Assembly: GCF_000422305.1 (NCBI RefSeq)
Contig: NZ_AULN01000017.1
Coordinates: 159,561-223,560, forward strand
DNA length: 64,000 nucleotides
Direction of reading: 5' to 3'
Source: Luteimonas mephitis DSM 12574
Lineage (GTDB): Bacteria > Pseudomonadota > Gammaproteobacteria > Xanthomonadales > Xanthomonadaceae
The translations under genes and the position numbers were made by a program. Under the pieces are notes generated by a model, which saw nothing but the letters and a program-made list of their open reading frames with translations, was not told the origin of the DNA and ran no database searches. Positions 1 through 64,000 of this stretch are shown piece by piece (the first letter of the stretch is position 1; each line of letters opens with the position of its first letter).

Positions 1-243
1 ATGGCCGCGCTCAACCAGCTGCGGCCGATCCAGGACCAGCTGCGCCAGCTGCTGTCGCGCGTGGACGACACGGTCACGGCGCTGGGCAGCGACCTGATGG
101 ACTTTTCGCTGGAGGGCTACGGGCAGCTCAAGCTGTCCGGCGCGGCGGAAGGACTGGAGGAGTTGCGCCGCGAGATCGGCGGCCGTTTCTCCCGCCGCCG
201 CCGCAAGGCCGCCACGCCGGAGTCCGCGCCGGAGGCCGCATAG
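1..243 (+). CDS. Small hypothetical protein at the window edge
   Basis: An 80-residue protein beginning with ATG at the first base of the window, so the true start may lie upstream and the entry may be partial. It is predicted mostly helical (QLRPIQDQLRQLLSRVDD), followed by an Arg-rich stretch (SRRRRKA) and an Ala/Pro/Glu tail. I do not recognise the family. That it is expressed is supported by a textbook intrinsic terminator 26 bases after its stop. No membrane segment or signal is visible. Confidence 0.55.
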   Translation: MAALNQLRPIQDQLRQLLSRVDDTVTALGSDLMDFSLEGYGQLKLSGAAEGLEELRREIGGRFSRRRRKAATPESAPEAA

Positions 244-269
244 CCGCGGCGTCCGCCACGGTGCACCAC

Positions 270-298
270 GAAGCCGCCCGCGAGGGCGGCTTCTTTTT
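270..298 (+). terminator. Rho-independent terminator
   Basis: A perfect 10-bp stem (270-279 with 284-293, arms GAAGCCGCCC and GGGCGGCTTC) closes on the tetraloop GCGA and is followed by TTTTT. It ends the transcript of the small gene at 1-243. Confidence 0.9.
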
Positions 299-326
299 GG
301 GCTGGCGCCGGGCGAGGCGCGGCGGG

Positions 327-602
327 GATGGGGTCCGCGGCCCCATCGATGGAGTCCCGGAGGTCAACGATCGGGTTCCAGAGGTCAACGATGGGGTCGC
401 GAAGGCCATCGATGGGGTCGCGAAGGCCATCGATGGGGTTCCGGACCCCATCACATGGGGTTCCGGACCCCATCACATGGGGTTCCGGAGGTGATCGATG
501 GGGTCGCGAAGGCCATCGATGGGGTTCCGGACCCCATCACATGGGGTTCCGGAGGCGAACGATGGGGTCGCGGAGTCCAACGATGGGGTTCCAGGCCCCA
601 TC
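327..602. repeat. 21/22-bp imperfect tandem repeat array
   Basis: About 13 tandem units of 21-22 bp, typical form ATCGATGGGGTTCCGGACCC plus C, alternating between a 'TTCCGGACCCC' and a 'TCGCGAAGGCC' version. Neighbouring units differ by a few bases and some carry one extra base, so the array does not keep one reading frame and is unlikely to be coding. It lies between the terminator of the first gene and the stop of the convergent VOC gene. There are no spacers, so it is not a CRISPR. Confidence 0.85.
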
Positions 603-629
603 GTCCTGTTCCCGGTTCCATGGCGGGGA

Positions 630-1007
630 TTACATGCCGTGGACATGCAGGATGTTGCCGTCGGGATCCTTGAACCAGATGGCCGCGAAGCCTTCGCTCC
701 TGTGCACGCCGTGGTCGATGTCCATGCCCAGTTCGGGGTACTCCTCCAGGGCCAGGCCCTTCGCCCGCAGGTCTTCGGCGATGGCCTCGACGTCTTCCCC
801 GCCGCTCCAGGCCACGGCGTTGCCCGTTCCCGGCCGCACGCCCTCGGACCGGTAGACCACGAGCCGCGTGTCGCCGGTCCGGTATTCCAGCACGCCTTCC
901 ATGCCGTCGTCGCCTAGTTCGAGGCCCAGCGTGTTGCCGTAGAACTCCCGTGCACGCCCGACGTCGCTGACCGCGACGATGGCGCTCGAAGTCTTGTCCT
1001 TCAACAT
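630..1007 (-). CDS. VOC (glyoxalase/bleomycin-resistance fold) protein
   Basis: A 125-residue single-domain vicinal-oxygen-chelate protein. The N-terminus (SSAIVAVSDVGRAREFYGNTLGLEL) and C-terminal FKDPDGNILHVH are the conserved repeat ends of the family. Members bind a metal in a beta-alpha-beta-beta-beta dimer and act as lyases, dioxygenases or resistance proteins, so the substrate cannot be read from sequence. An ideal GGAGG lies just upstream of the ATG. It is monocistronic and faces a gene-poor region. Confidence 0.85.
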   Translation of the reverse strand: MLKDKTSSAIVAVSDVGRAREFYGNTLGLELGDDGMEGVLEYRTGDTRLVVYRSEGVRPGTGNAVAWSGGEDVEAIAEDLRAKGLALEEYPELGMDIDHGVHRSEGFAAIWFKDPDGNILHVHGM

Positions 1008-1511
1008 GGGTCCTCCGTATCACCAATGCGCCACACGCCCGGTGGCGGCAGGTGCGACGACCCTGCGTGGATTGGCGTTGCAAGCATGTCAAGCCGGCGT
1101 TAACGCGATGGCTGGCGCCCGGAGGCGGCTGACGGCCCCGGAAGGCAACGACGAGTACCGGGAACACGGCGTTGCCGGCGGCTATCTGCCGGTGCGATGG
1201 GCGTCGGCCGCGTTCGATGCGCACCTCGTGGGGCGGGACTCGTCGTGGCATGGGAACACGTCGCCGAACCGGGCCCGGATCTGCGCCGCGTGCCAGCCGG
1301 ACTGCCTCGCACGCGCGCCGGCAATCGAAGCCGGCACTTTTTTTGTTTTCGGGTGGCCGATGCTGAATCGCACCTTCGTTGGCTACGCCAGCGGCGGCGC
1401 CCTCAGGGCGTGCGATCGCACTGGAAGCCTGTGTGAGGGGGGGACAGACCACCAGCCGGTCTTGCCGCGGCGCGCACCTCGCGTGCGCTTTCTCTCATCC
1501 TGATCAGGAGA
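1008..1511. other. 504-bp intergenic region with orphan terminator
   Basis: Divergent spacer between the VOC gene and the propeller gene. I see no convincing protein gene. Its main content is an intrinsic terminator on the + strand at 1317-1349 with no annotated + strand gene before it. The end of the region (GATCAGGAGA) supplies the ribosome site of the next gene. Confidence 0.5.
1317..1349 (+). terminator. Orphan intrinsic terminator
   Basis: Stem GCCGGC (1317-1322) and GCCGGC (1330-1335), itself palindromic, around loop AATCGAA, then T7, G and T4. The geometry is good, although the stem is only 6 bp. The nearest upstream + strand gene ends more than 1 kb away behind its own terminator. 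It therefore implies an unannotated short transcript in about 1010-1316. Confidence 0.6.
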
Positions 1512-2798
1512 ATGTCCGTGAAGACGATTGATGGGCTTGCCGGGAATGTCCCGGCCTATCGAGTCCTGGAGCAGGCGGCAGGAAAGCGGCCGGCAGCAGG
1601 CAGGGGCGGAGCGCGCGTAGGTTGGCGATCCCGCCACCGATCACTCGCATTGGCGCTGGCGTTGGCCGCGGCGGCGGCCGTGCCCGGCCTGGCCGCGGCG
1701 CAGTCGCAGTGCACACCGGTGCTCGACGGCCTCAAGACGCCGGTCGGCAGCCTGTTGAGTCACCAGGGCAACCTGCTGGTGGCCGAATCCGGGGATGGCA
1801 GCGCCGGCTCCGGGCGCATCTCCGTCGTGGACCGGCACGGCAAGCGCCGCACCCTGATCGATGGCCTGCCGTCCGCACCGTCGGACGTGGGCACGCCCTC
1901 CGGCCCTTCCGGCCTCTACCTCGACGGCGTGACGCTGTTCGTGGCGATCGGGACCGGCGACACCGGCATCCTGGGCCCGCGGCCCGGCACCACGGTGCCC
2001 AATCCGAACGGCGCGTCGTCGCCGATCTTCAGTTCCGTGCTCGCCCTGACCTACAGCGGCGCGGCGGAGCGCAAGACCACGGGCTTCACGATGACGCCGG
2101 CCCAGCAGGCGTCGCTGGCGAAGGGTCGGGTGGTGGTGCTGCACGACGGGCACGGGCACCTGATGCTCGCGCGCATGGTGACCAACTTCCCCGAGTACGT
2201 CCCGTCGCCGATCCCCGGGGTGCCGGACAACATCAGCCTCTCCAATCCGTTCGGCATCGTCGGCCGGGGCGCGTCGCTCTACGTCACCGATGGCGGCCGG
2301 AACCTGGCGTGGAGGGTCGGCCGCTGGACCGGTTCCCGCTCCGAGTTCGTGCAGTTCCCCAACGTTCCCAACCCGCTGTTCCCGCAGGTGGGCGGCCCGA
2401 TGATCCAAGCCGTGCCGACCGGGATCAACGTGTCGAAGAACGGCAAGCTGCTGGTCTCTCTGATCCGCGGCGCGCCGTTCCCGACCGGCGTGTCGAGCAT
2501 CGAGCAGATCGATCCGGTGACCGCGAAGGACGTGCCGCTGATCTCCGGCCTCACCACGGCAATCGACACCGCGCCCATGCGGGGTGCGCACGGACCGCTG
2601 CTGGTGCTGGAGATGGCGGCCAGCGGACCGTTCTTCAGCGGGCCGGGCACGGTGCTGCGGTTCGATGCTCCTGACGTTGCGCCGCAACCGGTTGCGGACT
2701 GCCTGGTCCGGCCCACGTCGATGACGCTCGACGAGTCCGGACGCTCGCTCTACGTCACCGAGGAAGAGGGCAGCCTGATCCGTATTGCCTATCCGTGA
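1512..2798 (+). CDS. ScyD/ScyE-like secreted beta-propeller protein
   Basis: A 428-residue exported protein. Residues about 42-64 form an Ala/Leu-rich signal helix ending PGLAAAQ. The n-region before it is unusually long, about 44 residues. GGAG lies only 2 nt before ATG 1512, so GTG 1518 at better spacing may be the true start. The mature part has NHL/propeller-like strands (NLLVAESGDG, SLYVTDGGRNLAWRV, RSLYVTEEEGSLIRIAYP) and matches the ScyD/ScyE family, named from cyanobacterial scytonemin clusters but widespread in bacteria. There are no scytonemin genes nearby, so a role in pigment synthesis is not implied. A terminator follows. Confidence 0.8.
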   Translation: MSVKTIDGLAGNVPAYRVLEQAAGKRPAAGRGGARVGWRSRHRSLALALALAAAAAVPGLAAAQSQCTPVLDGLKTPVGSLLSHQGNLLVAESGDGSAGSGRISVVDRHGKRRTLIDGLPSAPSDVGTPSGPSGLYLDGVTLFVAIGTGDTGILGPRPGTTVPNPNGASSPIFSSVLALTYSGAAERKTTGFTMTPAQQASLAKGRVVVLHDGHGHLMLARMVTNFPEYVPSPIPGVPDNISLSNPFGIVGRGASLYVTDGGRNLAWRVGRWTGSRSEFVQFPNVPNPLFPQVGGPMIQAVPTGINVSKNGKLLVSLIRGAPFPTGVSSIEQIDPVTAKDVPLISGLTTAIDTAPMRGAHGPLLVLEMAASGPFFSGPGTVLRFDAPDVAPQPVADCLVRPTSMTLDESGRSLYVTEEEGSLIRIAYP

Positions 2799-2887
2799 CT
2801 TGCCCGGCGCGCAGGACGGCTTCCTGCGCCATCACCGCCGCTTGCCAGGCCTGGCAGGCGGCGGATCGGGCCTCCACGAGGATCCTC

Positions 2888-2930
2888 GCGCCGCGGCTGC
2901 CGCATTCATGCAGCCTGCGGCGCTTTTTTT
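2888..2930 (+). terminator. Rho-independent terminator
   Basis: A 13-bp G/C stem (2888-2900 with 2910-2923, one bulged T) around CGCATTCAT, followed by T7. It ends the ScyD-like transcript. Confidence 0.85.
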
Positions 2931-3144
2931 CGCGCCACCGTGGGCGCACCGCAGGGCATTCGCGGCCGCTGCGGCCGCGTGCGCGCGGCGCTGGTCGCGC
3001 TGCGTCGAAGCGCGGGCACGACGCGCCGTTTCCATTCGTAAATGCGGGCGTAACGCCGTGGCCAGGTCTCGGGTTCACCCCAGCTTTCAACGCGTCCGAT
3101 GGTGGCTACCTTGGAAATTGGCATTCCCCCACGGAAGCACCGCG

Positions 3145-4911
3145 ATGACCATCACCCTCCAGAGCCCCGCGAACATCCTGCCGGCCAACCATGGCCTCGA
3201 GAATCGGGGAGGAAGCGCAACCGAGGTTGCCGCCCCGCAGTCACCTTCCGCAGACGCCCCGGCGACCTTTGATGACGGCTTGAGGCTCGATGAAGACTCT
3301 CGCGCGGTGTTCAACGCCGGAAATTATGCGATGGGTGACACGGGTGCTTCCGGTCAAGATGCTGCGGCGTCGCTGATCCACGAGCAGCGCTGGGGTTCCG
3401 GCGACCAGGCGGTACAGGCCCAGTACTTCAAGGACCAGATCGAAGCCCACAAGAACGATGCGCAATGGTTGAACGAATACTTCTCCGCGCTTGGGGATGA
3501 CAGGGTCGCCGACCTGATGCGGCTGTCGATCACCCAAACCGCCAACCCCGAATCCGTGGGGGCCTTGGGAGGCAGCGGAAGCGACGATGCCGTTGCCTAC
3601 TACGACGAAACCGTCGGCGATCTTCGAACGGCCCTGGATACCCTCGCGGAGGGCGGCTACCTGAACCAGGCCGACATGGACGCCCTGTACAAGGACATGG
3701 ACCTGGACACGAGCGACAAGAACATGTTCGGGCCGACCCTCGTGACCGATCTTTTTGCCAGGAGCTCCGCGGACGTCCAGGAGATGTTCTTCAACTCGGC
3801 CCTTGCCGAGGGCAACGACAACTCCGCTGCGATTGCTTCGCACGTCCTGGCGCGGATGCCCGTCTCCGACCAGGTGCGGATCCTGAGTGCCATGAGCCAG
3901 GGCGAACTCGACAGCTTCGTCGAAAAGGCCATGAAGGGGCAGTTCGACGGCATGGACATTCGCGCGTATTACGGCGAGGGCGATACGCATTCCACCGTGA
4001 CCATCGGCGGCATCACCGAGATCCTCGGCAATGCCAACGACGTCACCGTCTACTACCACGCCCGGACCGTCGTCCCGGATTACCCGCCGCAGCTGCAGAA
4101 GGCGCTGTTCGATGCGACCGCAAGCGCCCTCACGAACGAAGACGTGTTCGACAAGTTCAAGGATGACATGCAGTTCAAGGACGAGCTGGGTACGTTGACG
4201 CTCAAGGAACACGACGATTTCCTTGACCGGGCGCTGGATGCGGACGGCGGCGCCAGTGGCGAGGATCTCGGCAGCACGACTCGTGACGAGTATTCGAAGA
4301 TCCTGGAGATGACCCTGTTCACGCCGCCGCTTGCCGACAGTGCCGACAGCCTGGCGAGGCACATCGACGACCGGTACAAGTCGATCGGTGACGACCTCGA
4401 GAACATGGGCGATGCCGCGTTCGAGACGAAGTACGGCCGGAATCGCGCGGCCATGGCCGCCGCTTTCGGTCAGATGACCGGCGTGTTCTTCAAGACGCTC
4501 GATGATGGCCTGACGCGCGTCAAGGGCGACGCCGCCAAGGCCGCCGAAATCATGGATCCGCTGTTCAAGCTCGTTGATTTCGGAGTCGGCAAGGGCTTGG
4601 ACAAGGCCGGCCCGATCGGAGCCATCGTTTCGAAGGCCCTTGACCTGACGGGTGCTTCTGATGCCGTGAAAGACGGGATCAAGGAAAAGATCGAGAGTGG
4701 GAAGATAAAGGAAGCGATCGAGGACATGAAGGATCATGGCGTCGACCTGACGAAGCTGGGCGAGGAGCTCTACGAAAACATGAGTGACAACGTGCTGCCG
4801 AACAGGACGGATCCCAACGGCACCTACCAGGGCCAGCATGGAGATGTCTCCATCAAGGATGCCTGGCAGAACGGCTACGACTTTGTCGAGGGAGCTCCGA
4901 CGACGAGTTGA
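3145..4911 (+). CDS. Large acidic protein of unknown function
   Basis: A 588-residue protein I do not recognise. The start is ATG 3145 (MTITLQSPANILPANHG). GGAAG lies upstream, and in-frame codons further 5' run through a terminator. It is rich in Asp/Glu/Lys, mostly helical, and has no Sec signal. Near residues 455-500 is a Gly/Ala amphipathic stretch (FGVGKGLDKAGPIGAIVSKAL) of the kind seen in membrane-inserting toxins or effectors. The Asn/Pro-rich N-terminus could be a non-cleaved secretion signal, but this is inference. Its codon use looks less G/C-extreme than that of its neighbours. It stands alone, and a hairpin without T-run follows at 4953-4975. A secreted effector is possible but unproven. 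Confidence 0.7.
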   Translation: MTITLQSPANILPANHGLENRGGSATEVAAPQSPSADAPATFDDGLRLDEDSRAVFNAGNYAMGDTGASGQDAAASLIHEQRWGSGDQAVQAQYFKDQIEAHKNDAQWLNEYFSALGDDRVADLMRLSITQTANPESVGALGGSGSDDAVAYYDETVGDLRTALDTLAEGGYLNQADMDALYKDMDLDTSDKNMFGPTLVTDLFARSSADVQEMFFNSALAEGNDNSAAIASHVLARMPVSDQVRILSAMSQGELDSFVEKAMKGQFDGMDIRAYYGEGDTHSTVTIGGITEILGNANDVTVYYHARTVVPDYPPQLQKALFDATASALTNEDVFDKFKDDMQFKDELGTLTLKEHDDFLDRALDADGGASGEDLGSTTRDEYSKILEMTLFTPPLADSADSLARHIDDRYKSIGDDLENMGDAAFETKYGRNRAAMAAAFGQMTGVFFKTLDDGLTRVKGDAAKAAEIMDPLFKLVDFGVGKGLDKAGPIGAIVSKALDLTGASDAVKDGIKEKIESGKIKEAIEDMKDHGVDLTKLGEELYENMSDNVLPNRTDPNGTYQGQHGDVSIKDAWQNGYDFVEGAPTTS

Positions 4912-5168
4912 ATGATGCCCGGCAGGAAACCGAATAGCCGGTAAAGGCGATCGATCCCGGCTGCGGACCGGGATCCCGCCTGTTCGTTCCGGCTGGCGTG
5001 CAACGGCGTGGACGGGCGTGACGCGATGGTCTTCACCACGGTCAGGGGCTCAGGGGTTCGCCGCCGCTTTCTTCGAAGGACTGCAGGTCGTGGCTCGGCA
5101 ATCGCCCTGCGTGCCCGCGACCTGTTCCGCCCGGCCGCGCAGCGTTGCCGCACTCGGCCGGTTGCAGC

Positions 5169-5609
5169 CTAGGCCGGCTTCCCGTCGCCTGCGGGCACCG
5201 TGTTCACCATCCACGGCACGCCGAATTTGTCGACCAGCGCGCCGTATCCGGGCGACCAGAAGGTTTCCGCGAACGGCATCACCTGCCTGCCGCCGTCCGA
5301 CAGCTGCTCGAACCAGCGCCTGGCCTCGGCGACGTCATCGGTGTGCAGGGTGACGTCGAAGCCGTTCTTGGGCTTGTCGACGTTGGGGGCCCAGGCAACA
5401 TCCATGTCGGCGCCCATCAGCGCCTGGTCGCCGACGTCGAGCCAGCAGTGCATCAGCCAGGTCTTGTACTTGTCGTCGGTGATCGGCATGTCCGGCGGCG
5501 CGTCGCCGTAGGGGATGGCGGCGGTGACGGTGCCGCCCAGGACCCTGGCGTAGAACTCGAACGCTTCCTTGCACTGTCCCTGGAAGCTCAGGCTGGTGAC
5601 GATCTTCAT
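5169..5609 (-). CDS. PhnB-like VOC family protein
   Basis: A 146-residue protein starting MKIVTSLSFQGQCKEAFEFY. It has the PhnB/3-demethylubiquinone-9-like VOC pattern: FYARVLGG, a central WLMHCWLDVGDQALMGAD, then WFEQLSDGG and FWSPGYGALVDKFGVPW near the end. These are the family hallmarks, with an unknown small-molecule ligand. GGAG lies 6 nt before the ATG. It is monocistronic, and the 540 bp upstream hold no recognisable gene. Confidence 0.85.
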   Translation of the reverse strand: MKIVTSLSFQGQCKEAFEFYARVLGGTVTAAIPYGDAPPDMPITDDKYKTWLMHCWLDVGDQALMGADMDVAWAPNVDKPKNGFDVTLHTDDVAEARRWFEQLSDGGRQVMPFAETFWSPGYGALVDKFGVPWMVNTVPAGDGKPA

Positions 5610-6151
5610 GGGATTCTCCAGTGGTCCGTAGCTGGGTGGAGGGAGTGGACGGTCTACGCCGCCGCGCGTTAGCCGGGTGTCGATGGATCGGGGCGCGGAA
5701 TCGACGCCAGGCACGGTCGCCTGCTTTCCCGGTTCGACGAACGACGGGCGCGCGGATCGACACCGTCGCTGCGGCAAAGGCAGGCCGGAACGGGTGAATG
5801 CACAATCAACACGTGAATGCGCCAACCGGCCGGGCAGACCGGTGTGCCGCCCGTGTTCGCGGGCGCGCGCAGCGCCGTTCGAAGCCGAGCTGCCCGACCG
5901 GCGGTGGCCGTGTTTCCGATTGCGCCGCGTTGGCATCGACGCGCATCGCCTACCCGATGGGCTGGCCATGACGGGCGCGGACGGGGTCTTTGCCGGTTCG
6001 ATTCCGGAGCCCTGCGACACGCACCTCGTGCCGCTCATCTTCGAGCCTTGCGCGGCGGACCTGGTGGGGCGGATCGGGTCGAACGGATCGGGTCGAACGA
6101 TGTCACGCGGCGCCTGCAAATCACGGCCGCATGGCGCTCGGGATGCGGCGG
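5610..6151. other. 542-bp region without a recognisable gene
   Basis: Lies between two minus-strand genes. Open frames exist on both strands, but their translations are Arg/Ala/Pro-rich and typical of high-GC non-coding frames. A short direct repeat, GGATCGGGTCGAAC, occurs twice near 6070-6100. I see no RNA gene or terminator. Confidence 0.4.
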
Positions 6152-7015
6152 CTACTCGGTATCGTCGCGCGCCTGCGCGGCGGCGCGCTGCCGGCGCAGC
6201 GCATCGAGCTGTGCAAGCTGTCGCTCCGAGGGGTCGAGCACGTCGAGGTGCAGCATGTTCACGCCGGTTCTCCCGTGGAACCTGGCGACGAACAGGCCGT
6301 CGAAGCGCGCGAACGTCCCGTACTCGCCGGCGCGGTACTGGGGGTTGTCGAGATGCCGCCATCGCGGCAGGAAGATTTCGTGGACGACGGCCCAGCCGGG
6401 AACGTCCGCTTCCAGCAGCACGCCTTCGAGGAACATGCGGGCGCCGCCCCAGCCGTCGCCCGCGAACCCGTCGCGGCGGGTGTCCGCGTCGCCGGTATCG
6501 ATGGCCAGGGTGCCGGCAAAGCCATCGTCGCGGTCGTCGCTGATGTCGCCCGCATCGCCGTCGTCGCGCGCCTGCGTCCTCGGGCAGCCGCAGGCGGCGC
6601 ATGCCTGTTGGATCCGCACGCCGACGTAGACCACCCGGTCCTGGTGTTCCTCCACGAACGCCACGAAATCGGCGAGTGCCTGGCGTTCCGGCGCGGACAG
6701 GCGGAAGGGGTCCGGTGCATCCGCTTCGCCGCAGCTGAGGGTCAGGTCGAATGCGGGCAGCGCGTTCGCGGCATTGAGGCCGCAGGCGTTGCCGGCGCCG
6801 CCGCGCTTGCCTCCCGCACGTGACGCTTGCAGCGCCGTCAGGCCTGGCTGTCCCGCATGCGCGGCGGGCATGGCCGTGCAGGCGCCAGCATCATCGAACG
6901 CTGCGGCATCGCGGGCGAGGGAACCGGCCTCTGCGCGGCATGCGCCGGCACAGGCGGCCAGCACGAGCGGGGCGATCAGCAGCGCATGGCGCCACGGCAG
7001 GATTCTGGTCGACAT
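6152..7015 (-). CDS. Hypothetical lipoprotein
   Basis: About 287 residues with a lipoprotein signal: MSTRILPWRHALLIAPLVLAAC, lipobox LAAC. Two ATGs lie 6 bases apart (7021 and 7015). AGGGAG is 1 nt from the first and 7 nt from the second, so 7015 is chosen. The mature part has a Cys cluster (QQACAACGC), an Asp-rich linker (DDGDAGDISDDRDDG) and a conserved-looking C-terminal domain (GWAVVHEIFLPRWRHLDNP, YGTFARFDGLFVARFHG). I do not recognise the family. It probably sits in the periplasm, anchored to a membrane. Confidence 0.75.
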   Translation of the reverse strand: MSTRILPWRHALLIAPLVLAACAGACRAEAGSLARDAAAFDDAGACTAMPAAHAGQPGLTALQASRAGGKRGGAGNACGLNAANALPAFDLTLSCGEADAPDPFRLSAPERQALADFVAFVEEHQDRVVYVGVRIQQACAACGCPRTQARDDGDAGDISDDRDDGFAGTLAIDTGDADTRRDGFAGDGWGGARMFLEGVLLEADVPGWAVVHEIFLPRWRHLDNPQYRAGEYGTFARFDGLFVARFHGRTGVNMLHLDVLDPSERQLAQLDALRRQRAAAQARDDTE

Positions 7016-7251
7016 GATCATGCTCCCTGGCTACGTTCGTCGAAGCGTTGCCGGCTGCAGGTGCGGCGCATCCCGTCTCCCCCGGCACGGATTGGAACGG
7101 CCCCCTTTGTCACGGGCGCGGCGCGCAGCCGTGCGCGATCATAGCCCAGCGGCCTGGCGCCACGGCTGCGGCGGTGGCAGGCGCGCGCGCCTTGACTTTC
7201 CTTGCCGCCGCTTCGTTCCATGGCGAACAGGATCTGTTGCGGAGAATTGCG

Positions 7252-8766
7252 ATGAGCGACCGAGTTGCCCACCCCGGCCTTGCGGCCAGGCGGATGGATG
7301 CCGACGCGGCGGCGGCCCTGGTGCGGCCGGGCATGACCGTGGGCATGAGCGGCTTCACCGGCGCCGGCTATCCAAAGGGCGTGCCGCTGGAGTTGGCCGC
7401 GCGGATCACCGCCGCCCACGAGCGCGGCGATGCCTTCCGGCTGCGCGTGCTGACCGGCGCTTCCACAGCGCCGGAGCTGGACGGCGCCCTGGCCCGCGCC
7501 GGCGGGATCGACTTCCGGCTGCCGTACCAGTCCGATCCCGAGCTGCGCGAGCGCATCAACCGCGGCGAGATCGAATACATGGACATCCACCTGGGCCACG
7601 TCGCGCAGTACGCGTGGTCCGGGTTCCTCGGCAAGCTCGACATGGCCATCATCGAGGCCACCGCGATCCTGCCCGACGGCCGGCTGTTGCCATCCACCTC
7701 GGTGGGCAACAACAAGACCTGGCTCGACCTGGCCGACCAGGTGATCGTCGAGGTCAACCATCGCCAGCCGATGGGCCTGGACGGGATGCACGACATCTAC
7801 TACGGCACCGCGCTGCCGCCGCACCGCAGGCCGATCCCGCTGCAGAAACCGGGCGACCGCATTGGCGAACCCTACCTGCGCGTGGACCCGGCGAAGGTCG
7901 TCGCGGTCGTGCACACCGACGCGCCTGACCGCATCGGCCGGTTCAGCCCGCCGGACGAAGTGTCCCGGCGGATCGCCGGGCACCTGGTGGAGTTCTTCCG
8001 CCACGAGATCAAGGCCGGCCGCCTGTCCGAGCGGCTGCTGCCGCTGCAGTCGGGCGTGGGCAACATCGCCAACGCGGTGCTGGCGGGGCTGCGCGAAGGC
8101 GGCTTCCACGGGCTCACCGCGTTCACCGAGGTGATCCAGGACGGCATGCTCGACCTGCTCGGCGACGGCACCATCGACATGGCCTCTGCCACCTCGTTTT
8201 CGCTCAGCCCGGAAGGCGTCGAGGAGTTCGTCCGCCACATCGACCGCTACCGCGAGCGCATCGTGCTGCGTCCGCAGGAGATGTCCAACCACGGCGAGCT
8301 GATCCGGCGCCTGGGCGTCATCGCCATGAATGGCATGGTCGAGGCTGATCTGTACGGCAACGTCAATTCCACCCACGTCGCCGGCAGCCGCATCATCAAC
8401 GGCATCGGTGGCAGCGGCGACTTCGCCCGCAACGGCTTCCTGTCGTGCTTCGTCACGCCGAGCACGGCGAAGGGCGGCGCGATCTCGGCCATCGTGCCGA
8501 TGGTCAGCCACGTCGACCACACCGAGCACGACGTCGCGGTGGTGGTGACCGAGCAGGGCCTGGCCGACCTGCGCGGGCTGTCGCCCAAGCAGCGCGCCCG
8601 CGCGATCATCGCCAACTGCGCGCATCCCGATTACCGGCCGCTGCTGCAGGACTACTTCGACCGCGCCTGCCGCGACAGCCACGGCAAGCACACACCGCAC
8701 CTGCTCCCCGAAGCGCTGGCCTGGCACCAGCGGTTCCTGGACACCGGCAGCATGCGCGGCGGCTGA
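7252..8766 (+). CDS. Acetyl-CoA hydrolase/succinate CoA-transferase
   Basis: A 504-residue family I CoA-transferase, the usual length for succinyl-CoA:acetate CoA-transferase (AarC/ScpC/Cat1 type). It moves CoA between succinyl-CoA or propionyl-CoA and acetate through a glutamyl-CoA thioester. The catalytic glutamate is E293 in FTEVIQDG. The glycine loop GIGGSGDFARNG (about 384-395) lines the CoA site. The start at 7252 (MSDRVAHPGLAARRM) follows GGAG at good spacing. It is monocistronic and divergent from the lipoprotein gene. A role in acetate activation or overflow is the likely function; exact donor preference is not visible. Confidence 0.92.
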   Translation: MSDRVAHPGLAARRMDADAAAALVRPGMTVGMSGFTGAGYPKGVPLELAARITAAHERGDAFRLRVLTGASTAPELDGALARAGGIDFRLPYQSDPELRERINRGEIEYMDIHLGHVAQYAWSGFLGKLDMAIIEATAILPDGRLLPSTSVGNNKTWLDLADQVIVEVNHRQPMGLDGMHDIYYGTALPPHRRPIPLQKPGDRIGEPYLRVDPAKVVAVVHTDAPDRIGRFSPPDEVSRRIAGHLVEFFRHEIKAGRLSERLLPLQSGVGNIANAVLAGLREGGFHGLTAFTEVIQDGMLDLLGDGTIDMASATSFSLSPEGVEEFVRHIDRYRERIVLRPQEMSNHGELIRRLGVIAMNGMVEADLYGNVNSTHVAGSRIINGIGGSGDFARNGFLSCFVTPSTAKGGAISAIVPMVSHVDHTEHDVAVVVTEQGLADLRGLSPKQRARAIIANCAHPDYRPLLQDYFDRACRDSHGKHTPHLLPEALAWHQRFLDTGSMRGG

Positions 8767-9108
8767 GCCGAGGCTTCCGCCCCGCCAATCCCCGCAGGAG
8801 CGCCCCATGGGCGCGATCGTGTTTCGCCGCGCACGCTGCAGCATTCCCGGCGCGCGACGTTGCGCGGGTCCTTGCAGGTAGCGGCTGTGATCCGACTCGG
8901 TGAAGAAGCGGGGCTGGCGAGCCATGATCGCGCGCTTTTGATGACGGGCACCCCGTGTGCAACGGGCAGGGCGCCGAAGCGAGCAGGAAGCAGCGCGCTG
9001 GCGCAGGGAAAGTCCACCCTGGCCCCGGATCTCGAATTGCTCCCGCCGCCGTTCTTGCCCCACTATTGACGTTCCCAGGGCTTTCGACCGTCCAGGGAGG
9101 CAAAGCCC
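8767..9108. other. 342-bp intergenic region
   Basis: Between the CoA-transferase and dsdA genes, both on the + strand. No protein gene, terminator or RNA gene is convincing. The end (GGGAGGCAAAGCCC) gives the dsdA ribosome site. Confidence 0.4.
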
Positions 9109-10461
9109 ATGATCTCCGGGAGAACCCTCGAAAGCTGGTGCGCCAGCCATCCGTTGATCCGCGAGCTGGTCGCGCTGCAGGAAACCACCTGGTTCAATCC
9201 CGCCGTGGCGCCGGTTGCGGAATCACTCGGTGACGTGGGGCTGACGGCGGCGGACGTCGCCGATGCCAGTGCGCGTTTGACGCGCTTTGCTTCCTGGATC
9301 AGGCGTGCGTTTCCGGAGACGGAGGGCAGCGGCGGCATCATCGAGTCGGACGTCCGGCCCTTGCCGACGCTGCATGCCTTGCTGGGCGAGCGCTACGGCC
9401 TGGCCCTGGGCGGATCGCTATGGCTCAAGCGGGACAGCCATCTGCCGATCTCCGGGTCGATCAAGGCGCGCGGCGGCATTTACGAAGTGCTCAAGCACGC
9501 CGAGGATCTGGCGCTGGCGGGAAAGTTGCTGGCGCTCGACGACGACTACGCGGTGCTGGACAGCGACCAGGCCCGGGCCTTCTTCGGCCAGTACAGCATG
9601 GCGGTCGGCTCGACCGGCAACCTTGGCTTGTCCATCGGCATCATGGGTGCCGCGCTGGGTTTCCGGGTGACGGTGCACATGTCCGCGGATGCGCGGCAAT
9701 GGAAGAAGGACATGTTGCGCTCGCGGGGCGTGACGGTCATCGAATACGCCTCCGATTACGGCGTGGCGATCGCCGAAGGCCGCAAGCAGGCGGAGCGCGA
9801 TCCCGCCTGCCATTTCGTTGACGATGAAAACTCGGTCAACCTGTTCCTGGGCTACGCGGTCGCCGCCGAACGGTTGCAGGAGCAGCTGGCGCAAGCCGGT
9901 GTTGCCGTCGATGCGCAGCATCCACTTTTCGTCTATCTGCCCTGCGGCATCGGCGGCGCGCCCGGTGGCGTGGCCTTCGGCCTGAAGCTGGTCTACGGCG
10001 ACGCAGTCCACTGCATCTTCGCCGAACCCACGCATTCGCCGTGCATGTTGCTGGGCGTTCATACCGGGCTGCACGACGCGGTATGCGTGCAGGACTTCGG
10101 CATCGACAACGTGACGGCTGCCGATGGCCTGGCGGTCGGACGGGCATCGGGCTTCGTCGGAAAGGCGATGCAGCGCCTGGTGGACGGCTACTACACCGTC
10201 AGCGACGAGGAGATGTATCGTTTGCTTGCGCTGATGGAGCGCAGCGAAGGCGTGCGCCTGGAACCGTCCGCGCTCGCAGGCGTGCCGGGCATCGCCAGGG
10301 TCCAGGGCGACCAGCACGGCTACCTGGCGCGTGCCGGCCTCGACAGCCGGGCCATGGCGCAGGCCACCCATCTGGTCTGGGCAACCGGTGGCAGCATGGT
10401 GCCGGCGGACGAGATGCAGGCCTACCTGGACAAGGGGCGCAGCTTGCTTGCGAAGGATTGA
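9109..10461 (+). CDS. dsdA: D-serine ammonia-lyase
   Basis: A 450-residue fold-type II PLP enzyme that deaminates D-serine to pyruvate and ammonia, protecting the cell from D-serine or using it as carbon and nitrogen. The PLP lysine is K119 in SGSIKARGG. The phosphate-binding loop is GSTGNLGLS, followed by [18 protein letters not shown] and the C-terminal ATGGSMVP, all DsdA hallmarks. Length matches the E. coli enzyme (about 440). GGGAGG precedes the ATG. No dsdC regulator or dsdX permease is adjacent, so regulation is not local. Confidence 0.93.
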
Positions 10462-10598
10462 GAAGACGCGCTCGCGAGGCGGGATCTGGCGTCGATCCGC
10501 GGCGGGCGGATGGACTTCGCGCCCATGTCGATGTCGGGGACGCTGGTTCGTCATCCATGCACAAGGCCATGCCGGCCTCGATGACGAGGGAGAAGATC

Positions 10599-11030
10599 AT
10601 GCGCGTGATGGTGTTCGTGAAGGCAACCGAAGACAGCGAGCGGGGCCTGCCGCCCACTGCCGAGATGACCGCGATGTTCGAGGCGATGGGGAAGTTCAAC
10701 GAGGAGCTGGTGAAGGCCGGGGTGATGATCGACGGCGACGGGCTCAAGCCCTCGTCCGCAGGCAAGCGGATCGCCTTCGACGGCGCGGGCAGGACGGTAA
10801 TCGACGGCCCCTTCGCCGAGGCGCGCGAACTGGTTGCGGGTTACTGGGTGTGGGAAGTCAAGAACATGGACGAGGCGGTAGCGTGGGCGAAGCGCTGTCC
10901 CAACCCGATGCCGGGCCCGAGCGAACTGGAGATCCGCCCCTTCTATGAAATGGCGGATTTCGGCGACGCGGTGACGCCGGAGATCGCCGAGCGCGAGCAG
11001 CGGCTGCGCGACCGGCTCGGCGGTGGATGA
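10599..11030 (+). CDS. YciI-like (DGPF) protein
   Basis: A 143-residue YCII/DGPF-domain protein starting MRVMVFVKATEDSE. It contains the signature TVIDGPFAEARELVAGYWVW and the ending EIRPFYEMADFG. An earlier in-frame ATG (10581) is rejected because the GAGGGAG ribosome site lies inside its first codons. Relatives often sit beside ECF sigma factors of the SigJ type, but none is here. The biochemical role of the family is poorly known. Confidence 0.85.
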   Translation: MRVMVFVKATEDSERGLPPTAEMTAMFEAMGKFNEELVKAGVMIDGDGLKPSSAGKRIAFDGAGRTVIDGPFAEARELVAGYWVWEVKNMDEAVAWAKRCPNPMPGPSELEIRPFYEMADFGDAVTPEIAEREQRLRDRLGGG

Positions 11031-11135
11031 AACCGGGCAACGGCAGCAGGCAGGTTCGCCTGTCGCGCGGGATCCATCCCCGGTGCGTGCGGTGATGCCG
11101 GTAGCGGACGGCGCGGAACGCCTGCCGGAGCGGGT

Positions 11136-11699
11136 CTAGCCTGCTCCCGTACGCACCTCGATCCCCAGCGCCGGCGCAATCGCGCGCATGGCCTCGTCGT
11201 CGCGGCCCAGGGTGATCCAGCCGGCAGTGGTGTCGGTGCCGGTCTCCCACAGCCACAGCGTGTAGCCGTGGGTGCGCAGTGCGTCATGGGCGATGCGCAC
11301 GAGCGCGACGGTGTCGGCATCGGCCAGGAATTCGTCGTCGGTCGGATCCTCCACGCCCCAGTCGATGTCGAGGTTCCAGCGCGACACCAGTTCGGTGATG
11401 CTCTCCACGAAGGCGGCCGCGTCGTCGTCCTGCACCTGGAAACCCGACTTCCAGTCGATGATGTCCTTGAGCAGCCACGCCGGCTCGATCTCGTCCTCAC
11501 CTGCGTCCGCGGTCGCGTCCTGGTACTGGCCGAACTGCTGCAGCGCGGTCTCCTCGTCGCCCGGATTGACCAGCAGCAACAGCTGCCACACCAGCTGCTC
11601 GGTGCCGGCGTCCTCGTCGATCCCGTCCTCGGCGCCAAGGCCGTCGGCGAAATTGGCGAAGTTGTCGTCGGCGTCGTACTCGGTGTCGGGTGCGTGCAT
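11136..11699 (-). CDS. DUF6630 family protein
   Basis: About 187 residues starting MHAPDTEYDADDNFANFAD, very acidic. The C-terminal part (VSRWNLDIDWGVEDPTDDE, TLWLWETGTDTTAGWI, LGRDDEAMRAIAPALGIEV) matches the DUF6630 pattern as I recall it. The function is unknown and there is no signal or membrane segment. It is divergent from the MFS gene. An alternative start 10 codons upstream would add only a Pro/Ala stretch. Confidence 0.75.
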   Translation of the reverse strand: MHAPDTEYDADDNFANFADGLGAEDGIDEDAGTEQLVWQLLLLVNPGDEETALQQFGQYQDATADAGEDEIEPAWLLKDIIDWKSGFQVQDDDAAAFVESITELVSRWNLDIDWGVEDPTDDEFLADADTVALVRIAHDALRTHGYTLWLWETGTDTTAGWITLGRDDEAMRAIAPALGIEVRTGAG

Positions 11700-11851
11700 G
11701 TGCGGGGCAGGGGCGGGGCTGGGCGCCAAGGATAGACCCTGCGCGGCGAGTCCACGCGTGCAGCGAGTGCGTTCGCGGCTGCCGCGTTAGCATGGCCGCT
11801 CCGGTCGCCTCGGCGGCAACGTTTGGCGAGGCGCGGCACCTCTTGAGCAGC

Positions 11852-13144
11852 ATGTTCCACTCACTCAGGAGCCATAACTACCGGCTGTGGGCCGGGGGCG
11901 CGCTGGTGTCCAACGTGGGCACGTGGATGCAGCGCATCGGGCAGGACTGGCTGGTGCTGACCGTGCTCACCGACCACAGCGCCACGGCGGTGGGCACGGT
12001 GATGGCGCTGCAGTTCGGGCCGCCGCTGCTGCTGTTGCCGCTGACCGGGTTTGCCGCCGACCACCTGGATCGCCGCAAGCTGCTGCTGTTCACCCAGGCC
12101 GCCGCCGGATTGCTGGCGCTGGGCCTTGGCTTGCTGACGCTGACCGGCGCGGTGCAGCTTTGGCACGTCTACGGGTTTGCCTCGTTGCTCGGCTGCGTGA
12201 CCGCGTTCGACGCGCCGGCGCGGCAGGCGTTCGTGTCGGACCTGGTCGACGATGACGACCTGGCCAATGCGGTGGCGCTGAACTCGGCCTCCTTCAACGC
12301 CGCGCGGATGGTCGGCCCGGCGGTGGCGGGCGCGCTGATCGCGGCGATCGGCGAGGGCTGGCTGTTCGTGGTCAACGCCGGTTCCTATGGCGCGGTGCTG
12401 GTCTCGCTGTGGTTCCTGCGGGTGCACGAGCTGCATGTCGAGGCCCGGCCGGAACGCACGCGCGGCAGCCTGTTGGCCGGGTTCCGCTACGTGTGGCAGC
12501 GGCCGGACCTGGTCGCGGTGCTGGTGATGCTCGCGCTGCTGGGAACGTTCGGCTTCAACTTCGCCATCTTCATTTCCACCATGTCGGTCACCGTGTTCCA
12601 CGGTGACGCCAGCCAGTACGGCCTGCTGACCTCGTCGATGGCAGCCGGCACCATGAGCGGGGCGCTGCTTTCGGCCCGCCGCCCGGCGCCGGGCATGGTG
12701 CTGATGGCAGTGTCGGCGGCGTGCTTCGGCATCAGCGTGGCGGTGGCCGCGGTGATGCCCGGCCCGATCCTGTTCGCGGTCGTGCTGTTCTTCGTCGGCC
12801 TGGCGGCGCTGACCTTCATGACTGCCAGCAACTCGATGATGCAGCTCACCACCGAGCGCACGATGCGCGGGCGGGTGCTGGCGCTGCGCATCGCCGTGGT
12901 CATGGGCGGTACGCCGCTTGGCGCGCCATTGGTGGGCTGGGTGGTCGACCGGTTCGGCGCACGCTTGGCGCTGGGCATCGGCGCGCTGTCCGGGATTGCT
13001 GCCGCCGCGGTGGCGGTCGCCTATCTGGTCAGGCATCGCGAGCTGCGCCTGTCGCGGGATGCCGGGCGTCTGCGCCTGCTCATCGAGGCTGCGCCGGCCG
13101 ACGGGACGGATGTGCGCGTGGCGGCAGGGGAGCGCGTGACGTGA
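11852..13144 (+). CDS. MFS exporter (MFS_3/EntS-like)
   Basis: A 430-residue inner-membrane transporter with about 12 hydrophobic helices. It opens with the family pattern MFHSLRSHNYRLWAGGALVS, then GTWMQRIGQDWLVL, has the loop 2-3 motif ADHLDRRKLLL, and FDAPARQAFVSDLV typical of the enterobactin-exporter-like MFS_3 group. The substrate is unknown. A start at 11792 (MAAPVAS) is possible but would add residues that do not fit the family. The last 30 residues are a soluble tail. Confidence 0.88.
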   Translation: MFHSLRSHNYRLWAGGALVSNVGTWMQRIGQDWLVLTVLTDHSATAVGTVMALQFGPPLLLLPLTGFAADHLDRRKLLLFTQAAAGLLALGLGLLTLTGAVQLWHVYGFASLLGCVTAFDAPARQAFVSDLVDDDDLANAVALNSASFNAARMVGPAVAGALIAAIGEGWLFVVNAGSYGAVLVSLWFLRVHELHVEARPERTRGSLLAGFRYVWQRPDLVAVLVMLALLGTFGFNFAIFISTMSVTVFHGDASQYGLLTSSMAAGTMSGALLSARRPAPGMVLMAVSAACFGISVAVAAVMPGPILFAVVLFFVGLAALTFMTASNSMMQLTTERTMRGRVLALRIAVVMGGTPLGAPLVGWVVDRFGARLALGIGALSGIAAAAVAVAYLVRHRELRLSRDAGRLRLLIEAAPADGTDVRVAAGERVT

Positions 13145-13263
13145 CGGGTGATCGGGCGGCTGGACCGTGCCGTGGATCGTTCTCGACACGCATGGGCGAC
13201 ATGACGGGCGCATTCGTCCGGCGCCGGTAGACTTGCAACCCCTCCAGGCCGCATGACCCAGCG

Positions 13264-13734
13264 ATGATCAACAACGATGTCCTGCGCAGCGTCCGCTACA
13301 TGCTCGACCTGGGCGACGGCAAGGTGGTCGAGATCGCTCGCTTGGCGGATCCCGCGTTCGCCGTCGACAAGGACCAGGTGCGAGCCTTCCTGCTGAAGGA
13401 AGACGACCCCGGTTACCTGGCCTGCAGCGATGGCGTGCTTGCGCATTTCCTCGACGGGTTGATCATCCATCGTCGCGGCATGGACGAAGGCGTGCCGCCG
13501 CGGCCGGTGGAGAAGCGCATCAGCAACAACGTGGTGCTGAAGAAGCTGCGGGTGGCGTTCGAGCTCAAGGACGTGGACATGCACCAGGTGTTCGCGGATG
13601 CGGGGTTCCCCGTGTCCAAGCCGGAGCTGTCGGCATTGTTCCGCCAGCCCGGGCACAAGAACTTCCGCCCGTGCGGCGACCAGCTGCTGCGCAACTTCCT
13701 CAAGGGGCTGACGCTGCGCGTGCGCGGCGCCTAG
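13264..13734 (+). CDS. yehS: DUF1456 family protein (YehS-like)
   Basis: A 156-residue cytoplasmic protein built of two similar helical halves. Each opens with (I/S)NN(D/V)VLxxLR and ends near LLRNFL(K/D)GL, the DUF1456/YehS arrangement. It starts MINNDVLRSVRYMLDL, as in E. coli YehS. The function is unknown. It is convergent with the pseudouridine synthase gene 27 bp downstream. Confidence 0.92.
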   Translation: MINNDVLRSVRYMLDLGDGKVVEIARLADPAFAVDKDQVRAFLLKEDDPGYLACSDGVLAHFLDGLIIHRRGMDEGVPPRPVEKRISNNVVLKKLRVAFELKDVDMHQVFADAGFPVSKPELSALFRQPGHKNFRPCGDQLLRNFLKGLTLRVRGA

Positions 13735-13761
13735 GCCGGGCGTGCGCCGGTCGCGTGCGCC

Positions 13762-14484
13762 TCAGAAGCGTTCGCCAGCGGGTAGGTAGCGCCACATCCC
13801 GACGGGCATCCTGGCCAGCGGCACCCTGCCGATGCGGATGCGCCGGATCGCCACCACGTCCAGGCCGACCTGCGCGCACATGTCGCGCAGTTGCCCGCTT
13901 CGCACGCCCTTGATCGCGAAGCGCAGGCGGATCTCGTTCTGCCAGCTGACCTTGCACGGCGGCAACTCGCGGCCGCCGTAATGCAGGCCGTGGTTGAGCT
14001 TGCGCAGGCCATAGGGCGCAATCTCGCCGCTGACCTCGACCACGAATTCCTGTTCGATCTCATCGCGGTCTTCGGTCAGCCGGCGCCACACGCGACCGTC
14101 CTGGGTCAGCACCATCAGGCCGCTGGCATCGGCATCGAGCGGTACCAGCGGGGTCAGGCGATGGAAGTGGCGCTCGAGCAGGCGCACGCCCGAAGGATCG
14201 TCGGGCCAGTGCGTCCCGGGCTGCACCAGTCCCGCCGCGGCCTTGCGGCCGGTGATCGCATCAAAGCCAACGGGCTTGTGCAGCAGCACCGTGGCCGGTT
14301 CGACGGCTTCGAGCTGCGCGGCGGGATCCAGCGCGACGACCTCGGCGGACACCGGGCGCGCCGGATCTTCGACCACGCATCCATCGACCGACACCCAGCC
14401 GCCCTTGATGTACTGCTCGGCCTCGACGCGCGAGCACCGGGCCAGGTCGGCAACACGTTTCGCCAGTCGAACCGGATCAGGCAT
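13762..14484 (-). CDS. rRNA pseudouridine synthase (RsuA/RluF family)
   Basis: A 240-residue protein with an N-terminal S4 RNA-binding domain (CSRVEAEQYIKGGWVSVDG) and a TruA/RsuA-type catalytic domain. The catalytic aspartate lies in LVPLDADASGLMVLT. The C-terminal KGVRSGQLRDMCAQVGL matches the family. It converts a specific uridine in rRNA to pseudouridine, and the position (RluF-like) is inferred. The opening PDPVRLAKRVADLA is typical of the RluF-like group in xanthomonads. Confidence 0.88.
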   Translation of the reverse strand: MPDPVRLAKRVADLARCSRVEAEQYIKGGWVSVDGCVVEDPARPVSAEVVALDPAAQLEAVEPATVLLHKPVGFDAITGRKAAAGLVQPGTHWPDDPSGVRLLERHFHRLTPLVPLDADASGLMVLTQDGRVWRRLTEDRDEIEQEFVVEVSGEIAPYGLRKLNHGLHYGGRELPPCKVSWQNEIRLRFAIKGVRSGQLRDMCAQVGLDVVAIRRIRIGRVPLARMPVGMWRYLPAGERF

Positions 14485-14565
14485 GGATCGGCGCCGCGGG
14501 AACCAGATTGCGCATTGTACCGGGCAGGGACGCTGCCGCCCGCTGCAACGAGGTCGACGTGGGTG

Positions 14566-15159
14566 TTACCGCTGGTCGAGTTCGTGATGGATCAGCACTA
14601 CGCATTGCGATGCAAACAGCATCCTGGATCCCAGCGTGATCTTCTTCGCGCCCAGGCGCTCGAGGCTGTGGAACGTCTTCTTCGGCATCGGGATGTGGTC
14701 GGTCAGCAGGAAGCAGGGGTTGCCGTCGAACACCTGCTCGCGCATCGGCGTGCCTTTCGGGTCCATCACGAACAGCTGGTGATCCCCCGCCAGTTCCTGC
14801 ACCAGTCGCTCGAAGCTCACCGTGCGCACGGTGACGCCTGGTTCCACCGCTCGCGACTCGTCCTTGCCCATTCCCCGCGATGCATCCAGCGCCTTGGCGA
14901 TCTTGCCCAGCAGCGTGCGCTCGTCGAAGCCGCCGATATCGTGCATGGCGTTGGCGTCGAAGCGGATCGTGCGGGAGAAATCCCGCGTGCTTTCCAGGAC
15001 CAGGTAGATCACGACATCCGCGCGGTGCGACTGGGCCACGAACACCGCATTCATCAGCGCATGCGCGAGGATTTCGGGATGCGCCTCCTTGCCGACGGAT
15101 GCCAGCAGCGCCTCGCTGTCCGTGGGCGCTGCGCGCGCCCTGAGTACGAAGGTTCTCAT
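14566..15159 (-). CDS. trmY: TrmY-like pseudouridine N1-methyltransferase (UPF0217)
   Basis: A 197-residue SPOUT-fold protein. It opens MRTFVLRARAAPTDSEALL and has TIRFDANAMHDIGGFDERT and the C-terminal knot region LTDHIPMPKKTFHSLERLG with KITLGSRMLFASQCVVLIHH, all matching TrmY/UPF0217. In archaea TrmY methylates N1 of pseudouridine 54 in tRNA. A bacterial substrate is less certain. It sits next to a pseudouridine synthase gene on the same strand (82 bp away), a suggestive pairing, although that synthase is of an rRNA-type family. Confidence 0.85.
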   Translation of the reverse strand: MRTFVLRARAAPTDSEALLASVGKEAHPEILAHALMNAVFVAQSHRADVVIYLVLESTRDFSRTIRFDANAMHDIGGFDERTLLGKIAKALDASRGMGKDESRAVEPGVTVRTVSFERLVQELAGDHQLFVMDPKGTPMREQVFDGNPCFLLTDHIPMPKKTFHSLERLGAKKITLGSRMLFASQCVVLIHHELDQR

Positions 15160-15580
15160 GCGTGTTCCGGGAAAAGATGCCAGTGGAAATCGTGATGCCG
15201 GTGCGGGCTTCGGTGGTGGAGACTATGCACCATGCGCCTGCCGCTGGAAGCACCGCGGGGTGCGAGCCAGGGATCGGATGCGATCGGTCCGGTGGTCGAC
15301 CAGGTCGATTGCGCCAACCCCTCTGATTGCCGCTTGTGATCGCAGCCCTGATCGGAATCCTGCTGCGAAAGCCTCCGATCGATGCAGCTCCGCACTTGCC
15401 GGGCGAGATTTTTTCCTAGTCGTGCCGCGTGGGACAGGCTCGAGCGGAGACTAGAATCGTCGTGCGGGAATTCCGCATGGCGATGGCACCGGAAAGAAGC
15501 CTCACGCTCTTCGCATCGCCCCGGGCATCCGCGCAGCCGCGGGCTGCGACGCGATCCATCGATTCGAGACAGGGGACAAC
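15160..15580. other. 421-bp divergent intergenic region
   Basis: Separates trmY (minus) from the outer-membrane protein gene (plus), so it should carry both promoters. A TAGAAT hexamer at 15452-15457 could be a -10 for the + strand gene, which would give a leader of over 100 nt. No clear -35 or RNA gene is seen. Confidence 0.35.
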
Positions 15581-16339
15581 ATGAACAAGACCATCCCGGG
15601 GGCCGCCATGGCCGTCGTCATCGCGGGCGCGCTGCTGGCGTCTGCAAGCGCCCACGCGCAGAGCAAGCCGATCCAGGGTTGGCAGCCAGGGCAGCACGAG
15701 GAGCCGGATCCCGCCAAGCGCGTGCCGCAGGCGCCGCAGCAGGCGCCGCAGCAGGCGCCGGCCAGCCAGCAGGCACAGCCGGCACCAAGGCCGCCATCGG
15801 TTGTCGTACGGGAGCAGCCGTACGCCGCGGCGCAGCCCGAGCCGGCGCAGCGCGAAGAAGATCGCGGTGGCTTTTTCGTGGGCGTGCAGGGCGGCAAGGG
15901 CTGGGTGTATGAAGACGTCGACCAGTCCGCGCTCGCGGTCAATGCCGGCTATCGCTGGCAGGCGGGGCCGGTGTCACTGATCGGCATCGAGGTGGCGAGT
16001 GGTCGGCTGGACAGCACCCGGGAAGGCCCGTGGCGCTACGGCAAGGTCGAGTACGACAGCATCGGTGCAAACGCGCGCTTCAACTTCGGCCGCAACAGCC
16101 CGGTGTACGGACTGGTCCGCGCCGGCTACTGGACAGCCGATGACAGCGAATCGGGCATGGACGTGGATGGTGGCTACTTCGGCGTCGGCCTCGGCGTCGA
16201 TGTCAATCGCCACTTCAACCTGAGCCTGGTCTACACCAACTACGTGTACTTCGAGGATTACTACTGGGAAGGCAACGACTTCCACTACGACATCAATCGC
16301 GCCGACACGCTGATGCTTGGTGCCGAAGTGCGGTTCTGA
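15581..16339 (+). CDS. Outer-membrane beta-barrel protein
   Basis: 252 residues. Signal peptide MNKTIPGAAMAVVIAGALLA ending SAHAQ. A periplasmic Gln/Pro/Ala linker of about 45 residues contains the repeat QAPQQAPQQAP. An eight-stranded-type barrel of alternating aromatic strands follows (GGFFVGVQGGKGWVYEDVD, SPVYGLVRAGYW, HFNLSLVYTNYVYFEDYYW) and ends with phenylalanine (AEVRF), the BamA recognition residue. It belongs to the OmpA/Ax21-like small-barrel group. The ligand or role is unknown. The Gln/Pro linker may cross the peptidoglycan. Confidence 0.85.
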   Translation: MNKTIPGAAMAVVIAGALLASASAHAQSKPIQGWQPGQHEEPDPAKRVPQAPQQAPQQAPASQQAQPAPRPPSVVVREQPYAAAQPEPAQREEDRGGFFVGVQGGKGWVYEDVDQSALAVNAGYRWQAGPVSLIGIEVASGRLDSTREGPWRYGKVEYDSIGANARFNFGRNSPVYGLVRAGYWTADDSESGMDVDGGYFGVGLGVDVNRHFNLSLVYTNYVYFEDYYWEGNDFHYDINRADTLMLGAEVRF

Positions 16340-16639
16340 CCGGCATGGCAGGCGCTGGCATGCCGACCCCATGCCATGCGCCGGCCCCGCGTCGTTCCCG
16401 TTCAGGTCGGTGATCCGTTCCTCGCCGCATGTCGCCGGGCATGGGCGCGGTCGCGGGCTTGTCCAGATGAGCTGCGTGCAACGGAAGCGGATATTCCTGT
16501 GGTAGTGTCCCACTGCCCCGAGGGCCGGTGGAGGGCTTGCACGCCGCCCGGGGCAACTGCCGCATGAAAGCTGCGTCGCCGCCGGATCGCGGGCGCGCGA
16601 TGACCGATGCCTGATGATGGGTTCCCAGGGGGAAATGAC

Positions 16640-16858
16640 ATGTCGAAACTGCTCGATCTGATGAGGAAGCTTGGCAGCGATGCCGCGCTGGCGGAGGAGT
16701 ACGGGAAGGATCCGGAGGCGGTCTTGCGTCGTGCCGGCGTGACCGACGAGGAGCGCAGGGCGATGCTGGAGAGTGATTACGCGGCGGTCGGGAAACTCAC
16801 CGGGCTCGCGGAAGGGCAGTACGCCACCAACCACACCATCAAGGCGTACGACAAGTAG
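16640..16858 (+). CDS. Borosin-type precursor peptide, locus 1
   Basis: A 72-residue peptide (MSKLLDLMRKLGSDAALAEE...) whose first about 55 residues match the helical borosin-binding domain of split-borosin precursors: an opening helix ending LG(S/Q)DA, then YGKDPEAVLRRAGVTDEE, then helix RRAMLESDYAAVGKLTG. The C-terminal tail after GLAEGQ (YATNHTIKAYDK) is the candidate core. Family knowledge: SonA of Shewanella has this size and layout and is methylated near its C-terminus by a separate enzyme. The start is set by GGGGGA 6 nt before ATG 16640. The methyltransferase fusion starts 29 nt after the stop. A LigA-type dioxygenase subunit has a similar fold, but no LigB partner is present. About 300 bp upstream hold no other gene. 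Confidence 0.82.
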   Translation: MSKLLDLMRKLGSDAALAEEYGKDPEAVLRRAGVTDEERRAMLESDYAAVGKLTGLAEGQYATNHTIKAYDK

Positions 16859-16887
16859 CGCCGGCCTCCGTCGCCAGGTACCTGCGC

Positions 16888-19422
16888 ATGTTCCGGCTGG
16901 TCGCGATCGCGTTGCTGTGGCTCGCGTTCGCCTGCGCTCCCGCGTTCGCGGTCGATTCGTCGCCTGCGAACGCGGCGCTGGAGGCGAAGGTCCAGGAGAT
17001 CGAGCAGCTCGCGGTCACCGAGCACTGGAGCAAGTCGGATGCCGCGATTGCCGCGCTGGCGCAGCAACGCAGTGCGCTGACGCCGCTGCAGCGGCAGCGC
17101 ATCGAGTTCATCAGCCTGCGCAATCGCGCCCTTGCCGGCGACCAGCCAGCGGCGCTGAAGGGCCTGGCCGAGCTGTTGAAGCAGGACATGCCGGTGCCTC
17201 TGCGCGTGCGCATCTACGCCACGGCCACCGGCGTCGCCGCCAACCTCGAGGATTGGCCGCTGGCGTTCGCGTGGCTCAACGAGGGCCTGAAGTACCTGCA
17301 CGACAGCCCCGCGGAATCGGCCAGGCTGCTCGGGGCCGCCAGCTACCTGCACACGCTGGTCGGAGAAACCGGGCGCGCACGGGAGCTGGCGCTGCAGGCG
17401 CTGCACATCGTCGAAACCGGGGACGATCCGCGCGCGCTGTGCCTGGCGCTGAGCGACGTGGCGCTGGCCGAGGATCACGCCAGCCATTTCCGCGAGGCGG
17501 AGAAATGGCGCCACCGCCAGATCGAAGCCTGCGTCCGCGCCGGGGATCCGGTCTTCGTCGCCAACGGCAAGTACGGCGTGGGCAAGATGGCTGCGGCCCA
17601 GGGGCACCACGCCGAAGCGCTGAAGTGGGGGCGCGAGGCGCTCGCCGAGTTCGAGGCGGTGGGCTATGCGGTCGGTGCGCACAGCGCGAAGCTCGTGATC
17701 GCCGAAAGCCTGATTGCCTCGAACCGGCAGCTCGACCAGGCCCAGGCGATGCTGGTCGACACGCTCCGGTACTACAAGGAGCAGAAGTCCGACCTGGCCG
17801 TCGCCGAGACCGAGCGGTTGCTTGCCAGGCTCGCCGAAAAGCGCGGCGACATCGCTGCGGCGCTGCTGCACACCAAGCGGGCGATGGAAGTGTCCGGAGC
17901 CGTCGAGGTCGTCGCGCGCGAGCGTCGACTGGCTTACCTGCAGGTGCAGTTCGACACGAAGTTGAAGGAACAGCAGATCGCGTTGCTGGAGTCGGAGAAG
18001 CAGGTCGCCGCCCTGCAGGTCACCGCGAACAAGCGCCGGCAATGGCTGCTGGCCATCGGCATGGCCGGGTTGCTGGTCACCGCCATCCTGCTGCTGGTGC
18101 TGCTGCGGCGATCGTTCCGCCAGCGCCGCCGCTACCGCTGGCTGTCCGAGCACGACAGCCTGACCCGCCTGCTCAACTACCAGCAGGTGCGCAAGCTTGG
18201 CGAGCAGGCATTCGCGCGCGCGCGCGGTACCGGGCGGCCGTTCACCGCGATCGTCGCCGACATCGATCTGTTCAAGCAGGTCAACGACCGCCATGGCCAC
18301 GCGGCCGGCGACGAGGCATTGCGCAGCCTTGCCGGCTGGATCAGCGAAACGGTGGGCGCGAGCGGCGTCGCCGGGCGCAGCGGTGGCGACGAGTTCACGA
18401 TCCTGCTCGAAGCCGATGCGGCGGAAGCCGAGGCGATGCTGCAGCGCCTGCGCGGCCGGATCGAGCCGATCACGGTGTTCGGGCAGACCTTCCGGTTCAA
18501 CATCAGCTCCGGGGTCTGCCAGGCCAACGGGCACGCCGACACGCTGGAGCAGCTGATCCACGAGGCCGACCAGGCCCTGTACCGGGCCAAGAGCGAAGGG
18601 CGCGACCGCATCGTCCGCGCCGGCGACGCGCCCGCCGAACCGGCGCCGGCCGCCGGACTGGTGGTCGTCGGCAGCGGCATCCAGTTCGGCCGCCATGCCA
18701 GCGAGCGCTGCCTGTCGGAGATCCGCGAGGCCGAGGTGGTGTTCTGCCTGGCCGACGCGTTTGCGCTGGCGATGATCCACGACTTCCGGCCCGACGTGAT
18801 CAACCTCGGCGTGCATTACGCGCCGGGCAAGGACCGGCGCCAGACCTATCGCGAGATCGACGAGGCGATCATGGCGCAGGTCCGCGCTGGCAAGCGGGTC
18901 TGCGCGGTGTTCTACGGCCATCCGGGCGTGTTTGCCGACGTGCCGCACGCGGTGGTGCGCAAGGCGCGCGCGGAAGGCATCCCGGCGCGCATGGAACCGG
19001 GTATTTCCGCCGAGGCGTGCCTGTATGCCGACCTGGGCATCGATCCGGGCCATCGCGGCGTGCAGTCGATGGAGGCGACCCATTTCATGGTCTACGACCG
19101 CCAGCCCGACCCCGCCGGCCTGGTGCTGCTGTGGCAGGTGGCGCTGTCCGGCGACCTGGCCTGCAGCCGCCTGCACGCCGAGCGCGAAGGGCTGCAGGCG
19201 CTGGTCGACAAGCTGCTGCGCTGGTACCCGCCCGACCACGAGGTCATCCTCTACGAGGCCGCGCGGCTGCCGATCGAAACCCCGCGCGCGGAGCGTCTCG
19301 CGCTGCGCGACCTGCCCTCGGCGCACTACGAGGAATACACCACCCTCGTGATCCCGGCGTTGGGCGAACTGCGCGACGATCCGGATTGCGCGCGCGAAGC
19401 GGCGAGTCCCGGGAAGGCCTGA
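16888..19422 (+). CDS. TPR sensor-GGDEF-borosin methyltransferase fusion
   Basis: 844 residues in five parts. Signal sequence 1-22 (ending PAFA). Periplasmic TPR-like helices about 23-350. Coiled coil about 350-384. Membrane helix about 386-407. Cytoplasmic GGDEF domain with intact GGDEF at 499-503 and no RxxD inhibitory site. From about 590 comes a SAM-dependent tetrapyrrole-methylase-fold domain of the borosin family: GSGIQFG SAM loop (595-601), Y644-x5-R650-x3-Y654 and Y676 in FYGHPGVF, then MEPGISAEACLYADLGIDP at 702-720. These four residues keep exactly the spacing I recall for catalytic Tyr66/Arg72/Tyr76/Tyr98 of OphMA. Predicted roles: c-di-GMP synthesis and backbone amide N-methylation of the upstream peptide, both on the cytoplasmic side. 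I know of no described protein with this domain order. Confidence 0.88.
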   Translation: MFRLVAIALLWLAFACAPAFAVDSSPANAALEAKVQEIEQLAVTEHWSKSDAAIAALAQQRSALTPLQRQRIEFISLRNRALAGDQPAALKGLAELLKQDMPVPLRVRIYATATGVAANLEDWPLAFAWLNEGLKYLHDSPAESARLLGAASYLHTLVGETGRARELALQALHIVETGDDPRALCLALSDVALAEDHASHFREAEKWRHRQIEACVRAGDPVFVANGKYGVGKMAAAQGHHAEALKWGREALAEFEAVGYAVGAHSAKLVIAESLIASNRQLDQAQAMLVDTLRYYKEQKSDLAVAETERLLARLAEKRGDIAAALLHTKRAMEVSGAVEVVARERRLAYLQVQFDTKLKEQQIALLESEKQVAALQVTANKRRQWLLAIGMAGLLVTAILLLVLLRRSFRQRRRYRWLSEHDSLTRLLNYQQVRKLGEQAFARARGTGRPFTAIVADIDLFKQVNDRHGHAAGDEALRSLAGWISETVGASGVAGRSGGDEFTILLEADAAEAEAMLQRLRGRIEPITVFGQTFRFNISSGVCQANGHADTLEQLIHEADQALYRAKSEGRDRIVRAGDAPAEPAPAAGLVVVGSGIQFGRHASERCLSEIREAEVVFCLADAFALAMIHDFRPDVINLGVHYAPGKDRRQTYREIDEAIMAQVRAGKRVCAVFYGHPGVFADVPHAVVRKARAEGIPARMEPGISAEACLYADLGIDPGHRGVQSMEATHFMVYDRQPDPAGLVLLWQVALSGDLACSRLHAEREGLQALVDKLLRWYPPDHEVILYEAARLPIETPRAERLALRDLPSAHYEEYTTLVIPALGELRDDPDCAREAASPGKA

Positions 19423-19521
19423 ACAATCCTGCTTCCGCCGCCGTTCCCGTGAAGGCGGGGGCCGCGAACGCGGCCTCGAGTCCCGTACGCCGGGGCTGCG
19501 CTCCCCGACACAGGATGCGGG

Positions 19522-19626
19522 ATGACCGATCCGCGCCGGCAACTGGATGCGTCGTTCCTGCGCGGATTCGACGGCGAAAACCCCGGCTGGCAGGGCAGGG
19601 TGGGGATCGCGCCGTGCTTCGACTGA
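19522..19626 (+). CDS. Possible 34-aa small protein
   Basis: A short frame (MTDPRRQLDASFLRGFDGEN, ending GIAPCFD) just after borosin locus 1. Codon third positions are strongly G/C as in real genes, but in this genome that is weak evidence. The ribosome site is poor. It could be a small accessory peptide or chance. Confidence 0.25.
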   Translation: MTDPRRQLDASFLRGFDGENPGWQGRVGIAPCFD

Positions 19627-19722
19627 CGCGATCCCGCGCAAGGTGAACGCCGCGCGTGTCGTCACAATGCGAGAATGCCGTCCCGACCGGCGCCTGCCGC
19701 CGTGTTGTTCCCCTAGGATTCC

Positions 19723-20583
19723 ATGAAAGCTCCCGCCGCCCTGCAGGCGCTCATCGACGATGGCGTCATCGACGAGGTCATGCGCCCCCTCAAGAGCGGC
19801 AAGGAAGCGGCCGTGTACGTGGTGCGCGGCGGCGGCGAGGTGCGCTGCGCGAAGGTCTACAAGGACATGGCGCAGCGCAGCTTCCAGCAGCGCGTGCAGT
19901 ACCAGGAAGGCCGCAAGGTGCGCGGCAGCCGCGAAGCGCGCGCGATGGGCAAGGCCACGCGCTACGGCCGCAGGCAGCAGGAAGAGGCCTGGAAGAACAC
20001 CGAAGTAGACGCGCTGTACAAGCTGCGCGACGCGGGCGTGCGCGTGCCCGAGCCGCACGGTTTCTTCCACGGCGTGCTGGTGATGGAGATGGTGACGGAT
20101 GCGGAGGGATTCGCCGCGCCGCGGCTGGGCGAGTACGAGCCAACGCAGGAGCAGGCGCGCGCCTTCCACGCGGTGCTGGTGCGACAGGTGGTGCGGATGC
20201 TGTGCTGCGGGCTGATCCACGGCGACCTGTCGCCGTACAACGTGCTGGTCGATGCCGAAGGCCCGGTGCTGATCGATTTCCCGCAGGTGGTCAGCGCCGC
20301 CGGCAACAATGCCGCGCGGCAGATGCTGCTGCGCGACGTCAACAACCTCACCGCATACCTGGGGCGCTGGGCGCCGGAGCTGCTCGACACCTGGTACGGC
20401 GAGGAGATGTGGGCGCTGTTCGAGGCCGGCGCGCTGCAGGCCGACACGCCGCTCACCGGTACCTTCGAGCACGACGAGCGCCTTGCCGACATCGGCAGCG
20501 TGCGCGAGGCGATCGAGGAAGCGCGCCAGGAAGCGCTGATCCGCCAGCAGGGACGCGAGGCGGCGGAGGCCGATCACACGTAA
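19723..20583 (+). CDS. PA4780-family RIO1-like protein kinase
   Basis: A 286-residue RIO-type Ser/Thr kinase. The ATP-loop region is PLKSGKEAAVYVVRGGG with KVYKDM carrying the lysine. The catalytic loop is LIHGDLSPYNVLV and the metal-binding Asp is in VLIDFPQVV. The insertion RSFQQRVQYQEGRKVRGSREARAMGK is characteristic of the bacterial PA4780 family. Substrates are unknown; roles in ribosome or stress physiology are suggested for relatives. It is monocistronic, with only a degenerate TAGGAT box before the ATG and no clear Shine-Dalgarno. Confidence 0.9.
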   Translation: MKAPAALQALIDDGVIDEVMRPLKSGKEAAVYVVRGGGEVRCAKVYKDMAQRSFQQRVQYQEGRKVRGSREARAMGKATRYGRRQQEEAWKNTEVDALYKLRDAGVRVPEPHGFFHGVLVMEMVTDAEGFAAPRLGEYEPTQEQARAFHAVLVRQVVRMLCCGLIHGDLSPYNVLVDAEGPVLIDFPQVVSAAGNNAARQMLLRDVNNLTAYLGRWAPELLDTWYGEEMWALFEAGALQADTPLTGTFEHDERLADIGSVREAIEEARQEALIRQQGREAAEADHT

Positions 20584-20624
20584 GGCGGCGCCGCCAGGCG
20601 CTGGCCGGCGAACCAGCCTGGCGG

Positions 20625-20927
20625 TCAGCGACCCTGCCGGGCCACAGGCGCGGCGGACACTTCGTCGCCGGTGCCGCCCCGGGCGGGCCGGACCGGATTC
20701 CCGTCGCCATCCACCACCAGCCGGACGCGCCGGCCTTCGTGATAGAAGCTTGCGCGATACAGGCCCGCGTCTTCGCCGGTGCCGAGTTCGCAAAGCACCG
20801 TGATCTTCCGCTGTTCCATCAGCTGCCTGAAGTCGGCAAGCGCGAGTCCGAGGCCGTGAGCCACGAGCGCGCCGTCGATCTCGACGGCGCGCGACGGGTT
20901 CAGATCGATGGCGATGGGCTTGCCCAC
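20625..20927 (-). CDS. DUF6522 family protein
   Basis: 100 residues, matching the DUF6522 layout: an N-terminal strand (PIAIDLNPSRAVEIDGALVA), a helix (GLALADFRQLMEQRKIT), then CELGTGEDAGLYRASFYHEG and RRVRLVVDGDGNPV. The function is unknown. It lies 22 bp after the azurin gene on the same strand and is probably cotranscribed with it. Family members often sit near denitrification or copper genes, so a redox link is plausible but inferred. Confidence 0.78.
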   Translation of the reverse strand: MGKPIAIDLNPSRAVEIDGALVAHGLGLALADFRQLMEQRKITVLCELGTGEDAGLYRASFYHEGRRVRLVVDGDGNPVRPARGGTGDEVSAAPVARQGR

Positions 20928-20949
20928 GCCCGGCGGCCGCGGTTGCCGC

Positions 20950-21570
20950 TTACTCGACGGCGATCGTGCCCTTCATCAGCGCGGAGTGGCCGGGGAAGCT
21001 GCAGAAGAACTCGTACGGACCGCCATCCTTGATCTTGCTGACGGCGAAGCTGACCGAAGTGGTCTCGCCGCCGCCGATCAGGCTGGTGTGCGCGATGACG
21101 CGCGGGTCGTCCGCCTTGACGTAGGCGGCGGCTGCGCCGGCACCCATGCCCTCGGCCGCGACCGCCTGCATGTCGGCGGCCTTGGTGATCACGACGTTGT
21201 GGCCCATCGCGGCCACCGGCATCGTCCCGGTGTGCTTCAGGGTGATCTTGAACTCGGTGCACGAAGCGGGGACGACGATCGACCCGACGTTGAACTGCAT
21301 CGCGTCGGTGCCTTCGATCTCGGTGGCGCAGTCGGCGACGACGGCAGCGGGCTTGTCGCTGCCCAACGCGGTCGCGGCGGGTGCCGGGGCGGCCGCGTCG
21401 ACGGCTGCCGGCGCTTCGGCAGGCGCGGCGGTATCGGCCGGCGCGGTCTCGACGGCTTCGGTTGGCGCGGTGGCCGCAGCCGTGGTGTCGGGGGTGGCTG
21501 GCGACTTGTCGCCACAGGCCGCGAGGGCGAGCGTGCAGGCGGCGGCGAGGAGGGCGATGCGGGTATTCAT
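20950..21570 (-). CDS. azu: Azurin with lipobox and Ala/Pro linker
   Basis: 206 residues. A lipoprotein signal (lipobox LAAC, C19) is followed by an Ala/Pro/Thr-rich linker to about residue 70 and then the cupredoxin domain. Type 1 copper ligands are all present: H124 in MGHNV, C190 and H195 in FFCSFPGH, and M199. The azurin disulfide (C81, C104) is also there. It carries single electrons in the periplasm between cytochromes or to peroxidase or nitrite reductase. The linker and lipid anchor make it a membrane-tethered azurin. Start ATG 21570 follows AAGGAG. Confidence 0.92.
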   Translation of the reverse strand: MNTRIALLAAACTLALAACGDKSPATPDTTAAATAPTEAVETAPADTAAPAEAPAAVDAAAPAPAATALGSDKPAAVVADCATEIEGTDAMQFNVGSIVVPASCTEFKITLKHTGTMPVAAMGHNVVITKAADMQAVAAEGMGAGAAAAYVKADDPRVIAHTSLIGGGETTSVSFAVSKIKDGGPYEFFCSFPGHSALMKGTIAVE

Positions 21571-21751
21571 GGTGGGAGCTCCTTGTGGAAATTCGCCGCG
21601 CATTATTCTCCATCGAACCGGAGGTTGTCGTGAAATCCGCGGCCATGGCGGGTGAAAGACGCGGCCGCTTGACCGGCGTCAAGAGAACGGCGGGAGGCGC
21701 CTTGCATCATGGCCCGGCCGGCGGATGCCGATATTCCAGAAGGAAACCGCA

Positions 21752-21991
21752 ATGCAGTTCGAATTGTCCACGCGTGATCTCGACGCGACCCTGCTCGCCG
21801 CCGCCCTGCGCCCGCTCGACCCCGACGCACGCATCGCGCTGGACGCCGCGCGCGGCCGCCTGGAAGTGATTTCGACCGCCACCGCCGCGCAGGTGCAGGG
21901 CGCGCTGCAGGAACTGGGCTGCGTGGCCAGCCCGCTGGAACAGGAGGTGCACATCAGCGGCGGCAGCACCTGCTGCGGGCATTGCGCCTAG
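21752..21991 (+). CDS. Small Cys-tail protein (paralog 1)
   Basis: 79 residues, start MQFELSTRDLDATLL after AAGGAA. The predicted beta-alpha-beta-beta-alpha layout resembles an HMA metal-binding fold without its N-terminal CxxC. Cysteines cluster instead at the extreme C-terminus (STCCGHCA). A paralog of the same length with the same tail pattern (SICCGGCSG) is at 38989-39228. The tail could bind copper, zinc or iron, or be a modification site. It lies beside the azurin gene but divergent from it. No named family comes to mind. Confidence 0.75.
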   Translation: MQFELSTRDLDATLLAAALRPLDPDARIALDAARGRLEVISTATAAQVQGALQELGCVASPLEQEVHISGGSTCCGHCA

Positions 21992-22064
21992 GAAGGAGCA
22001 GCGACCCCGCTTGTATGATCGACCTTGCCGCCGCGGCAACGGCCACGGCGCCCGGACTGCGTGG

Positions 22065-22397
22065 ATGGACACAGTGAACGACACCGTGCACGGCGAGTAC
22101 AAGGTTCCCGGCGGCAAGCTGGTGGTGGTGGACCTGGCCGTCGTCGACGGCCGGATGACGGCCGTGCAGGTCAGCGGGGATTTCTTCCTGGAACCGGCCA
22201 GCGCGCTGGACAGCATCGATGCGGCGATCGAGGGCCTGCCCGTCGAGACCGGCGAAGCCGCGCTCGCCGCCGCGGTGACCGCCGCGCTGGGGCCGGCGCC
22301 GCAGCTGTTCGGCATCACGCCCGAGGGCGTTGCGATCGCCGTGCGCCGCGCGCTGGGCGTGGCGGACGCCGTCGACGATGCAGGCGGTGCGGCTTGA
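22065..22397 (+). CDS. Lipoate-protein ligase accessory (C-terminal) subunit
   Basis: A 110-residue protein equal to the separate C-terminal domain of bipartite lipoate ligases (LplB of Thermoplasma type). It opens HGEYKVPGGKLVVVDLAVVDG and continues MTAVQVSGDFFLEPASAL, both typical. This domain is needed for lipoate adenylation. The next gene supplies the catalytic half and overlaps it by 4 bases, so the two chains are translationally coupled and probably form one enzyme. Confidence 0.85.
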   Translation: MDTVNDTVHGEYKVPGGKLVVVDLAVVDGRMTAVQVSGDFFLEPASALDSIDAAIEGLPVETGEAALAAAVTAALGPAPQLFGITPEGVAIAVRRALGVADAVDDAGGAA

Positions 22398-23173
22398 GCC
22401 GCAGCGGTTGGCACGACCACGCCTGGCATCTGGTCCATGCCGGCCCGCAGGCGCCCGCGCTGCACATGGCGCTGGACGACGTGATGCTCGACGACGTATC
22501 CGCCGGGCGGCGTCCGCCCACGCTGCGGATCTGGGAATGGGCGGCATCCGCAGTGGTGATGGGCCGCTTCCAGTCCCTGCGCAACGAAGTGGACATGCAG
22601 GCCGCGCAGCGCCACGGCATCGAGGTGGTGCGCCGGATCAGCGGCGGCGGCGCGATGTTCATCGAGCCGGGCAACACCATCACGTATTCGATCGTCGCGC
22701 CGGTGACGCTGGTGGACGGCATGACGTTCGAACAGGCGTATGCGTTCATGGACCAGTGGGTGATCGAAGCGCTGGCCACGCTCGGCATCAAGGCTTGGTA
22801 CCAGCCACTGAACGACATCACGTCCAGCGTCGGCAAGATCGCGGGCGCCGCCCAGGCCAGGCGCGGTGGCGCGATGCTGCACCACGTCACCATGGCCTAC
22901 GACATCGATGCGGTGCGGATGCTTGAAGTGCTGCGCGTGGGCCGCGAGAAGCTGTCCGACAAGGGCACAACCAGCGCCCAGAAGCGCGTCGACCCGCTGC
23001 GCCGCCAGACCGGGCTGCCGCGCGACGTGGTGATCGAACGCATGATCGAGATCTTCCGCAGCCGCCATGGCGGGCTGGTCTCCGATCGCTTGCGCGCAGA
23101 CGAACTGGCGCGCGCACAGGCGCTGGCGCGCGACAGGTTCGGCACGCCCGAATGGACCGCCCTGCTGCCGTAG
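22394..23173 (+). CDS. lplA: Lipoate-protein ligase A, catalytic subunit
   Basis: A 259-residue biotin/lipoate ligase-fold protein that attaches free lipoate to E2 and GcvH proteins. The start is a TTG at 22394 overlapping the previous stop (TTGA). An ATG start at 22466 would delete the conserved WHLVHAGPQAPALHMALDD segment. Hallmarks are RRISGGGAMFIEPGNTITYS (substrate loop), NDI, and the lysine in SSVGKIAGAAQ. With the preceding subunit it makes a two-gene ligase like the archaeal LplA/LplB pair rather than the fused E. coli enzyme. Confidence 0.9.
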   Translation: MSRSGWHDHAWHLVHAGPQAPALHMALDDVMLDDVSAGRRPPTLRIWEWAASAVVMGRFQSLRNEVDMQAAQRHGIEVVRRISGGGAMFIEPGNTITYSIVAPVTLVDGMTFEQAYAFMDQWVIEALATLGIKAWYQPLNDITSSVGKIAGAAQARRGGAMLHHVTMAYDIDAVRMLEVLRVGREKLSDKGTTSAQKRVDPLRRQTGLPRDVVIERMIEIFRSRHGGLVSDRLRADELARAQALARDRFGTPEWTALLP

Positions 23174-23387
23174 GCCGGCGGGCAGAACGGCCTCGCGCGG
23201 GACGCTTCCATCGGCCATTGCAGGTTGCCGTTCGCCGTTTCCGCACCAGCGCGCTTGCAGCAGGCGAATGCATGGTCGTCGATGGACGTTGCACCGCATG
23301 CGCCGCCATCGTCGCTGTGCCGCGACCCCATGATCGAACGCGCTGCCTGCGCTGTGATTGCGCGTGTGCGATCTGCGCGACGCCCGC

Positions 23388-25088
23388 CTAGGCTGGCGTG
23401 GACCGCAGCAGTGCCACGAACTCGTCGGCGGTCATCGGCCGGGCAATCCCGAAGCCCTGGCCCGCGTCGCAGCCGGCGTCGGCCAGCCAGCGCTGGGTGG
23501 CTTCGTCCTCGATGCCTTCGGCGGCGACGGTGGCGCCCAGTTCGTGGGCAAGCCCGATCGTCGCGGTGACGATGGCCTGGTCGGAGTGCGAGGTGAGCAG
23601 CGTGGCCACGAATGAACGGTCGATCTTCAACTCGTCCGGGGCGAGGCGGCGCAGGTTGAGCAGCGACGAGTGCCCGGCGCCGAAGTCGTCGACGGAGATC
23701 CGGATGTCATGCGCGCGCAGGCGCGGCAGCGCGGCGGCGACCAGCTCGGGTTCGCGCATGACGTCGGTCTCGGTGATCTCCAGCATCAGCGCGGCGCCGT
23801 CCTGACCGGCGGCATCGATGATGGCGTCGACCAGCCGCACGTCCGCCAGGTCGTTGGCGGAGACGTTCACCGACAGGTGCAACGGCGGTTCGGATGGCGG
23901 CCAGTGCCTGCGCTGCGCAAGGCCGCAGCGCAGCAGGTGCAGGTTCATCGCGGCGGCGACGTGCGCCTGTTCGGCCATCGGCACGAACGCATCGGGCTCG
24001 ATCGGCCCGCGCTGCGGGTGGTTCCAGCGCACCAGCAGTTCGGCGCCTCGCCAGCGGCCGCTGCGCAGGTCTATCTGCGGCTGGAGCATGAAGCCGAGGC
24101 GGCCAGCCTCGATGGCGTCGCGCAGGTCGGCCATCAGCGCGGGATCGTTGGCGTCGTTGACAGCTGCGATGCTGCCGGCGCGGGACTGCCTGCGCCACGC
24201 GTAACCGGCAGGGCCGAGCAGGAGCAGCGCTGCCAGCCCGGCCGCGTACAGCAGCCACGGGCGCGGACGGCGCGGGTCGAGGTTGCCGATCCATTCGACG
24301 TACAGGTCGTTCTGCACGCCCGAGGCGCGCAGGCGTTCAAGGGACGAGTCGATCCGCGCCACCAGGTCGGACCGGCCGCGCTGCACCGCGAACACGTACT
24401 TGCGTTCCAGCAGCGGCGGACTCAGTGCGATCACGTCGTCGAGGTCGTGCTGGTGGATTGCGTAGTAGCCGATGCCGGTGGGGGCGAGGGCGTAGTCGGC
24501 CTCGCCGCGCGCCACCGCGACCAGCGCGCCGGATTCGGTATCCAGTTCCAGCAGGGCGATGCCATGGCCGGCCAGTGCATGCATGGCCTCGGCGGCCAGT
24601 CCGGCGCGCTGCACGGCCACGCGCACGCCGGGCAGCTTGGCCAGCGCGTCGAGCGACTCCAGTTTTGCCTGTCCACGCCGGCCGAACAATGCGTGATGGC
24701 GGATCAGGATCGGCTGGGTGAACAGGAAACGGCGCTCGCGTTCGGCCGACCAGAACATCGGCACGATGTCGAGTTCGCCGCGTGACAGGCGTTCGAGCGC
24801 GGTGTCCCACTGGCCGAGTTCGAAACGCGGCTGGAGGCCGATGTCGCCGGCCACCGCACGCGCCAGCGCGACATCGAAGCCGTCGGCGCGACCGCTCTGG
24901 TCGATGAACTGGTAGGGCGGGTAGCTCGCATCGCCGCCCATCCTCAGCGTGTCGCGCCCGCCTTCGCCGGCGATGGCGGGCATGGCCAGCGCCAGCAACG
25001 CGAACACCAGCGACGCGGGCCACCATCGCAGGCAGTAGTACGCGGCCACGCCGCGATGATGATCAAGCACCGTCCCCAATGCTTTCAT
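23388..25088 (-). CDS. Periplasmic-sensor EAL c-di-GMP phosphodiesterase
   Basis: 566 residues. After an N-terminal hydrophobic signal comes a solute-binding-protein family 3 domain (about 45-265: RMGGDASYPPYQFIDQSG, GFDVALARAVAGDIG). A membrane helix follows (WLLYAAGLAALLLLGPAGY), then a cytoplasmic EAL domain. Catalytic elements are present: ELLVRW (the EAL glutamate), LSVNVSA, EITETD, DDFGAG, LKIDRSF and AEGIED. It should degrade c-di-GMP to pGpG in response to an amino-acid-like ligand bound outside. It is monocistronic. Confidence 0.92.
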   Translation of the reverse strand: MKALGTVLDHHRGVAAYYCLRWWPASLVFALLALAMPAIAGEGGRDTLRMGGDASYPPYQFIDQSGRADGFDVALARAVAGDIGLQPRFELGQWDTALERLSRGELDIVPMFWSAERERRFLFTQPILIRHHALFGRRGQAKLESLDALAKLPGVRVAVQRAGLAAEAMHALAGHGIALLELDTESGALVAVARGEADYALAPTGIGYYAIHQHDLDDVIALSPPLLERKYVFAVQRGRSDLVARIDSSLERLRASGVQNDLYVEWIGNLDPRRPRPWLLYAAGLAALLLLGPAGYAWRRQSRAGSIAAVNDANDPALMADLRDAIEAGRLGFMLQPQIDLRSGRWRGAELLVRWNHPQRGPIEPDAFVPMAEQAHVAAAMNLHLLRCGLAQRRHWPPSEPPLHLSVNVSANDLADVRLVDAIIDAAGQDGAALMLEITETDVMREPELVAAALPRLRAHDIRISVDDFGAGHSSLLNLRRLAPDELKIDRSFVATLLTSHSDQAIVTATIGLAHELGATVAAEGIEDEATQRWLADAGCDAGQGFGIARPMTADEFVALLRSTPA

Positions 25089-25303
25089 TGCCTGTCATCC
25101 GGTTGGACGAACCCGCCATCTTTAGCATGTTGGTGCCATGGATGCCTGCGCCGCGCGCGAACCGGATGGTTCGCCGCGCTTGCACCTGCCGCCGGCGGGC
25201 ATGACTCCAGCCGCGGACTCGTTGCCGGTATCGCGTGGATCGCCGCGGCGATGCAGAGCGGAAGCAAGCGGCTGCAATTCCTTCCATGCCAGGCGCATCC
25301 CCC

Positions 25304-25331
25304 GTCCGCCGGCCAGCGTTGGCCGGCGGAC
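25304..25331. repeat. Perfect 12-bp hairpin
   Basis: Arms GTCCGCCGGCCA (25304-25315) and TGGCCGGCGGAC (25320-25331) around GCGT, just beyond the haloperoxidase-like gene's stop. There is no T-run on either strand, so it may be a processing or attenuating hairpin rather than a classical terminator. Confidence 0.5.
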
Positions 25332-25353
25332 AGTCGATGCGTGTTGTTGCGTT

Positions 25354-26658
25354 TCACCAGTGCGGTAGCGGCCTCAACTGGGTGTGGTAGACCCACTTGC
25401 CGACCTTGCGGCTCTGCACCACGCCTGCTTCGCAGCCGAAGCGGAAATGGATGCCGGCGTAGACGCGTGCGTCGACCGAGTCCGATTCGGCATCGGACAG
25501 GCGCGTGTAGCTGCGGGTGATGCCGCCGGCCGTCAGCGTGTACGGCAGGTGGTTGGTGCCGAAGTACGAGCGCATCACCTGCGCGCCGGCGCCCATCGTC
25601 GTAGGCAGGCCGCAGGGATAGTCCGGGTATGGCGGGGTGGTGAGGTAGCTGGTCCAGGCGGGATCGGGCCGGGTCCGCGGGTTGCCGTCGTCGCTCCAGT
25701 GGATCGCGGTGTACGGGCGCCAGAAGGTGTAGGTGTACTTGGCGTGGAAGGTGGTGATCAGCGCATCGGTGACCGCCATGTTGACCAGCGCGAACAGGCG
25801 CGCGTGCTGCCAGCGATCGAGCGACTTGCCGGCGACGACCGCGCGCGCGATCGCGTTGAGGTTGGCGCCACCGGCGGGGAAATAGCGGGCCACGCGGCTT
25901 TCCTCGGAGTCGGGCGCGGCGTTGCGCACCGCGAACGACCCGACCGCCTTGACCTCGTTGTATTCGTCGGCGTACGCACGGCTCTTGAGCCTGAGCTCCG
26001 GTGCGCGCGGGGCCATGAACTGGCGCCGGCTGATGACCGCGAACGGCACGAGGTTGGCCCAGCCGGCGAACTGCGGGTATGGCGCTGGCGGCGGAGGCGT
26101 CGGCGGCGTGGGCTGGTAGATGCCGGGGCCCGGCGCAAGGGTGTACGGCAGGTGTGGGGTTGCCGAACCGTCGCCCTGGCGCTCCTGAAGGATCGCCGCG
26201 GCCGACGCCGCACCGGCTGCGATGCCCTGGTCGATGCAGCCCGGGGCGGCGACCGGGCATCCCGGCAGCGCGGCGATGGCGGCGGCGTAATGGGCGTTGA
26301 TCGTGGCCGCCTGGCTGGGCATCGTGGCGCGCAGCACGTCGGCCGCGGCGCGCGCGACGGCGGCATCCGGCGAGGCATTCGGGTTCACCGGGCCGACGAC
26401 GCTGTAGGTGCGGTAGCGCCGGTCGATGCTGTTCAGGGCGTCATGCACGGCGATCTGGGTCATGGCCAGCACGCGGAACTGCTGCGGGGGCCCGCCGGCA
26501 CTGCCGATGACCTCGTCGGCGAAGGCGCTCCAGTCGGTCACCGAATCGGCGAAGGCCGGCAGCGGCAGCGACAGCAACAGGGCGCAGGCCAGTGGCCAGC
26601 GACGGGGGAGGTCATGGAGGGCGGCACGGCGGCCCTTCGCTTGTGGAGATGCGTTCAT
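25354..26658 (-). CDS. Vanadium haloperoxidase/PAP2-like protein, degenerate site
   Basis: 434 residues with an exported N-terminus (signal ending LPAFADS). It belongs to the vanadium-dependent haloperoxidase/PAP2 group of secreted bacterial proteins. K307-x6-R314-P315 (KYTYTFWRP) matches the first phosphate/vanadate motif, and R398-x3-GIH404 matches the third. The second motif, normally PSGH, reads P348-C-G-L351, so the acid-base histidine is lost. A poly-Pro segment (TPPTPPPPAPYP) lies at 184-195. Catalysis is therefore doubtful; phosphate-ester or vanadate binding could remain. The family assignment is firm, the function is not. Confidence 0.82.
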   Translation of the reverse strand: MNASPQAKGRRAALHDLPRRWPLACALLLSLPLPAFADSVTDWSAFADEVIGSAGGPPQQFRVLAMTQIAVHDALNSIDRRYRTYSVVGPVNPNASPDAAVARAAADVLRATMPSQAATINAHYAAAIAALPGCPVAAPGCIDQGIAAGAASAAAILQERQGDGSATPHLPYTLAPGPGIYQPTPPTPPPPAPYPQFAGWANLVPFAVISRRQFMAPRAPELRLKSRAYADEYNEVKAVGSFAVRNAAPDSEESRVARYFPAGGANLNAIARAVVAGKSLDRWQHARLFALVNMAVTDALITTFHAKYTYTFWRPYTAIHWSDDGNPRTRPDPAWTSYLTTPPYPDYPCGLPTTMGAGAQVMRSYFGTNHLPYTLTAGGITRSYTRLSDAESDSVDARVYAGIHFRFGCEAGVVQSRKVGKWVYHTQLRPLPHW

Positions 26659-26805
26659 GGGAGTGTCCGGGAGCAGGGGGAAGCGCGAGCCGGGGCTCGC
26701 GGCCTTGTCAGGCTTTCATCCAACGCCCCGGTGCGGACCCGCCGGACAGGCGCCGGGCACGGCATCCGGGGTTTGCCGACGGACGGTCGTTTCGTGTCGT
26801 GGCGG

Positions 26806-27945
26806 TCAGCGCGACACGTCGTAGCGGTGCTGCTCCATGATCCCGAGCACTTCGTCGACCGGGAGCGCGGCGGCCTCATGCCCGTCGCGGCCGACCATGG
26901 CCTCGGCGTGGAACAGCGAATTGAGGATGGCCTCTTCCGTCGCCTCGATGGCGGCCATGAACAGCGGCGACATCGCGTCGTTGCGCAGCACCGTGGCCTG
27001 GCGCAGTGGGCTGTCCGATTCGTGCACGATGCGCACCGAATCGTTGGCCGAAAACGCGATCACGTAATCGCCGCTGCCGTTGGATGCGATGCCGCCGGTG
27101 CGCGCCAGTCCCAGCATCGCGCGCTTTGCCAGGCGCTCGAGGTTGCGCGCATCCAGCGGCGCGTCGGTGGCGACCACGATCATGCACGAGCCGTCCGGCG
27201 AGTCATTGAGTTCGTCGCTCAGGTAATGCTTGCGCAGCGCCTTGCCGACCTGCACGCCGTCGACGCTCAGTACGCCGCCGAAGTTGGTCTGCACCAGCAC
27301 GCCCACGACATGGCCGCCGAGGTTTTCGGGCAGCTTGCGCGATGAAGTGCCGATGCCGCCCTTGAAACCGAATGCCATCGTCCCGGTACCGGCGCCGACG
27401 TTGCCTTGCGCGACCTTGCCGCCGGCGGCCGACGCGATGGCATCGAGCACGTCGCGCCTCGTGACGTGGCGGCCGCGGATGTCGTTCAAGTAGCCATCGT
27501 TGGTCTCGCCGACGACGGGATTGACCGAACCCACGCCGTCGTTGCCGGGCAGGGCGAGGGTGAATCCGATCAGCGCGTCCGCCGCGACCGGGACGCCGAG
27601 GGTGTTGGTCAGGACGATCGGCGTTTCGATGTTGCCCAGCTCGGCGACCTGCGTCGTCCCGACCAGCTTGCCGAAGCCGTTGCCCACGTAGACCGCGGCC
27701 GGCACCTTGTCCTGGAAGATGTTGCCGGCGTGCGGGAGGATCGCGGTGACGCCGGTGCGGATGTCGTTGCCGCTGACCAGCGTCTTCTGGCCGACCTTGA
27801 CGCCCGGCACGTCGGTGATCGCATTCAACGGACCGGGCTGCAGCACGCCGGGGGCGATGCCGTACTCGCGCAGGTTCTTCTGCCGCGCATCCGCGGACGA
27901 CCAGCACAGCAGCGCAAAGGCGACGACAAGCAGGCGAAGGGGCAT
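26806..27945 (-). CDS. P1 family peptidase (DmpA-like aminopeptidase)
   Basis: 379 residues with a signal peptide (MPLRLLVVAFALLCWSSADA). Family S58/DmpA: self-cleaving aminopeptidases that release N-terminal D- or L-amino acids. Conserved blocks are NAITDVPGVKVGQKTL, AVYVGNGFGKLVGTTQ, TNDGYLNDIRGRHV and DGSCMIVVATDAPL. The Gly-Ser in the last is the autocleavage site and new Ser nucleophile. The exported form suggests peptide scavenging or cell-wall peptide trimming. It is divergent from the ABC operon. Confidence 0.9.
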   Translation of the reverse strand: MPLRLLVVAFALLCWSSADARQKNLREYGIAPGVLQPGPLNAITDVPGVKVGQKTLVSGNDIRTGVTAILPHAGNIFQDKVPAAVYVGNGFGKLVGTTQVAELGNIETPIVLTNTLGVPVAADALIGFTLALPGNDGVGSVNPVVGETNDGYLNDIRGRHVTRRDVLDAIASAAGGKVAQGNVGAGTGTMAFGFKGGIGTSSRKLPENLGGHVVGVLVQTNFGGVLSVDGVQVGKALRKHYLSDELNDSPDGSCMIVVATDAPLDARNLERLAKRAMLGLARTGGIASNGSGDYVIAFSANDSVRIVHESDSPLRQATVLRNDAMSPLFMAAIEATEEAILNSLFHAEAMVGRDGHEAAALPVDEVLGIMEQHRYDVSR

Positions 27946-28096
27946 GGCGGGTTGTCCGTGGGTGGCGTGCGTCGGTCGACCATAGCCGAGGCAACGCGGC
28001 GGCGGGGAAGCGCCTTCGCGACGCGGAGGGCCCGCAGCGCGAAGAAGCAAAGGGCGGCGGGGCGCGCGCATGGTCGATTCTCCCGGTTCGAAGTGC

Positions 28097-28132
28097 TTGA
28101 CAAACATCAAGTGTATTGTTGTAGTAATACAC
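28097..28132 (+). promoter_or_regulatory. YtrA-type promoter and operator
   Basis: A consensus -35 (TTGACA, 28097-28102) and, 17 bp on, TGTAGT (28120-28125) as -10. Overlapping the -10 is a perfect inverted repeat GTGTATT-N8-AATACAC (28111-28132), which matches the GTGTA...TACAC operator of YtrA-subfamily GntR regulators. The palindrome ends at the base before ATG 28133, so transcription should begin at the start codon and the message would be leaderless. Autoregulation by the first gene of the operon is the natural reading. Confidence 0.75.
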
Positions 28133-28519
28133 ATGGACGCAACCCTGCTGCACATCCAGCCCGCGGCGCCGCAGCCGATCTACCGGCAGATCGCCGAGCA
28201 GATCCGCCGCCTGGTGGCCGGCGGGCAACTGGCGGTCGGCGACACCCTGCCGTCGGTGCGCGACGTGGCGGCCGCCCACGCGATCAACCCGATGACCGTC
28301 TCCAAGGCCTACAGCCAGCTGGAAGCCGAGGGCGTGCTGGAGCGGCAGCGCGGCAAAGGCATGGCGGTGGCCGCGCAGCCCGCGGGCCGCGACACCCCGG
28401 CCCAGCGCTGGACCCTCATCGAACCGAGCCTGGACGCGGTGGCGCGGCAGGCGCGCGAACTTGAACTCTCGCCGGACGAGGTCATCGCCCGGCTCAGCCA
28501 ACGCATGCGGCAGCAATGA
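28133..28519 (+). CDS. YtrA-subfamily GntR regulator
   Basis: 128 residues. A GntR winged helix-turn-helix (PIYRQIAEQIRRLVAGGQL, LPSVRDVAAAHAINPMTVSK, YSQLEAEGVLERQRGKGM) is followed by only about 50 residues of effector domain, diagnostic of the YtrA group. Such regulators repress their own operon with ABC genes and respond to cell-wall stress in known cases. No Shine-Dalgarno precedes the ATG, consistent with a leaderless start. The ABC ATPase gene follows 13 bp later. Confidence 0.92.
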   Translation: MDATLLHIQPAAPQPIYRQIAEQIRRLVAGGQLAVGDTLPSVRDVAAAHAINPMTVSKAYSQLEAEGVLERQRGKGMAVAAQPAGRDTPAQRWTLIEPSLDAVARQARELELSPDEVIARLSQRMRQQ

Positions 28520-28532
28520 ACCGGAGAACGCG

Positions 28533-29477
28533 ATGAACGCACTGATCGAAAGGATGGCGGCGCAGCAGATGGCGATGGACCAGGCCCGCCCGCACACGGA
28601 CATCGACACCCTGCCGCTGGCGGCCAGCCGGCTGGAACTGCGCTACGAGGGCCACGCGGCGCTGGACCGCGTCTCGCTGCGGCTCGAACCGGGCACCGTG
28701 CTCGGCCTGATCGGCCGCAACGGCGCCGGCAAGACCACCCTGATCCGGGCGCTGCTGGGCCTGGTCGAACCCGATGCCGGCAGCGCCACCGTCTGGGGCC
28801 GGCCGGCGCTGCAGATGGGCGACGCGGCCAAGGCGCGGCTGGCCTACGTGCCGCAGCAGCCCGAGGCGCTGGCCTGGCTCAAGGTCGGCGACATGCTCGA
28901 CTTCGTCGGCCGCTTCTATCCGAACTGGGACGCGGCGTTCGTCGACGACACGCTGGATCGCTGGGAGCTGCCGCGCGACCGGATGCTGGCCAAGCTGTCT
29001 CCGGGTGAACGCCAGCGGGTGGCGATCGTGCGCGCGCTGGCGCCGCGGCCGGAACTGCTGGTGCTGGACGAGCCGGCCGCGTCGCTCGACCCGGTCGCGC
29101 GTCGCGAGCTGCTGCGCGAGATCGCACTGCGTGCCGGGGAGTCCGGTACCACGGTGCTGTTCTCCACCCACATCGTGTCGGACCTGGAGCGGGTCGCCTC
29201 GCACGTGGCGTTCATGCACCAGGGCCGGCTGTTGCTGCACGGCGAACTCGACGGCCTGAAGGAGCGCAACCTGCGCCTGCACGTGCCGGCCTCCGCCGCC
29301 GACCAGCTGGTCGGCCCGGTGCCGGGCGAGGTCGCGCGCCGGCCGCATCTGTATGGCGGCCACAGCATCGTGATCGTGCGCGAAGAGGGCGCGGCCTGGC
29401 CGGCGCTGGCAAGCGCGCCGGGCGTGCAGCGCGAGGTGCTGTCGCTGGAAGACCTGTTCGTGGAGGTGGCCGGATGA
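28533..29477 (+). CDS. ABC transporter ATP-binding protein (YtrB-like)
   Basis: A 314-residue nucleotide-binding protein. Walker A GRNGAGKTT, Q-loop YVPQQPEALAWL, signature LSPGERQRVAIVRAL, Walker B LLVLDEPAASLDPVARR, and H-loop FSTHIVSDLERV. An N-terminal 40-residue extension (MNALIERMAAQQ) is atypical. It energises the membrane protein encoded next, whose ATG overlaps its TGA. The substrate is unknown. It is under the YtrA-type regulator. Confidence 0.92.
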   Translation: MNALIERMAAQQMAMDQARPHTDIDTLPLAASRLELRYEGHAALDRVSLRLEPGTVLGLIGRNGAGKTTLIRALLGLVEPDAGSATVWGRPALQMGDAAKARLAYVPQQPEALAWLKVGDMLDFVGRFYPNWDAAFVDDTLDRWELPRDRMLAKLSPGERQRVAIVRALAPRPELLVLDEPAASLDPVARRELLREIALRAGESGTTVLFSTHIVSDLERVASHVAFMHQGRLLLHGELDGLKERNLRLHVPASAADQLVGPVPGEVARRPHLYGGHSIVIVREEGAAWPALASAPGVQREVLSLEDLFVEVAG

Positions 29478-30982
29478 ACACCGCGATGCCGCGAACCGCG
29501 CCGGCTGCCGCTGCGCGCGAGACAACCGTGCAGCGCGCACGGGCGCTGCTGCTGGCCTGCGTGCCGCGCAGGACGCGCGTGCTGTGCGTGGCGGCGACCG
29601 TGCTGCTGCTCGGCATTGCCATTGCGCTGGCGATGCTGGCGCCACGATCGGAACGCGGCGCGATCGCGGCCGTGGCGTTCGCGGCCTTCGCGGTTGCGGT
29701 GCCGTGGGGGTTCTGGTTCCCGCGGCTGTTGCTGCTGCAGGTGGAAGCGCATGCGTCACGCCTGCCCGCGCTGGCGGCGTCGATCCCGGCGGCGCTGGCG
29801 CTGCTGCTGCTTGCAACGGTGGTGCTGCCTGCCGCCGCGCTGGTGGTGCTGGCCGGCGCGGAACCCGTGTTCGCGCTGTCCGCGCTGATGGCCGCCGCCA
29901 CGGCCGGCCTGCTGATGGCGATGCTGCCAGGCTGGTGCTACCTGGCCCTGTGCTTCGCGCCGCTGCTGTGCGCCGCGCTGCTGCTGCTTGCGCAGCGGCT
30001 GCTGGGACTGGAGGCGCTGCGACTGGATCTTGCCGCGGTGTTCGATCTGCAGCGACTGCCGGCGCTCGCGGCGGTGCTGGCATTGCTCGCGGCCTGGCGC
30101 TGGCGCGCGATTGCCCGCGGCGCCGGGATCGTGCCGGACTCGCCGTGGCGTCGCCCGGTTGTCCTGCAAGCGCATGGCACGCAGCTGTGGGGTGGATCCG
30201 GCCTGCTTGACGCCAACCAGTGGCAGGCCGCCATGCCGGACTGGCTGTGGCCGGCAGGCCAGACCGGCCGGGCGGGGCGCACGCGGCCGGTGGAGGCGAT
30301 GCGGGTGCTGCTCGGCACGCCGTTCGTGCCGCTGCGCCGCGGCCAGGTCCTGCTCCAGTTCGGATTCGCCGCCATCGCGCTGCTGGTGTTCGTCGCCGCA
30401 CTGACCGCTGACCCAACCAGCGAGCAGGTTCGCAACCTGATCAACGGTGGCCTGGGGGGCGGCCTCGCCGGCGGCGGCATCACGCTGGTCGGCATGTACG
30501 GCTGGCGCCTGGACGTGCTGCGCCGGCGCGCGGCCGGCGAGATGGTCGAACTGGCGCTGTTGCCCGGGTTCGGCGATCCCGCACAGGCACGCCGCTTGCT
30601 GTGGAGGGCGGTGGCAAGGCCGCTGGTGCAGACGGGCCTTTTCGGAGCCGCGATCCTGATCGCGCTGGGCGTGGTCGCCGGCGTCGACGCCGCGGGCCTG
30701 GCGTGGCTGCTGGTGGCGGTGATCGGGCTGGGCCTGCTGGCTGCGCTCGCATGCCTCCGCCCGCTGGCCGGCCAGCCCATGCTGTCGATCTGGATGGCGG
30801 GACTCGCCCTCGCCACGCTGGTGATGCTGATGTCCACGACCGCGGTGGTGACGCGGCCGGAATGGGGCAGCGGCAGCGCGTGGCTGGTCGGCGGATGGTC
30901 GCTGGTCTGCGCGGCCTGCGGCATTGGCCTTGCGCAGTCGTGGCGACGCTTCCGCGCGCGGCCGCACCCGTTCGTGCAGTGA
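29474..30982 (+). CDS. ABC transporter membrane subunit
   Basis: 502 residues with roughly 10-12 hydrophobic helices in two groups (40-210 and 295-490) separated by a soluble loop with SGLLDANQWQAAMPDWLWPAG. It overlaps the ATPase gene by ATGA, so translation is coupled. No close named permease family is recognisable. Its position and topology make it the permease partner of a YtrA-regulated exporter. The second half has a Gly-rich turn (LINGGLGGGLAGGGI). Confidence 0.78.
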   Translation: MNTAMPRTAPAAAARETTVQRARALLLACVPRRTRVLCVAATVLLLGIAIALAMLAPRSERGAIAAVAFAAFAVAVPWGFWFPRLLLLQVEAHASRLPALAASIPAALALLLLATVVLPAAALVVLAGAEPVFALSALMAAATAGLLMAMLPGWCYLALCFAPLLCAALLLLAQRLLGLEALRLDLAAVFDLQRLPALAAVLALLAAWRWRAIARGAGIVPDSPWRRPVVLQAHGTQLWGGSGLLDANQWQAAMPDWLWPAGQTGRAGRTRPVEAMRVLLGTPFVPLRRGQVLLQFGFAAIALLVFVAALTADPTSEQVRNLINGGLGGGLAGGGITLVGMYGWRLDVLRRRAAGEMVELALLPGFGDPAQARRLLWRAVARPLVQTGLFGAAILIALGVVAGVDAAGLAWLLVAVIGLGLLAALACLRPLAGQPMLSIWMAGLALATLVMLMSTTAVVTRPEWGSGSAWLVGGWSLVCAACGIGLAQSWRRFRARPHPFVQ

Positions 30983-31003
30983 GGGGCGCGGCCGCGGCTG
31001 GGG

Positions 31004-32593
31004 TCAGTCTTCCAGCAGCGGCTTGCGCGGCAGCCGCTCCTCGCGCATGGCCGCGTGGTAGGCGAACGACGCAACAATCGCCGCCGCCTGCTTCAGGTCT
31101 TCGGGTTCGACGTGGTCCCAGGTGTCCAGGTTGCTGTGGTGGACGTTGCTGAAGTAGTCCAGCCGGTCCTGGATGAACTGGAAGCCCGGGAGGCCGACGC
31201 GATCGAACGCGATGTGGTCGGTGCTGCCGGTGTTGCGGGTGGCCACGGTGGTGGCGCCCACGTCGTGGAACGGTTCCAGCCACGCCTTGAAGATCGGCAT
31301 TGCCGCGAGGTTTTCCTGCGCATGGATGCCGCGGAAGCGGCCCGAGCCGTTGTCCATGTTGAAGTAGGCCGAGAGGCGGTCGTAGTCACGCTTCTTCTGC
31401 AGCGCGCCGGTGGGTTCGCGCAGCGATGCCGGCAGCGCCTTCTGCGCCGGGTCGGAGGGCTCGGGATAGGCGGCGAAGTGCTGCGCCACGTAGGCCTGCG
31501 ACCCGATCAGCCCTTGCTCCTCGCCGCTCCACAGCGCCACGCGGATCGTGCGATGCGGCCTGGCGCCCACCGCCTTGAGGATGCGCATGGCTTCCATCAT
31601 CACCGCCACGCCCGCGGCGTTGTCGGCCGCGCCGGTGCCGGCGTGCCACGAATCCATGTGCGCGCCCAGCATCACGATCTCGCCGGCCTTGCCGCCGCGT
31701 CCCGGGATCTCGGCCAGCGTGTTGTAACCGGGCTGGTTGGCCTCGTCGGTGAAGCGTGCCTGCACGTTGATCCGCAGCTTCACCGGCTGCTTGCGCTCGA
31801 TCGCGCGCACCAGCGGGTTGTAGTGCTCCGCGGCCATCGCCAGCTCCGGCACGCCGACAGATTCACCGGCCTTGCGCGAACCGCCGCCGCCGACGCGGAT
31901 GATGCCGTTGTCCCAGCCGCTGATGCCGATGGCAGCCAGCGCGCCTTCTGCGACCAGGAACTTGTTGGTGGCCTCGGCCAGCTCGCGGCGTTCGCGGAAT
32001 TCCTTGGTCCGCTTGGCGCGGTCATCGGATTTGTCCTTGGGAATGGCGAACGCCTGCAGCTCGGCCAGGCCGGCGTCGTCGTGGCGGTGCGAGTCGGGCG
32101 TGGCGCCGCGCTTGTACGCACGCGCTTCGTCCAGCAGCACGATCTTGCCCGCCAGCTTGCCCTTGTACTTGTCGAGATCGGCCAGGGTCTTGATGGAAAC
32201 CTGGATCGCCTCGCCTTCGACCGGGCCGTTGGTGCCGGGCGTCCACGCCTTGGGCAGCGCGTGCAGCGGCATCGCGCGCGGGCCGAGCATTTCCACGCTG
32301 GCGCTGCTGAACTCCCAGCCGCGGCCGAAATCCTCGAAGGCCTCGTCATGGACGTTGGCCAAGCCCCACTGCGTGAACTTGCCGCGGGTCCAGGCGTTGG
32401 CCTCGGCCATCTGCGGGGAATTGGTCAGGCGCGGGCCGATGGCCTCGGTCAGGTGGCTGAAGGTGTCCATGACCTGCGAACGATGGAATGCCTCCTGGCG
32501 GATGCGATTGACCATGTCCAGGTCCACCGGCTCCTGCGCTGCGGCGACGCCGCCGATTCCGAGGCACACCAACAACAGGCAGCGCTTGATCAC
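31004..32593 (-). CDS. Secreted M28-family zinc peptidase
   Basis: 529 residues beginning at GTG 32593 (MIKRCLLLVCLGIGGVAAAQ, a signal peptide). No ATG fits the signal, and GGGGGAACAAG precedes the GTG. A PA-like insert domain lies in the first half (KLAGKIVLLDEARAYKRG). The M28 catalytic domain has the metal and acid residues in AHMDSWHAGTGAADNAAG, WSGEEQGLIGS, FNMDNGSG and VHHSNLDTWDH. It is likely a periplasmic or secreted aminopeptidase/carboxypeptidase (PSMA-like). It is divergent from an M14 peptidase gene. Confidence 0.9.
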   Translation of the reverse strand: MIKRCLLLVCLGIGGVAAAQEPVDLDMVNRIRQEAFHRSQVMDTFSHLTEAIGPRLTNSPQMAEANAWTRGKFTQWGLANVHDEAFEDFGRGWEFSSASVEMLGPRAMPLHALPKAWTPGTNGPVEGEAIQVSIKTLADLDKYKGKLAGKIVLLDEARAYKRGATPDSHRHDDAGLAELQAFAIPKDKSDDRAKRTKEFRERRELAEATNKFLVAEGALAAIGISGWDNGIIRVGGGGSRKAGESVGVPELAMAAEHYNPLVRAIERKQPVKLRINVQARFTDEANQPGYNTLAEIPGRGGKAGEIVMLGAHMDSWHAGTGAADNAAGVAVMMEAMRILKAVGARPHRTIRVALWSGEEQGLIGSQAYVAQHFAAYPEPSDPAQKALPASLREPTGALQKKRDYDRLSAYFNMDNGSGRFRGIHAQENLAAMPIFKAWLEPFHDVGATTVATRNTGSTDHIAFDRVGLPGFQFIQDRLDYFSNVHHSNLDTWDHVEPEDLKQAAAIVASFAYHAAMREERLPRKPLLED

Positions 32594-32899
32594 CTTGTTC
32601 CCCCTGGGCAGTTCGATGCGAAGCGGCCGAGTGTAACCGCAGCGGCGCGGCACGATTCGTAGGCCAGTGCCGGTCCAGCGAAGCTTCGTACACTCCCGAT
32701 TCTCGCCGCCGTCTCGGCCGATCGGCTGTCCCGTTGAACTGCGGTGCCGCTTCGGCAACGGTTTCGCTCCATCGCGCAGCCCCTCGGCCGGGGCGGCGGA
32801 ACTGATCTCGCCGGCGGGCGTGTTCCCGCCCGCACGACGCCGCGTGGCCATGAAGCGATAATGCGTCTCCAGCCCTGCACAACCGCGGAGAACGAAGCG
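32594..32899. other. 306-bp divergent region between two peptidase genes
   Basis: Carries the promoters of the M28 (minus) and M14 (plus) genes. No protein or RNA gene is seen. GCGGAGAACGA near the end is the ribosome site for ATG 32900. Confidence 0.4.
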
Positions 32900-33847
32900 A
32901 TGAACATGTCCGTCCACGAACCGATCGGTACTCCCGGCAAGCCGTGGGGCGACGCGGAAAAGGCGCAGTGGCGTTCGCGCCAGGTCCGCAGCCGCAGCTA
33001 TGCGGAGGATGTGCTTGGCTCGATCGATGGACTGCGCGGACGCTTCGACGTCGAGCAGTACGGTGAACTGGACTACGCGCCCGACGGCCGCTATCCGCTG
33101 TTCGCGATCCGCAGCCGCGACTGGAGCGACGCGCTGCCGTGCGTGCTGGTGACCGGTGGCGTGCACGGTTACGAAACCAGCGGCGTGCGCGGGGCGCTGC
33201 AGTTCGTTGACGAGCATGCCGCCGACTACGCGGGCCGGGTGAACCTGCTGGTCGCGCCGTGCGTGAGTCCGTGGGGCTACGAGCGCGTCCAGCGCTGGAA
33301 CCGCGATGCGCTCGATCCCAACCGTTCTTTCCGCCCGGGCAGCCCGGCAGGCGAGTCGGCGGCGCTGATGCAGCTTGTTGCACCGCTGCGTGGCCGCTTC
33401 CTGGTGCACGTCGACCTGCACGAGACCACCGACAGCGACGAGTCCGAGTTCCGCCCGGCGCTGGCCGCGCGCGACGGCAAGGCGTTCGAGCCGGGCGAAA
33501 TTCCCGATGGCTTCTATCTCGTCGACGATACCGACAATCCGCAGCGTGCGTTCCAGCAGGCGATCATCGAGGCAGTGGCGAAGGTGACGCATATCGCACC
33601 GGCCGATGCCAAGGGCGAGATCATCGGTTCGCCGGTGATTTCACCGGGCGTGATCGAGTACGCGCTCGGGCCGCTGGGCCTGTGCGCCGGCATCACCGGC
33701 GCCCGCTACACGACCACCACCGAGGTCTATCCGGACAGCCCGCGCGCGACGCCCGATCAGTGCAACGCCGCGCAGGTGGCTGCGGTCCGCGCGGCGATCG
33801 ACTTCGCACTTGCGCAGGCGGCATCGGCGCCCACCGGGCGCGTTTGA
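32900..33847 (+). CDS. M14 family metallocarboxypeptidase
   Basis: 315 residues, start MNMSVHEPIGTPGKPWGD. ATG 32900 is 9 nt after GGAG, better placed than 32906. Zinc ligands are in TGGVHGYETSG (HxxE) and VDLHETTDSD (His). The ending ITGARYTTTTEVYPDSP probably holds the catalytic glutamate. No signal peptide, so it is probably cytoplasmic and may act on short peptides or acyl-amino acids (aspartoacylase-like relatives). The exact substrate is unknown. Confidence 0.85.
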   Translation: MNMSVHEPIGTPGKPWGDAEKAQWRSRQVRSRSYAEDVLGSIDGLRGRFDVEQYGELDYAPDGRYPLFAIRSRDWSDALPCVLVTGGVHGYETSGVRGALQFVDEHAADYAGRVNLLVAPCVSPWGYERVQRWNRDALDPNRSFRPGSPAGESAALMQLVAPLRGRFLVHVDLHETTDSDESEFRPALAARDGKAFEPGEIPDGFYLVDDTDNPQRAFQQAIIEAVAKVTHIAPADAKGEIIGSPVISPGVIEYALGPLGLCAGITGARYTTTTEVYPDSPRATPDQCNAAQVAAVRAAIDFALAQAASAPTGRV

Positions 33848-34090
33848 GCGGGGAAGGAATGGGCGAATGGCGCGGGCGCGCCGAGCCGGGCGCTGCGGGC
33901 CCGCGGATGGTCCGGGGAAGGGTGCTGCGGGACTGTTCGCTTCATGGCCCGGCGCACGCCCTGGATCGTGTTCCTGGCAAGCCGCCCGACCCTGCGGCAT
34001 GGAAAGGGCGGCGACCGTTTGCGCTCGACTGACGCGCGCAGGCCGGGTTGACCGGTTGGCCGATGCGGCCTGCGCGGGGCGATCAGGCGA

Positions 34091-34408
34091 TCAGCGCCTT
34101 GCCGCGGCAACCTTCCCGGTCGTGGCGGCGGATGCGGTCTTGCGCGAAGGCCTGGCCGTGGGGACAGCGCCGGTCTTGGACTTGGACGTGCTGCTCCTGG
34201 AGCGCGACGTGCTGACGTTGACCTGCATGCGCAGCGGCGTGACGCCCAGTACTTCGACGCGGCCGCCCTGCTTGCGGAAGGCAGCCAGGTCGTTGGCGAT
34301 CGTTTCGCTGGTCATGCTGCGGCTCAGGTCCTTCGCCTTGCTCTGGCGGGCGAACAGGTGCGAAGTGCTGGTGGGAGGGATGGCAGCCTTGGTGGACTTC
34401 TGGGACAT
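34091..34408 (-). CDS. Basic Ser/Thr-rich protein with SutA-like motif (paralog 1)
   Basis: 105 residues: MSQKSTKAAIPPTSTSHLFA, a central helix-turn TIANDLAAFRKQGGRVEVLG, and a basic Ser/Thr/Ala tail (STSRSRSSTSKSKTG). The central motif recurs in the 65-aa protein at 42811-43008 and resembles the C-terminal segment of SutA, an RNA-polymerase-associated factor of Pseudomonas. That comparison is from memory and moderate. The basic tail suggests nucleic-acid or RNAP contact. GGAGA precedes the ATG. Confidence 0.7.
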   Translation of the reverse strand: MSQKSTKAAIPPTSTSHLFARQSKAKDLSRSMTSETIANDLAAFRKQGGRVEVLGVTPLRMQVNVSTSRSRSSTSKSKTGAVPTARPSRKTASAATTGKVAAARR

Positions 34409-34749
34409 GGTGTCTCCTTCAATGGTTCGCCATGGCGAGCGCGGACGCTGGCAGGCGGTGCGCGGCAACGGCCCGGAGGGCAGGGTTGTCGCGGCCAGGA
34501 TCCCGTCCGGCTGGCGCCAGACGCGCGCAATGACGCCCCGCAACGGCGCGGCAGCGTTCGGGTGGACGGGAGTGCGCGTATCCTACGCAAACACCAATGA
34601 ACAGGATGTTATTTGCGCCGAATTCCTGCAAACGCGCAGGCAAATACGGCGCAAAGCCAGCAATTGAAACGCCGCCGCGACCGGCCGGGCGAACCGGCTG
34701 CCGGATCCGGGCAGGCGCGTGATCGCCCGGAGAGCACCTCCTGCAGAGG
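34409..34749. other. 341-bp intergenic region with structured element
   Basis: Between the peroxiredoxin and the SutA-like gene, both on the minus strand. It contains an unusually A/T-rich patch (about 34590-34670) with a nested inverted repeat (separate entry). No protein gene is seen. Confidence 0.45.
34612..34655. repeat. Nested inverted repeat
   Basis: Outer arms TTTGCGCCG (34612-34620) and CGGCGCAAA (34647-34655) pair perfectly. Inside, CCTGC (34625-34629) and GCAGG (34636-34640) form a second stem. Both strands could fold into a long hairpin with an internal loop. It lies about 200 bp upstream of the SutA-like start. Confidence 0.55.
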
Positions 34750-35295
34750 CTATTTTTCGAGCGCGTCCAGCGCCTCCAGCGACTCGGCCACGTGACGGTT
34801 GGGGTTGAGCTCGGAGTAGGCGTGCACGACCTTGCCCGAGGGCGCGATCACGTACGAGGTCCGGTTCGACCAGCCCGGCTTCATCTGCAGCACCGCGTCG
34901 TACTGCGCCGCGATCTTCGCGCCCTGGTCGGCAGCGACCGGGAACTTGCCGCCGCAGTGCTCGGTTTCCTTCGAGAAGTCGGCCAATTCGTCGATGTTGC
35001 CGGCGGTCACCCCGATCACGGTGGCGTGGCGTGCCTTGAACTTGTCGATTGCCTGCGAGAACAGGGCGGCTTCGAGGTTGCAGCCGGGGGTATGGGCGGC
35101 GGGGAAGAAATAGACCACGACCGGGCCCTTCTTCAGCGCATCGGCGAGCTTGAAGGTGAAGGGTTCGCCGGCAAGGTAGGCCGGCGCGCTGAAGTCGGGC
35201 GCCTGCGTGCCGGGCTTGAGCGCGGCGAGCGACGGCGAGGCCAGCATGACGGTCCCGGCGATGGCGGCAGCCGCGAGTTTCAGGAGGTGTTTCAT
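34750..35295 (-). CDS. Exported Bcp/AhpC-type peroxiredoxin
   Basis: 181 residues with a signal peptide (MKHLLKLAAAAIAGTVMLAS ending SLA). Thioredoxin fold; the peroxidatic cysteine is C72 in AHTPGCNLEA (family TPGC) and a second cysteine, C114 (TEHCGGKFPV), could resolve it. It reduces peroxides in the periplasm using a thiol donor. The export signal is unusual for the Bcp group but known for xanthomonad members. GGAG lies 9 nt before the ATG; an upstream ATG at 35319 lacks this. Confidence 0.9.
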   Translation of the reverse strand: MKHLLKLAAAAIAGTVMLASPSLAALKPGTQAPDFSAPAYLAGEPFTFKLADALKKGPVVVYFFPAAHTPGCNLEAALFSQAIDKFKARHATVIGVTAGNIDELADFSKETEHCGGKFPVAADQGAKIAAQYDAVLQMKPGWSNRTSYVIAPSGKVVHAYSELNPNRHVAESLEALDALEK

Positions 35296-35549
35296 GGCAG
35301 CCACTCCAGTGGGGATCATAGACTTATACACCCGCTGCCGCGGCGCAGCGGTCGCAATGTTTGAAAGGCATGCGGACCGTCGCGTCGTCCGGTCGTGGCG
35401 GTGAGACGGGGCAGGGAACCCGGTGTGGCGCGGATCCCGCTGCCAGGAAGGCCGCGCCACGGCGCTGCGAACGGCGCTGCGGCGGGAGCCCGATGCGAGG
35501 CGGCATCCGGACGCGAAACCGGGAAAGGCGCCAAGGCCGGCGCCGACAT

Positions 35550-35702
35550 TCATTCCGGGGTTGACGGCTCGTGCGCTGCACCGGACTTCGCGGCCTGGGC
35601 CGCTTCGCGGGCCTCGCGCTTGCGCGCGTCCTTCTCGTCCTGCTTCTTCTTCTTGGCGATCTCGCGCTGTCGCTTCTCGAACGAATAGTTGGGCTTGGCC
35701 AA
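35550..35702 (-). CDS. Small highly basic protein, TTG start
   Basis: 50 residues (MAKPNYSFEKRQREIAKKKK...), a helical Lys/Arg/Glu-rich peptide conserved across many proteobacteria as a short hypothetical protein. The start is TTG 35702 with GAGG 7 nt upstream; there is no suitable ATG. The charge pattern suggests a nucleic-acid or ribosome-associated helix, but no function is known to me. Confidence 0.78.
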   Translation of the reverse strand: MAKPNYSFEKRQREIAKKKKQDEKDARKREAREAAQAAKSGAAHEPSTPE

Positions 35703-35923
35703 TGGATTGCCTCGTTGCGGGGTGCGTCCATTGTACGGCCAGCCGGGAAACCGCCCGCCGGCGCCCGCGGCCACGCAGGTTTCGCTGGCTGCGCGCCCGC
35801 CGGGTGTCACGGCGGCGAACGGGTTGGCGAGGGCATGCCCGCCCCGCGCTTCGAGGCGGCGGTTGTCCAGCGGTCCGCTCGCCCGGCCGTGCGGGTCGAC
35901 GGGCCTTCGTGGCCGGCGACCGG

Positions 35924-36604
35924 TCAGTCGCGATCCGGTGCGCCAAGCGGGAAGAAGCTGCGATAGGGGCGCGCCTCGTCGACCGCGCGCGCGAACGACG
36001 GACGCGCCAGCAGGCGCTTGCGATAGGCGACCACGTTGCCGAACGCCGGGTCGATGCGATGCGTCCAGTCGGCGTAGAACAGGAACGGCGCCGCCCCGCA
36101 GTCGGCCAGGCTGAAGGCATCGCCAGCCGCCCATTCGCGATCCGCCATCACGCCGTCGAGCCAGCGATAGGCGGTGTCCAGCATCGCCCGTGCCTCGGTG
36201 ACGCCACGCCCGTCGCGCTCGGCTTCCGGCCGCAGGCTGTCGAACACGATCTTCTGCTGCGGGGTGGAAATGTAGTTGTCGAAGAAGCGGTCCATGCCAC
36301 GCACCTCAAGCGCGCTGCGCGGGTCGGCGGGCAGCAGGGTCACCGGACCCGGATGCTGCAGCTGCAGGTGCTCGATGATGATGCTGGCCTCGGGGATCGT
36401 GCGGCCCGCATCGACCAGCACCGGGAAACGCTTAAGCGGCCACAGCGCCGCGAACTCGTCCACCAGCTGCGGGTGTTCCTGCGACAGCAGGCGCCATTCG
36501 AATGGCGTGTCGTTCTCGTACAGCGCCACCAGGACCTTCTGGCAGTAGGAGGAGAACGGATGGGCATAGAGGACAGGCATGGCGGTGTCGTGCTGGGCGG
36601 GCAT
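35924..36604 (-). CDS. Glutathione S-transferase
   Basis: 226 residues with an N-terminal thioredoxin-like GST domain (VLYAHPFSSYCQKVLVALYE, IPEASIIIEHLQ with the Glu-Ser-like pair of the glutathione site) and a helical C-terminal domain (GDAFSLADCGAAPFLFYADW). AGGAG supports the ATG at 36604. It conjugates glutathione or acts as a reductase; the substrate is unknown. It is divergent from a second, unrelated GST gene. Confidence 0.9.
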   Translation of the reverse strand: MPAQHDTAMPVLYAHPFSSYCQKVLVALYENDTPFEWRLLSQEHPQLVDEFAALWPLKRFPVLVDAGRTIPEASIIIEHLQLQHPGPVTLLPADPRSALEVRGMDRFFDNYISTPQQKIVFDSLRPEAERDGRGVTEARAMLDTAYRWLDGVMADREWAAGDAFSLADCGAAPFLFYADWTHRIDPAFGNVVAYRKRLLARPSFARAVDEARPYRSFFPLGAPDRD

Positions 36605-36886
36605 GGTGGCTCCTGGTGGATGGGATGATCGTTCCCGGCTTCCTGTTGGCGACGAACGGCTGGCCCCGGGATCGACATTGCCAGAAGGCCCGGCACGGAA
36701 ATCGCCTCGTGGCAGCGGGCGATCGCCATGCCGCAAGCGGTCAAGGTGGCCCGCCGTGGACCTGGCGCTTCGACGGGCGAGAACGATGGCCGGTTGTCGT
36801 GCCGTTCCCCGGTTCCACTGTCGGGCAACGTCACGCCGCGTAATGTCACGCCACGCAGCATCGACATCGCATCACAGAGGCACGGG

Positions 36887-37609
36887 ATGACCTATCGGCT
36901 CTACTACTGGCCCGGGATCCAGGGGCGCGGCGAGTTCGTCCGCCTGCTGCTGGAGGAAGCGGGCGCGGCCTATGTCGACGTAGGCAACAACGAGGCGGAA
37001 GGCGGCCTGGAGGCCGTGCAGGCGCTGCTGGCCTCGCCCGAGGCCGTGCATCCCGCGTTCGCGCCGCCGGTGCTGGTCAACGGCAAGGTGGTGGTCGCGC
37101 AGGTGGCGGCGATCCTGCAGTATCTCGGCCCGCGCCTCGGGCTGGTGGCCTGCGACGCCAACATGGCCTTGTGGACGCATCAGCTGCAGCTGACCATCGC
37201 CGACGCGGTGGCCGAGGCGCACGACACCCACCATCCGCTCGACGTCGGCGACTGGTACCGCAACCAGAAACCCGAGGCGCTGCGCCGTGCACGCGCCTTC
37301 CGCGAGTCGCGGATGCCGAAGTTCATCGGCTGGTTCGAGCAGGTGCTGGCGCGCAACCCGAAGGGGCCGGAGCACCTGGTCGGCGCGCGGCTGTCATACG
37401 CGGACCTGTCGCTGTTCCAGCTGGTGCAGGGGCTGCGCTACGCGTTTCCGAAGGCGATGGGCGCGCTCGAACGCGACACGCCACGGGTCCACGCGCTGGC
37501 GCGGCGCGTCGGCGCGCGGCCGAACGTGTCCGCGTACCTTGCCTCGCCGCGGCGGCTGCCGTTCAGCGAGGACGGGATCTTCCGCCATTACCCGGAGCTG
37601 GATGGCTGA
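36887..37609 (+). CDS. Glutathione S-transferase (sigma/pi-like)
   Basis: 240 residues. It opens MTYRLYYWPGIQGRGEFVRL with the catalytic Tyr near residue 7. The glutathione-binding VAQVAAILQYLG replaces the usual QS pair with QV. The C-terminal helices include SYADLSLFQLVQGL. This matches the sigma/mu/pi-type GST group found in proteobacteria. It overlaps tail-to-tail with the diguanylate cyclase gene by 22 bp. GAGG precedes the start. Confidence 0.9.
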   Translation: MTYRLYYWPGIQGRGEFVRLLLEEAGAAYVDVGNNEAEGGLEAVQALLASPEAVHPAFAPPVLVNGKVVVAQVAAILQYLGPRLGLVACDANMALWTHQLQLTIADAVAEAHDTHHPLDVGDWYRNQKPEALRRARAFRESRMPKFIGWFEQVLARNPKGPEHLVGARLSYADLSLFQLVQGLRYAFPKAMGALERDTPRVHALARRVGARPNVSAYLASPRRLPFSEDGIFRHYPELDG

Positions 37610-38754
37610 GCACGGCCTGGGTGCGCTGTTTCGTGCGCGTCGTTGCTGGCGGCAGCGGCAGGCAGGGTGTCGGGGTGCCGGGTTGGCGTGGCGACGCAGT
37701 TCCGGCCTTGGTCCTTGGCGTGGTACAGCGCGGTGTCGGCCGCCACCATCCAGCGCCGCAGCGACATGCCCGGGCTGGCGGTGGCAACGCCCAGGCTGAC
37801 CGTGCAGCGCAGGCCGGGCGCGGCGACGAATGACAGTTCGCACACCTGCCGACGGATCGATTCGGCAATCGACAGCGCCCGGGGCTCGTCGACGTCCAGC
37901 GCCAGCGCGAACTCGTCGCCGCCGTAACGCACGGCATGTCCGTTGCCGCCGATGTTCTCGCGCAGCACCGCCGCGACACCGCGCAGGACATCGTCGCCCA
38001 CCGCGTGCCCGCGCGCGTCATTGGTGGTCTTGAAGTTGTCGATGTCGACCATGACCAGGGTGGCCGGGCCCAGCCCCGTGCGTCGCCGCTCCAGCACCTG
38101 CTGCGCGTGTTCTTCCCACTGGCGGCGGTTGTCGAGGCCGGTCAGCGGGTCGGTGCGGCTGAGTTCGTCCAGGCGCAGGTTCTGGAAGTGCACGCGGCGC
38201 ACCAGGCGATAGCCGTTGAGGCTGACCGCGACGGTGTGGATCAGCAGGATCGGCATGCAGGCGATGATCACCGGCATGCTGGTCGTGGGCGCAAACGCGA
38301 ATCCGGTCAGCAGGCTGCCCAGCATGATTGCACCCAGCATGCCCGGCAGCGAGCGCAGCCACAGGCCGCGGATGCCGGTGTTGATCTTGTCGACCAGCGC
38401 CAGGGTGGCGATCAGCGCGCTGGGCAGCAGGTTGAAGTGCATCAGTGGCACCCACAGCCCGGCGAATGTGGAGTCGATCAGCAGGTTCTGGCGTTCGGTG
38501 CGCTCCGGGTCACGGCTGCGCCTGGAGCGCCACAGCGCCAGGTGCGGCCACAGCAGCATGACGAATGCCAGGGCTCCCCAAGACAGCGCGCTGGCGTGCT
38601 GCTGCGCCAGCACCACGCCGACCGGCAGCGCGGACAGCGCCATTCCCAGGATGCGGAAGGGATAGACCGTCCGGTACAGCGGTTGGCGGGGCCGGCGCAT
38701 GCTGCGCGGCGCCGCACTGTCGTCGTGAGGTGGATTGTTGCCGGCCCGCGTCAT
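37588..38754 (-). CDS. MASE2-GGDEF diguanylate cyclase
   Basis: 388 residues. An N-terminal MASE2 membrane domain of about 5 helices (FRILGMALSALPVGVVLAQQ, HFNLLPSALIATLALVDKI) is followed by a GGDEF domain (DPLTGLDNRRQW, VDIDNFKTTNDARGHAVGD, intact RYGGDEF). It should make c-di-GMP from GTP, as AdrA/DgcC-type enzymes do. A paralog with the same N-terminal domain is at 62705-63754. No RxxD I-site is clear (IGGNGHAVRYGGDEF). Confidence 0.92.
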   Translation of the reverse strand: MTRAGNNPPHDDSAAPRSMRRPRQPLYRTVYPFRILGMALSALPVGVVLAQQHASALSWGALAFVMLLWPHLALWRSRRSRDPERTERQNLLIDSTFAGLWVPLMHFNLLPSALIATLALVDKINTGIRGLWLRSLPGMLGAIMLGSLLTGFAFAPTTSMPVIIACMPILLIHTVAVSLNGYRLVRRVHFQNLRLDELSRTDPLTGLDNRRQWEEHAQQVLERRRTGLGPATLVMVDIDNFKTTNDARGHAVGDDVLRGVAAVLRENIGGNGHAVRYGGDEFALALDVDEPRALSIAESIRRQVCELSFVAAPGLRCTVSLGVATASPGMSLRRWMVAADTALYHAKDQGRNCVATPTRHPDTLPAAAASNDAHETAHPGRAQPSSSG

Positions 38755-38988
38755 TGCAGGTCACGCCCCCTGTTGCGTTCCGGCCATCATAGCGATGCCG
38801 CGCGGGTGTGCGGTGGGGAAGACCGGGAATTGTTCCCGGTGAATGCACCGCCGCGTGGGCCGGGGGAGCGCAAGTGGGTCGCATTCCCGGACGGTGCGGT
38901 GGCGTGGATCGATGCAACGCTTGACCGGGATCAGGGTCGCCGTAGCCCGCGCCGGGCACCATGACGCGGTGTTCCGGGAGGTGTTTCC

Positions 38989-39228
38989 ATGGAATTCCAT
39001 GTCCAGCTGGATGGCGCGCGACCCGACCTCGACGTGCTCGGTGACGTGATCCGCGAGGCGGACCCGTCCGCGCTGCTCGATATCGACGCGAGCGGCAATG
39101 TGATGCGCGTGGCCGCTGCGCTGCAGGCACAGGAACTGGTGGCGCTGCTGGGCCGGGCCGGGCATCCGGTGACCCGCGAGCAGGTCAGGCAACTGCCTTC
39201 GATCTGCTGCGGAGGCTGCAGCGGCTGA
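38989..39228 (+). CDS. Small Cys-tail protein (paralog 2)
   Basis: 79 residues, starting MEFHVQLDGARPDLDVLGDV after CGGGAGG. It shares length, predicted alpha/beta order and the C-terminal Cys cluster (SICCGGCSG) with the protein at 21752-21991, although identity elsewhere is low. The middle (LLDIDASGNVMRVAAALQAQ) is HMA-like. It lies 34 bp from the convergent DUF4105 gene. Metal binding at the tail is the simplest hypothesis. Confidence 0.75.
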   Translation: MEFHVQLDGARPDLDVLGDVIREADPSALLDIDASGNVMRVAAALQAQELVALLGRAGHPVTREQVRQLPSICCGGCSG

Positions 39229-39262
39229 CGGCGGCAACCACGTCGCCCACCGTCGGCTGCCG

Positions 39263-41152
39263 TCAGTCCGGGGCGCGTGGCTCCGGGAGGCCGGGCGCCG
39301 CGGGGATGCGATCGAGGTCGAGGCCGCCGCTGTCGCGATGCAAATGCCGTAGCCGCCGGCCGAGCAGGTCGATGTTTCCCTCGATGGCCGCCAGCCTTGC
39401 CCGCTGCTGCTGCGGCAGCAGCGCGCGCGCATCGCTGCGCAGATGCTGGTCCTGCTCGCGCAGGCGCGTGGCCTGCCGGGTGGCTTCCGCAGCCAGTGCC
39501 TCGCGCTCGGCGCGCTGCGGAAGCCCGTAGCCCGTGGGCAGCAGCATCGCCGGATGGCTGAACAGGCCTTCCAGCGCCAGCATCGCCTGCAGGCGCGCGC
39601 GAGCATCGACGCCGCCGTGTCCAGCGCTTGCCCGGTGACCCAGCAGGAGTCGCTTGAGCGCATCGCGCGCGCGCAGTTCCTCGCGACGCTGCGCGGCCTG
39701 TTCCAGCAGCAGCAGCGCGGCACTCGCGCGCAGGTCGCCGCGCTCGAGCCACGGCGCACGATCTTCCGGCGGGAGATCGAGCCAGTCTTCGACGCTGGCT
39801 GGCGGCAGCTGCAATGCGCTGCGCGCCACGTCGAACATCTCCTGGTAGTGCGCGTTCGCCGGGGCGAAGCGGTAGCCGAGGCGCAGGGCTTCCTGGCGGT
39901 TGTCGAGCACGGTTGCGTCAGCGATGCCGGCGCGTTCGAGCCGTTGCAGCAGGCCGTTCGGGGTGATGCTGGAAAGGCGCTCTTCGGCCAGCCGCGGAAT
40001 GCCATCGTGCAGCAGCTTGTACGTCTCCACCGCGCAGTTGTTGGACAGGAAGTAGTAGCGGCCGTCGTAGCTCCAGTGCACGCGCGCGGCACGTTCGAGC
40101 AGCATCGCGATCTCGTCGTCGCGCAGCCGCAGCGGGATCGACTGCAGCCCGCGCAGTTGCACCTTGGTGTACTCGTCCACCACCTGTTGCAGCGGCAGCA
40201 CGAACAGGCGCGACGGGTACGAGCCGGTCAGGCCGCGCCAGCTCGACACCTGCACGTCGTCGACGAAGGCGCGGAACGACAGCACGCGGTGGTACTGCAG
40301 GTCGAGCCGGCAATCCGGGCCGCGCGGCCGCCCCGGTGCGCACACCACCAGCCGCAGCATGCCGTGGCCCCAGCGGCTCATGGCCTGGTCGTTGCCTTCG
40401 GCCAGCAGGTAGTCGACGGCGTAGACGCGGGCGGGATCGAGCTCGAGCAGCGGCGCCTGGCCGGCTTCCGCATCCGGTTGCAGGTAGGGCAGGCCGGGCG
40501 CGCAGTCGGCCGGCGGGGACGGCATGCCGAAGCGTTCGACAAAGTAGCGATGCAGGGCCGGCCGGCGGCAGGCATAGGCCGGATCGAGCACGAAATACTC
40601 GAGGTTCACCGCGACGAATTCGGCCGGGCTGTCGAGTTCGTACCGGTCCGGGCTGCGATCGGTGAACGCGTTGCGTGACGTCCGCAGGCCCAGCCGCAGT
40701 GGCGAGACCTGCCAGCCGGCCAGGTCGAGCAGGCGCGGATCGTGCGACAGCCGCCCATGCGGCGAGCGGTCGAGGACGTGTGCGAGTTCATGCACGACGG
40801 CGGCCAGCGCCGCGCGCGTCGCGGGATCGTTGTCGCCGGCACCGGCAGGGCGCGCCATCCAGTCGTCGAGGAGGGTGCGCCGGAAGAACAGCTTGCTGCC
40901 GCGCGCGCGGCCGTGGACGCCCGCGGGAAGATCATCGCGCCACTCCACCCGGATGCGGCGATCGACCGCCGCGACCCAGACAGGTGGTAGGCGCCGTAAG
41001 GCATCATCGAGGATCTGCTGCGCGGCCTCGGCCCGTGCCGGCGACGATGCGTCGTCCTGCACGTACAGCCGGAGCGCGGCCTGCGACGGCAATGCGCAGC
41101 CGAACAGGCACGCTGCCCACCAGTGCAGCGCTCGTTGCCGGATCCGGGGCAT
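39263..41152 (-). CDS. Exported zincin plus DUF4105 protein
   Basis: 629 residues from ATG 41152 (MPRIRQRALHWWAACLFGCA, signal ending PSQA). The GTG at 41185 would lengthen the n-region. Two active-site signatures are visible: H121-E-L-A-H125 (zincin HExxH) with downstream DSPAEFVAVNLEYF offering a glutamate ligand, and a DUF4105 domain (about 245-400) with H263 (RWGHGMLRL) and C373 (FLSNNCAVETYKLL). DUF4105 includes Lnb, a Cys/His lipoprotein N-acyltransferase of Gram-positives. The C-terminal 200 residues are helical, with coiled-coil character. It acts in the periplasm. Possibly cotranscribed with the DUF2388 gene 36 bp upstream. Confidence 0.85.
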   Translation of the reverse strand: MPRIRQRALHWWAACLFGCALPSQAALRLYVQDDASSPARAEAAQQILDDALRRLPPVWVAAVDRRIRVEWRDDLPAGVHGRARGSKLFFRRTLLDDWMARPAGAGDNDPATRAALAAVVHELAHVLDRSPHGRLSHDPRLLDLAGWQVSPLRLGLRTSRNAFTDRSPDRYELDSPAEFVAVNLEYFVLDPAYACRRPALHRYFVERFGMPSPPADCAPGLPYLQPDAEAGQAPLLELDPARVYAVDYLLAEGNDQAMSRWGHGMLRLVVCAPGRPRGPDCRLDLQYHRVLSFRAFVDDVQVSSWRGLTGSYPSRLFVLPLQQVVDEYTKVQLRGLQSIPLRLRDDEIAMLLERAARVHWSYDGRYYFLSNNCAVETYKLLHDGIPRLAEERLSSITPNGLLQRLERAGIADATVLDNRQEALRLGYRFAPANAHYQEMFDVARSALQLPPASVEDWLDLPPEDRAPWLERGDLRASAALLLLEQAAQRREELRARDALKRLLLGHRASAGHGGVDARARLQAMLALEGLFSHPAMLLPTGYGLPQRAEREALAAEATRQATRLREQDQHLRSDARALLPQQQRARLAAIEGNIDLLGRRLRHLHRDSGGLDLDRIPAAPGLPEPRAPD

Positions 41153-41188
41153 GCGTGCGCGCCCAGCGGGCACCGCAGGCGCCACGGC

Positions 41189-41491
41189 TTACCGGGCCAG
41201 GATGGCCTGGGCAAGCTCCATGTCGCTGGCTTGGCGTGCCGCGATGCTGCCTTCGCGCAGGTGCCGCAGCGCGGCTTCCAGCATCGCGCCGCGGATGCGC
41301 CCATTGCTGGCCACGAAGCCGGCCGCGTCGTCGCGCGCCTGCAGCACGACCTTGTCGTCGCCGGACGAACTACCCGACGACGCCGAAGAGCCGGCGGATG
41401 AAGCGCCCGCCGAGCTTCCCGCGAAGCTGCCGGCCACGGCGGGAGCGATGGAGAACGCCGCCAGGGCGCAGAACAGGAGCAATCGGGTCAT
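41189..41491 (-). CDS. DUF2388 family protein
   Basis: 100 residues with a signal peptide (MTRLLLFCALAAFSIAPAVA). A low-complexity Ser/Ala/Gly stretch (SFAGSSAGASSAGSS) leads to the conserved DUF2388 segment DDKVVLQARDDAAGFVASNG and GAMLEAALRHLRE. It is a secreted or periplasmic small protein of unknown function. It lies just upstream of the DUF4105 gene, probably in one transcript. Confidence 0.85.
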   Translation of the reverse strand: MTRLLLFCALAAFSIAPAVAGSFAGSSAGASSAGSSASSGSSSGDDKVVLQARDDAAGFVASNGRIRGAMLEAALRHLREGSIAARQASDMELAQAILAR

Positions 41492-41658
41492 TGGTCGCAA
41501 TCCAGGGGCTGGGGCGCAAGAATAGTACCGGGCCTCCCGGGGGCATGCACGATAACGGGGTGGCTTGGTGGCAGTCGGCTTGAAATCATTCATCGCCGCT
41601 TCGATATGGTGGAACACATCACTTGAATCGCAACGCCCGCGGCGTTGGAGGAAACGAC

Positions 41659-41928
41659 ATGGCAACCGGTTGGGCAGGCGACGGCGCCGTGCAGGACCAG
41701 ATCGATGCGACCGTGAAGGATGCGATCAAGCGCGTGCGCAGCCAGTTGCCGCAGGGGCCGGGGCTGAGCCGCTGCGAGGAATGCGATGCCGCGATCCCGG
41801 AGGCGAGGCGCAAGGCCGTGCCCGGCGTCCGGCTGTGCGTGGACTGCCAGGAGGCGCGCGATGCGGAGAACAGTGCCGCTGCCAGCGGTTACAACCGGCG
41901 CGGCAGCAAGGACAGCCAGCTGCGTTGA
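41659..41928 (+). CDS. DksA/TraR-family zinc finger protein (YbiI-like)
   Basis: 89 residues, start MATGWAGDGAVQDQID after TTGGAGG. It has the C4 zinc finger CEECDAAIPEARRKAVPG...CVDC at about 50-75. Short YbiI-type relatives lack the long DksA coiled coil, so full DksA-like action in the RNA polymerase secondary channel is uncertain. The tail (YNRRGSKDSQLR) is basic. Confidence 0.9.
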   Translation: MATGWAGDGAVQDQIDATVKDAIKRVRSQLPQGPGLSRCEECDAAIPEARRKAVPGVRLCVDCQEARDAENSAAASGYNRRGSKDSQLR

Positions 41929-42060
41929 TACGCCGCGTTCCGGCGGGCGGACGCTATCGGTCGAGCCCACTGCTGTAGCGCCACACTCGCTGGGGCGGGC
42001 TTCCCGCCGTCTCCGCAACGACATCCCGTTGAAGGCTTCCAGACTGGAGCAGTCACCCGC

Positions 42061-42261
42061 ATGCTTGCTGCCGTGAACCCGGACCTGCCGCCAACCCCGC
42101 CGGAAAGACCGTTGCCTTCGGACTGCTGCGACAGCGGCTGCGACCGCTGCGTGTCCGACATCTACGCCGAGGAACTGGCGTACTACGAACAGCAGCTCGC
42201 GGAGTGGCGCAAGCGCAATCCTGGTCGCGATCCTGACGAGGTGCGGCGACAGGGTGGGTGA
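42061..42261 (+). CDS. Oxidoreductase-like domain protein
   Basis: 66 residues matching the short 'oxidoreductase-like, N-terminal' family: Pro-rich opening PPTPPERPLPSDCC, then DCCDSGCDRCVSDIYAEELA with four cysteines, and a helix EQQLAEWRKRNPG. The name is historical; the role is unknown. The Cys set could bind a metal. GGAG lies at the edge of usable spacing. Confidence 0.88.
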   Translation: MLAAVNPDLPPTPPERPLPSDCCDSGCDRCVSDIYAEELAYYEQQLAEWRKRNPGRDPDEVRRQGG

Positions 42262-42397
42262 TCGCCGCGTCGCGAGCGAGGCGCAGGCAGCCCGGTGCAT
42301 CGCATTGCGTCCGCGAATCGCATCAGGATCGGGCAGCCGATGCAATGCAACGGAGGGACAGTCCCGTGAACCGGCACGGTGTTTCGCGCGTGCGGCC

Positions 42398-42403
42398 TAT
42401 AAT
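42398..42403 (+). promoter_or_regulatory. Consensus -10 box of yjdM
   Basis: A perfect TATAAT 30 bp before ATG 42434, in an otherwise G/C-rich spacer. The -35 is degenerate (CACGGT at 17-bp spacing). Confidence 0.5.
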
Positions 42404-42433
42404 CGCCGGCCATTTCCTGCGAGCGCCGTTCCC

Positions 42434-42778
42434 ATGGCCAGCATGCCAACCTGCCCGCACTGCAGCGGCGAGATCACCTATCCGGATGGCGACAACCTTG
42501 TCTGCGCCGAGTGCGGCCACGAATGGCCGGCCGCCGGTGATGCCGGTGCCGGCAAGGCCGGTACGCCAACCCGCGACAGCAACGGCAATGCGCTCGTCGA
42601 CGGCGACAACGTGGTGGTCATCAAGGACCTGAAGGTCAAGGGGTCTTCGATTCCACTCAAGCAGGGCACGCTGATCCGCGGCATCCGCCTGGTCGAGGAC
42701 GACCCGGAGCACATCGAAGGCAATTCCGAAAAGATCAAGGGGCTGGTGCTGAAGACCTGCTTCCTGCGCAAGGCTTGA
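42434..42778 (+). CDS. yjdM: Zinc-ribbon protein YjdM (PhnA)
   Basis: A 114-residue protein of the YjdM/PhnA family. An N-terminal zinc ribbon (CPHCSGEITYPDGDNLVCAEC) is followed by an SH3-like beta domain (DSNGNALVDGDNVVVIKDLK, IRLVEDDPEHIEGNSEKIKG). Despite the old name it is not a phosphonoacetate hydrolase. It is a stress-induced protein of unknown role. It has its own promoter box (TATAAT). Confidence 0.93.
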   Translation: MASMPTCPHCSGEITYPDGDNLVCAECGHEWPAAGDAGAGKAGTPTRDSNGNALVDGDNVVVIKDLKVKGSSIPLKQGTLIRGIRLVEDDPEHIEGNSEKIKGLVLKTCFLRKA

Positions 42779-42810
42779 AAGCCGCGCGGTACGACGCAGC
42801 CCGCATCGCA

Positions 42811-43008
42811 TCAGCCCGCGGCGGGCTCGTCCACTTTCTTGAGTACGCGGGTCACGCCAAGCACTTCGACCCGGCCGCCGGCCTTCTCGAAATCCGCCAG
42901 GTCGGCGGAGATCCGGTCGCTGGTCAGGCGTCGTTGCGTGTTGCCGTCGGCGACGTCGCGGGTGGTCCTGCGGATGCGCGCCTTGGGATTGTGCTTGGGA
43001 TTGGCCAT
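42811..43008 (-). CDS. Small protein with SutA-like motif (paralog 2)
   Basis: 65 residues, start MANPKHNPKARIRRTTRDVA. It shares the motif ISADLADFEKAGGRVEVLGV with the protein at 34091-34408, flanked by a basic N-terminus. The motif recalls the SutA helix-plus-GGKVQEI segment that contacts RNA polymerase in Pseudomonas (comparison from memory). The start is ATG 43008, as the family opening requires. It is convergent with yjdM. Confidence 0.72.
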   Translation of the reverse strand: MANPKHNPKARIRRTTRDVADGNTQRRLTSDRISADLADFEKAGGRVEVLGVTRVLKKVDEPAAG

Positions 43009-43132
43009 GCCGAATGACTGCTCCGGTGAGGATGCGCGCGAACCGCACGCCATGTGGAAACGCGCCGTGGTTCCGGCGGCTCGAAGGGGAGTGGGGTTGC
43101 CTGATCGTGCGCGCGCCGGCGTTAGTGGCGCG

Positions 43133-43486
43133 TTATTCGTCGCGAAGCACCAACGGGATCCCGCGCAGCATCTGCTCGCGGTAGGTCGCGCGTTCGTCGC
43201 GGCAGTACGGGCTGCCCATCGCGAACTTGCGGCAGATGGCGGGGCGCTGTTCGTAGATCGAGCAGCACATGCGCGCGTGGTCGACCGCCACGCACCAGCC
43301 TTCCTCGTCGCGCGCCATCACTTCCAGCCCTTGCGCGGTGTCGGTGGTGAGGTGGCGCGGGATCCGGTCTTCCGGCATCACCACCACGGTCAGGCGGCAG
43401 CAGACTGCGTCGCAGCTGCTGCACGAGACCGACGGGTCGACGCTTTCGGCGAACGCGTCGTCGGCCGTGACCGGGGCTATGTTCAC
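43133..43486 (-). CDS. YkgJ-family cysteine cluster protein
   Basis: 117 residues from a GTG start at 43486 that overlaps the TGA of the upstream methyltransferase (GTGA), so it is translationally coupled. Eight cysteines in the YkgJ pattern: CSSCDAVCC, GWCVAVD, MCCSIYEQRPAICRKF and YC. The family is thought to bind a metal or Fe-S centre. The tight coupling suggests it works with the methyltransferase. Confidence 0.9.
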   Translation of the reverse strand: MNIAPVTADDAFAESVDPSVSCSSCDAVCCRLTVVVMPEDRIPRHLTTDTAQGLEVMARDEEGWCVAVDHARMCCSIYEQRPAICRKFAMGSPYCRDERATYREQMLRGIPLVLRDE

Positions 43487-44163
43487 GTCGCAATTCCTGC
43501 ACCGGCCGCGTCGGTGCGCGCATAGCTGAGCAGGCGGCCGCGGAACGGCGGCGTGTCATCGGCATTCATCCGGCAGCGCAGTTCGGCGACGACGTAACCC
43601 TGTTTCCTGAGTGCGCGGGTGAACGGCGCGCTGTTGCCGCGGCCCGGATCGGTGATCAGCACTTCGGACGCAGCCTGCGCGTGCCGCGGCAGCAGCGCGG
43701 AAAGGCGCTCGGCGTGGTCGCGCTCGTAGAGGATGTCGCTGCCGATGATCAGGTCGAAGCGGCCGAGGGATTCATTCGGGGTGTCCCAGCGCAGCGTGCG
43801 GTAGGGCACGGCGGGCAGCTCGTTGAGCGCCGCGTTGTAGGACAGGAAGGCTTCGGCAAGCGGGTGGTAATCGCTGGCGACCACGTCGGCGCCGCGACGC
43901 CGCAGCACCAGGCTGGCAAGGCCGAGCCCGCAGCCCAGTTCGAGGATGCGCTTGCCGGCGACGTCGTGCGTGGCCATCGCTTCGGCGAGGAGCCGGCCTG
44001 CCGGCCAGACGTGCCCGAACAGGCTCCACTGTGCAGAGGAGATTCCCAGGCGCCGTGCATGGTGGTCGGGATCGGCAAACTGCTGCAGGTCGACGAGCGA
44101 GCGGATTCGGTAGTCGTGGTCGCCCAGGCGCAGCGTGCGGATACTGGTGTCGTAGCCCGGCAT
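43483..44163 (-). CDS. Class I methyltransferase (METTL21/lysine type)
   Basis: 226 residues with SAM motif I ILELGCGLGLASLVLRRRGA, ASDYHPLAEAFL and the post-motif DLIIGSDILYERDH. The D-x-x-Y arrangement is typical of Methyltransf_16, which methylates protein lysines (including ETFB and EF1A in eukaryotes). The region before motif I includes AQWSLFGHVWPAGRLLAEAM. The bacterial substrate is unknown. It is cotranscribed with the YkgJ gene. Confidence 0.85.
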   Translation of the reverse strand: MPGYDTSIRTLRLGDHDYRIRSLVDLQQFADPDHHARRLGISSAQWSLFGHVWPAGRLLAEAMATHDVAGKRILELGCGLGLASLVLRRRGADVVASDYHPLAEAFLSYNAALNELPAVPYRTLRWDTPNESLGRFDLIIGSDILYERDHAERLSALLPRHAQAASEVLITDPGRGNSAPFTRALRKQGYVVAELRCRMNADDTPPFRGRLLSYARTDAAGAGIAT

Positions 44164-44402
44164 GGGCGCTCCCGTAGAGCGTCACCCCGTTACCGGGATG
44201 CAGACGCGGAGAAAGGGAGCGAGGCGGCGACCGGAGTCGGTCGGGCGCAGCGCGCGAAGGAACGATAGCCATGCTACCGCATCGGGCCGGAACCACCTTC
44301 ACCGCTGCGTGCAGGCAGCATGCGTGCACGCAGCGATTGCGGCCTGGAAGCGATGTTCGGCAACATGGCGGCCATGCAAACGCTGCGACCGGAGCCCCCA
44401 CG

Positions 44403-45007
44403 ATGACCGACGGCCCTGCACAGCTTTCGCGGGATCGCATGGCGCCAGCGCAAGCGACGGACGGCCTGTTCTTCGCGATCTTTCCTGACGCATCGGCGGC
44501 GGCGCGGATCGCCTCGATCGCGCAATCCCTGCGCGCCGGCGAAGGCCTCCTTGGAAGGCCGCAGCCCGCCGATCGCCTCCACGCCACCCTGCATCACATT
44601 GGCGGCCACATCGGCCTGCGAACCGACCTGGTCGCCGCGGAGGAGACGGCGACGGCGCGGGTTGCGATGGCGCCGTTCGAGGTCGCCTTCGACAGCGCGT
44701 CCAGCTTCGGCGGCGCGCAGGCAACCTGCCGCTGGTATTGCGCGCCGGCAGCGGGGCCGGGACGCTGGAGGCGCTGCATGCCGCGCTCGGCGCGCAGATG
44801 GCAGCAGCAGGGCTGGGGCGCTGGGTCAAGCCGGCCTTCGTCGCGCATGTCACCCTGCTGTACGACGGTCGCAGCGTCGCGCCTCGGGCGATCGAGCCGG
44901 TTGCGTGGACCGTGCGCGAGTTCGTGCTCGTGCACAGCCTGCTCGGCCGGTCCAAGTACCGCATGCTCGGCCGCTGGCCGCTGCGCGGACAGGCAGGTGC
45001 CGGGTAA
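44403..45007 (+). pseudogene. 2'-5' RNA ligase (ThpR/LigT-like), frameshifted
   Basis: The first half runs from ATG 44403 (MTDGPAQLSRDRMAPAQATD) and holds the first HxT motif (LHATLHHIGGH). The second half is in the -1 frame from about 44717 (GNLPLVLRAGSGAGTLEALH) and holds the second (FVAHVTLLYDG). The frames cross near 44709-44720 in a G/C-rich run, consistent with loss of one base. If the base is truly missing, the first-half frame runs on to 45032 and lacks the second motif. Intact relatives hydrolyse or cyclise RNA 2',3'-phosphates. A sequencing or assembly error is the main alternative. Confidence 0.78.
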
Positions 45008-45065
45008 CCGCAACCGAGCCGCGTCGCCGTAAGATGTAGCACTTGGCATCCATCGACCCGAACGC

Positions 45066-45692
45066 ATGCCGGACGCAGCACTCGCGATGCTTTCCGAAGG
45101 CCAGCTCGCCGAGCTGGCGGCGGCGTATGCAACGCCGCCGCGTGCGTACCACAACTTCGACCATGTGCGCGAAGTGCTGCGCCAGCATGTCGACGTTGCC
45201 GCCGGGCCCGGCTGGGCCCAACCGCAGGAAGCGCGGCTTGCCGTGCTCTACCACGACGCCGTTTACGAAGCCGGGCGCAGCGACAACGAGGTGCGTTCGG
45301 CGGAGATGGCGGTTGCGGCGATCGCGCGCTGGCTGCCCGCTGGCAGTGTCGATGCCGCGCGCGTCGCGGAGCTGATCGAGCTGACCGCGCGCCACGGCCA
45401 GTTCACGCCCGATGACTTCGGCGAAGGACCGGTGGCCGACGATACCCGCCACTTCCTCGATTGCGACATGGCGATCCTCGGCGCCGAGCCTGGGGTGTTC
45501 GACGCCTACGATCGCGGCATCGCCGCCGAGTACCGCGGCAAGGTCCCGGCCTGGGTCTTCAGGCTCAACCGCCGCCGGTTCCTCAAGGCATTGCTCGGCA
45601 CGCCGCGGATCTACCTCAGCGCGTTCTTCCACGAACGCTACGACGCGCAGGCGCGCGCCAACCTGCGGCGCGCGGTCAACGAGAAGCGCTGA
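45066..45692 (+). CDS. HD-superfamily metal-dependent phosphohydrolase
   Basis: 208 residues of the predicted small-HD group: RAYHNFDHVREVL, VLYHDAVYEAGRSDNEVRSA (the HD pair), ELTARHG and DTRHFLDCDMAILG with the last Asp. It should hydrolyse phosphate esters or nucleotides; the substrate is unknown. It is the first of a closely spaced run leading to borosin locus 2 (the GNAT gene starts 2 nt after its stop). Confidence 0.88.
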   Translation: MPDAALAMLSEGQLAELAAAYATPPRAYHNFDHVREVLRQHVDVAAGPGWAQPQEARLAVLYHDAVYEAGRSDNEVRSAEMAVAAIARWLPAGSVDAARVAELIELTARHGQFTPDDFGEGPVADDTRHFLDCDMAILGAEPGVFDAYDRGIAAEYRGKVPAWVFRLNRRRFLKALLGTPRIYLSAFFHERYDAQARANLRRAVNEKR

Positions 45693-45694
45693 CG

Positions 45695-46261
45695 GTGCTC
45701 GCAGACCTGTACACGCCGCGCCTGCACCTGCGGCCGCTGGCGCCTTCCGACGAACGGTTGTACTGCAGCCTTTACACCGACCCGGCGGTGATGCGCGACG
45801 TCGCCGAGCCACTCACGGCCGATGCTGCGGCGCGCGCATTCAGGACGGTGCTGGGGCAGCTTGCCGCGCGCCCGCCGCGATCGCGCTACTGGGTCCTGGG
45901 CCTGCGCGGGGATCGTGGTGACGTCGGCCTGATGGCTTGGATGCCGGACCGCGGCGATCCCGGCTCGGCCGAGGTTGGCGTGATGCTGGCCGGTGGCGCA
46001 GGGTGCCGCGGCTACGCCAGCGAGTCGATTGCGGCGCTGGCGGATGCCGTCTTTGCCCGCCCCGGGGAGCGACGGCTGTGGGCGCGCCATGCCCGCGGCA
46101 ACGGCCCCGCGCTTGGCCTGATGCGCAGGCTGGGGTTCGTGCCTCTGCCCGACGCCAACGCCGCCGCCACGATCCCGGCTTCGCAGCGGTGGCAGCTGGA
46201 CCGGCAGGCCTGGGTCGATCGACGGGAGCCGGCTTTTGCGCCGGTCGCGGCCAGCTGGTAG
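45695..46261 (+). CDS. GNAT N-acetyltransferase (RimJ/RimL-like)
   Basis: 188 residues from a GTG start at 45695 (VLADLYTPRLHLRPLAPSDE), 2 nt after the HD gene's stop. The RimJ-type opening TPRLHLRPLAPSDERL, LGLRGDRGDVGLMAW, the CoA loop region AGCRGYASESIAALADAVF and ARGNGPALGLMRRLGF are typical. It acetylates an amine of an unknown substrate. Its position 27 nt before the borosin methyltransferase gene makes it a candidate tailoring enzyme, but this is inference. Confidence 0.87.
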   Translation: MLADLYTPRLHLRPLAPSDERLYCSLYTDPAVMRDVAEPLTADAAARAFRTVLGQLAARPPRSRYWVLGLRGDRGDVGLMAWMPDRGDPGSAEVGVMLAGGAGCRGYASESIAALADAVFARPGERRLWARHARGNGPALGLMRRLGFVPLPDANAAATIPASQRWQLDRQAWVDRREPAFAPVAASW

Positions 46262-46264
46262 ATT
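46236..46264 (+). promoter_or_regulatory. Possible internal promoter of borosin locus 2
   Basis: TTGCGC (46236-46241), 17 bp, then TAGATT (46259-46264) overlapping the GNAT stop codon, about 24 nt before the methyltransferase ATG. The match is moderate. It would allow locus 2 to be transcribed apart from the HD-GNAT genes. Confidence 0.3.
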
Positions 46265-46288
46265 CCAGCGGTTGTCCGGGGGGATGGC

Positions 46289-47095
46289 ATGGCAGCGATG
46301 AAGGGAAGTTTGTCCTGCGTGGGCCTCGGCATGATGCTCGGCGCCCACGTCGGGCCGCGCGCGCGCGCCACCATCGAGCAGGCGGACGTCGTGTTCGGCG
46401 CCGTCTCCGATCCGCTGGTCGAGCTGTGGCTGCAACAGATGCACGCCGACGTCCGCAGCCTGCAGCCCTGTTACGCCGAGGGCAAATCCCGGCACGAGAC
46501 CTATCGTGAAATGGTCGACTCAATGCTGGCCGAGGTTCGCGCCGGCCGCCAGGTCTGCGGTGCGTTCTACGGCCATCCCGGCGTGTTCGCGGGCGTGCCG
46601 CACAAGGCCATCGCGCAAGCGCGCGCCGAAGGCTTCGATGCGCACATGGAACCCGGCGTTTCCGCGGAAGACTGCCTCTACGCCGACCTGGGGATCGATC
46701 CGGGCGAGTTCGGCTGCCAGCACTACGAGGCCAGCCAGTTCATGTTCTACCGCCGCCGGATTGATCCGTCGGCATGCCTGGTGCTCTGGCAGGTAGGCGT
46801 GGCCGGCGATCGCACGGCCCGGCGTTTCAGTACGGAACCGGCCTACCGTCGGCTGCTGGTCGAACGCCTCGTCGAGGACTACCCGGCCGATCATGTCGTG
46901 ACCCTCTACGAAGCCGCCACGCTGCCGATCGGCGCGCCGCGGATGGAGTCGTTGCCGCTGGCGCGATTGATGGATGCGGAGCTGCGGATGCAGACCACGC
47001 TGGTGGTGCCGCCCGCCATCCCCATGCAGCGCGACCACCGGATGATGGAAAGGATCCGTGGGCTGGATGAGCAAACTGCGGCGGCTGCGGCCTGA
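46289..47095 (+). CDS. Borosin-type peptide N-methyltransferase, locus 2
   Basis: A 268-residue stand-alone SAM enzyme of the split-borosin (SonM-like) group. The glycine loop is CVGLGMMLGAHVG (about 11-23). The catalytic set is Y62-x5-R68-x3-Y72 (YAEGKSRHETY) and Y94 in FYGHPGVF. Then come MEPGVSAEDCLYADLGIDP, YEASQFMFY and LVLWQVGVAGD. It is clearly homologous to the C-terminal domain of the fusion at 16888-19422, with the same residue spacing. It should methylate backbone amides of the peptide encoded 46 bp downstream. Precorrin methylases share the fold but not these motifs, and no cobalamin genes are near. The ATG at 46289 follows GGGGGGAT. Confidence 0.9.
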   Translation: MAAMKGSLSCVGLGMMLGAHVGPRARATIEQADVVFGAVSDPLVELWLQQMHADVRSLQPCYAEGKSRHETYREMVDSMLAEVRAGRQVCGAFYGHPGVFAGVPHKAIAQARAEGFDAHMEPGVSAEDCLYADLGIDPGEFGCQHYEASQFMFYRRRIDPSACLVLWQVGVAGDRTARRFSTEPAYRRLLVERLVEDYPADHVVTLYEAATLPIGAPRMESLPLARLMDAELRMQTTLVVPPAIPMQRDHRMMERIRGLDEQTAAAAA

Positions 47096-47141
47096 CCCGG
47101 ACCAGCAAGATGTCCAACCATTCCAGGCAAACGGGTGAACC

Positions 47142-47435
47142 ATGACGAACGTGATCGGATTTCTCGAGGCATTGGGCCGGACCCCCGCGTTCCCGCAGGC
47201 TGCGAGCGCGGCCTGGGCCGCACTCGACGGGCTCGCGGTTGGCGAGGACCAGCGCAAGGCGCTGGCCGATGCAGACGCCGGCGCGCTGAACACCCTGCTG
47301 GGCGGGCGTGCATTCATGGCGCTGCACATCCTGGCGCCCGATGGCGATGAAGGGCCTGCCAGGGACGCGCCCGATGATGGGGAACCGGAACAGCCGGGGA
47401 CCGAAGAGCCGGGTGAGATGGAGAAGCCCGGCTGA
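47142..47435 (+). CDS. Borosin-type precursor-like protein, locus 2
   Basis: A 97-residue protein (MTNVIGFLEALGRTPAF...) between the methyltransferase and cyclase genes. Residues 1-57 align in order with the locus 1 peptide: opening helix ending LGRTPAF against LGSDAAL, then LAVGEDQRKALADADAGALN against AGVTDEERRAMLESDYAAVG, then LLGG against LTGL. The candidate core FMALHILAPDGDE takes the place of YATNHTIKAYDK. It alone carries a further about 25-residue acidic Pro/Glu/Gly tail. Identity is low, so its role as a precursor rests on position and layout. The ribosome site is GGGTGA. Confidence 0.72.
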   Translation: MTNVIGFLEALGRTPAFPQAASAAWAALDGLAVGEDQRKALADADAGALNTLLGGRAFMALHILAPDGDEGPARDAPDDGEPEQPGTEEPGEMEKPG

Positions 47436-47464
47436 TTGCAGGCCATGCGTCCTGCGGGAGGCGG

Positions 47465-49306
47465 ATGATGTTCATGCGTGCGTGCTGGATCGTGATGCTG
47501 TGGGTGGCCGTGGCTGCGGCCGCGATGGCCGCGTCCGACTTCGGCAAGGCGCTGCACGACGCGGACCTGATCCGGACCTCGGACCCGGCGAAGTTCAGGC
47601 GCGCCGTGGAAGACCTCGACAAGCGGGCAGGAACGGCCACGCGCGAGGAGCGGCAGTATCTTCGGCTGCTGGACGCCTACAGCATGATCCTGGCGGGAGA
47701 GTTCGACGGCAGCATCCGCGAACTGACGGTGTTGCTCGCGCAGGGTCCGGATGCGGACCTCAAGGTGCGCGCAGGCGCCCTGCTGGTCAACGTGTATGCC
47801 ATGACACGCGACTTTGCCGAGGGGTTGCGAACCCTGGATGACCTGCTTTCAGTGGTCGACTCGGCGAAGGACAAGGATGCGCGGCAACAGGGCCTGCTCG
47901 CGGCGACATTGATCTACAACCAGGTGGGGCAGTACCACCTGGGCCAGCAGTACGCCGACCGCGTGCTGGCCGACGCTCCCGGCGAGCGCTACCTGTGCAT
48001 GGCATCCAACATGCGGCTGGAATCGCTGCAGGGACAGGGCAAGGCCCTGGCGGACGAGGCGTACGTCGAGGCGGCCACCAGGTGCCAGGAAATCGGCGAG
48101 CCGATCGCAGCCAACCTGGTCCGCAGCTACCTGGCGCGCAAGTGGTTCGACGAGGGCAAGGTCGATGCCGCCATCGGGCTGCTTGCCGGGCACCTGGATG
48201 AAGTCCACGCCACCGGCTACCGGTACCTGATCAGCGAGTTCAACGCGCTGCTGGCGAAGTTCCGCCTTTCCAGGGGAGACGTCGCGCTGGCCGAGTACAA
48301 CGCCAAGGTGGCGATCGAGCACCAGGACGGTTTCCAGACCAGCCTGCCGCTTTCCGTTGCATACATGGTGCTCTACTCGATCGCCCAGAAGCGCGGAGAT
48401 GCCGCCGCCGCGCTGGTGTACTACAGGCGCTATGCCGAGGCCGACAAGGCCTATCTCAACGAAACCAAGGCGCGCGAAATCGCCTACCAGATCGTCCAGA
48501 GCGAAACCAAGGCACAGGCGCAGCAGATTGAACTGCTCAACCGCGAAAACCAGCTCCTGCAGCTGCAACATGGCATCAGCGTGCAGAAGGCGCAGACCTC
48601 GCGCCTGCTGATCCTGCTGCTGGTGGTGCTGGTCGGCACGGTCAGCTATTGGGCCTTGAAGACCAAGCGCATGCAGATGTCACTGCGGCGGATGGCGGAA
48701 ACCGACGCACTGACCAGTGTCTGCAATCGCCACTACTTCAACCAGCAGTCAGTGCAGACGCTGGCGCATGCCGCGCGGGCCGGCGAGGACGTGGCGCTGG
48801 TGATGTTCGACCTCGACCACTTCAAGTCGATCAACGATCGCTTCGGGCACGACACCGGCGACTGGGTGCTGAAAAGGGTTTCCGATCACTGCCGGACGTT
48901 CTGCCGCCGGGTCGACCACTTCGGCCGCATCGGCGGCGAGGAGTTCGCGATCCTGCTTTCGGGCTGCGACCTGCGCGGGGCCAGGCGCGTCGCCGAGGAC
49001 TGCCGCGTGCGCATCGCCAGCATCGACAGCCAGGCCAGCGGCCACAAGTTCCTCATCACCGCCAGCTTCGGCGTGACGGCCTCGTCGCTGTCGGGCTACG
49101 ACCTGGCCAAGCTGCTCTCGCATGCGGACAAGGCGCTGTACCGCTCCAAGCGCCAGGGTCGCAACCGGGTGTCGACGTTCGATGGCGACGTGCAGCCGTG
49201 GACGCAGCTGCAGGTAGTGGCGATCGAAAGCCTGTCGACGCCAGGGGGGCCGCCGGCGCCGGAGGAGGCGCCGGACCACCGTCCCTTTCAGAACCTGATC
49301 TCCTGA
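47465..49306 (+). CDS. TPR sensor-GGDEF diguanylate cyclase, borosin locus 2
   Basis: 613 residues. Signal sequence (ending AMAASD), periplasmic TPR-like helices about 25-330, coiled coil about 335-378, membrane helix about 381-400, cytoplasmic GGDEF domain (TDALTSVCNRHYF, FDLDHFKSINDRFGHDTGD, GGEEF at 490-494). An RxxD product-inhibition site is present (R481-D484), unlike in the fusion protein. The architecture equals the first 570 residues of the protein at 16888-19422 without the methyltransferase. It begins 29 nt after the precursor gene, the same gap as in locus 1. ATG 47468 is an alternative start with better spacing to GGAGG. It should make c-di-GMP in response to a periplasmic signal. 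Confidence 0.92.
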   Translation: MMFMRACWIVMLWVAVAAAAMAASDFGKALHDADLIRTSDPAKFRRAVEDLDKRAGTATREERQYLRLLDAYSMILAGEFDGSIRELTVLLAQGPDADLKVRAGALLVNVYAMTRDFAEGLRTLDDLLSVVDSAKDKDARQQGLLAATLIYNQVGQYHLGQQYADRVLADAPGERYLCMASNMRLESLQGQGKALADEAYVEAATRCQEIGEPIAANLVRSYLARKWFDEGKVDAAIGLLAGHLDEVHATGYRYLISEFNALLAKFRLSRGDVALAEYNAKVAIEHQDGFQTSLPLSVAYMVLYSIAQKRGDAAAALVYYRRYAEADKAYLNETKAREIAYQIVQSETKAQAQQIELLNRENQLLQLQHGISVQKAQTSRLLILLLVVLVGTVSYWALKTKRMQMSLRRMAETDALTSVCNRHYFNQQSVQTLAHAARAGEDVALVMFDLDHFKSINDRFGHDTGDWVLKRVSDHCRTFCRRVDHFGRIGGEEFAILLSGCDLRGARRVAEDCRVRIASIDSQASGHKFLITASFGVTASSLSGYDLAKLLSHADKALYRSKRQGRNRVSTFDGDVQPWTQLQVVAIESLSTPGGPPAPEEAPDHRPFQNLIS

Positions 49307-49362
49307 TCGCAGGTGGTGCGCGCTGGTCCGTGGCGCGCGCGTCGGGGGCTGCCGCGACGCTA

Positions 49363-49368
49363 TAGAAT
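49363..49368 (+). promoter_or_regulatory. -10 box of a leaderless DUF6164 transcript
   Basis: TATAGAAT with TAGAAT ending 5 nt before ATG 49374, and no Shine-Dalgarno. This fits transcription starting at the ATG. The -35 is not recognisable. Confidence 0.45.
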
Positions 49369-49373
49369 GGCGC

Positions 49374-49739
49374 ATGGCCAAATTGCTCCTGAACCTTCGC
49401 CACGTATCCGACGACGAGGCGGCGGACGTGCGCGCATTCCTCGAGGCGAATGCGATCGCCTTCTACGAAACGCAGCCCAGCCGCTGGGGGATCTCCAACG
49501 GCGGGATCTGGGTGGAGAACAACACCGACGTCGCCGAAGCCAAGCGGCTGATGGCGGACTACCAGAAGCAGCGCCAGGCGCGGGTTCGCGCGGAACGCGA
49601 GCAGGCCGTGCGCGACGGTACCGCGGAAACCTTCATCGACATCGCCCGCGAGCAGCCGCTGCGGGTGCTGCTGACGCTGCTGGCCATCGTGTTCCTGCTC
49701 GGCCTGGTCGTGCTGCCGGTGTGGCTGTTGCATCATTGA
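49374..49739 (+). CDS. DUF6164 family protein
   Basis: 121 residues. A soluble N-terminal domain related to DUF2007-type signal-transducing folds (LLNLRHVSDDEAADVRAFLE, FYETQPSRWGISNGGIWV), an Arg/Glu/Gln helix (YQKQRQARVRAEREQAVRDG), and one C-terminal membrane helix (LTLLAIVFLLGLVVLPVWLL). It is an inner-membrane protein of unknown function, common in xanthomonads and pseudomonads. The start is likely leaderless. Confidence 0.87.
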   Translation: MAKLLLNLRHVSDDEAADVRAFLEANAIAFYETQPSRWGISNGGIWVENNTDVAEAKRLMADYQKQRQARVRAEREQAVRDGTAETFIDIAREQPLRVLLTLLAIVFLLGLVVLPVWLLHH

Positions 49740-49974
49740 GCGGCGGGCGGCAAGCCCGGGTTGTCCCGGGTAGGCGCGAGCGGCTTGCGCTGACATAGTC
49801 CACGGCCGCGCTCGATGGCGGCCGCCGCGGCTCGGCGCGATGCAAGTCACGAAGGGTCCGACTGCGACCTCCGGCGTCCAGCAGGCGCGCCGACACGAAC
49901 CGGCTAACGCCGGATGAACATTCCATGATTAAGATGGTGGGTCTTCCGCCGTCGTGTACCGGGGATCGAGATCC

Positions 49975-50601
49975 ATGCCTTGTTCCAGCTCCGCCCGCCG
50001 CCTGGCGGCGTCATTTTTCGCACTGCTCATCCTCCTGGCCGCCGGCTGTTCGCCCGCCGGCCAGGCGGTGCCCGACGCCCAGCCGGAGGCCAATACCGCG
50101 CCGGCGCCGCCGGCCATCCCGCAGCACGACCCGGCCAGCGCGCCGGTCGAGCGCGCCGCGCCGCCCACGTTGCAGGCGGTCGTGCTCGGCGAATTCTCGG
50201 CGAGCAACCCGGTCGCCGAATCGGCCACCGGCGCACTGACGATCGAAGACGGCGAGATCGTCGGCGCGAACGGCGCGAAGTTCACCACCGAGCGCGTGGC
50301 GCTGGTCAACGGCGACGACCAGTACACCGCCGGCGCGCGCTTTGCCGACGTCATGATGATTGAGCCGCGCCAGCAGGTGGAGCTGCGCCACGTGGTCGAG
50401 GAAACGCCGCCGACCGACGCCCCCGGCAACGCCTTCTGCGGGACGCTCAAGACCGGCCACCTGGCCATCGCCAGGGTCATGGATGGCGATGTTGAACAGG
50501 TGAAGGTGCTTGCGCTGAGCGGGCAGGGACTTCCGGCGGCATCGGCAACCGACGTGTCGGCATGCGGGATGGCGGAATACCGTTCGACCCCGAAGAAATG
50601 A
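49975..50601 (+). CDS. Hypothetical lipoprotein
   Basis: 208 residues with signal and lipobox (ASFFALLILLAAGC). A Pro/Ala linker (QAVPDAQPEANTAPAPPAIP) leads to a domain with LTIEDGEIVGANGAKFTTER and two cysteines (NAFCGTLKTGHLAIARVMDG, DVSACGMAEY) that probably form a disulfide. No family is recognised. It is probably anchored in the outer membrane facing the periplasm. Confidence 0.8.
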   Translation: MPCSSSARRLAASFFALLILLAAGCSPAGQAVPDAQPEANTAPAPPAIPQHDPASAPVERAAPPTLQAVVLGEFSASNPVAESATGALTIEDGEIVGANGAKFTTERVALVNGDDQYTAGARFADVMMIEPRQQVELRHVVEETPPTDAPGNAFCGTLKTGHLAIARVMDGDVEQVKVLALSGQGLPAASATDVSACGMAEYRSTPKK

Positions 50602-50638
50602 CCGGGCGCGCCGGCGCGTGCGCCCGGCGCTTCGTGCC

Positions 50639-51526
50639 ATGAGCGACAGTGATCCGGAAGACGGCGTGGCGGCCAGCCGCCTGCAGCTTCCTCCCGGCCA
50701 GTGGCCGACGTTGATAGACGGCCTGTGCGAGCGATTTCCGGCGATCCCGCGCGAGCAGTGGCGCACGCGGTTCGCGCGCGGCCGGGTGCAGGACCATGAC
50801 GGCCACCCGCTGCAGGCAACGCACCCGTATCGCGCGGGCATGGAGGTGCGCTACTTCCGCGAAGTGCCGGACGAGGTACCGATCCCGCTGCATGAAGTGG
50901 TGCTGCACGCCGACAACGACCTGTGGGTGGTCGACAAGCCGCATTTCCTGCCGGTGGTGCCCGCCGGGCGCCATGTCGCCGAAACGCTGCTGGCGCGCCT
51001 GCGCCGCAAGTCGGGCAACGCCGACCTGGTGCCGCTGCATCGCATCGACCGCGCCACTGCCGGATTGGTGCTGTTCTCGGCGCGCCGCGAAACCCGCGCG
51101 CGCTACCAGGCGCTGTTCCGCGAACGCGCCATCGGCAAGACCTACGAAGCGCTTGCTCCGGCGCTGCCTGGCCTCGACTTCCCCCGCGTCCACCGTTCGC
51201 GGCTCGTGCGCGGCGAGCCCTTCTTCCGCATGCGTGAAGCCGACGGCGAGGCGAACAGCGAGACGCGCATCGACGTCATTGCGCGCGGCGGCGCTGCCTG
51301 GCACTACCGCCTGCAGCCGGTGACCGGCAGGAAGCACCAGCTGCGCGTGCACATGGCCGCGCTGGGTGCGCCGATCGTCAATGACGAGGTGTATCCGGAA
51401 CTGGCGGCGAATCCGGCGGACCGCAGCGATTTCTCGCGGCCGCTGAAGCTGCTGGCGCGGCGCCTGTCGTTCGTCGATCCGCTGACCGGGCTGCGGCGCG
51501 AGTTCACGAGTTCGCGCGAGCTTTGA
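50639..51526 (+). CDS. RluA-family pseudouridine synthase
   Basis: 295 residues from MSDSDPEDGVAASRLQL. The catalytic motif is PLHRIDRATAGLVLFS, with RID in place of the more common RLD. Further blocks are VVDKPHFLPVVPAGRHV, VTGRKHQLRVHMAALGAPIV and ND. It isomerises uridine in rRNA or tRNA. The N-terminal region resembles the TruC/RluA-like group seen in xanthomonads. The exact RNA target is unknown. Confidence 0.88.
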   Translation: MSDSDPEDGVAASRLQLPPGQWPTLIDGLCERFPAIPREQWRTRFARGRVQDHDGHPLQATHPYRAGMEVRYFREVPDEVPIPLHEVVLHADNDLWVVDKPHFLPVVPAGRHVAETLLARLRRKSGNADLVPLHRIDRATAGLVLFSARRETRARYQALFRERAIGKTYEALAPALPGLDFPRVHRSRLVRGEPFFRMREADGEANSETRIDVIARGGAAWHYRLQPVTGRKHQLRVHMAALGAPIVNDEVYPELAANPADRSDFSRPLKLLARRLSFVDPLTGLRREFTSSREL

Positions 51527-51571
51527 GCATCGGCATGGTGCTTGCCAGCCGATGCCGGTGCAGGCGTGGCG

Positions 51572-52825
51572 TCAGGCCCCGGCAGCCGGCACCGACGACA
51601 TCCACGCCACGGCCCCTTCGCCCGCGCGCTTGCCGCTGGCGAAGCATGCGGTGAGCAGGTAGCCGCCGGTCGGTGCTTCCCAGTCGAGCATTTCGCCGGC
51701 GCAGAACGTGCCGGCCGGGACGGCGTGCGTGCCCGGTGCCAGCATCAGTGCGTCGTCGAGCGCCTCGAGCCGCACGCCACCGGCGCTGCTGATCGACTCG
51801 TCGATCGGCCGCGGCGCGGTGAGAACCAGCGGCAGGCGCTTGATGGTGGCCGCGAGCGTCGATGGTTCCTCCAGCGCGTCGCGTTCCAGCACTTCGCGCA
51901 GCAGGCCCGACTTCACGCCGGACAGTCCGGTCTGGCGGCGGATGTGCTCGCCAAGGCTGCGGCCAAGCCGGGGCCTGGACAGCGCATCGCGCAGTCGCGC
52001 CTGCCCGCGACCGGGCGCGAGGTCGAGGTGGAGCAGGGCGCTGCCGTCGCGCGCGATGGCGTCGCGCAGGTCGGCCGAGAGCGCATAGACCAGGCTGCCT
52101 TCGATGCCGGTTTGCGTCACCACGCATTCGCCCTGCTGCGCGTGCTCGTGGCCGGCGGCGTCGCGCCAGTGCGCGATCACCGGCTTGAGCGGCGCGCCTG
52201 CGTGGCGCTGGGCGAAGTGGTCGCTCCAGCCGATGTCGAAGCCGCAGTTCGCCGGGCGCAGCGGGGCGACATCCACGCCGCGCGCGCGCAGCACCTCCTG
52301 CCACGCGCCGTCCGATCCGAGCCGCGGCCAGCTGCCGCCGCCGAGCGCGAGCACGCTGGCATCGGCGCGCAGCGTGCGTTCGCCATCGGGCGTGGCGAAA
52401 CGAAGCGCGCCGTCGTCGTCCCAGCCCAGCCAGCGGTGCTGGACGTGGAAGCGCACGCCCTGGTCGCGCAGCCGCCGCACCCAGCCGCGCAGCAGCGGCG
52501 CGGCCTTGAGGTCGCTGGGGAACACGCGCCCGGAACTGCCGACGAAGGTGTCCACGCCCAGCCCGCGTGCCCATGCCCGCAGCGCATCGGCATCGAAGTC
52601 CTGCAGCCAGCCGGCGATCTCGCGTTCGCGTTCGCGGTAGCGGTGCGCGAACATCGGCATCGGCTCGGAATGGGTGAGGTTGAGCCCGCCCTTGCCGGCG
52701 ATCAGGAACTTGCGGCCGACCGAGCCCTTGGCATCGAACAGCTCGACCTCCACGCCCGCGGCGCGCGCGACTTCGGTGGCCATCAGCCCGGCAGGCCCGC
52801 CGCCGATCACCGCAAGCGTGCTCAC
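51572..52825 (-). CDS. TIGR03862-type flavoprotein
   Basis: 417 residues from a GTG start at 52825 (VSTLAVIGGGPAGLMATEVA) that overlaps the TGA of the upstream flavoprotein (GTGA). FAD-binding loop GGGPAGLMA, then FLIAGKGGLNLTHSE and the C-terminal TFCAGEMLDWEAPTGGYLL, typical of the HI0933-related TIGR03862 family. The reaction is unknown. The tight coupling and homology to the neighbour suggest a duplication whose products may act together. Confidence 0.88.
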   Translation of the reverse strand: MSTLAVIGGGPAGLMATEVARAAGVEVELFDAKGSVGRKFLIAGKGGLNLTHSEPMPMFAHRYREREREIAGWLQDFDADALRAWARGLGVDTFVGSSGRVFPSDLKAAPLLRGWVRRLRDQGVRFHVQHRWLGWDDDGALRFATPDGERTLRADASVLALGGGSWPRLGSDGAWQEVLRARGVDVAPLRPANCGFDIGWSDHFAQRHAGAPLKPVIAHWRDAAGHEHAQQGECVVTQTGIEGSLVYALSADLRDAIARDGSALLHLDLAPGRGQARLRDALSRPRLGRSLGEHIRRQTGLSGVKSGLLREVLERDALEEPSTLAATIKRLPLVLTAPRPIDESISSAGGVRLEALDDALMLAPGTHAVPAGTFCAGEMLDWEAPTGGYLLTACFASGKRAGEGAVAWMSSVPAAGA

Positions 52826-54006
52826 GCGACTTCTCCCGCGGCATGGCCCGAGGCCCAGGCCCACTGGAAGTTGTAGCCGCCGAGCCAGCCGGTGACGTCG
52901 ACCACCTCGCCGATGAAATACAGGCCGGGCACGCGTCGCGATTCCATGGTGCTCGACGACAGCTCGCGCGTATCGACGCCGCCCAGGGTGACTTCGGCGG
53001 TGCGGTAGCCCTCGGTGCCGCTGGCGGTGATCGGCCAGTGGTGCAGCTGCGCGGCGATGTCGCGCAGTTCACGTTCGTTGTACTGGCGCATCGGGCGGTT
53101 CGGCAGCCAGGCCTCGCACAGGCGCTGCGCGAAACGCTTGGGCACCAGTTCGGACAGCACGGTCTTGAGTTCGGCCGCCGGCCGCGCCTGGCGCTGCTCG
53201 CGCAGATGGGCCTCGGCGTCGATCGTTGGCAACAGGTCCAGCCGCAGTGCATCGCCGGGCTGCCAGTACGACGAGACCTGCAGGATCGACGGCCCGCTCA
53301 GGCCGCGATGGGTGATCAGCATGAAGTTGCGGAACGACGCGCCGTTGCAGCTGGCCTCGACCGGCAGCGATACGCCGCTCAGGTCCTGCAGCCGTTCGGA
53401 ATGCGTGCCGCTGAGCGTCAGCGGCACCAGCCCGGCGCGGGTCGGCAGCAGCGCGTGGCCGAACTGGCGCGCAAGCTGGTAGCCGTAGCCACTGGCTCCC
53501 ATGCTCGGGATCGACAGGCCGCCGCTGGCGACCACCAGCGACGTCGTCGCGAACGGCCCGCGCGTGGTGCGCAGTGCGAATCCGCCCTCGCTCCGTGCGC
53601 GCACGTCCTCGACGCTGCAGCCGATCTCGATGCGCACGCCGGCCGCTTCGCATTCGTCGAGCAGCATGCGCACGACCTGCTTCGAGGACTCGTCGCAGAA
53701 CAGCTGGCCGAGTTCCTTTTCGTGGTACGCGATGCCGTGGCGTTCGACCATGGCGATGAAATCCGCCGGCGTGTAGCGCGCCAGCGCCGACTTGCAGTAG
53801 TGCGGATTGGCCGAAAGGAAGTTGCCGGGCCCGGTGCCGGTGTTGGTGAAATTGCAGCGCCCGCCGCCGGACATCAGGATCTTCTTGCCGGGCTTGTTGG
53901 CGTGTTCGACCACCAGCACCCGCCGCCCGCGCCGGCCGGCGGTGATCGCGCACATCAGCCCGGCCGCGCCGGCGCCGATCACGACGACATCGAACGCTTC
54001 CGCCAT
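52822..54006 (-). CDS. HI0933/BaiN-family FAD-dependent oxidoreductase
   Basis: 394 residues with Rossmann FAD loop VVVIGAGAAGLMCAITAG, ILMSGGGRCNFTNTG and the C-terminal FIGEVVDVTGWLGGYNFQWA, all hallmarks of the HI0933 (YhiN/BaiN) family. Members reduce C=C bonds of steroids in gut bacteria; here the role is unknown. It is first gene of a coupled pair with the TIGR03862 flavoprotein, and 4 bp downstream of the yaeQ stop, so the three probably form one operon. Confidence 0.92.
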   Translation of the reverse strand: MAEAFDVVVIGAGAAGLMCAITAGRRGRRVLVVEHANKPGKKILMSGGGRCNFTNTGTGPGNFLSANPHYCKSALARYTPADFIAMVERHGIAYHEKELGQLFCDESSKQVVRMLLDECEAAGVRIEIGCSVEDVRARSEGGFALRTTRGPFATTSLVVASGGLSIPSMGASGYGYQLARQFGHALLPTRAGLVPLTLSGTHSERLQDLSGVSLPVEASCNGASFRNFMLITHRGLSGPSILQVSSYWQPGDALRLDLLPTIDAEAHLREQRQARPAAELKTVLSELVPKRFAQRLCEAWLPNRPMRQYNERELRDIAAQLHHWPITASGTEGYRTAEVTLGGVDTRELSSSTMESRRVPGLYFIGEVVDVTGWLGGYNFQWAWASGHAAGEVA

Positions 54007-54010
54007 TGCC

Positions 54011-54568
54011 TCAGTGCGCCGTGGACGCAGGCGCCATGCGCACGCTGGATTCGATCGTCAGCGACGTGCCCTCGCCATAGAGTTCGAGCTGGCCGTCCTG
54101 CACCATGCCCTGCAGGCGCATCGTGCGATTGGCGAGCGCGCCCAGCGCGGCGACGGTGGCGCTGCCGATGTCGAGCACGGTGAGGTTGCCGATGCGCGCC
54201 AGCGCGGCGCCGTGCTTGTCCCACCAGACGTCCGAGCCGCGACCGCCGTAGTTGACCACCACCACCTCGCGCGCGCGGCCGCAGGCCTTGCGGATGCGCG
54301 CCTCGTCGGGCTGGCCGAGGTCGATCCACAGCTCGATCTCGCCGCTGAGCGACTTGCGCCACAGGTCCGGTTCGTCGTCGCTGGACAGGCCGCGGCCGAA
54401 CTCCAGCGCCTCGTCGGCGTGCAGCGCGAACGCCAGCAGCCGCACCATCAGGCGCTCCTCGGTTTCGGACGGATGCTGGGCCAGCGTCAGCGCATGGGTG
54501 GCGTAGTAGTGCCGGTCCATGTCGCTGATCTGCAGCTCGGCCTTGTAGATGGTGGATTTGAGTGCCAT
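54011..54568 (-). CDS. yaeQ: YaeQ family protein
   Basis: 185 residues. The start MALKSTIYKAELQISDMDRH, then HPSETEERLMVRLLAFAL and WIDLGQPDEARIRKACGRA, are YaeQ hallmarks. It has a PD-(D/E)xK nuclease-like fold but unknown activity; E. coli YaeQ suppresses RfaH loss on overexpression. It is first in a tight operon with the two flavoproteins. Confidence 0.93.
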   Translation of the reverse strand: MALKSTIYKAELQISDMDRHYYATHALTLAQHPSETEERLMVRLLAFALHADEALEFGRGLSSDDEPDLWRKSLSGEIELWIDLGQPDEARIRKACGRAREVVVVNYGGRGSDVWWDKHGAALARIGNLTVLDIGSATVAALGALANRTMRLQGMVQDGQLELYGEGTSLTIESSVRMAPASTAH

Positions 54569-54693
54569 GCGATCCGTGGGGGGCGATTGCCGGCGCATAG
54601 TGTAGGCGTCCACCGGCGCAGGCGTTGCCGGTGCGCGCTGCGCGGGCGCTGCCGGAGCGTTCAGGTGCCGCGGGCCGTGCGGCGCGCATTCCG

Positions 54694-54699
54694 TAGAAT
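54694..54699 (+). promoter_or_regulatory. -10 box of leaderless trhO
   Basis: TAGAAT ends 6 nt before ATG 54706 and no Shine-Dalgarno is present, consistent with a leaderless message. The -35 is not recognisable. Confidence 0.42.
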
Positions 54700-54705
54700 G
54701 CGGCC

Positions 54706-55458
54706 ATGGTCACCAACATCGCCGCCTACCATTTCGTTGCCATCGACGCCCCGGGCGTGCTGGCCACGCGCCTGCGCGGCTGGGCGGAAGCCGGCGCCTT
54801 GCTCGGCACCGTGCTGGTGGCCGGGGAGGGGATCAACCTGTTCCTGGCCGGCGCGGGCGCCGCCGTCGAGGAATTCCTTGCGCAGCTGCGCGACGATCCG
54901 CGCTTCGCCGGCCTGCAGGTGAAATACAGCCACAGCACCGCACAACCGTTCGCGCGGCTCAAGGTGAAGGTGAAGCCGGAGATCATCAGCTTCCGCCGCG
55001 ACGGCGCCTCGCCGCTGCGCGGGCGCGCGCCGGCGGTGGTGCCGGCGGACCTCGCGCGCTGGATCGCGCAGGGCCACGACGATGCCGGCAAGCCGGTCGT
55101 GCTGCTCGACACGCGCAACCGCGAGGAAGTCGGCTACGGCACGTTCGCCGGGGCGCTGGCGCTGCCGATCGACAATTTCACCGAGCTGCCGGCCGCGCTG
55201 GAACCGCACCGCGACGCGCTGCGCGACGCGACCGTGGTGAGTTTCTGCACCGGCGGCATCCGCTGCGAGAAGGCCGCGCTGTGGATGCGCGCGGACGGCA
55301 TGGACAACGTGCTGCAGCTCGACGGCGGCATCCTGGGTTACTTCGAACAGGTGGGCGGGCAGGGCTATGACGGCCGCTGCTTCGTGTTCGACGGACGCGT
55401 CGCACTCGATCCGGCGCTGGCGCCGCTGGTCGACGCCGGCGTGGGCGAGGCCGCATGA
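54706..55458 (+). CDS. trhO: tRNA uridine 5-oxyacetic-pathway hydroxylase TrhO (rhodanese)
   Basis: 250 residues, the short form of TrhO/YceA that hydroxylates U34 of tRNA using oxygen. The N-terminal acylphosphatase-like domain holds GTVLVAGEGINLFLAGAGA. The rhodanese domain has LLDTRNREEVGYGTF and the cysteine loop SFCTGGIRCEKAA with the conserved Cys pair. E. coli TrhO is about 100 residues longer at its C-terminus; the short form is common in this group. It overlaps the next gene by ATGA. Confidence 0.9.
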   Translation: MVTNIAAYHFVAIDAPGVLATRLRGWAEAGALLGTVLVAGEGINLFLAGAGAAVEEFLAQLRDDPRFAGLQVKYSHSTAQPFARLKVKVKPEIISFRRDGASPLRGRAPAVVPADLARWIAQGHDDAGKPVVLLDTRNREEVGYGTFAGALALPIDNFTELPAALEPHRDALRDATVVSFCTGGIRCEKAALWMRADGMDNVLQLDGGILGYFEQVGGQGYDGRCFVFDGRVALDPALAPLVDAGVGEAA

Positions 55459-55859
55459 GCTGGCTCGCGCTGCTGCTGGTGCCGCTGGCGCTGTACCTCG
55501 CCTACAAGCTGGTCGGCGTGGCGCTGAAGCTGGTGCTGGCCGTGGTGGTGGTGGTGGCCGTTTACTGGTGGGCGGCGCCGCACATGGGCTGGCCGACGGT
55601 GTCCGAGCTGTTCTACGTCCTGGGGCCGGACTTCGACGGCCGCCGCATCGAGGACGTTGCCGATCCCTCGCGATTGGCGAAGGAGGCGGCGGGCAGGGTC
55701 GTTGATGGCGTGGTGGACGAAGTCGTCCAGCGCAGCGGTATCGCTTTGCCAGCGCCCGACGCCGGGACCGAAGCATTGCCGACGGAAGCGGGGATGCCCG
55801 ATACACCGGACATGCAGGCGGAGGCGCCTGCGCCGGATCGCGCGCGCACCGGGGGGTAG
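55455..55859 (+). CDS. Small membrane-anchored hypothetical protein
   Basis: 134 residues. Two N-terminal hydrophobic stretches (LALLLVPLALYLAYKLVGVA, LVLAVVVVVAVYWWAAPHMG) are followed by a soluble acidic/Pro-rich tail. Translationally coupled to trhO. I do not recognise the family. It may anchor in the inner membrane with the tail in the cytoplasm. Confidence 0.72.
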   Translation: MSWLALLLVPLALYLAYKLVGVALKLVLAVVVVVAVYWWAAPHMGWPTVSELFYVLGPDFDGRRIEDVADPSRLAKEAAGRVVDGVVDEVVQRSGIALPAPDAGTEALPTEAGMPDTPDMQAEAPAPDRARTGG

Positions 55860-55860
55860 C

Positions 55861-55956
55861 GCAGGTCGGGGCTGCGTCCCCGACGCCGGCGTCGACGTTG
55901 CATTCGCTCACGCCGGATTCCGAACACCACGCGTCGGGGGCGTAGCCCCGACCTGC
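55861..55956. repeat. REP-like inverted repeat
   Basis: Two 26-nt arms (55861-55886 and 55931-55956) match at 24 of 26 positions when inverted, separated by 44 nt. Each arm also holds its own small palindrome (TCGGGG...CCCCGA), as in REP/BIME elements. A diverged single copy (GCCGGGGCTGCGCTCCCCGA) lies at about 19489-19508. It sits between convergent genes and may end both transcripts. Confidence 0.75.
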
Positions 55957-56010
55957 GGTTCCGCGGGCGGCGCTTGATTCGTTGCTGGAGCCGTTCCTGC
56001 AGGAAAACGG

Positions 56011-58077
56011 TCAGCGCGGCGGGCGCTTCGGCCCCGGCCTGCGCGCGGGCTGCGGCTTGGCCCGCGGCTTGCCGGCGAACGGACGCTTGCCGCGCGGCGG
56101 CGGGGCGCCGGTGTCGGCGGCGTCGGCGCGGCGCATCTTCAGCGACTGGCCGGCGACGTAGACGCGCTTGAGGTGTTCGAGCAGTTCGCGCGGCATGCCC
56201 TCGGGCAGGTCGACCAGGCTGTAGTCGTCGCGGATGTCGATGCGGCCGATGTAGCGGCTTTCCAGGTCGGCCTCGTTGGCGATCGCGCCGACGATGTTGC
56301 CCGGCTGCACGCCGTGGACGTGGCCGACTTCGATGCGGAACGTCTCCATCGGGAATTCTTCGCTGCCGCGCGGCGGACGCGGCGCGTGCTCGCGGCGCGG
56401 GGCGTCGTCGTCGAAGAACATCGCTTCGGCGGCGTTGGCGGGCGTGCGGTGGGAGGCGGATCCAGGCTGCTGCGGTTCCCGCGCCTGCTCCGCGCCATGC
56501 CCATGCCGTGGCCCGTGCGAGTCGTTGCCACGATCTTCCACGGGCGACGGCGCGGCCGGGTGGATGCCGTGCGGCTGGGCAAAGGGTGCTGCGTCCGCGC
56601 CTGCGCGGGAATGGCGATGCCCGGGCGCGCGGTCTTCGCGATGGCGCGGGTGTCCGGCAGGGTCGCGCGCCTGCGCCGGGCGGCGGTCCTCGCGTTCGTG
56701 ACCGCGCTGCCCGGGCGCGTCCCAGCGCGGTCGCTCCGGCGGCGCCTGCAGCAGCAGCGGCGTCTTGCCCTGGACCAGCTGCGCCAGCGCCGCGGCGATT
56801 TCCACCATCGGCACGTTGTGCTCGTTCTCGTAGCGCTCGACCAGTTCGCGGAACAGCGGCAGGTCGCTACTCTCCAGCGCGGTGTCGATCCGGTCGAGGA
56901 ACTTGGCCACGCGCTGCTCGTTGACCGCCTCCACGCTCGGCAGCGCCATCTGCTCGATCGGCTGCCGCGTGGCGCGCTCGATCGCGCGAAGCATGCCGCG
57001 CTCGCGCGGCGCGACGAACAGGATCGCCTCGCCGCTGCGTCCGGCGCGGCCGGTGCGGCCGATGCGGTGGACGTAGCTCTCGGTGTCGTAGGGGATGTCG
57101 TAGTTGAGCACGTGGCTGACGCGATCCACGTCCAGCCCGCGCGCGGCCACGTCGGTCGCCACCAGGATGTCGAGCTGGCCGTCCTTGAGCCGCTGGATGG
57201 TGCGCTCGCGGGTCTTCTGCTCGACGTCGCCGTTGATCGCCGCCGCCGACAACCCGCGCGCCGCGAGCTTCTCCGCAAGCTCCTCGGTGCCGAGCTTGGT
57301 GCGGGCGAACACGATCATCGCGTCGAACGGTTCGGCCTCGAGGATGCGGGTGAGCGCATCGAGCTTGTTGACCCCGCTGACCATCCAGTAGCGCTGGCGG
57401 ATGTTGCGCGCGGTGGAGGTCGCCGACTTGATCGCGATCTCCACCGGGTCCTTGAGGTACGTCTGGGCGATGCGCCGGATCTGCACCGGCATCGTCGCCG
57501 AGAACAGCGCCACCTGGCGGGTCTCGGGGGTCTTCTTCAGCACAGTTTCGACGTCGTCGATGAAGCCCATGCGCAGCATCTCGTCGGCCTCGTCGAGCAC
57601 CAGGCAGCGCAGCTGCGACAGGTCCAGCGAACCGCGGGCGAGATGGTCGATCACCCGGCCGGGGGTGCCGACCACGACGTGCACGCCGCGGCGCAGCGAA
57701 TGCAGCTGCGGGCCGTAGCCCTGGCCGCCGTAGATCGGCAGCACCGAGAAACCCGGCATCTGCACGGCGTATTTCTGGAACGCCTCGGCCACCTGGATCG
57801 CCAGCTCGCGGGTCGGCGCCAGCACCAGCGCCTGCGGCTTGCCGGGCTGCGGATCGACCTGCGCCAGGATCGGCAGCGCGAAGGCGGCCGTCTTGCCGGT
57901 ACCGGTCTGGGCCTGGCCGAGCACGTCGCGGCCTGCCAGCAGCGGCGGGATGGTGGCAGCCTGGATCGGCGAGGGCGACTCGTAGCCGACCGCCGCCAGC
58001 GCCTTGAGCAGGGGTTCGGGCAGGCCCAGGTCGGTGAATCTGGGGCCCGGGGCAGGGCTGGCGTCGGCGCTGGTCAT
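56011..58077 (-). CDS. DEAD-box RNA helicase with DbpA-like RNA-binding domain
   Basis: 688 residues. Q-motif FTDLGLPEPLLKALAAVGYE, Walker A AQTGTGKT, PTRELA, DEADEMLRMGF, SAT, and motif VI HRIGRTGRAGR. A low-complexity His/Arg/Pro/Asp linker (about 470-590) precedes a DbpA RNA-recognition domain (FRIEVGHVHGVQPGNIVGAI, GRIDIRDDYSLVDLPEGM) and a basic Gly/Pro/Arg tail. It is CsdA/DeaD-like in layout and unwinds rRNA or mRNA structure, especially in the cold. The long linker is unusual. Confidence 0.92.
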   Translation of the reverse strand: MTSADASPAPGPRFTDLGLPEPLLKALAAVGYESPSPIQAATIPPLLAGRDVLGQAQTGTGKTAAFALPILAQVDPQPGKPQALVLAPTRELAIQVAEAFQKYAVQMPGFSVLPIYGGQGYGPQLHSLRRGVHVVVGTPGRVIDHLARGSLDLSQLRCLVLDEADEMLRMGFIDDVETVLKKTPETRQVALFSATMPVQIRRIAQTYLKDPVEIAIKSATSTARNIRQRYWMVSGVNKLDALTRILEAEPFDAMIVFARTKLGTEELAEKLAARGLSAAAINGDVEQKTRERTIQRLKDGQLDILVATDVAARGLDVDRVSHVLNYDIPYDTESYVHRIGRTGRAGRSGEAILFVAPRERGMLRAIERATRQPIEQMALPSVEAVNEQRVAKFLDRIDTALESSDLPLFRELVERYENEHNVPMVEIAAALAQLVQGKTPLLLQAPPERPRWDAPGQRGHEREDRRPAQARDPAGHPRHREDRAPGHRHSRAGADAAPFAQPHGIHPAAPSPVEDRGNDSHGPRHGHGAEQAREPQQPGSASHRTPANAAEAMFFDDDAPRREHAPRPPRGSEEFPMETFRIEVGHVHGVQPGNIVGAIANEADLESRYIGRIDIRDDYSLVDLPEGMPRELLEHLKRVYVAGQSLKMRRADAADTGAPPPRGKRPFAGKPRAKPQPARRPGPKRPPR

Positions 58078-58306
58078 GGAAGTCTCGGGTGGTTCTTGGG
58101 CGTGGAAACGCGCTTGCGGGCCTGGCTCCGGACGGAGCAGGCGGCGGATTGCGGTCGAAGGAGGACGCGAGGCGTTCGCGGTCGACGGTGTCGGCGGGCA
58201 CGGCGCGAGTGTGCAGTTTAACCGGACAAGGGCCTGTCAACGCGCCCATCGTGCGTTGCAGCAGGCCTGCGGGCGCACGCTGCGGCGTTTCCGGCGCGCG
58301 AGCGAA

Positions 58307-58312
58307 TAAGCT
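58307..58312 (+). promoter_or_regulatory. Possible -10 of leaderless selO
   Basis: TAAGCT ends 6 nt before ATG 58319, the same geometry as at trhO and uup. No Shine-Dalgarno is convincing. The match to TATAAT is weak (3 of 6). Confidence 0.3.
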
Positions 58313-58318
58313 GGCGGC

Positions 58319-59929
<1,611 letters not shown>

Positions 59930-59982
59930 GCCGACTCACGAACCCCGAGTCCCGACCTCCAGGCCTCAAGTTCCGAGCCCTG

Positions 59983-60294
59983 AACCCCAAGCGCCGAGCC
60001 CGGAGCCTCAAGTTCCGGGCTCCGAAGCCAAAATTCCGAGCTCCGAGCCTGAAGTTCCGGGTCCACAACCCCAAGCGCCGAGCTCCGAGCCTCAAGTTCC
60101 GGGCTCCGAAGCCAAAGTTCCGAGCTCCGAGCCTGAAGTTCCGAGTCCTGAACCCCAAGCGCCGAGCTCCGAGCCTCAAGTTCCGGGCTCCGAAGCCAAA
60201 GTTCCGAGCTCCGAGCCTGAAGTTCCGAGTCCTGAACCCCAAGCGCCGAGTTCAGAGGCCCAAGTTCCGGGCTCCGAACCCCAAGTCCCAATCC
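59983..60294. repeat. 84-bp higher-order repeat of 21-bp units
   Basis: Three full 84-bp units (59983-60066, 60067-60150, 60151-60234) and a partial fourth from 60235. Units 2 and 3 read as identical. Each 84-mer consists of four diverged 21-bp subunits of the type AAGCCAAAGTTCCGAGCTCC plus G. A degenerate partial copy lies at 59941-59982. Lying after selO's stop and before the minus-strand Lys-rich gene, it is intergenic. Confidence 0.88.
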
Positions 60295-60303
60295 CTAATC
60301 TCC

Positions 60304-60352
60304 AGTCCCCAGTCCCCAATCCCCAATCCCCAATCCCCAATCCCCAATCCCC
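60304..60352. repeat. Heptamer repeat (AATCCCC)n
   Basis: Seven 7-bp units: two AGTCCCC then five AATCCCC, directly after the 84-bp array. The G-rich strand (GGGGATT)n could form G-quadruplex structure. Similar heptamer tracts occur between genes in xanthomonads. Confidence 0.85.
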
Positions 60353-60386
60353 AAAAGAAAACCGGCTCAATGGCCGGCTTTCTTTT
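60350..60386 (-). terminator. Terminator overlapping the stop of the Lys-rich gene
   Basis: Read on the minus strand, AAAGCCGGC and GCCGGTTTTC pair around the CATTGA that contains the gene's stop codon, followed by TTTTCTTTT. The stem has one imperfect pair. Confidence 0.6.
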
Positions 60387-60468
60387 CCTTCTTCGCAGCG
60401 CGCTTTTCCTTCAGCGTCTTTTCCGGTTTCTTCTTCTCTTCCTTCTTCTTGTCCATGCCCTTGGCCAT
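60367..60468 (-). CDS. 33-aa Lys/Glu-rich small protein
   Basis: A very short gene ([20 protein letters not shown], ending KKAGH) with GCGGAGA 7 nt before the ATG and its own terminator. Twenty of 33 residues are Lys or Glu, so it is a highly charged helix. Similar tiny proteins occur in xanthomonads. A nucleoid or ribosome-associated role is only a guess. Confidence 0.72.
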
Positions 60469-60553
60469 GGTGGTCTCCGCTTCTTGGTGGTCGATGCGGG
60501 GCAAATGTACGCCGGCGCGCGTCCGGCGCATAGGGCCTCGCGGTCGCGCCGCT

Positions 60554-60559
60554 TACACT
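60554..60559 (+). promoter_or_regulatory. -10 box setting the uup start
   Basis: TACACT ends 6 nt before ATG 60566 and directly abuts ATG 60560. With transcription starting about 7 nt after the box, only 60566 can serve as a leaderless start. No Shine-Dalgarno is present. Confidence 0.45.
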
Positions 60560-60565
60560 ATGCGC

Positions 60566-62500
<1,935 letters not shown>

Positions 62501-62704
62501 ACAACCCGGCGGTGCGTCGCGCGCGATAACCCACGCGCGTGCGCGCATCGGCAGCCCGGGCAGGCGCGCAGGCGGGAGGTTCGGCGAGAGGCTGAATGCC
62601 AGTCGATGGCGCCGACGCAGCGTGACGAAGCGCAGGTTCGCGTGCACCGCGGCACGGGTATGCTGGCGAGTCAGACGGCCGGCTGACAGGGGCGACGACC
62701 GCGA

Positions 62705-63754
62705 ATGGGTTTCCTCGAATCCCAGTTCACAGAATCCCGCGATGGAAAGTTCGTCGATCGCATGCATCGCATGCGCGCGCTCGGGCTCGGTGTCGGCGCG
62801 CTGCCGATCGCGTCGGTGCTGTACGAGAACGACGCATCCGCGTGGGCCTGGGCGCTGCTGCTGTTCAATGCGTTCGCGTGGCCGCAGCTGGCCTGGTGGC
62901 TGGCGCGGCGCAGCCGCGATCCGCGCGGCGCCGAGCTGCGCAACCTGGTGTTCGATTCGGCGGCGGGCGGGGCCTGGGTGGCGATCATGCAGTTCAACCT
63001 GCTGCCCAGCGCGCTGCTGCTTACGATGCTCACGATCGACAAGATCGGCGTGGCCGGCTGGCGCTTCCTCGCGCGCACGGTGCCGCCGCAGCTGGCCGCC
63101 TGCGTGCTGGTGTCGGCCGTGCTGGGCTTCCCGGTGCGGCTGGAGAGCAGCATGCTCAACATCGTGGCGTCGCTGCCGCTCATGTTCATCTATCCGCTTG
63201 CGTTGAGCACGGTGGCCTATGCGCTCAGCCATCGCGTGACCCGGCAGAACCGGCAGCTCGAACGGCTCAACCGCATCGACGTGCTGACCGGGCTGCCGAA
63301 CCGCCGCCACTGGGACGAAACGGCCGGCAATGAACTCGCGCGCTTCCTGCGTTCGCGCCGCCCGGCGGTGGTGATGCTGATCGACGTCGACAACTTCAAG
63401 GAAGTCAACGACGCCCACGGCCATGCCACCGGCGACGAGGTGCTGCGCCGGGTGGCGCGCGTGCTGCGGGCATCGGTGCGCGAGATCGACACGCCGGCGC
63501 GCTACGGCGGAGACGAGTTCGCGGTGCTGCTCACCGAAACCGACATCAGGGGCGCGCGCGAGGTGGCCGAACGCGTGCGGACCAGCTTTCTCGACGAACG
63601 TGGCGATGCTGCTGCCGCCGAGCACTGCACGCTGAGCATCGGCCTGGCCGAAGCGGACCGGCTGCTGATCGACGCCGACGATTGGGTGCGACGCGCCGAT
63701 GCGGCCATGTATGGCGCGAAGGCCGCCGGCCGCGACCGGGTCAACGTGGCCTGA
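62705..63754 (+). CDS. MASE2-GGDEF diguanylate cyclase (paralog)
   Basis: 349 residues. MASE2 membrane domain (MRALGLGVGALPIASVLYEN, IMQFNLLPSALLLTMLTIDK) and GGDEF domain (DVLTGLPNRRHW, IDVDNFKEVNDAHGHATGD, RYGGDEF intact). A sequence resembling the I-site (REIDTPARYGGDEF: R, then D two residues on after E and I) is present, so product inhibition is likely, unlike its paralog at 37588-38754. Makes c-di-GMP. Monocistronic. Confidence 0.92.
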   Translation: MGFLESQFTESRDGKFVDRMHRMRALGLGVGALPIASVLYENDASAWAWALLLFNAFAWPQLAWWLARRSRDPRGAELRNLVFDSAAGGAWVAIMQFNLLPSALLLTMLTIDKIGVAGWRFLARTVPPQLAACVLVSAVLGFPVRLESSMLNIVASLPLMFIYPLALSTVAYALSHRVTRQNRQLERLNRIDVLTGLPNRRHWDETAGNELARFLRSRRPAVVMLIDVDNFKEVNDAHGHATGDEVLRRVARVLRASVREIDTPARYGGDEFAVLLTETDIRGAREVAERVRTSFLDERGDAAAAEHCTLSIGLAEADRLLIDADDWVRRADAAMYGAKAAGRDRVNVA

Positions 63755-63782
63755 GCAAGGCTGCGCTGGAGGCGTGGCCGGG

Positions 63783-64000
63783 CTACCGTGCCGCAGGTTC
63801 CGCGAACCGGAATTCCACCAGCACGCCGTAGTGGTCCGACGCCCAGGTGCCCGCTGCGTCGGGCCGGTCGAGGATCACCTGCGCCCGCGTCGGGACGAAC
63901 GCATCGCGCTGCAGCAACACCTGGTCGATGTGCTTCGGCGGGTACTGGTCGAGGTTGAGCGTGCTGTGCGCGCGATCGCCTGGCGCCATCCGCGGATGCA
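63783..64000 (-). CDS. Endonuclease/exonuclease/phosphatase family protein, partial
   Basis: Only the C-terminal about 70 residues are inside the window; the gene continues beyond 64000. The segment LDQYPPKHIDQVLLQRDAFV and the ending TWASDHYGVLVEFRF carry the SDHxxV catalytic motif of EEP-fold hydrolases. The substrate (nucleic acid, phospholipid or phosphate ester) cannot be told from this part. Confidence 0.8.
   Translation of the reverse strand, partial: HPRMAPGDRAHSTLNLDQYPPKHIDQVLLQRDAFVPTRAQVILDRPDAAGTWASDHYGVLVEFRFAEPAAR

Follow-up and report, generated by a model that had tools for sequence, protein, structure and literature searches.

A SonA-like borosin precursor beside a TPR-GGDEF-methyltransferase fusion in Luteimonas mephitis, and its possible role in peptide signalling

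The precursor gene and the fused gene

Two genes separated by 29 nt make up the locus studied here, which lies in a 64,000-nucleotide stretch of Luteimonas mephitis DSM 12574 DNA (contig NZ_AULN01000017.1), the whole of which is called the window below. As the original prediction had proposed, the two open reading frames encode a 72-residue peptide and an 844-residue protein, with the following features.

16640..16858, + strand: SonA-like borosin precursor, 72 aa; leader of the borosin-binding-domain type (residues ~1-56) and putative core (~57-72), assigned by phmmer to SonA
16888..19422, + strand: 844-aa fusion of signal segment, TPR-like sensor, TM helix, GGDEF domain and borosin N-methyltransferase
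16960..17844, + strand: TPR-like sensor part, residues ~25-319; predicted periplasmic, Cys pair C185/C215, helical-repeat AlphaFold2 model
18046..18102, + strand: predicted transmembrane helix, residues 387-405, from hydropathy
18148..18609, + strand: GGDEF domain, residues 421-574, from Pfam; GGDEF motif intact, RxxD inhibitory site absent
18658..19371, + strand: SonM-type alpha-N-methyltransferase domain, residues 591-828, with Y644/R650/Y654/Y676

Pfam places the GGDEF domain at residues 421-574 (E 1.3e-34) and a TP_methylase domain at residues 591-792 (E 2.8e-19), with a TPR match only below the TPR cut-off, and the hydropathy profile contains two hydrophobic segments (residues 4-22 and 387-405). 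Together with the AlphaFold2 model, these assignments agree with the predicted order of TPR part, TM helix, GGDEF domain and methyltransferase. The model of the whole fused protein has a mean pLDDT of 80.3 and a pTM of 0.47 and is poor in the methyltransferase part, so that the fold search described below was made with a split TPR part only. The earlier claim of an intact GGDEF domain holds on both the Pfam match and the motif; this part is likely to be a domain of the diguanylate-cyclase type, and c-di-GMP synthesis is predicted from its sequence.

Residues 1-57 of the 72-residue peptide match SonA (7ltc_B) with E 1.6e-8 in phmmer. Of 21 fused loci, 20 have a related ORF at the fused gene or immediately before it, and the remaining one (L051) starts at a contig end; the pairing of precursor and fusion is therefore not a matter of chance, and the peptide can be accepted as the split-borosin precursor it had been taken for. 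With a stricter iterated profile, from which ORFs of more than 260 aa were left out, the related ORF is recovered in 17 of the 21 loci.

The methyltransferase part of the fusion matches SonM chains with E 6e-71 and 50% identity, and OphMA-type chains with E 4e-38 to 5e-34. Residues Y644, R650, Y654 and Y676 align with SonM Y58, R67, Y71 and Y93, numbered as in PMC8429565, and all four are conserved in 20/20 fused and 151/151 split enzymes examined, one fused locus (L033) having been left out of this count for its short aligned stretch. The C-terminal domain is thus a borosin methyltransferase of the SonM/OphMA family, as claimed, and is predicted to methylate a peptide.

An unfused second locus and linkage across genomes

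Beyond the original prediction, the window contains a second, unfused locus (46289-49306) 27 kb downstream of the fused one, in which methyltransferase, precursor and TPR-TM-GGDEF protein follow one another as separate genes.

45695..46261, + strand: GNAT acetyltransferase, immediately 5' of the unfused methyltransferase gene; Pfam Acetyltransf_3, E 1.4e-20
46289..47095, + strand: standalone SonM-type methyltransferase, 268 aa; 49% identical to SonM and 49% to the fused domain
47142..47435, + strand: putative precursor, 97 aa; hydrophobic putative core followed by an acidic, Pro-rich tail
47465..49306, + strand: unfused TPR-TM-GGDEF protein, 613 aa; GGDEF E 2e-42

Relatives of the 97-aa putative precursor are present at 133/151 split loci when an iterated profile is used; the peptide itself matches nothing in Pfam at E 0.1, and in the PDB nothing better than E 0.37. 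The TPR region of the 613-aa protein gives no Pfam TPR match at E 0.01, and its model has a mean pLDDT of 94.7. GNAT relatives lie within 2.5 kb of 92/151 split loci versus 0/21 fused loci. A pepsin-like peptidase is sometimes found beside split loci; a search of the window's own genome with PF00026 gave no match, and neither did the controls. Shewasin A reportedly processes a borosin precursor, in work ascribed to Lee (2024).

Also beyond the original prediction is the general linkage of the three parts. We reduced 229 loci to 198 with distinct methyltransferase domains, Shewanella matches being represented by 20 places and rows G020:C38 and G160:C25, each scoring equal to another row of the same genome, left out; the linkage holds at 175 of the 198, in a sample that is partly biased. 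In many gammaproteobacteria, the SonM/SonA locus included, the parts of the fusion are encoded by separate neighbouring genes, most often with the methyltransferase first, then the precursor, then TPR-GGDEF; the single-chain fusion accounts for 21 loci of the family sample. Loci L255 and L256, with broken frames, were classed as split, and the tree comprises 104 rows, among them SonM and 35 split loci drawn at random from the rest. At three loci that are more distant, the TPR-GGDEF protein gives way to a TPR protein with a hybrid histidine kinase. The linkage is not a rule for all borosin-type enzymes, and we rejected it as such, for no TPR-GGDEF gene lies within 2 kb at L134-L136, L141-L145 and L158, which hold more distant methyltransferases, or at L110, L117 and L140. 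One of the 13 rows scored as having none lacks Y58, R67 and Y71 altogether, and may therefore not represent a borosin enzyme.

Around the fused loci, a crude list of longest ORFs contains no other family in more than 5/20 loci. When all overlapping ORFs of at least 90 aa are counted, the largest families reach 13/20, 8/20 and 8/20, although in such GC-rich DNA these may be genes or out-of-frame ORFs. The window's three flanking genes recur beside 0/19 other fused loci, and no recurring exporter was seen among the neighbours of fused loci.

The TPR part and its candidate ligand

The TPR sensor scarcely occurs outside borosin genomes: of the 98 genomes that have it, 96 also have the methyltransferase, where 34 would be expected. 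Its Cys pair is invariant in the 18/18 fused and 146/146 split sensors aligned. The fold of a split TPR part, a TPR superhelix, resembles the Rap, NprR and AimR receptors among other TPR proteins, and families outside those listed may resemble it as well. It does not appear to belong to a cytosolic receptor with a DNA-binding or phosphatase-type output, given that hydrophobic segments flank the TPR part in the hydropathy profile and that the output domain is GGDEF. Co-variation was examined across 110 split loci, namely those in which a single precursor is recognised and the GGDEF partner is complete; it is modest, and pairs the core peptide with the TPR part, and the leader with the methyltransferase. 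Within the family, co-variation with the TPR part is 0.20 for the core, 0.02 for the tail and 0.03 for the long helix. The ligand of the TPR part is therefore likely to be the borosin peptide rather than the external signal of the original prediction.

These observations are consistent with a locus that works as a self-contained cassette for peptide signalling: the methyltransferase would N-methylate the backbone of the peptide, and the TPR part, predicted to be periplasmic, would bind the mature peptide and change c-di-GMP synthesis. We give this reading about an even chance. By homology to SonA/SonM, the leader would dock on the methyltransferase domain. The core would be methylated with SAM, after which a peptidase would free the core and the core would cross the inner membrane. 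Backbone methylation reportedly makes peptides more membrane-permeable. The core would then bind the TPR superhelix as Rap, NprR and AimR bind peptides, as suggested by the fold, the confinement to borosin genomes and the co-variation, and the signal would reach the GGDEF part by way of the TM helix. The occurrence of the same parts as separate genes in many gammaproteobacteria suggests that the peptides are likely to be signals read through c-di-GMP. More broadly, gammaproteobacterial split borosins, SonM/SonA among them, could be backbone-N-methylated pheromones for which a periplasmic TPR protein akin to the RRNPP class serves as the dedicated receptor, with c-di-GMP or a phosphorelay as its output, and the fused protein would unite synthase and receptor for one peptide in a single chain; this we propose tentatively, as somewhat short of an even chance.

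Alternatively, the TPR part may sense another periplasmic cue and control two outputs, c-di-GMP and peptide methylation, with the borosin as an effector product and not the ligand. The peptide would then need no export before sensing, in keeping with the lack of a recurring exporter; the methyltransferase of the fused protein does occupy the place of an output domain, and the co-variation of the core with the methyltransferase and with the GGDEF domain is not zero over all loci. We nevertheless consider this account unlikely, because the TPR-GGDEF gene is equally tightly linked in split loci, where the methyltransferase is a separate enzyme, because the TPR part is hardly ever found in genomes lacking the methyltransferase, and because within the family it co-varies with the core and not with the tail or the long helix. 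It is less probable still that the genes are merely co-regulated, an adjoining c-di-GMP switch timing the production of a secreted natural product such as a metal-binding or antibiotic peptide. Regulators are often found in biosynthetic clusters, and the GNAT and occasional pepsin-like peptidase genes beside split loci would suit such a cluster, but neither the near-confinement of the sensor to borosin genomes nor the single-chain fusion in 21 loci would be explained.

That the GGDEF domain serves as a non-catalytic dimerisation scaffold pairing two methyltransferase domains seems very improbable. The RxxD inhibitory site is indeed found in 0/20 fused proteins versus 114/146 scorable split partners, and this site is common, not required, in GGDEF diguanylate cyclases. 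The GG[DE]EF and D-x-D-x-F-K motifs, however, are both intact in 20/20 fused proteins, whereas degenerate GGDEF domains usually lose such residues. Finally, TP_methylase is the sole Pfam family for the C-terminal domain, but a tetrapyrrole methylase next to an unrelated peptide is refuted at the sequence level, since the best tetrapyrrole (corrin) methylase reaches only E 2e-4 against 6e-71 for SonM, NCBIfam cobalamin/siroheme methylase models fall far below cut-off on the fused protein, all four borosin residues are present and a SonA-like peptide adjoins the gene; the comparison with cobalamin/siroheme methylases proposed as a check clearly favours the borosin enzyme.

Relation to known systems

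To our knowledge, no function has been reported for bacterial split borosins. The nearest system, SonM/SonA of Shewanella oneidensis, is a type IV split borosin whose methyltransferase has a solved structure (PDB 7LTC and others) and characterised kinetics, according to PMC8429565. The window methyltransferase domain is 50% identical and shares all four studied residues, the precursors are of similar length (72 aa in the window, 71 aa for SonA) with related leaders, and we find that a TPR-GGDEF gene directly follows the SonM/SonA locus too. In the window, however, the TPR-TM-GGDEF protein carries the methyltransferase as a C-terminal fusion, the precursor precedes the fusion and the core sequence is not the same.

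The original prediction knew of no fusion between a RiPP enzyme and a diguanylate cyclase, and this does not stand as novelty. The Figure 1 legend of PMC11395268 (2024) names a GGDEF domain among borosin architectures, types that it credits to Imani 2022, Cho 2022 and Lee 2024, and this architecture is probably the window's own; the text covered names GGDEF twice, each time in this legend, and contains neither TPR nor diguanylate. We found 309 relatives, and 120/120 of those listed carry both Pfam domains, so that databases hold many such fusions and we reject the fusion as unique. A literature search found no link of borosins with c-di-GMP or tetratricopeptide, which may well be described in print elsewhere, and nothing on SO1480; a link between RiPPs and diguanylate cyclases was not found in print, as judged by titles and the starts of abstracts, nor was one between RRNPP receptors and diguanylate cyclases. 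The near-obligate association of enzyme, peptide and TPR sensor, present also at SonM/SonA, makes the purpose of these peptides directly testable in a laboratory strain.

The proposed arrangement resembles RpfF/RpfR, in which a synthase of the fatty acid signal DSF is paired with the c-di-GMP enzyme that detects it. The DSF sensor is a cytosolic PAS-GGDEF-EAL protein, whereas in our case the signal would be a ribosomal peptide and its sensor a TPR-GGDEF protein predicted to lie in the membrane; if correct, our reading would add a modified-peptide branch to Gram-negative c-di-GMP signalling. Compared with the RRNPP class of peptide-pheromone receptors (Rap, NprR, PlcR, AimR), which are cytosolic, the TPR part in the window is predicted to be periplasmic, its Cys pair is invariant in the GGDEF-linked forms, it is joined to GGDEF, or at three loci a TPR protein is joined to a histidine kinase, and the borosin peptide comes with its own methyltransferase. 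The system would then be a periplasmic counterpart of RRNPP-type sensing.

Fused and split borosin loci in the window

Two borosin loci lie in the window, one with the sensor and methyltransferase fused and one with them as separate genes:

16640-16858: 72-aa peptide that matches SonA, the borosin precursor of Shewanella oneidensis
16888-19422: 844-aa protein, starting 29 nt after the peptide ORF; Pfam GGDEF at residues 421-574, Pfam TP_methylase at 591-792, hydrophobic segments at 4-22 and 387-405
19723-20583, + strand: RIO1-type kinase, downstream neighbour of the fused locus
20950-21603, - strand: azurin-like copper protein, downstream neighbour of the fused locus
46289-47095: second methyltransferase, with a GNAT gene directly upstream
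47142-47435: 97-aa peptide, after the second methyltransferase
47465-49306: 613-aa TPR-TM-GGDEF protein, after the 97-aa peptide

The original prediction of a borosin precursor beside a TPR-TM-GGDEF-methyltransferase protein is confirmed by the SonA match, the placement of the domains, and the match of the methyltransferase part to SonM, the split borosin methyltransferase of S. oneidensis (E 6e-71, 50% identity). Residues Y58, R67, Y71, and Y93 of SonM, which were mutated in PMC8429565, align with Y644, R650, Y654, and Y676. OphMA-type chains match at E 4e-38 to 5e-34 and the best corrin methylase at only 2e-4; judged by sequence, the methyltransferase part is SonM-type. TPR matches in the 844-aa protein lie only under the Pfam cut-off, and its AlphaFold2 model has helix pairs in series in a block of pLDDT 85-97 (residues 31-330). 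Given the two hydrophobic segments, the TPR part is predicted to be periplasmic and the GGDEF and methyltransferase parts cytosolic. The leader of the 72-aa peptide also gives weak, sub-cut-off matches to IniB N-terminal and NHLP-type RiPP leader models. An outer-membrane barrel likewise flanks the fused locus, and because neither it, the kinase, nor the azurin-like gene stands beside any of 19 other fused loci, the precursor and fused gene resemble a two-gene cassette.

Linkage of methyltransferases to TPR-GGDEF genes

A search with SonM matched 67 of 77 genomes in the genus of G1002, one at 100%. At this locus (L239), a peptide identical to PDB 7ltc_B (71/71 residues) lies 44 nt after SonM. 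A 596-aa ORF follows it at 0 nt when the earliest possible start codon is taken, and this ORF has a GGDEF domain (E 1.3e-38) as well as sub-cut-off TPR matches. Because SonM and SonA are SO1478 and SO1479 (PMC8429565), this gene would be SO1480; our literature search found no paper on SO1480, and the main text of PMC8429565 contains neither "diguanylate cyclase" nor "tetratricopeptide". A TPR-GGDEF gene lies downstream in 18 of the 20 Shewanella-type places read, the others being L248, where the GGDEF ORF has no TPR match, and L249, which ends inside a next gene whose partial sequence matches the TPR query. In two Shewanella-type loci genes are broken into two ORFs each: the TPR-GGDEF gene in L255, and both it and the methyltransferase in L256. 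The SonA leader (L239:6828-7043) gives a low-E-value phmmer match to TAL-effector repeats in which no single stretch passes alone, probably a sum of weak helical-repeat matches.

This linkage holds generally. Within the family sample, a same-strand GGDEF gene lies less than 2 kb downstream of 77 of 86 split methyltransferases (median gap 341 bp), the chance expectation being about 0.5% per gene from the 17 GGDEF matches in the window's genome; four of the other nine are close to a contig end, with 0-2,103 bp remaining, whereas the last five (L110, L117, L134-L136) have more than 5 kb without a GGDEF gene. The class and phylum samples, which like the family sample were not picked by match to linked enzymes, gave 22 loci outside the family, comprising all such matches: 10 with the same order, 2 with another order or orientation (L149, L153), 3 with a TPR hybrid histidine kinase instead, and 7 with nothing. 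The kinase loci (L139:6828-10312, L156:6881-9987, L157:1054-4502) keep the layout of methyltransferase, SonA-like 67-72-aa peptide, and sensor with a different output. Overall, 175 of 198 distinct loci are linked: 21 are fused, 151 are split with the usual gene order, and 3 have their genes in a different order. The remainder are 3 with the histidine kinase, 7 cut short, and 13 with none, among them L248. This total is a biased sample because, besides the 20 Shewanella-type places, it includes 80 named loci that were selected for matching an alignment of seven linked enzymes best (Lysobacter, Luteimonas, Pseudoxanthomonas, Rhodanobacter, Dyella, Shewanella, Neiella, Rheinheimera, and others).

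Nine loci (L055, L060, L074, L080, L186, L202, L205, L216, L238) have two tandem TPR-GGDEF genes after one methyltransferase, and in 20 of the 198 two or three precursor ORFs were recognised, which would fit duplication of peptide and sensor genes at such loci. Other architectures, with distant borosin-type methyltransferases and no TPR-GGDEF gene, are seen in L134-L136 (ORFs of 450-513 aa) and L158 (1174 aa). In L142:3504-5767, three ORFs stand side by side on one strand: a precursor-like one of 77 aa, one for a distant borosin-type methyltransferase, and one for a 410-aa protein that is transporter-like by eye.

The TPR sensor and its co-variation with the peptide

The TPR sensor is nearly confined to borosin genomes. 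Searched against 297 genomes of the window's family, the TPR region of the unfused GGDEF protein matches 98, of which 96 are among the 104 with a borosin-type methyltransferase (34 expected); the Fisher p of 1.6e-65 is overstated because the genomes are related. Only G164 and G193 have the sensor without a methyltransferase match. The eight methyltransferase-only genomes comprise three with fused loci whose TPR part is unmatched at E 1e-8 (G088, G139, G290) and five whose loci have no GGDEF partner. In the window's genome the query matches both borosin loci and nothing else. Moreover, C185/C215 of the fused and C178/C207 of the split sensor share alignment columns, and this pair is kept in 18/18 fused and 146/146 split sensors and absent from the three histidine-kinase sensors. 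In the split protein model the cysteines lie in adjacent helices, a placement that would suit a periplasmic disulfide.

We compared distances across 110 split loci by partial rank correlation (200 permutations). The peptide core follows the TPR part (r 0.31, 0/200 permutations) after correction for methyltransferase, GGDEF, and leader, and hardly follows the methyltransferase (0.08, 6/200) or GGDEF (0.09, 5/200). The leader tracks the methyltransferase (0.30), the outcome expected from its docking role, and has a lower value for the TPR part (0.15). The acidic tail also follows the TPR part, at 0.24. Once the TPR part is included, nothing is gained from the long helix and TM of that protein (0.02). 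A first run over the whole set agreed with these results. Values for the 59 family loci alone are 0.20 (core/TPR), -0.04 (core/methyltransferase), 0.15 (core/GGDEF), and 0.02 (tail/TPR), and for the other 51 loci 0.22 (core/TPR), 0.22 (core/methyltransferase), and 0.34 (tail/TPR). The core/TPR effect is modest, and the permutations ignore phylogeny.

Distribution, origin, and possible meaning of the fusion

With residues 585-844 as query, 7997 candidates were scored and 309 relatives found; the 120 listed all have both PF00590 and PF00990, and nearly all the named ones, which include Luteimonas, Pseudoxanthomonas, and Rubrivivax, are termed diguanylate cyclase. Two fused relatives (P0074, P0110) are from Rubrivivax gelatinosus, where one genome may carry both cassettes. 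These relatives, the 21 fused among 107 loci read in the family sample, and the Figure 1 legend of PMC11395268, which includes a GGDEF domain in its list of borosin architectures, overturn the original suggestion that no RiPP enzyme fused to a diguanylate cyclase is known; the architecture is probably already known, at least from that one figure. A literature search, made without key survey papers, found no paper tying borosins to TPR sensors or c-di-GMP.

In a methyltransferase tree of 104 rows, the fused enzymes can form one side of a branch with a support of only 70, within a starred group (99) that also holds the split relatives L138 and L153. SonM falls among the Shewanella split loci, and the histidine-kinase loci branch outside. 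L153 has the fused cassette's gene order without the fusion: precursor, TPR-GGDEF, and methyltransferase, where the TPR-GGDEF and methyltransferase ORFs overlap in different frames. GG[DE]EF is retained in 20/20 fused GGDEF domains, whereas the RxxD inhibitory site is found in 0/20, compared to 114/146 scorable split partners.

Beyond the observed anatomy, intact motifs, linkage, co-occurrence, fold similarity, and co-variation, we infer a scheme in which the methyltransferase would methylate the peptide, which would then be cleaved and exported and would bind the TPR part, changing c-di-GMP. Sensing of the borosin peptide by the TPR part is our preferred reading, at about even odds; on a bolder reading, if true, bacterial borosins would represent a novel type of c-di-GMP peptide signal. 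Export is the main gap, no transporter having been seen to accompany the cassette in the comparison of neighbouring ORFs. PMC8429565 credits backbone methylation with promoting membrane permeability, which could perhaps stand in for an exporter. A pepsin-like peptidase relative lies near 23 of the 151 split loci (PF00026 in L186 and L192), and the bacterial pepsin homolog shewasin D is described as mainly cytoplasmic (PMC4814920).
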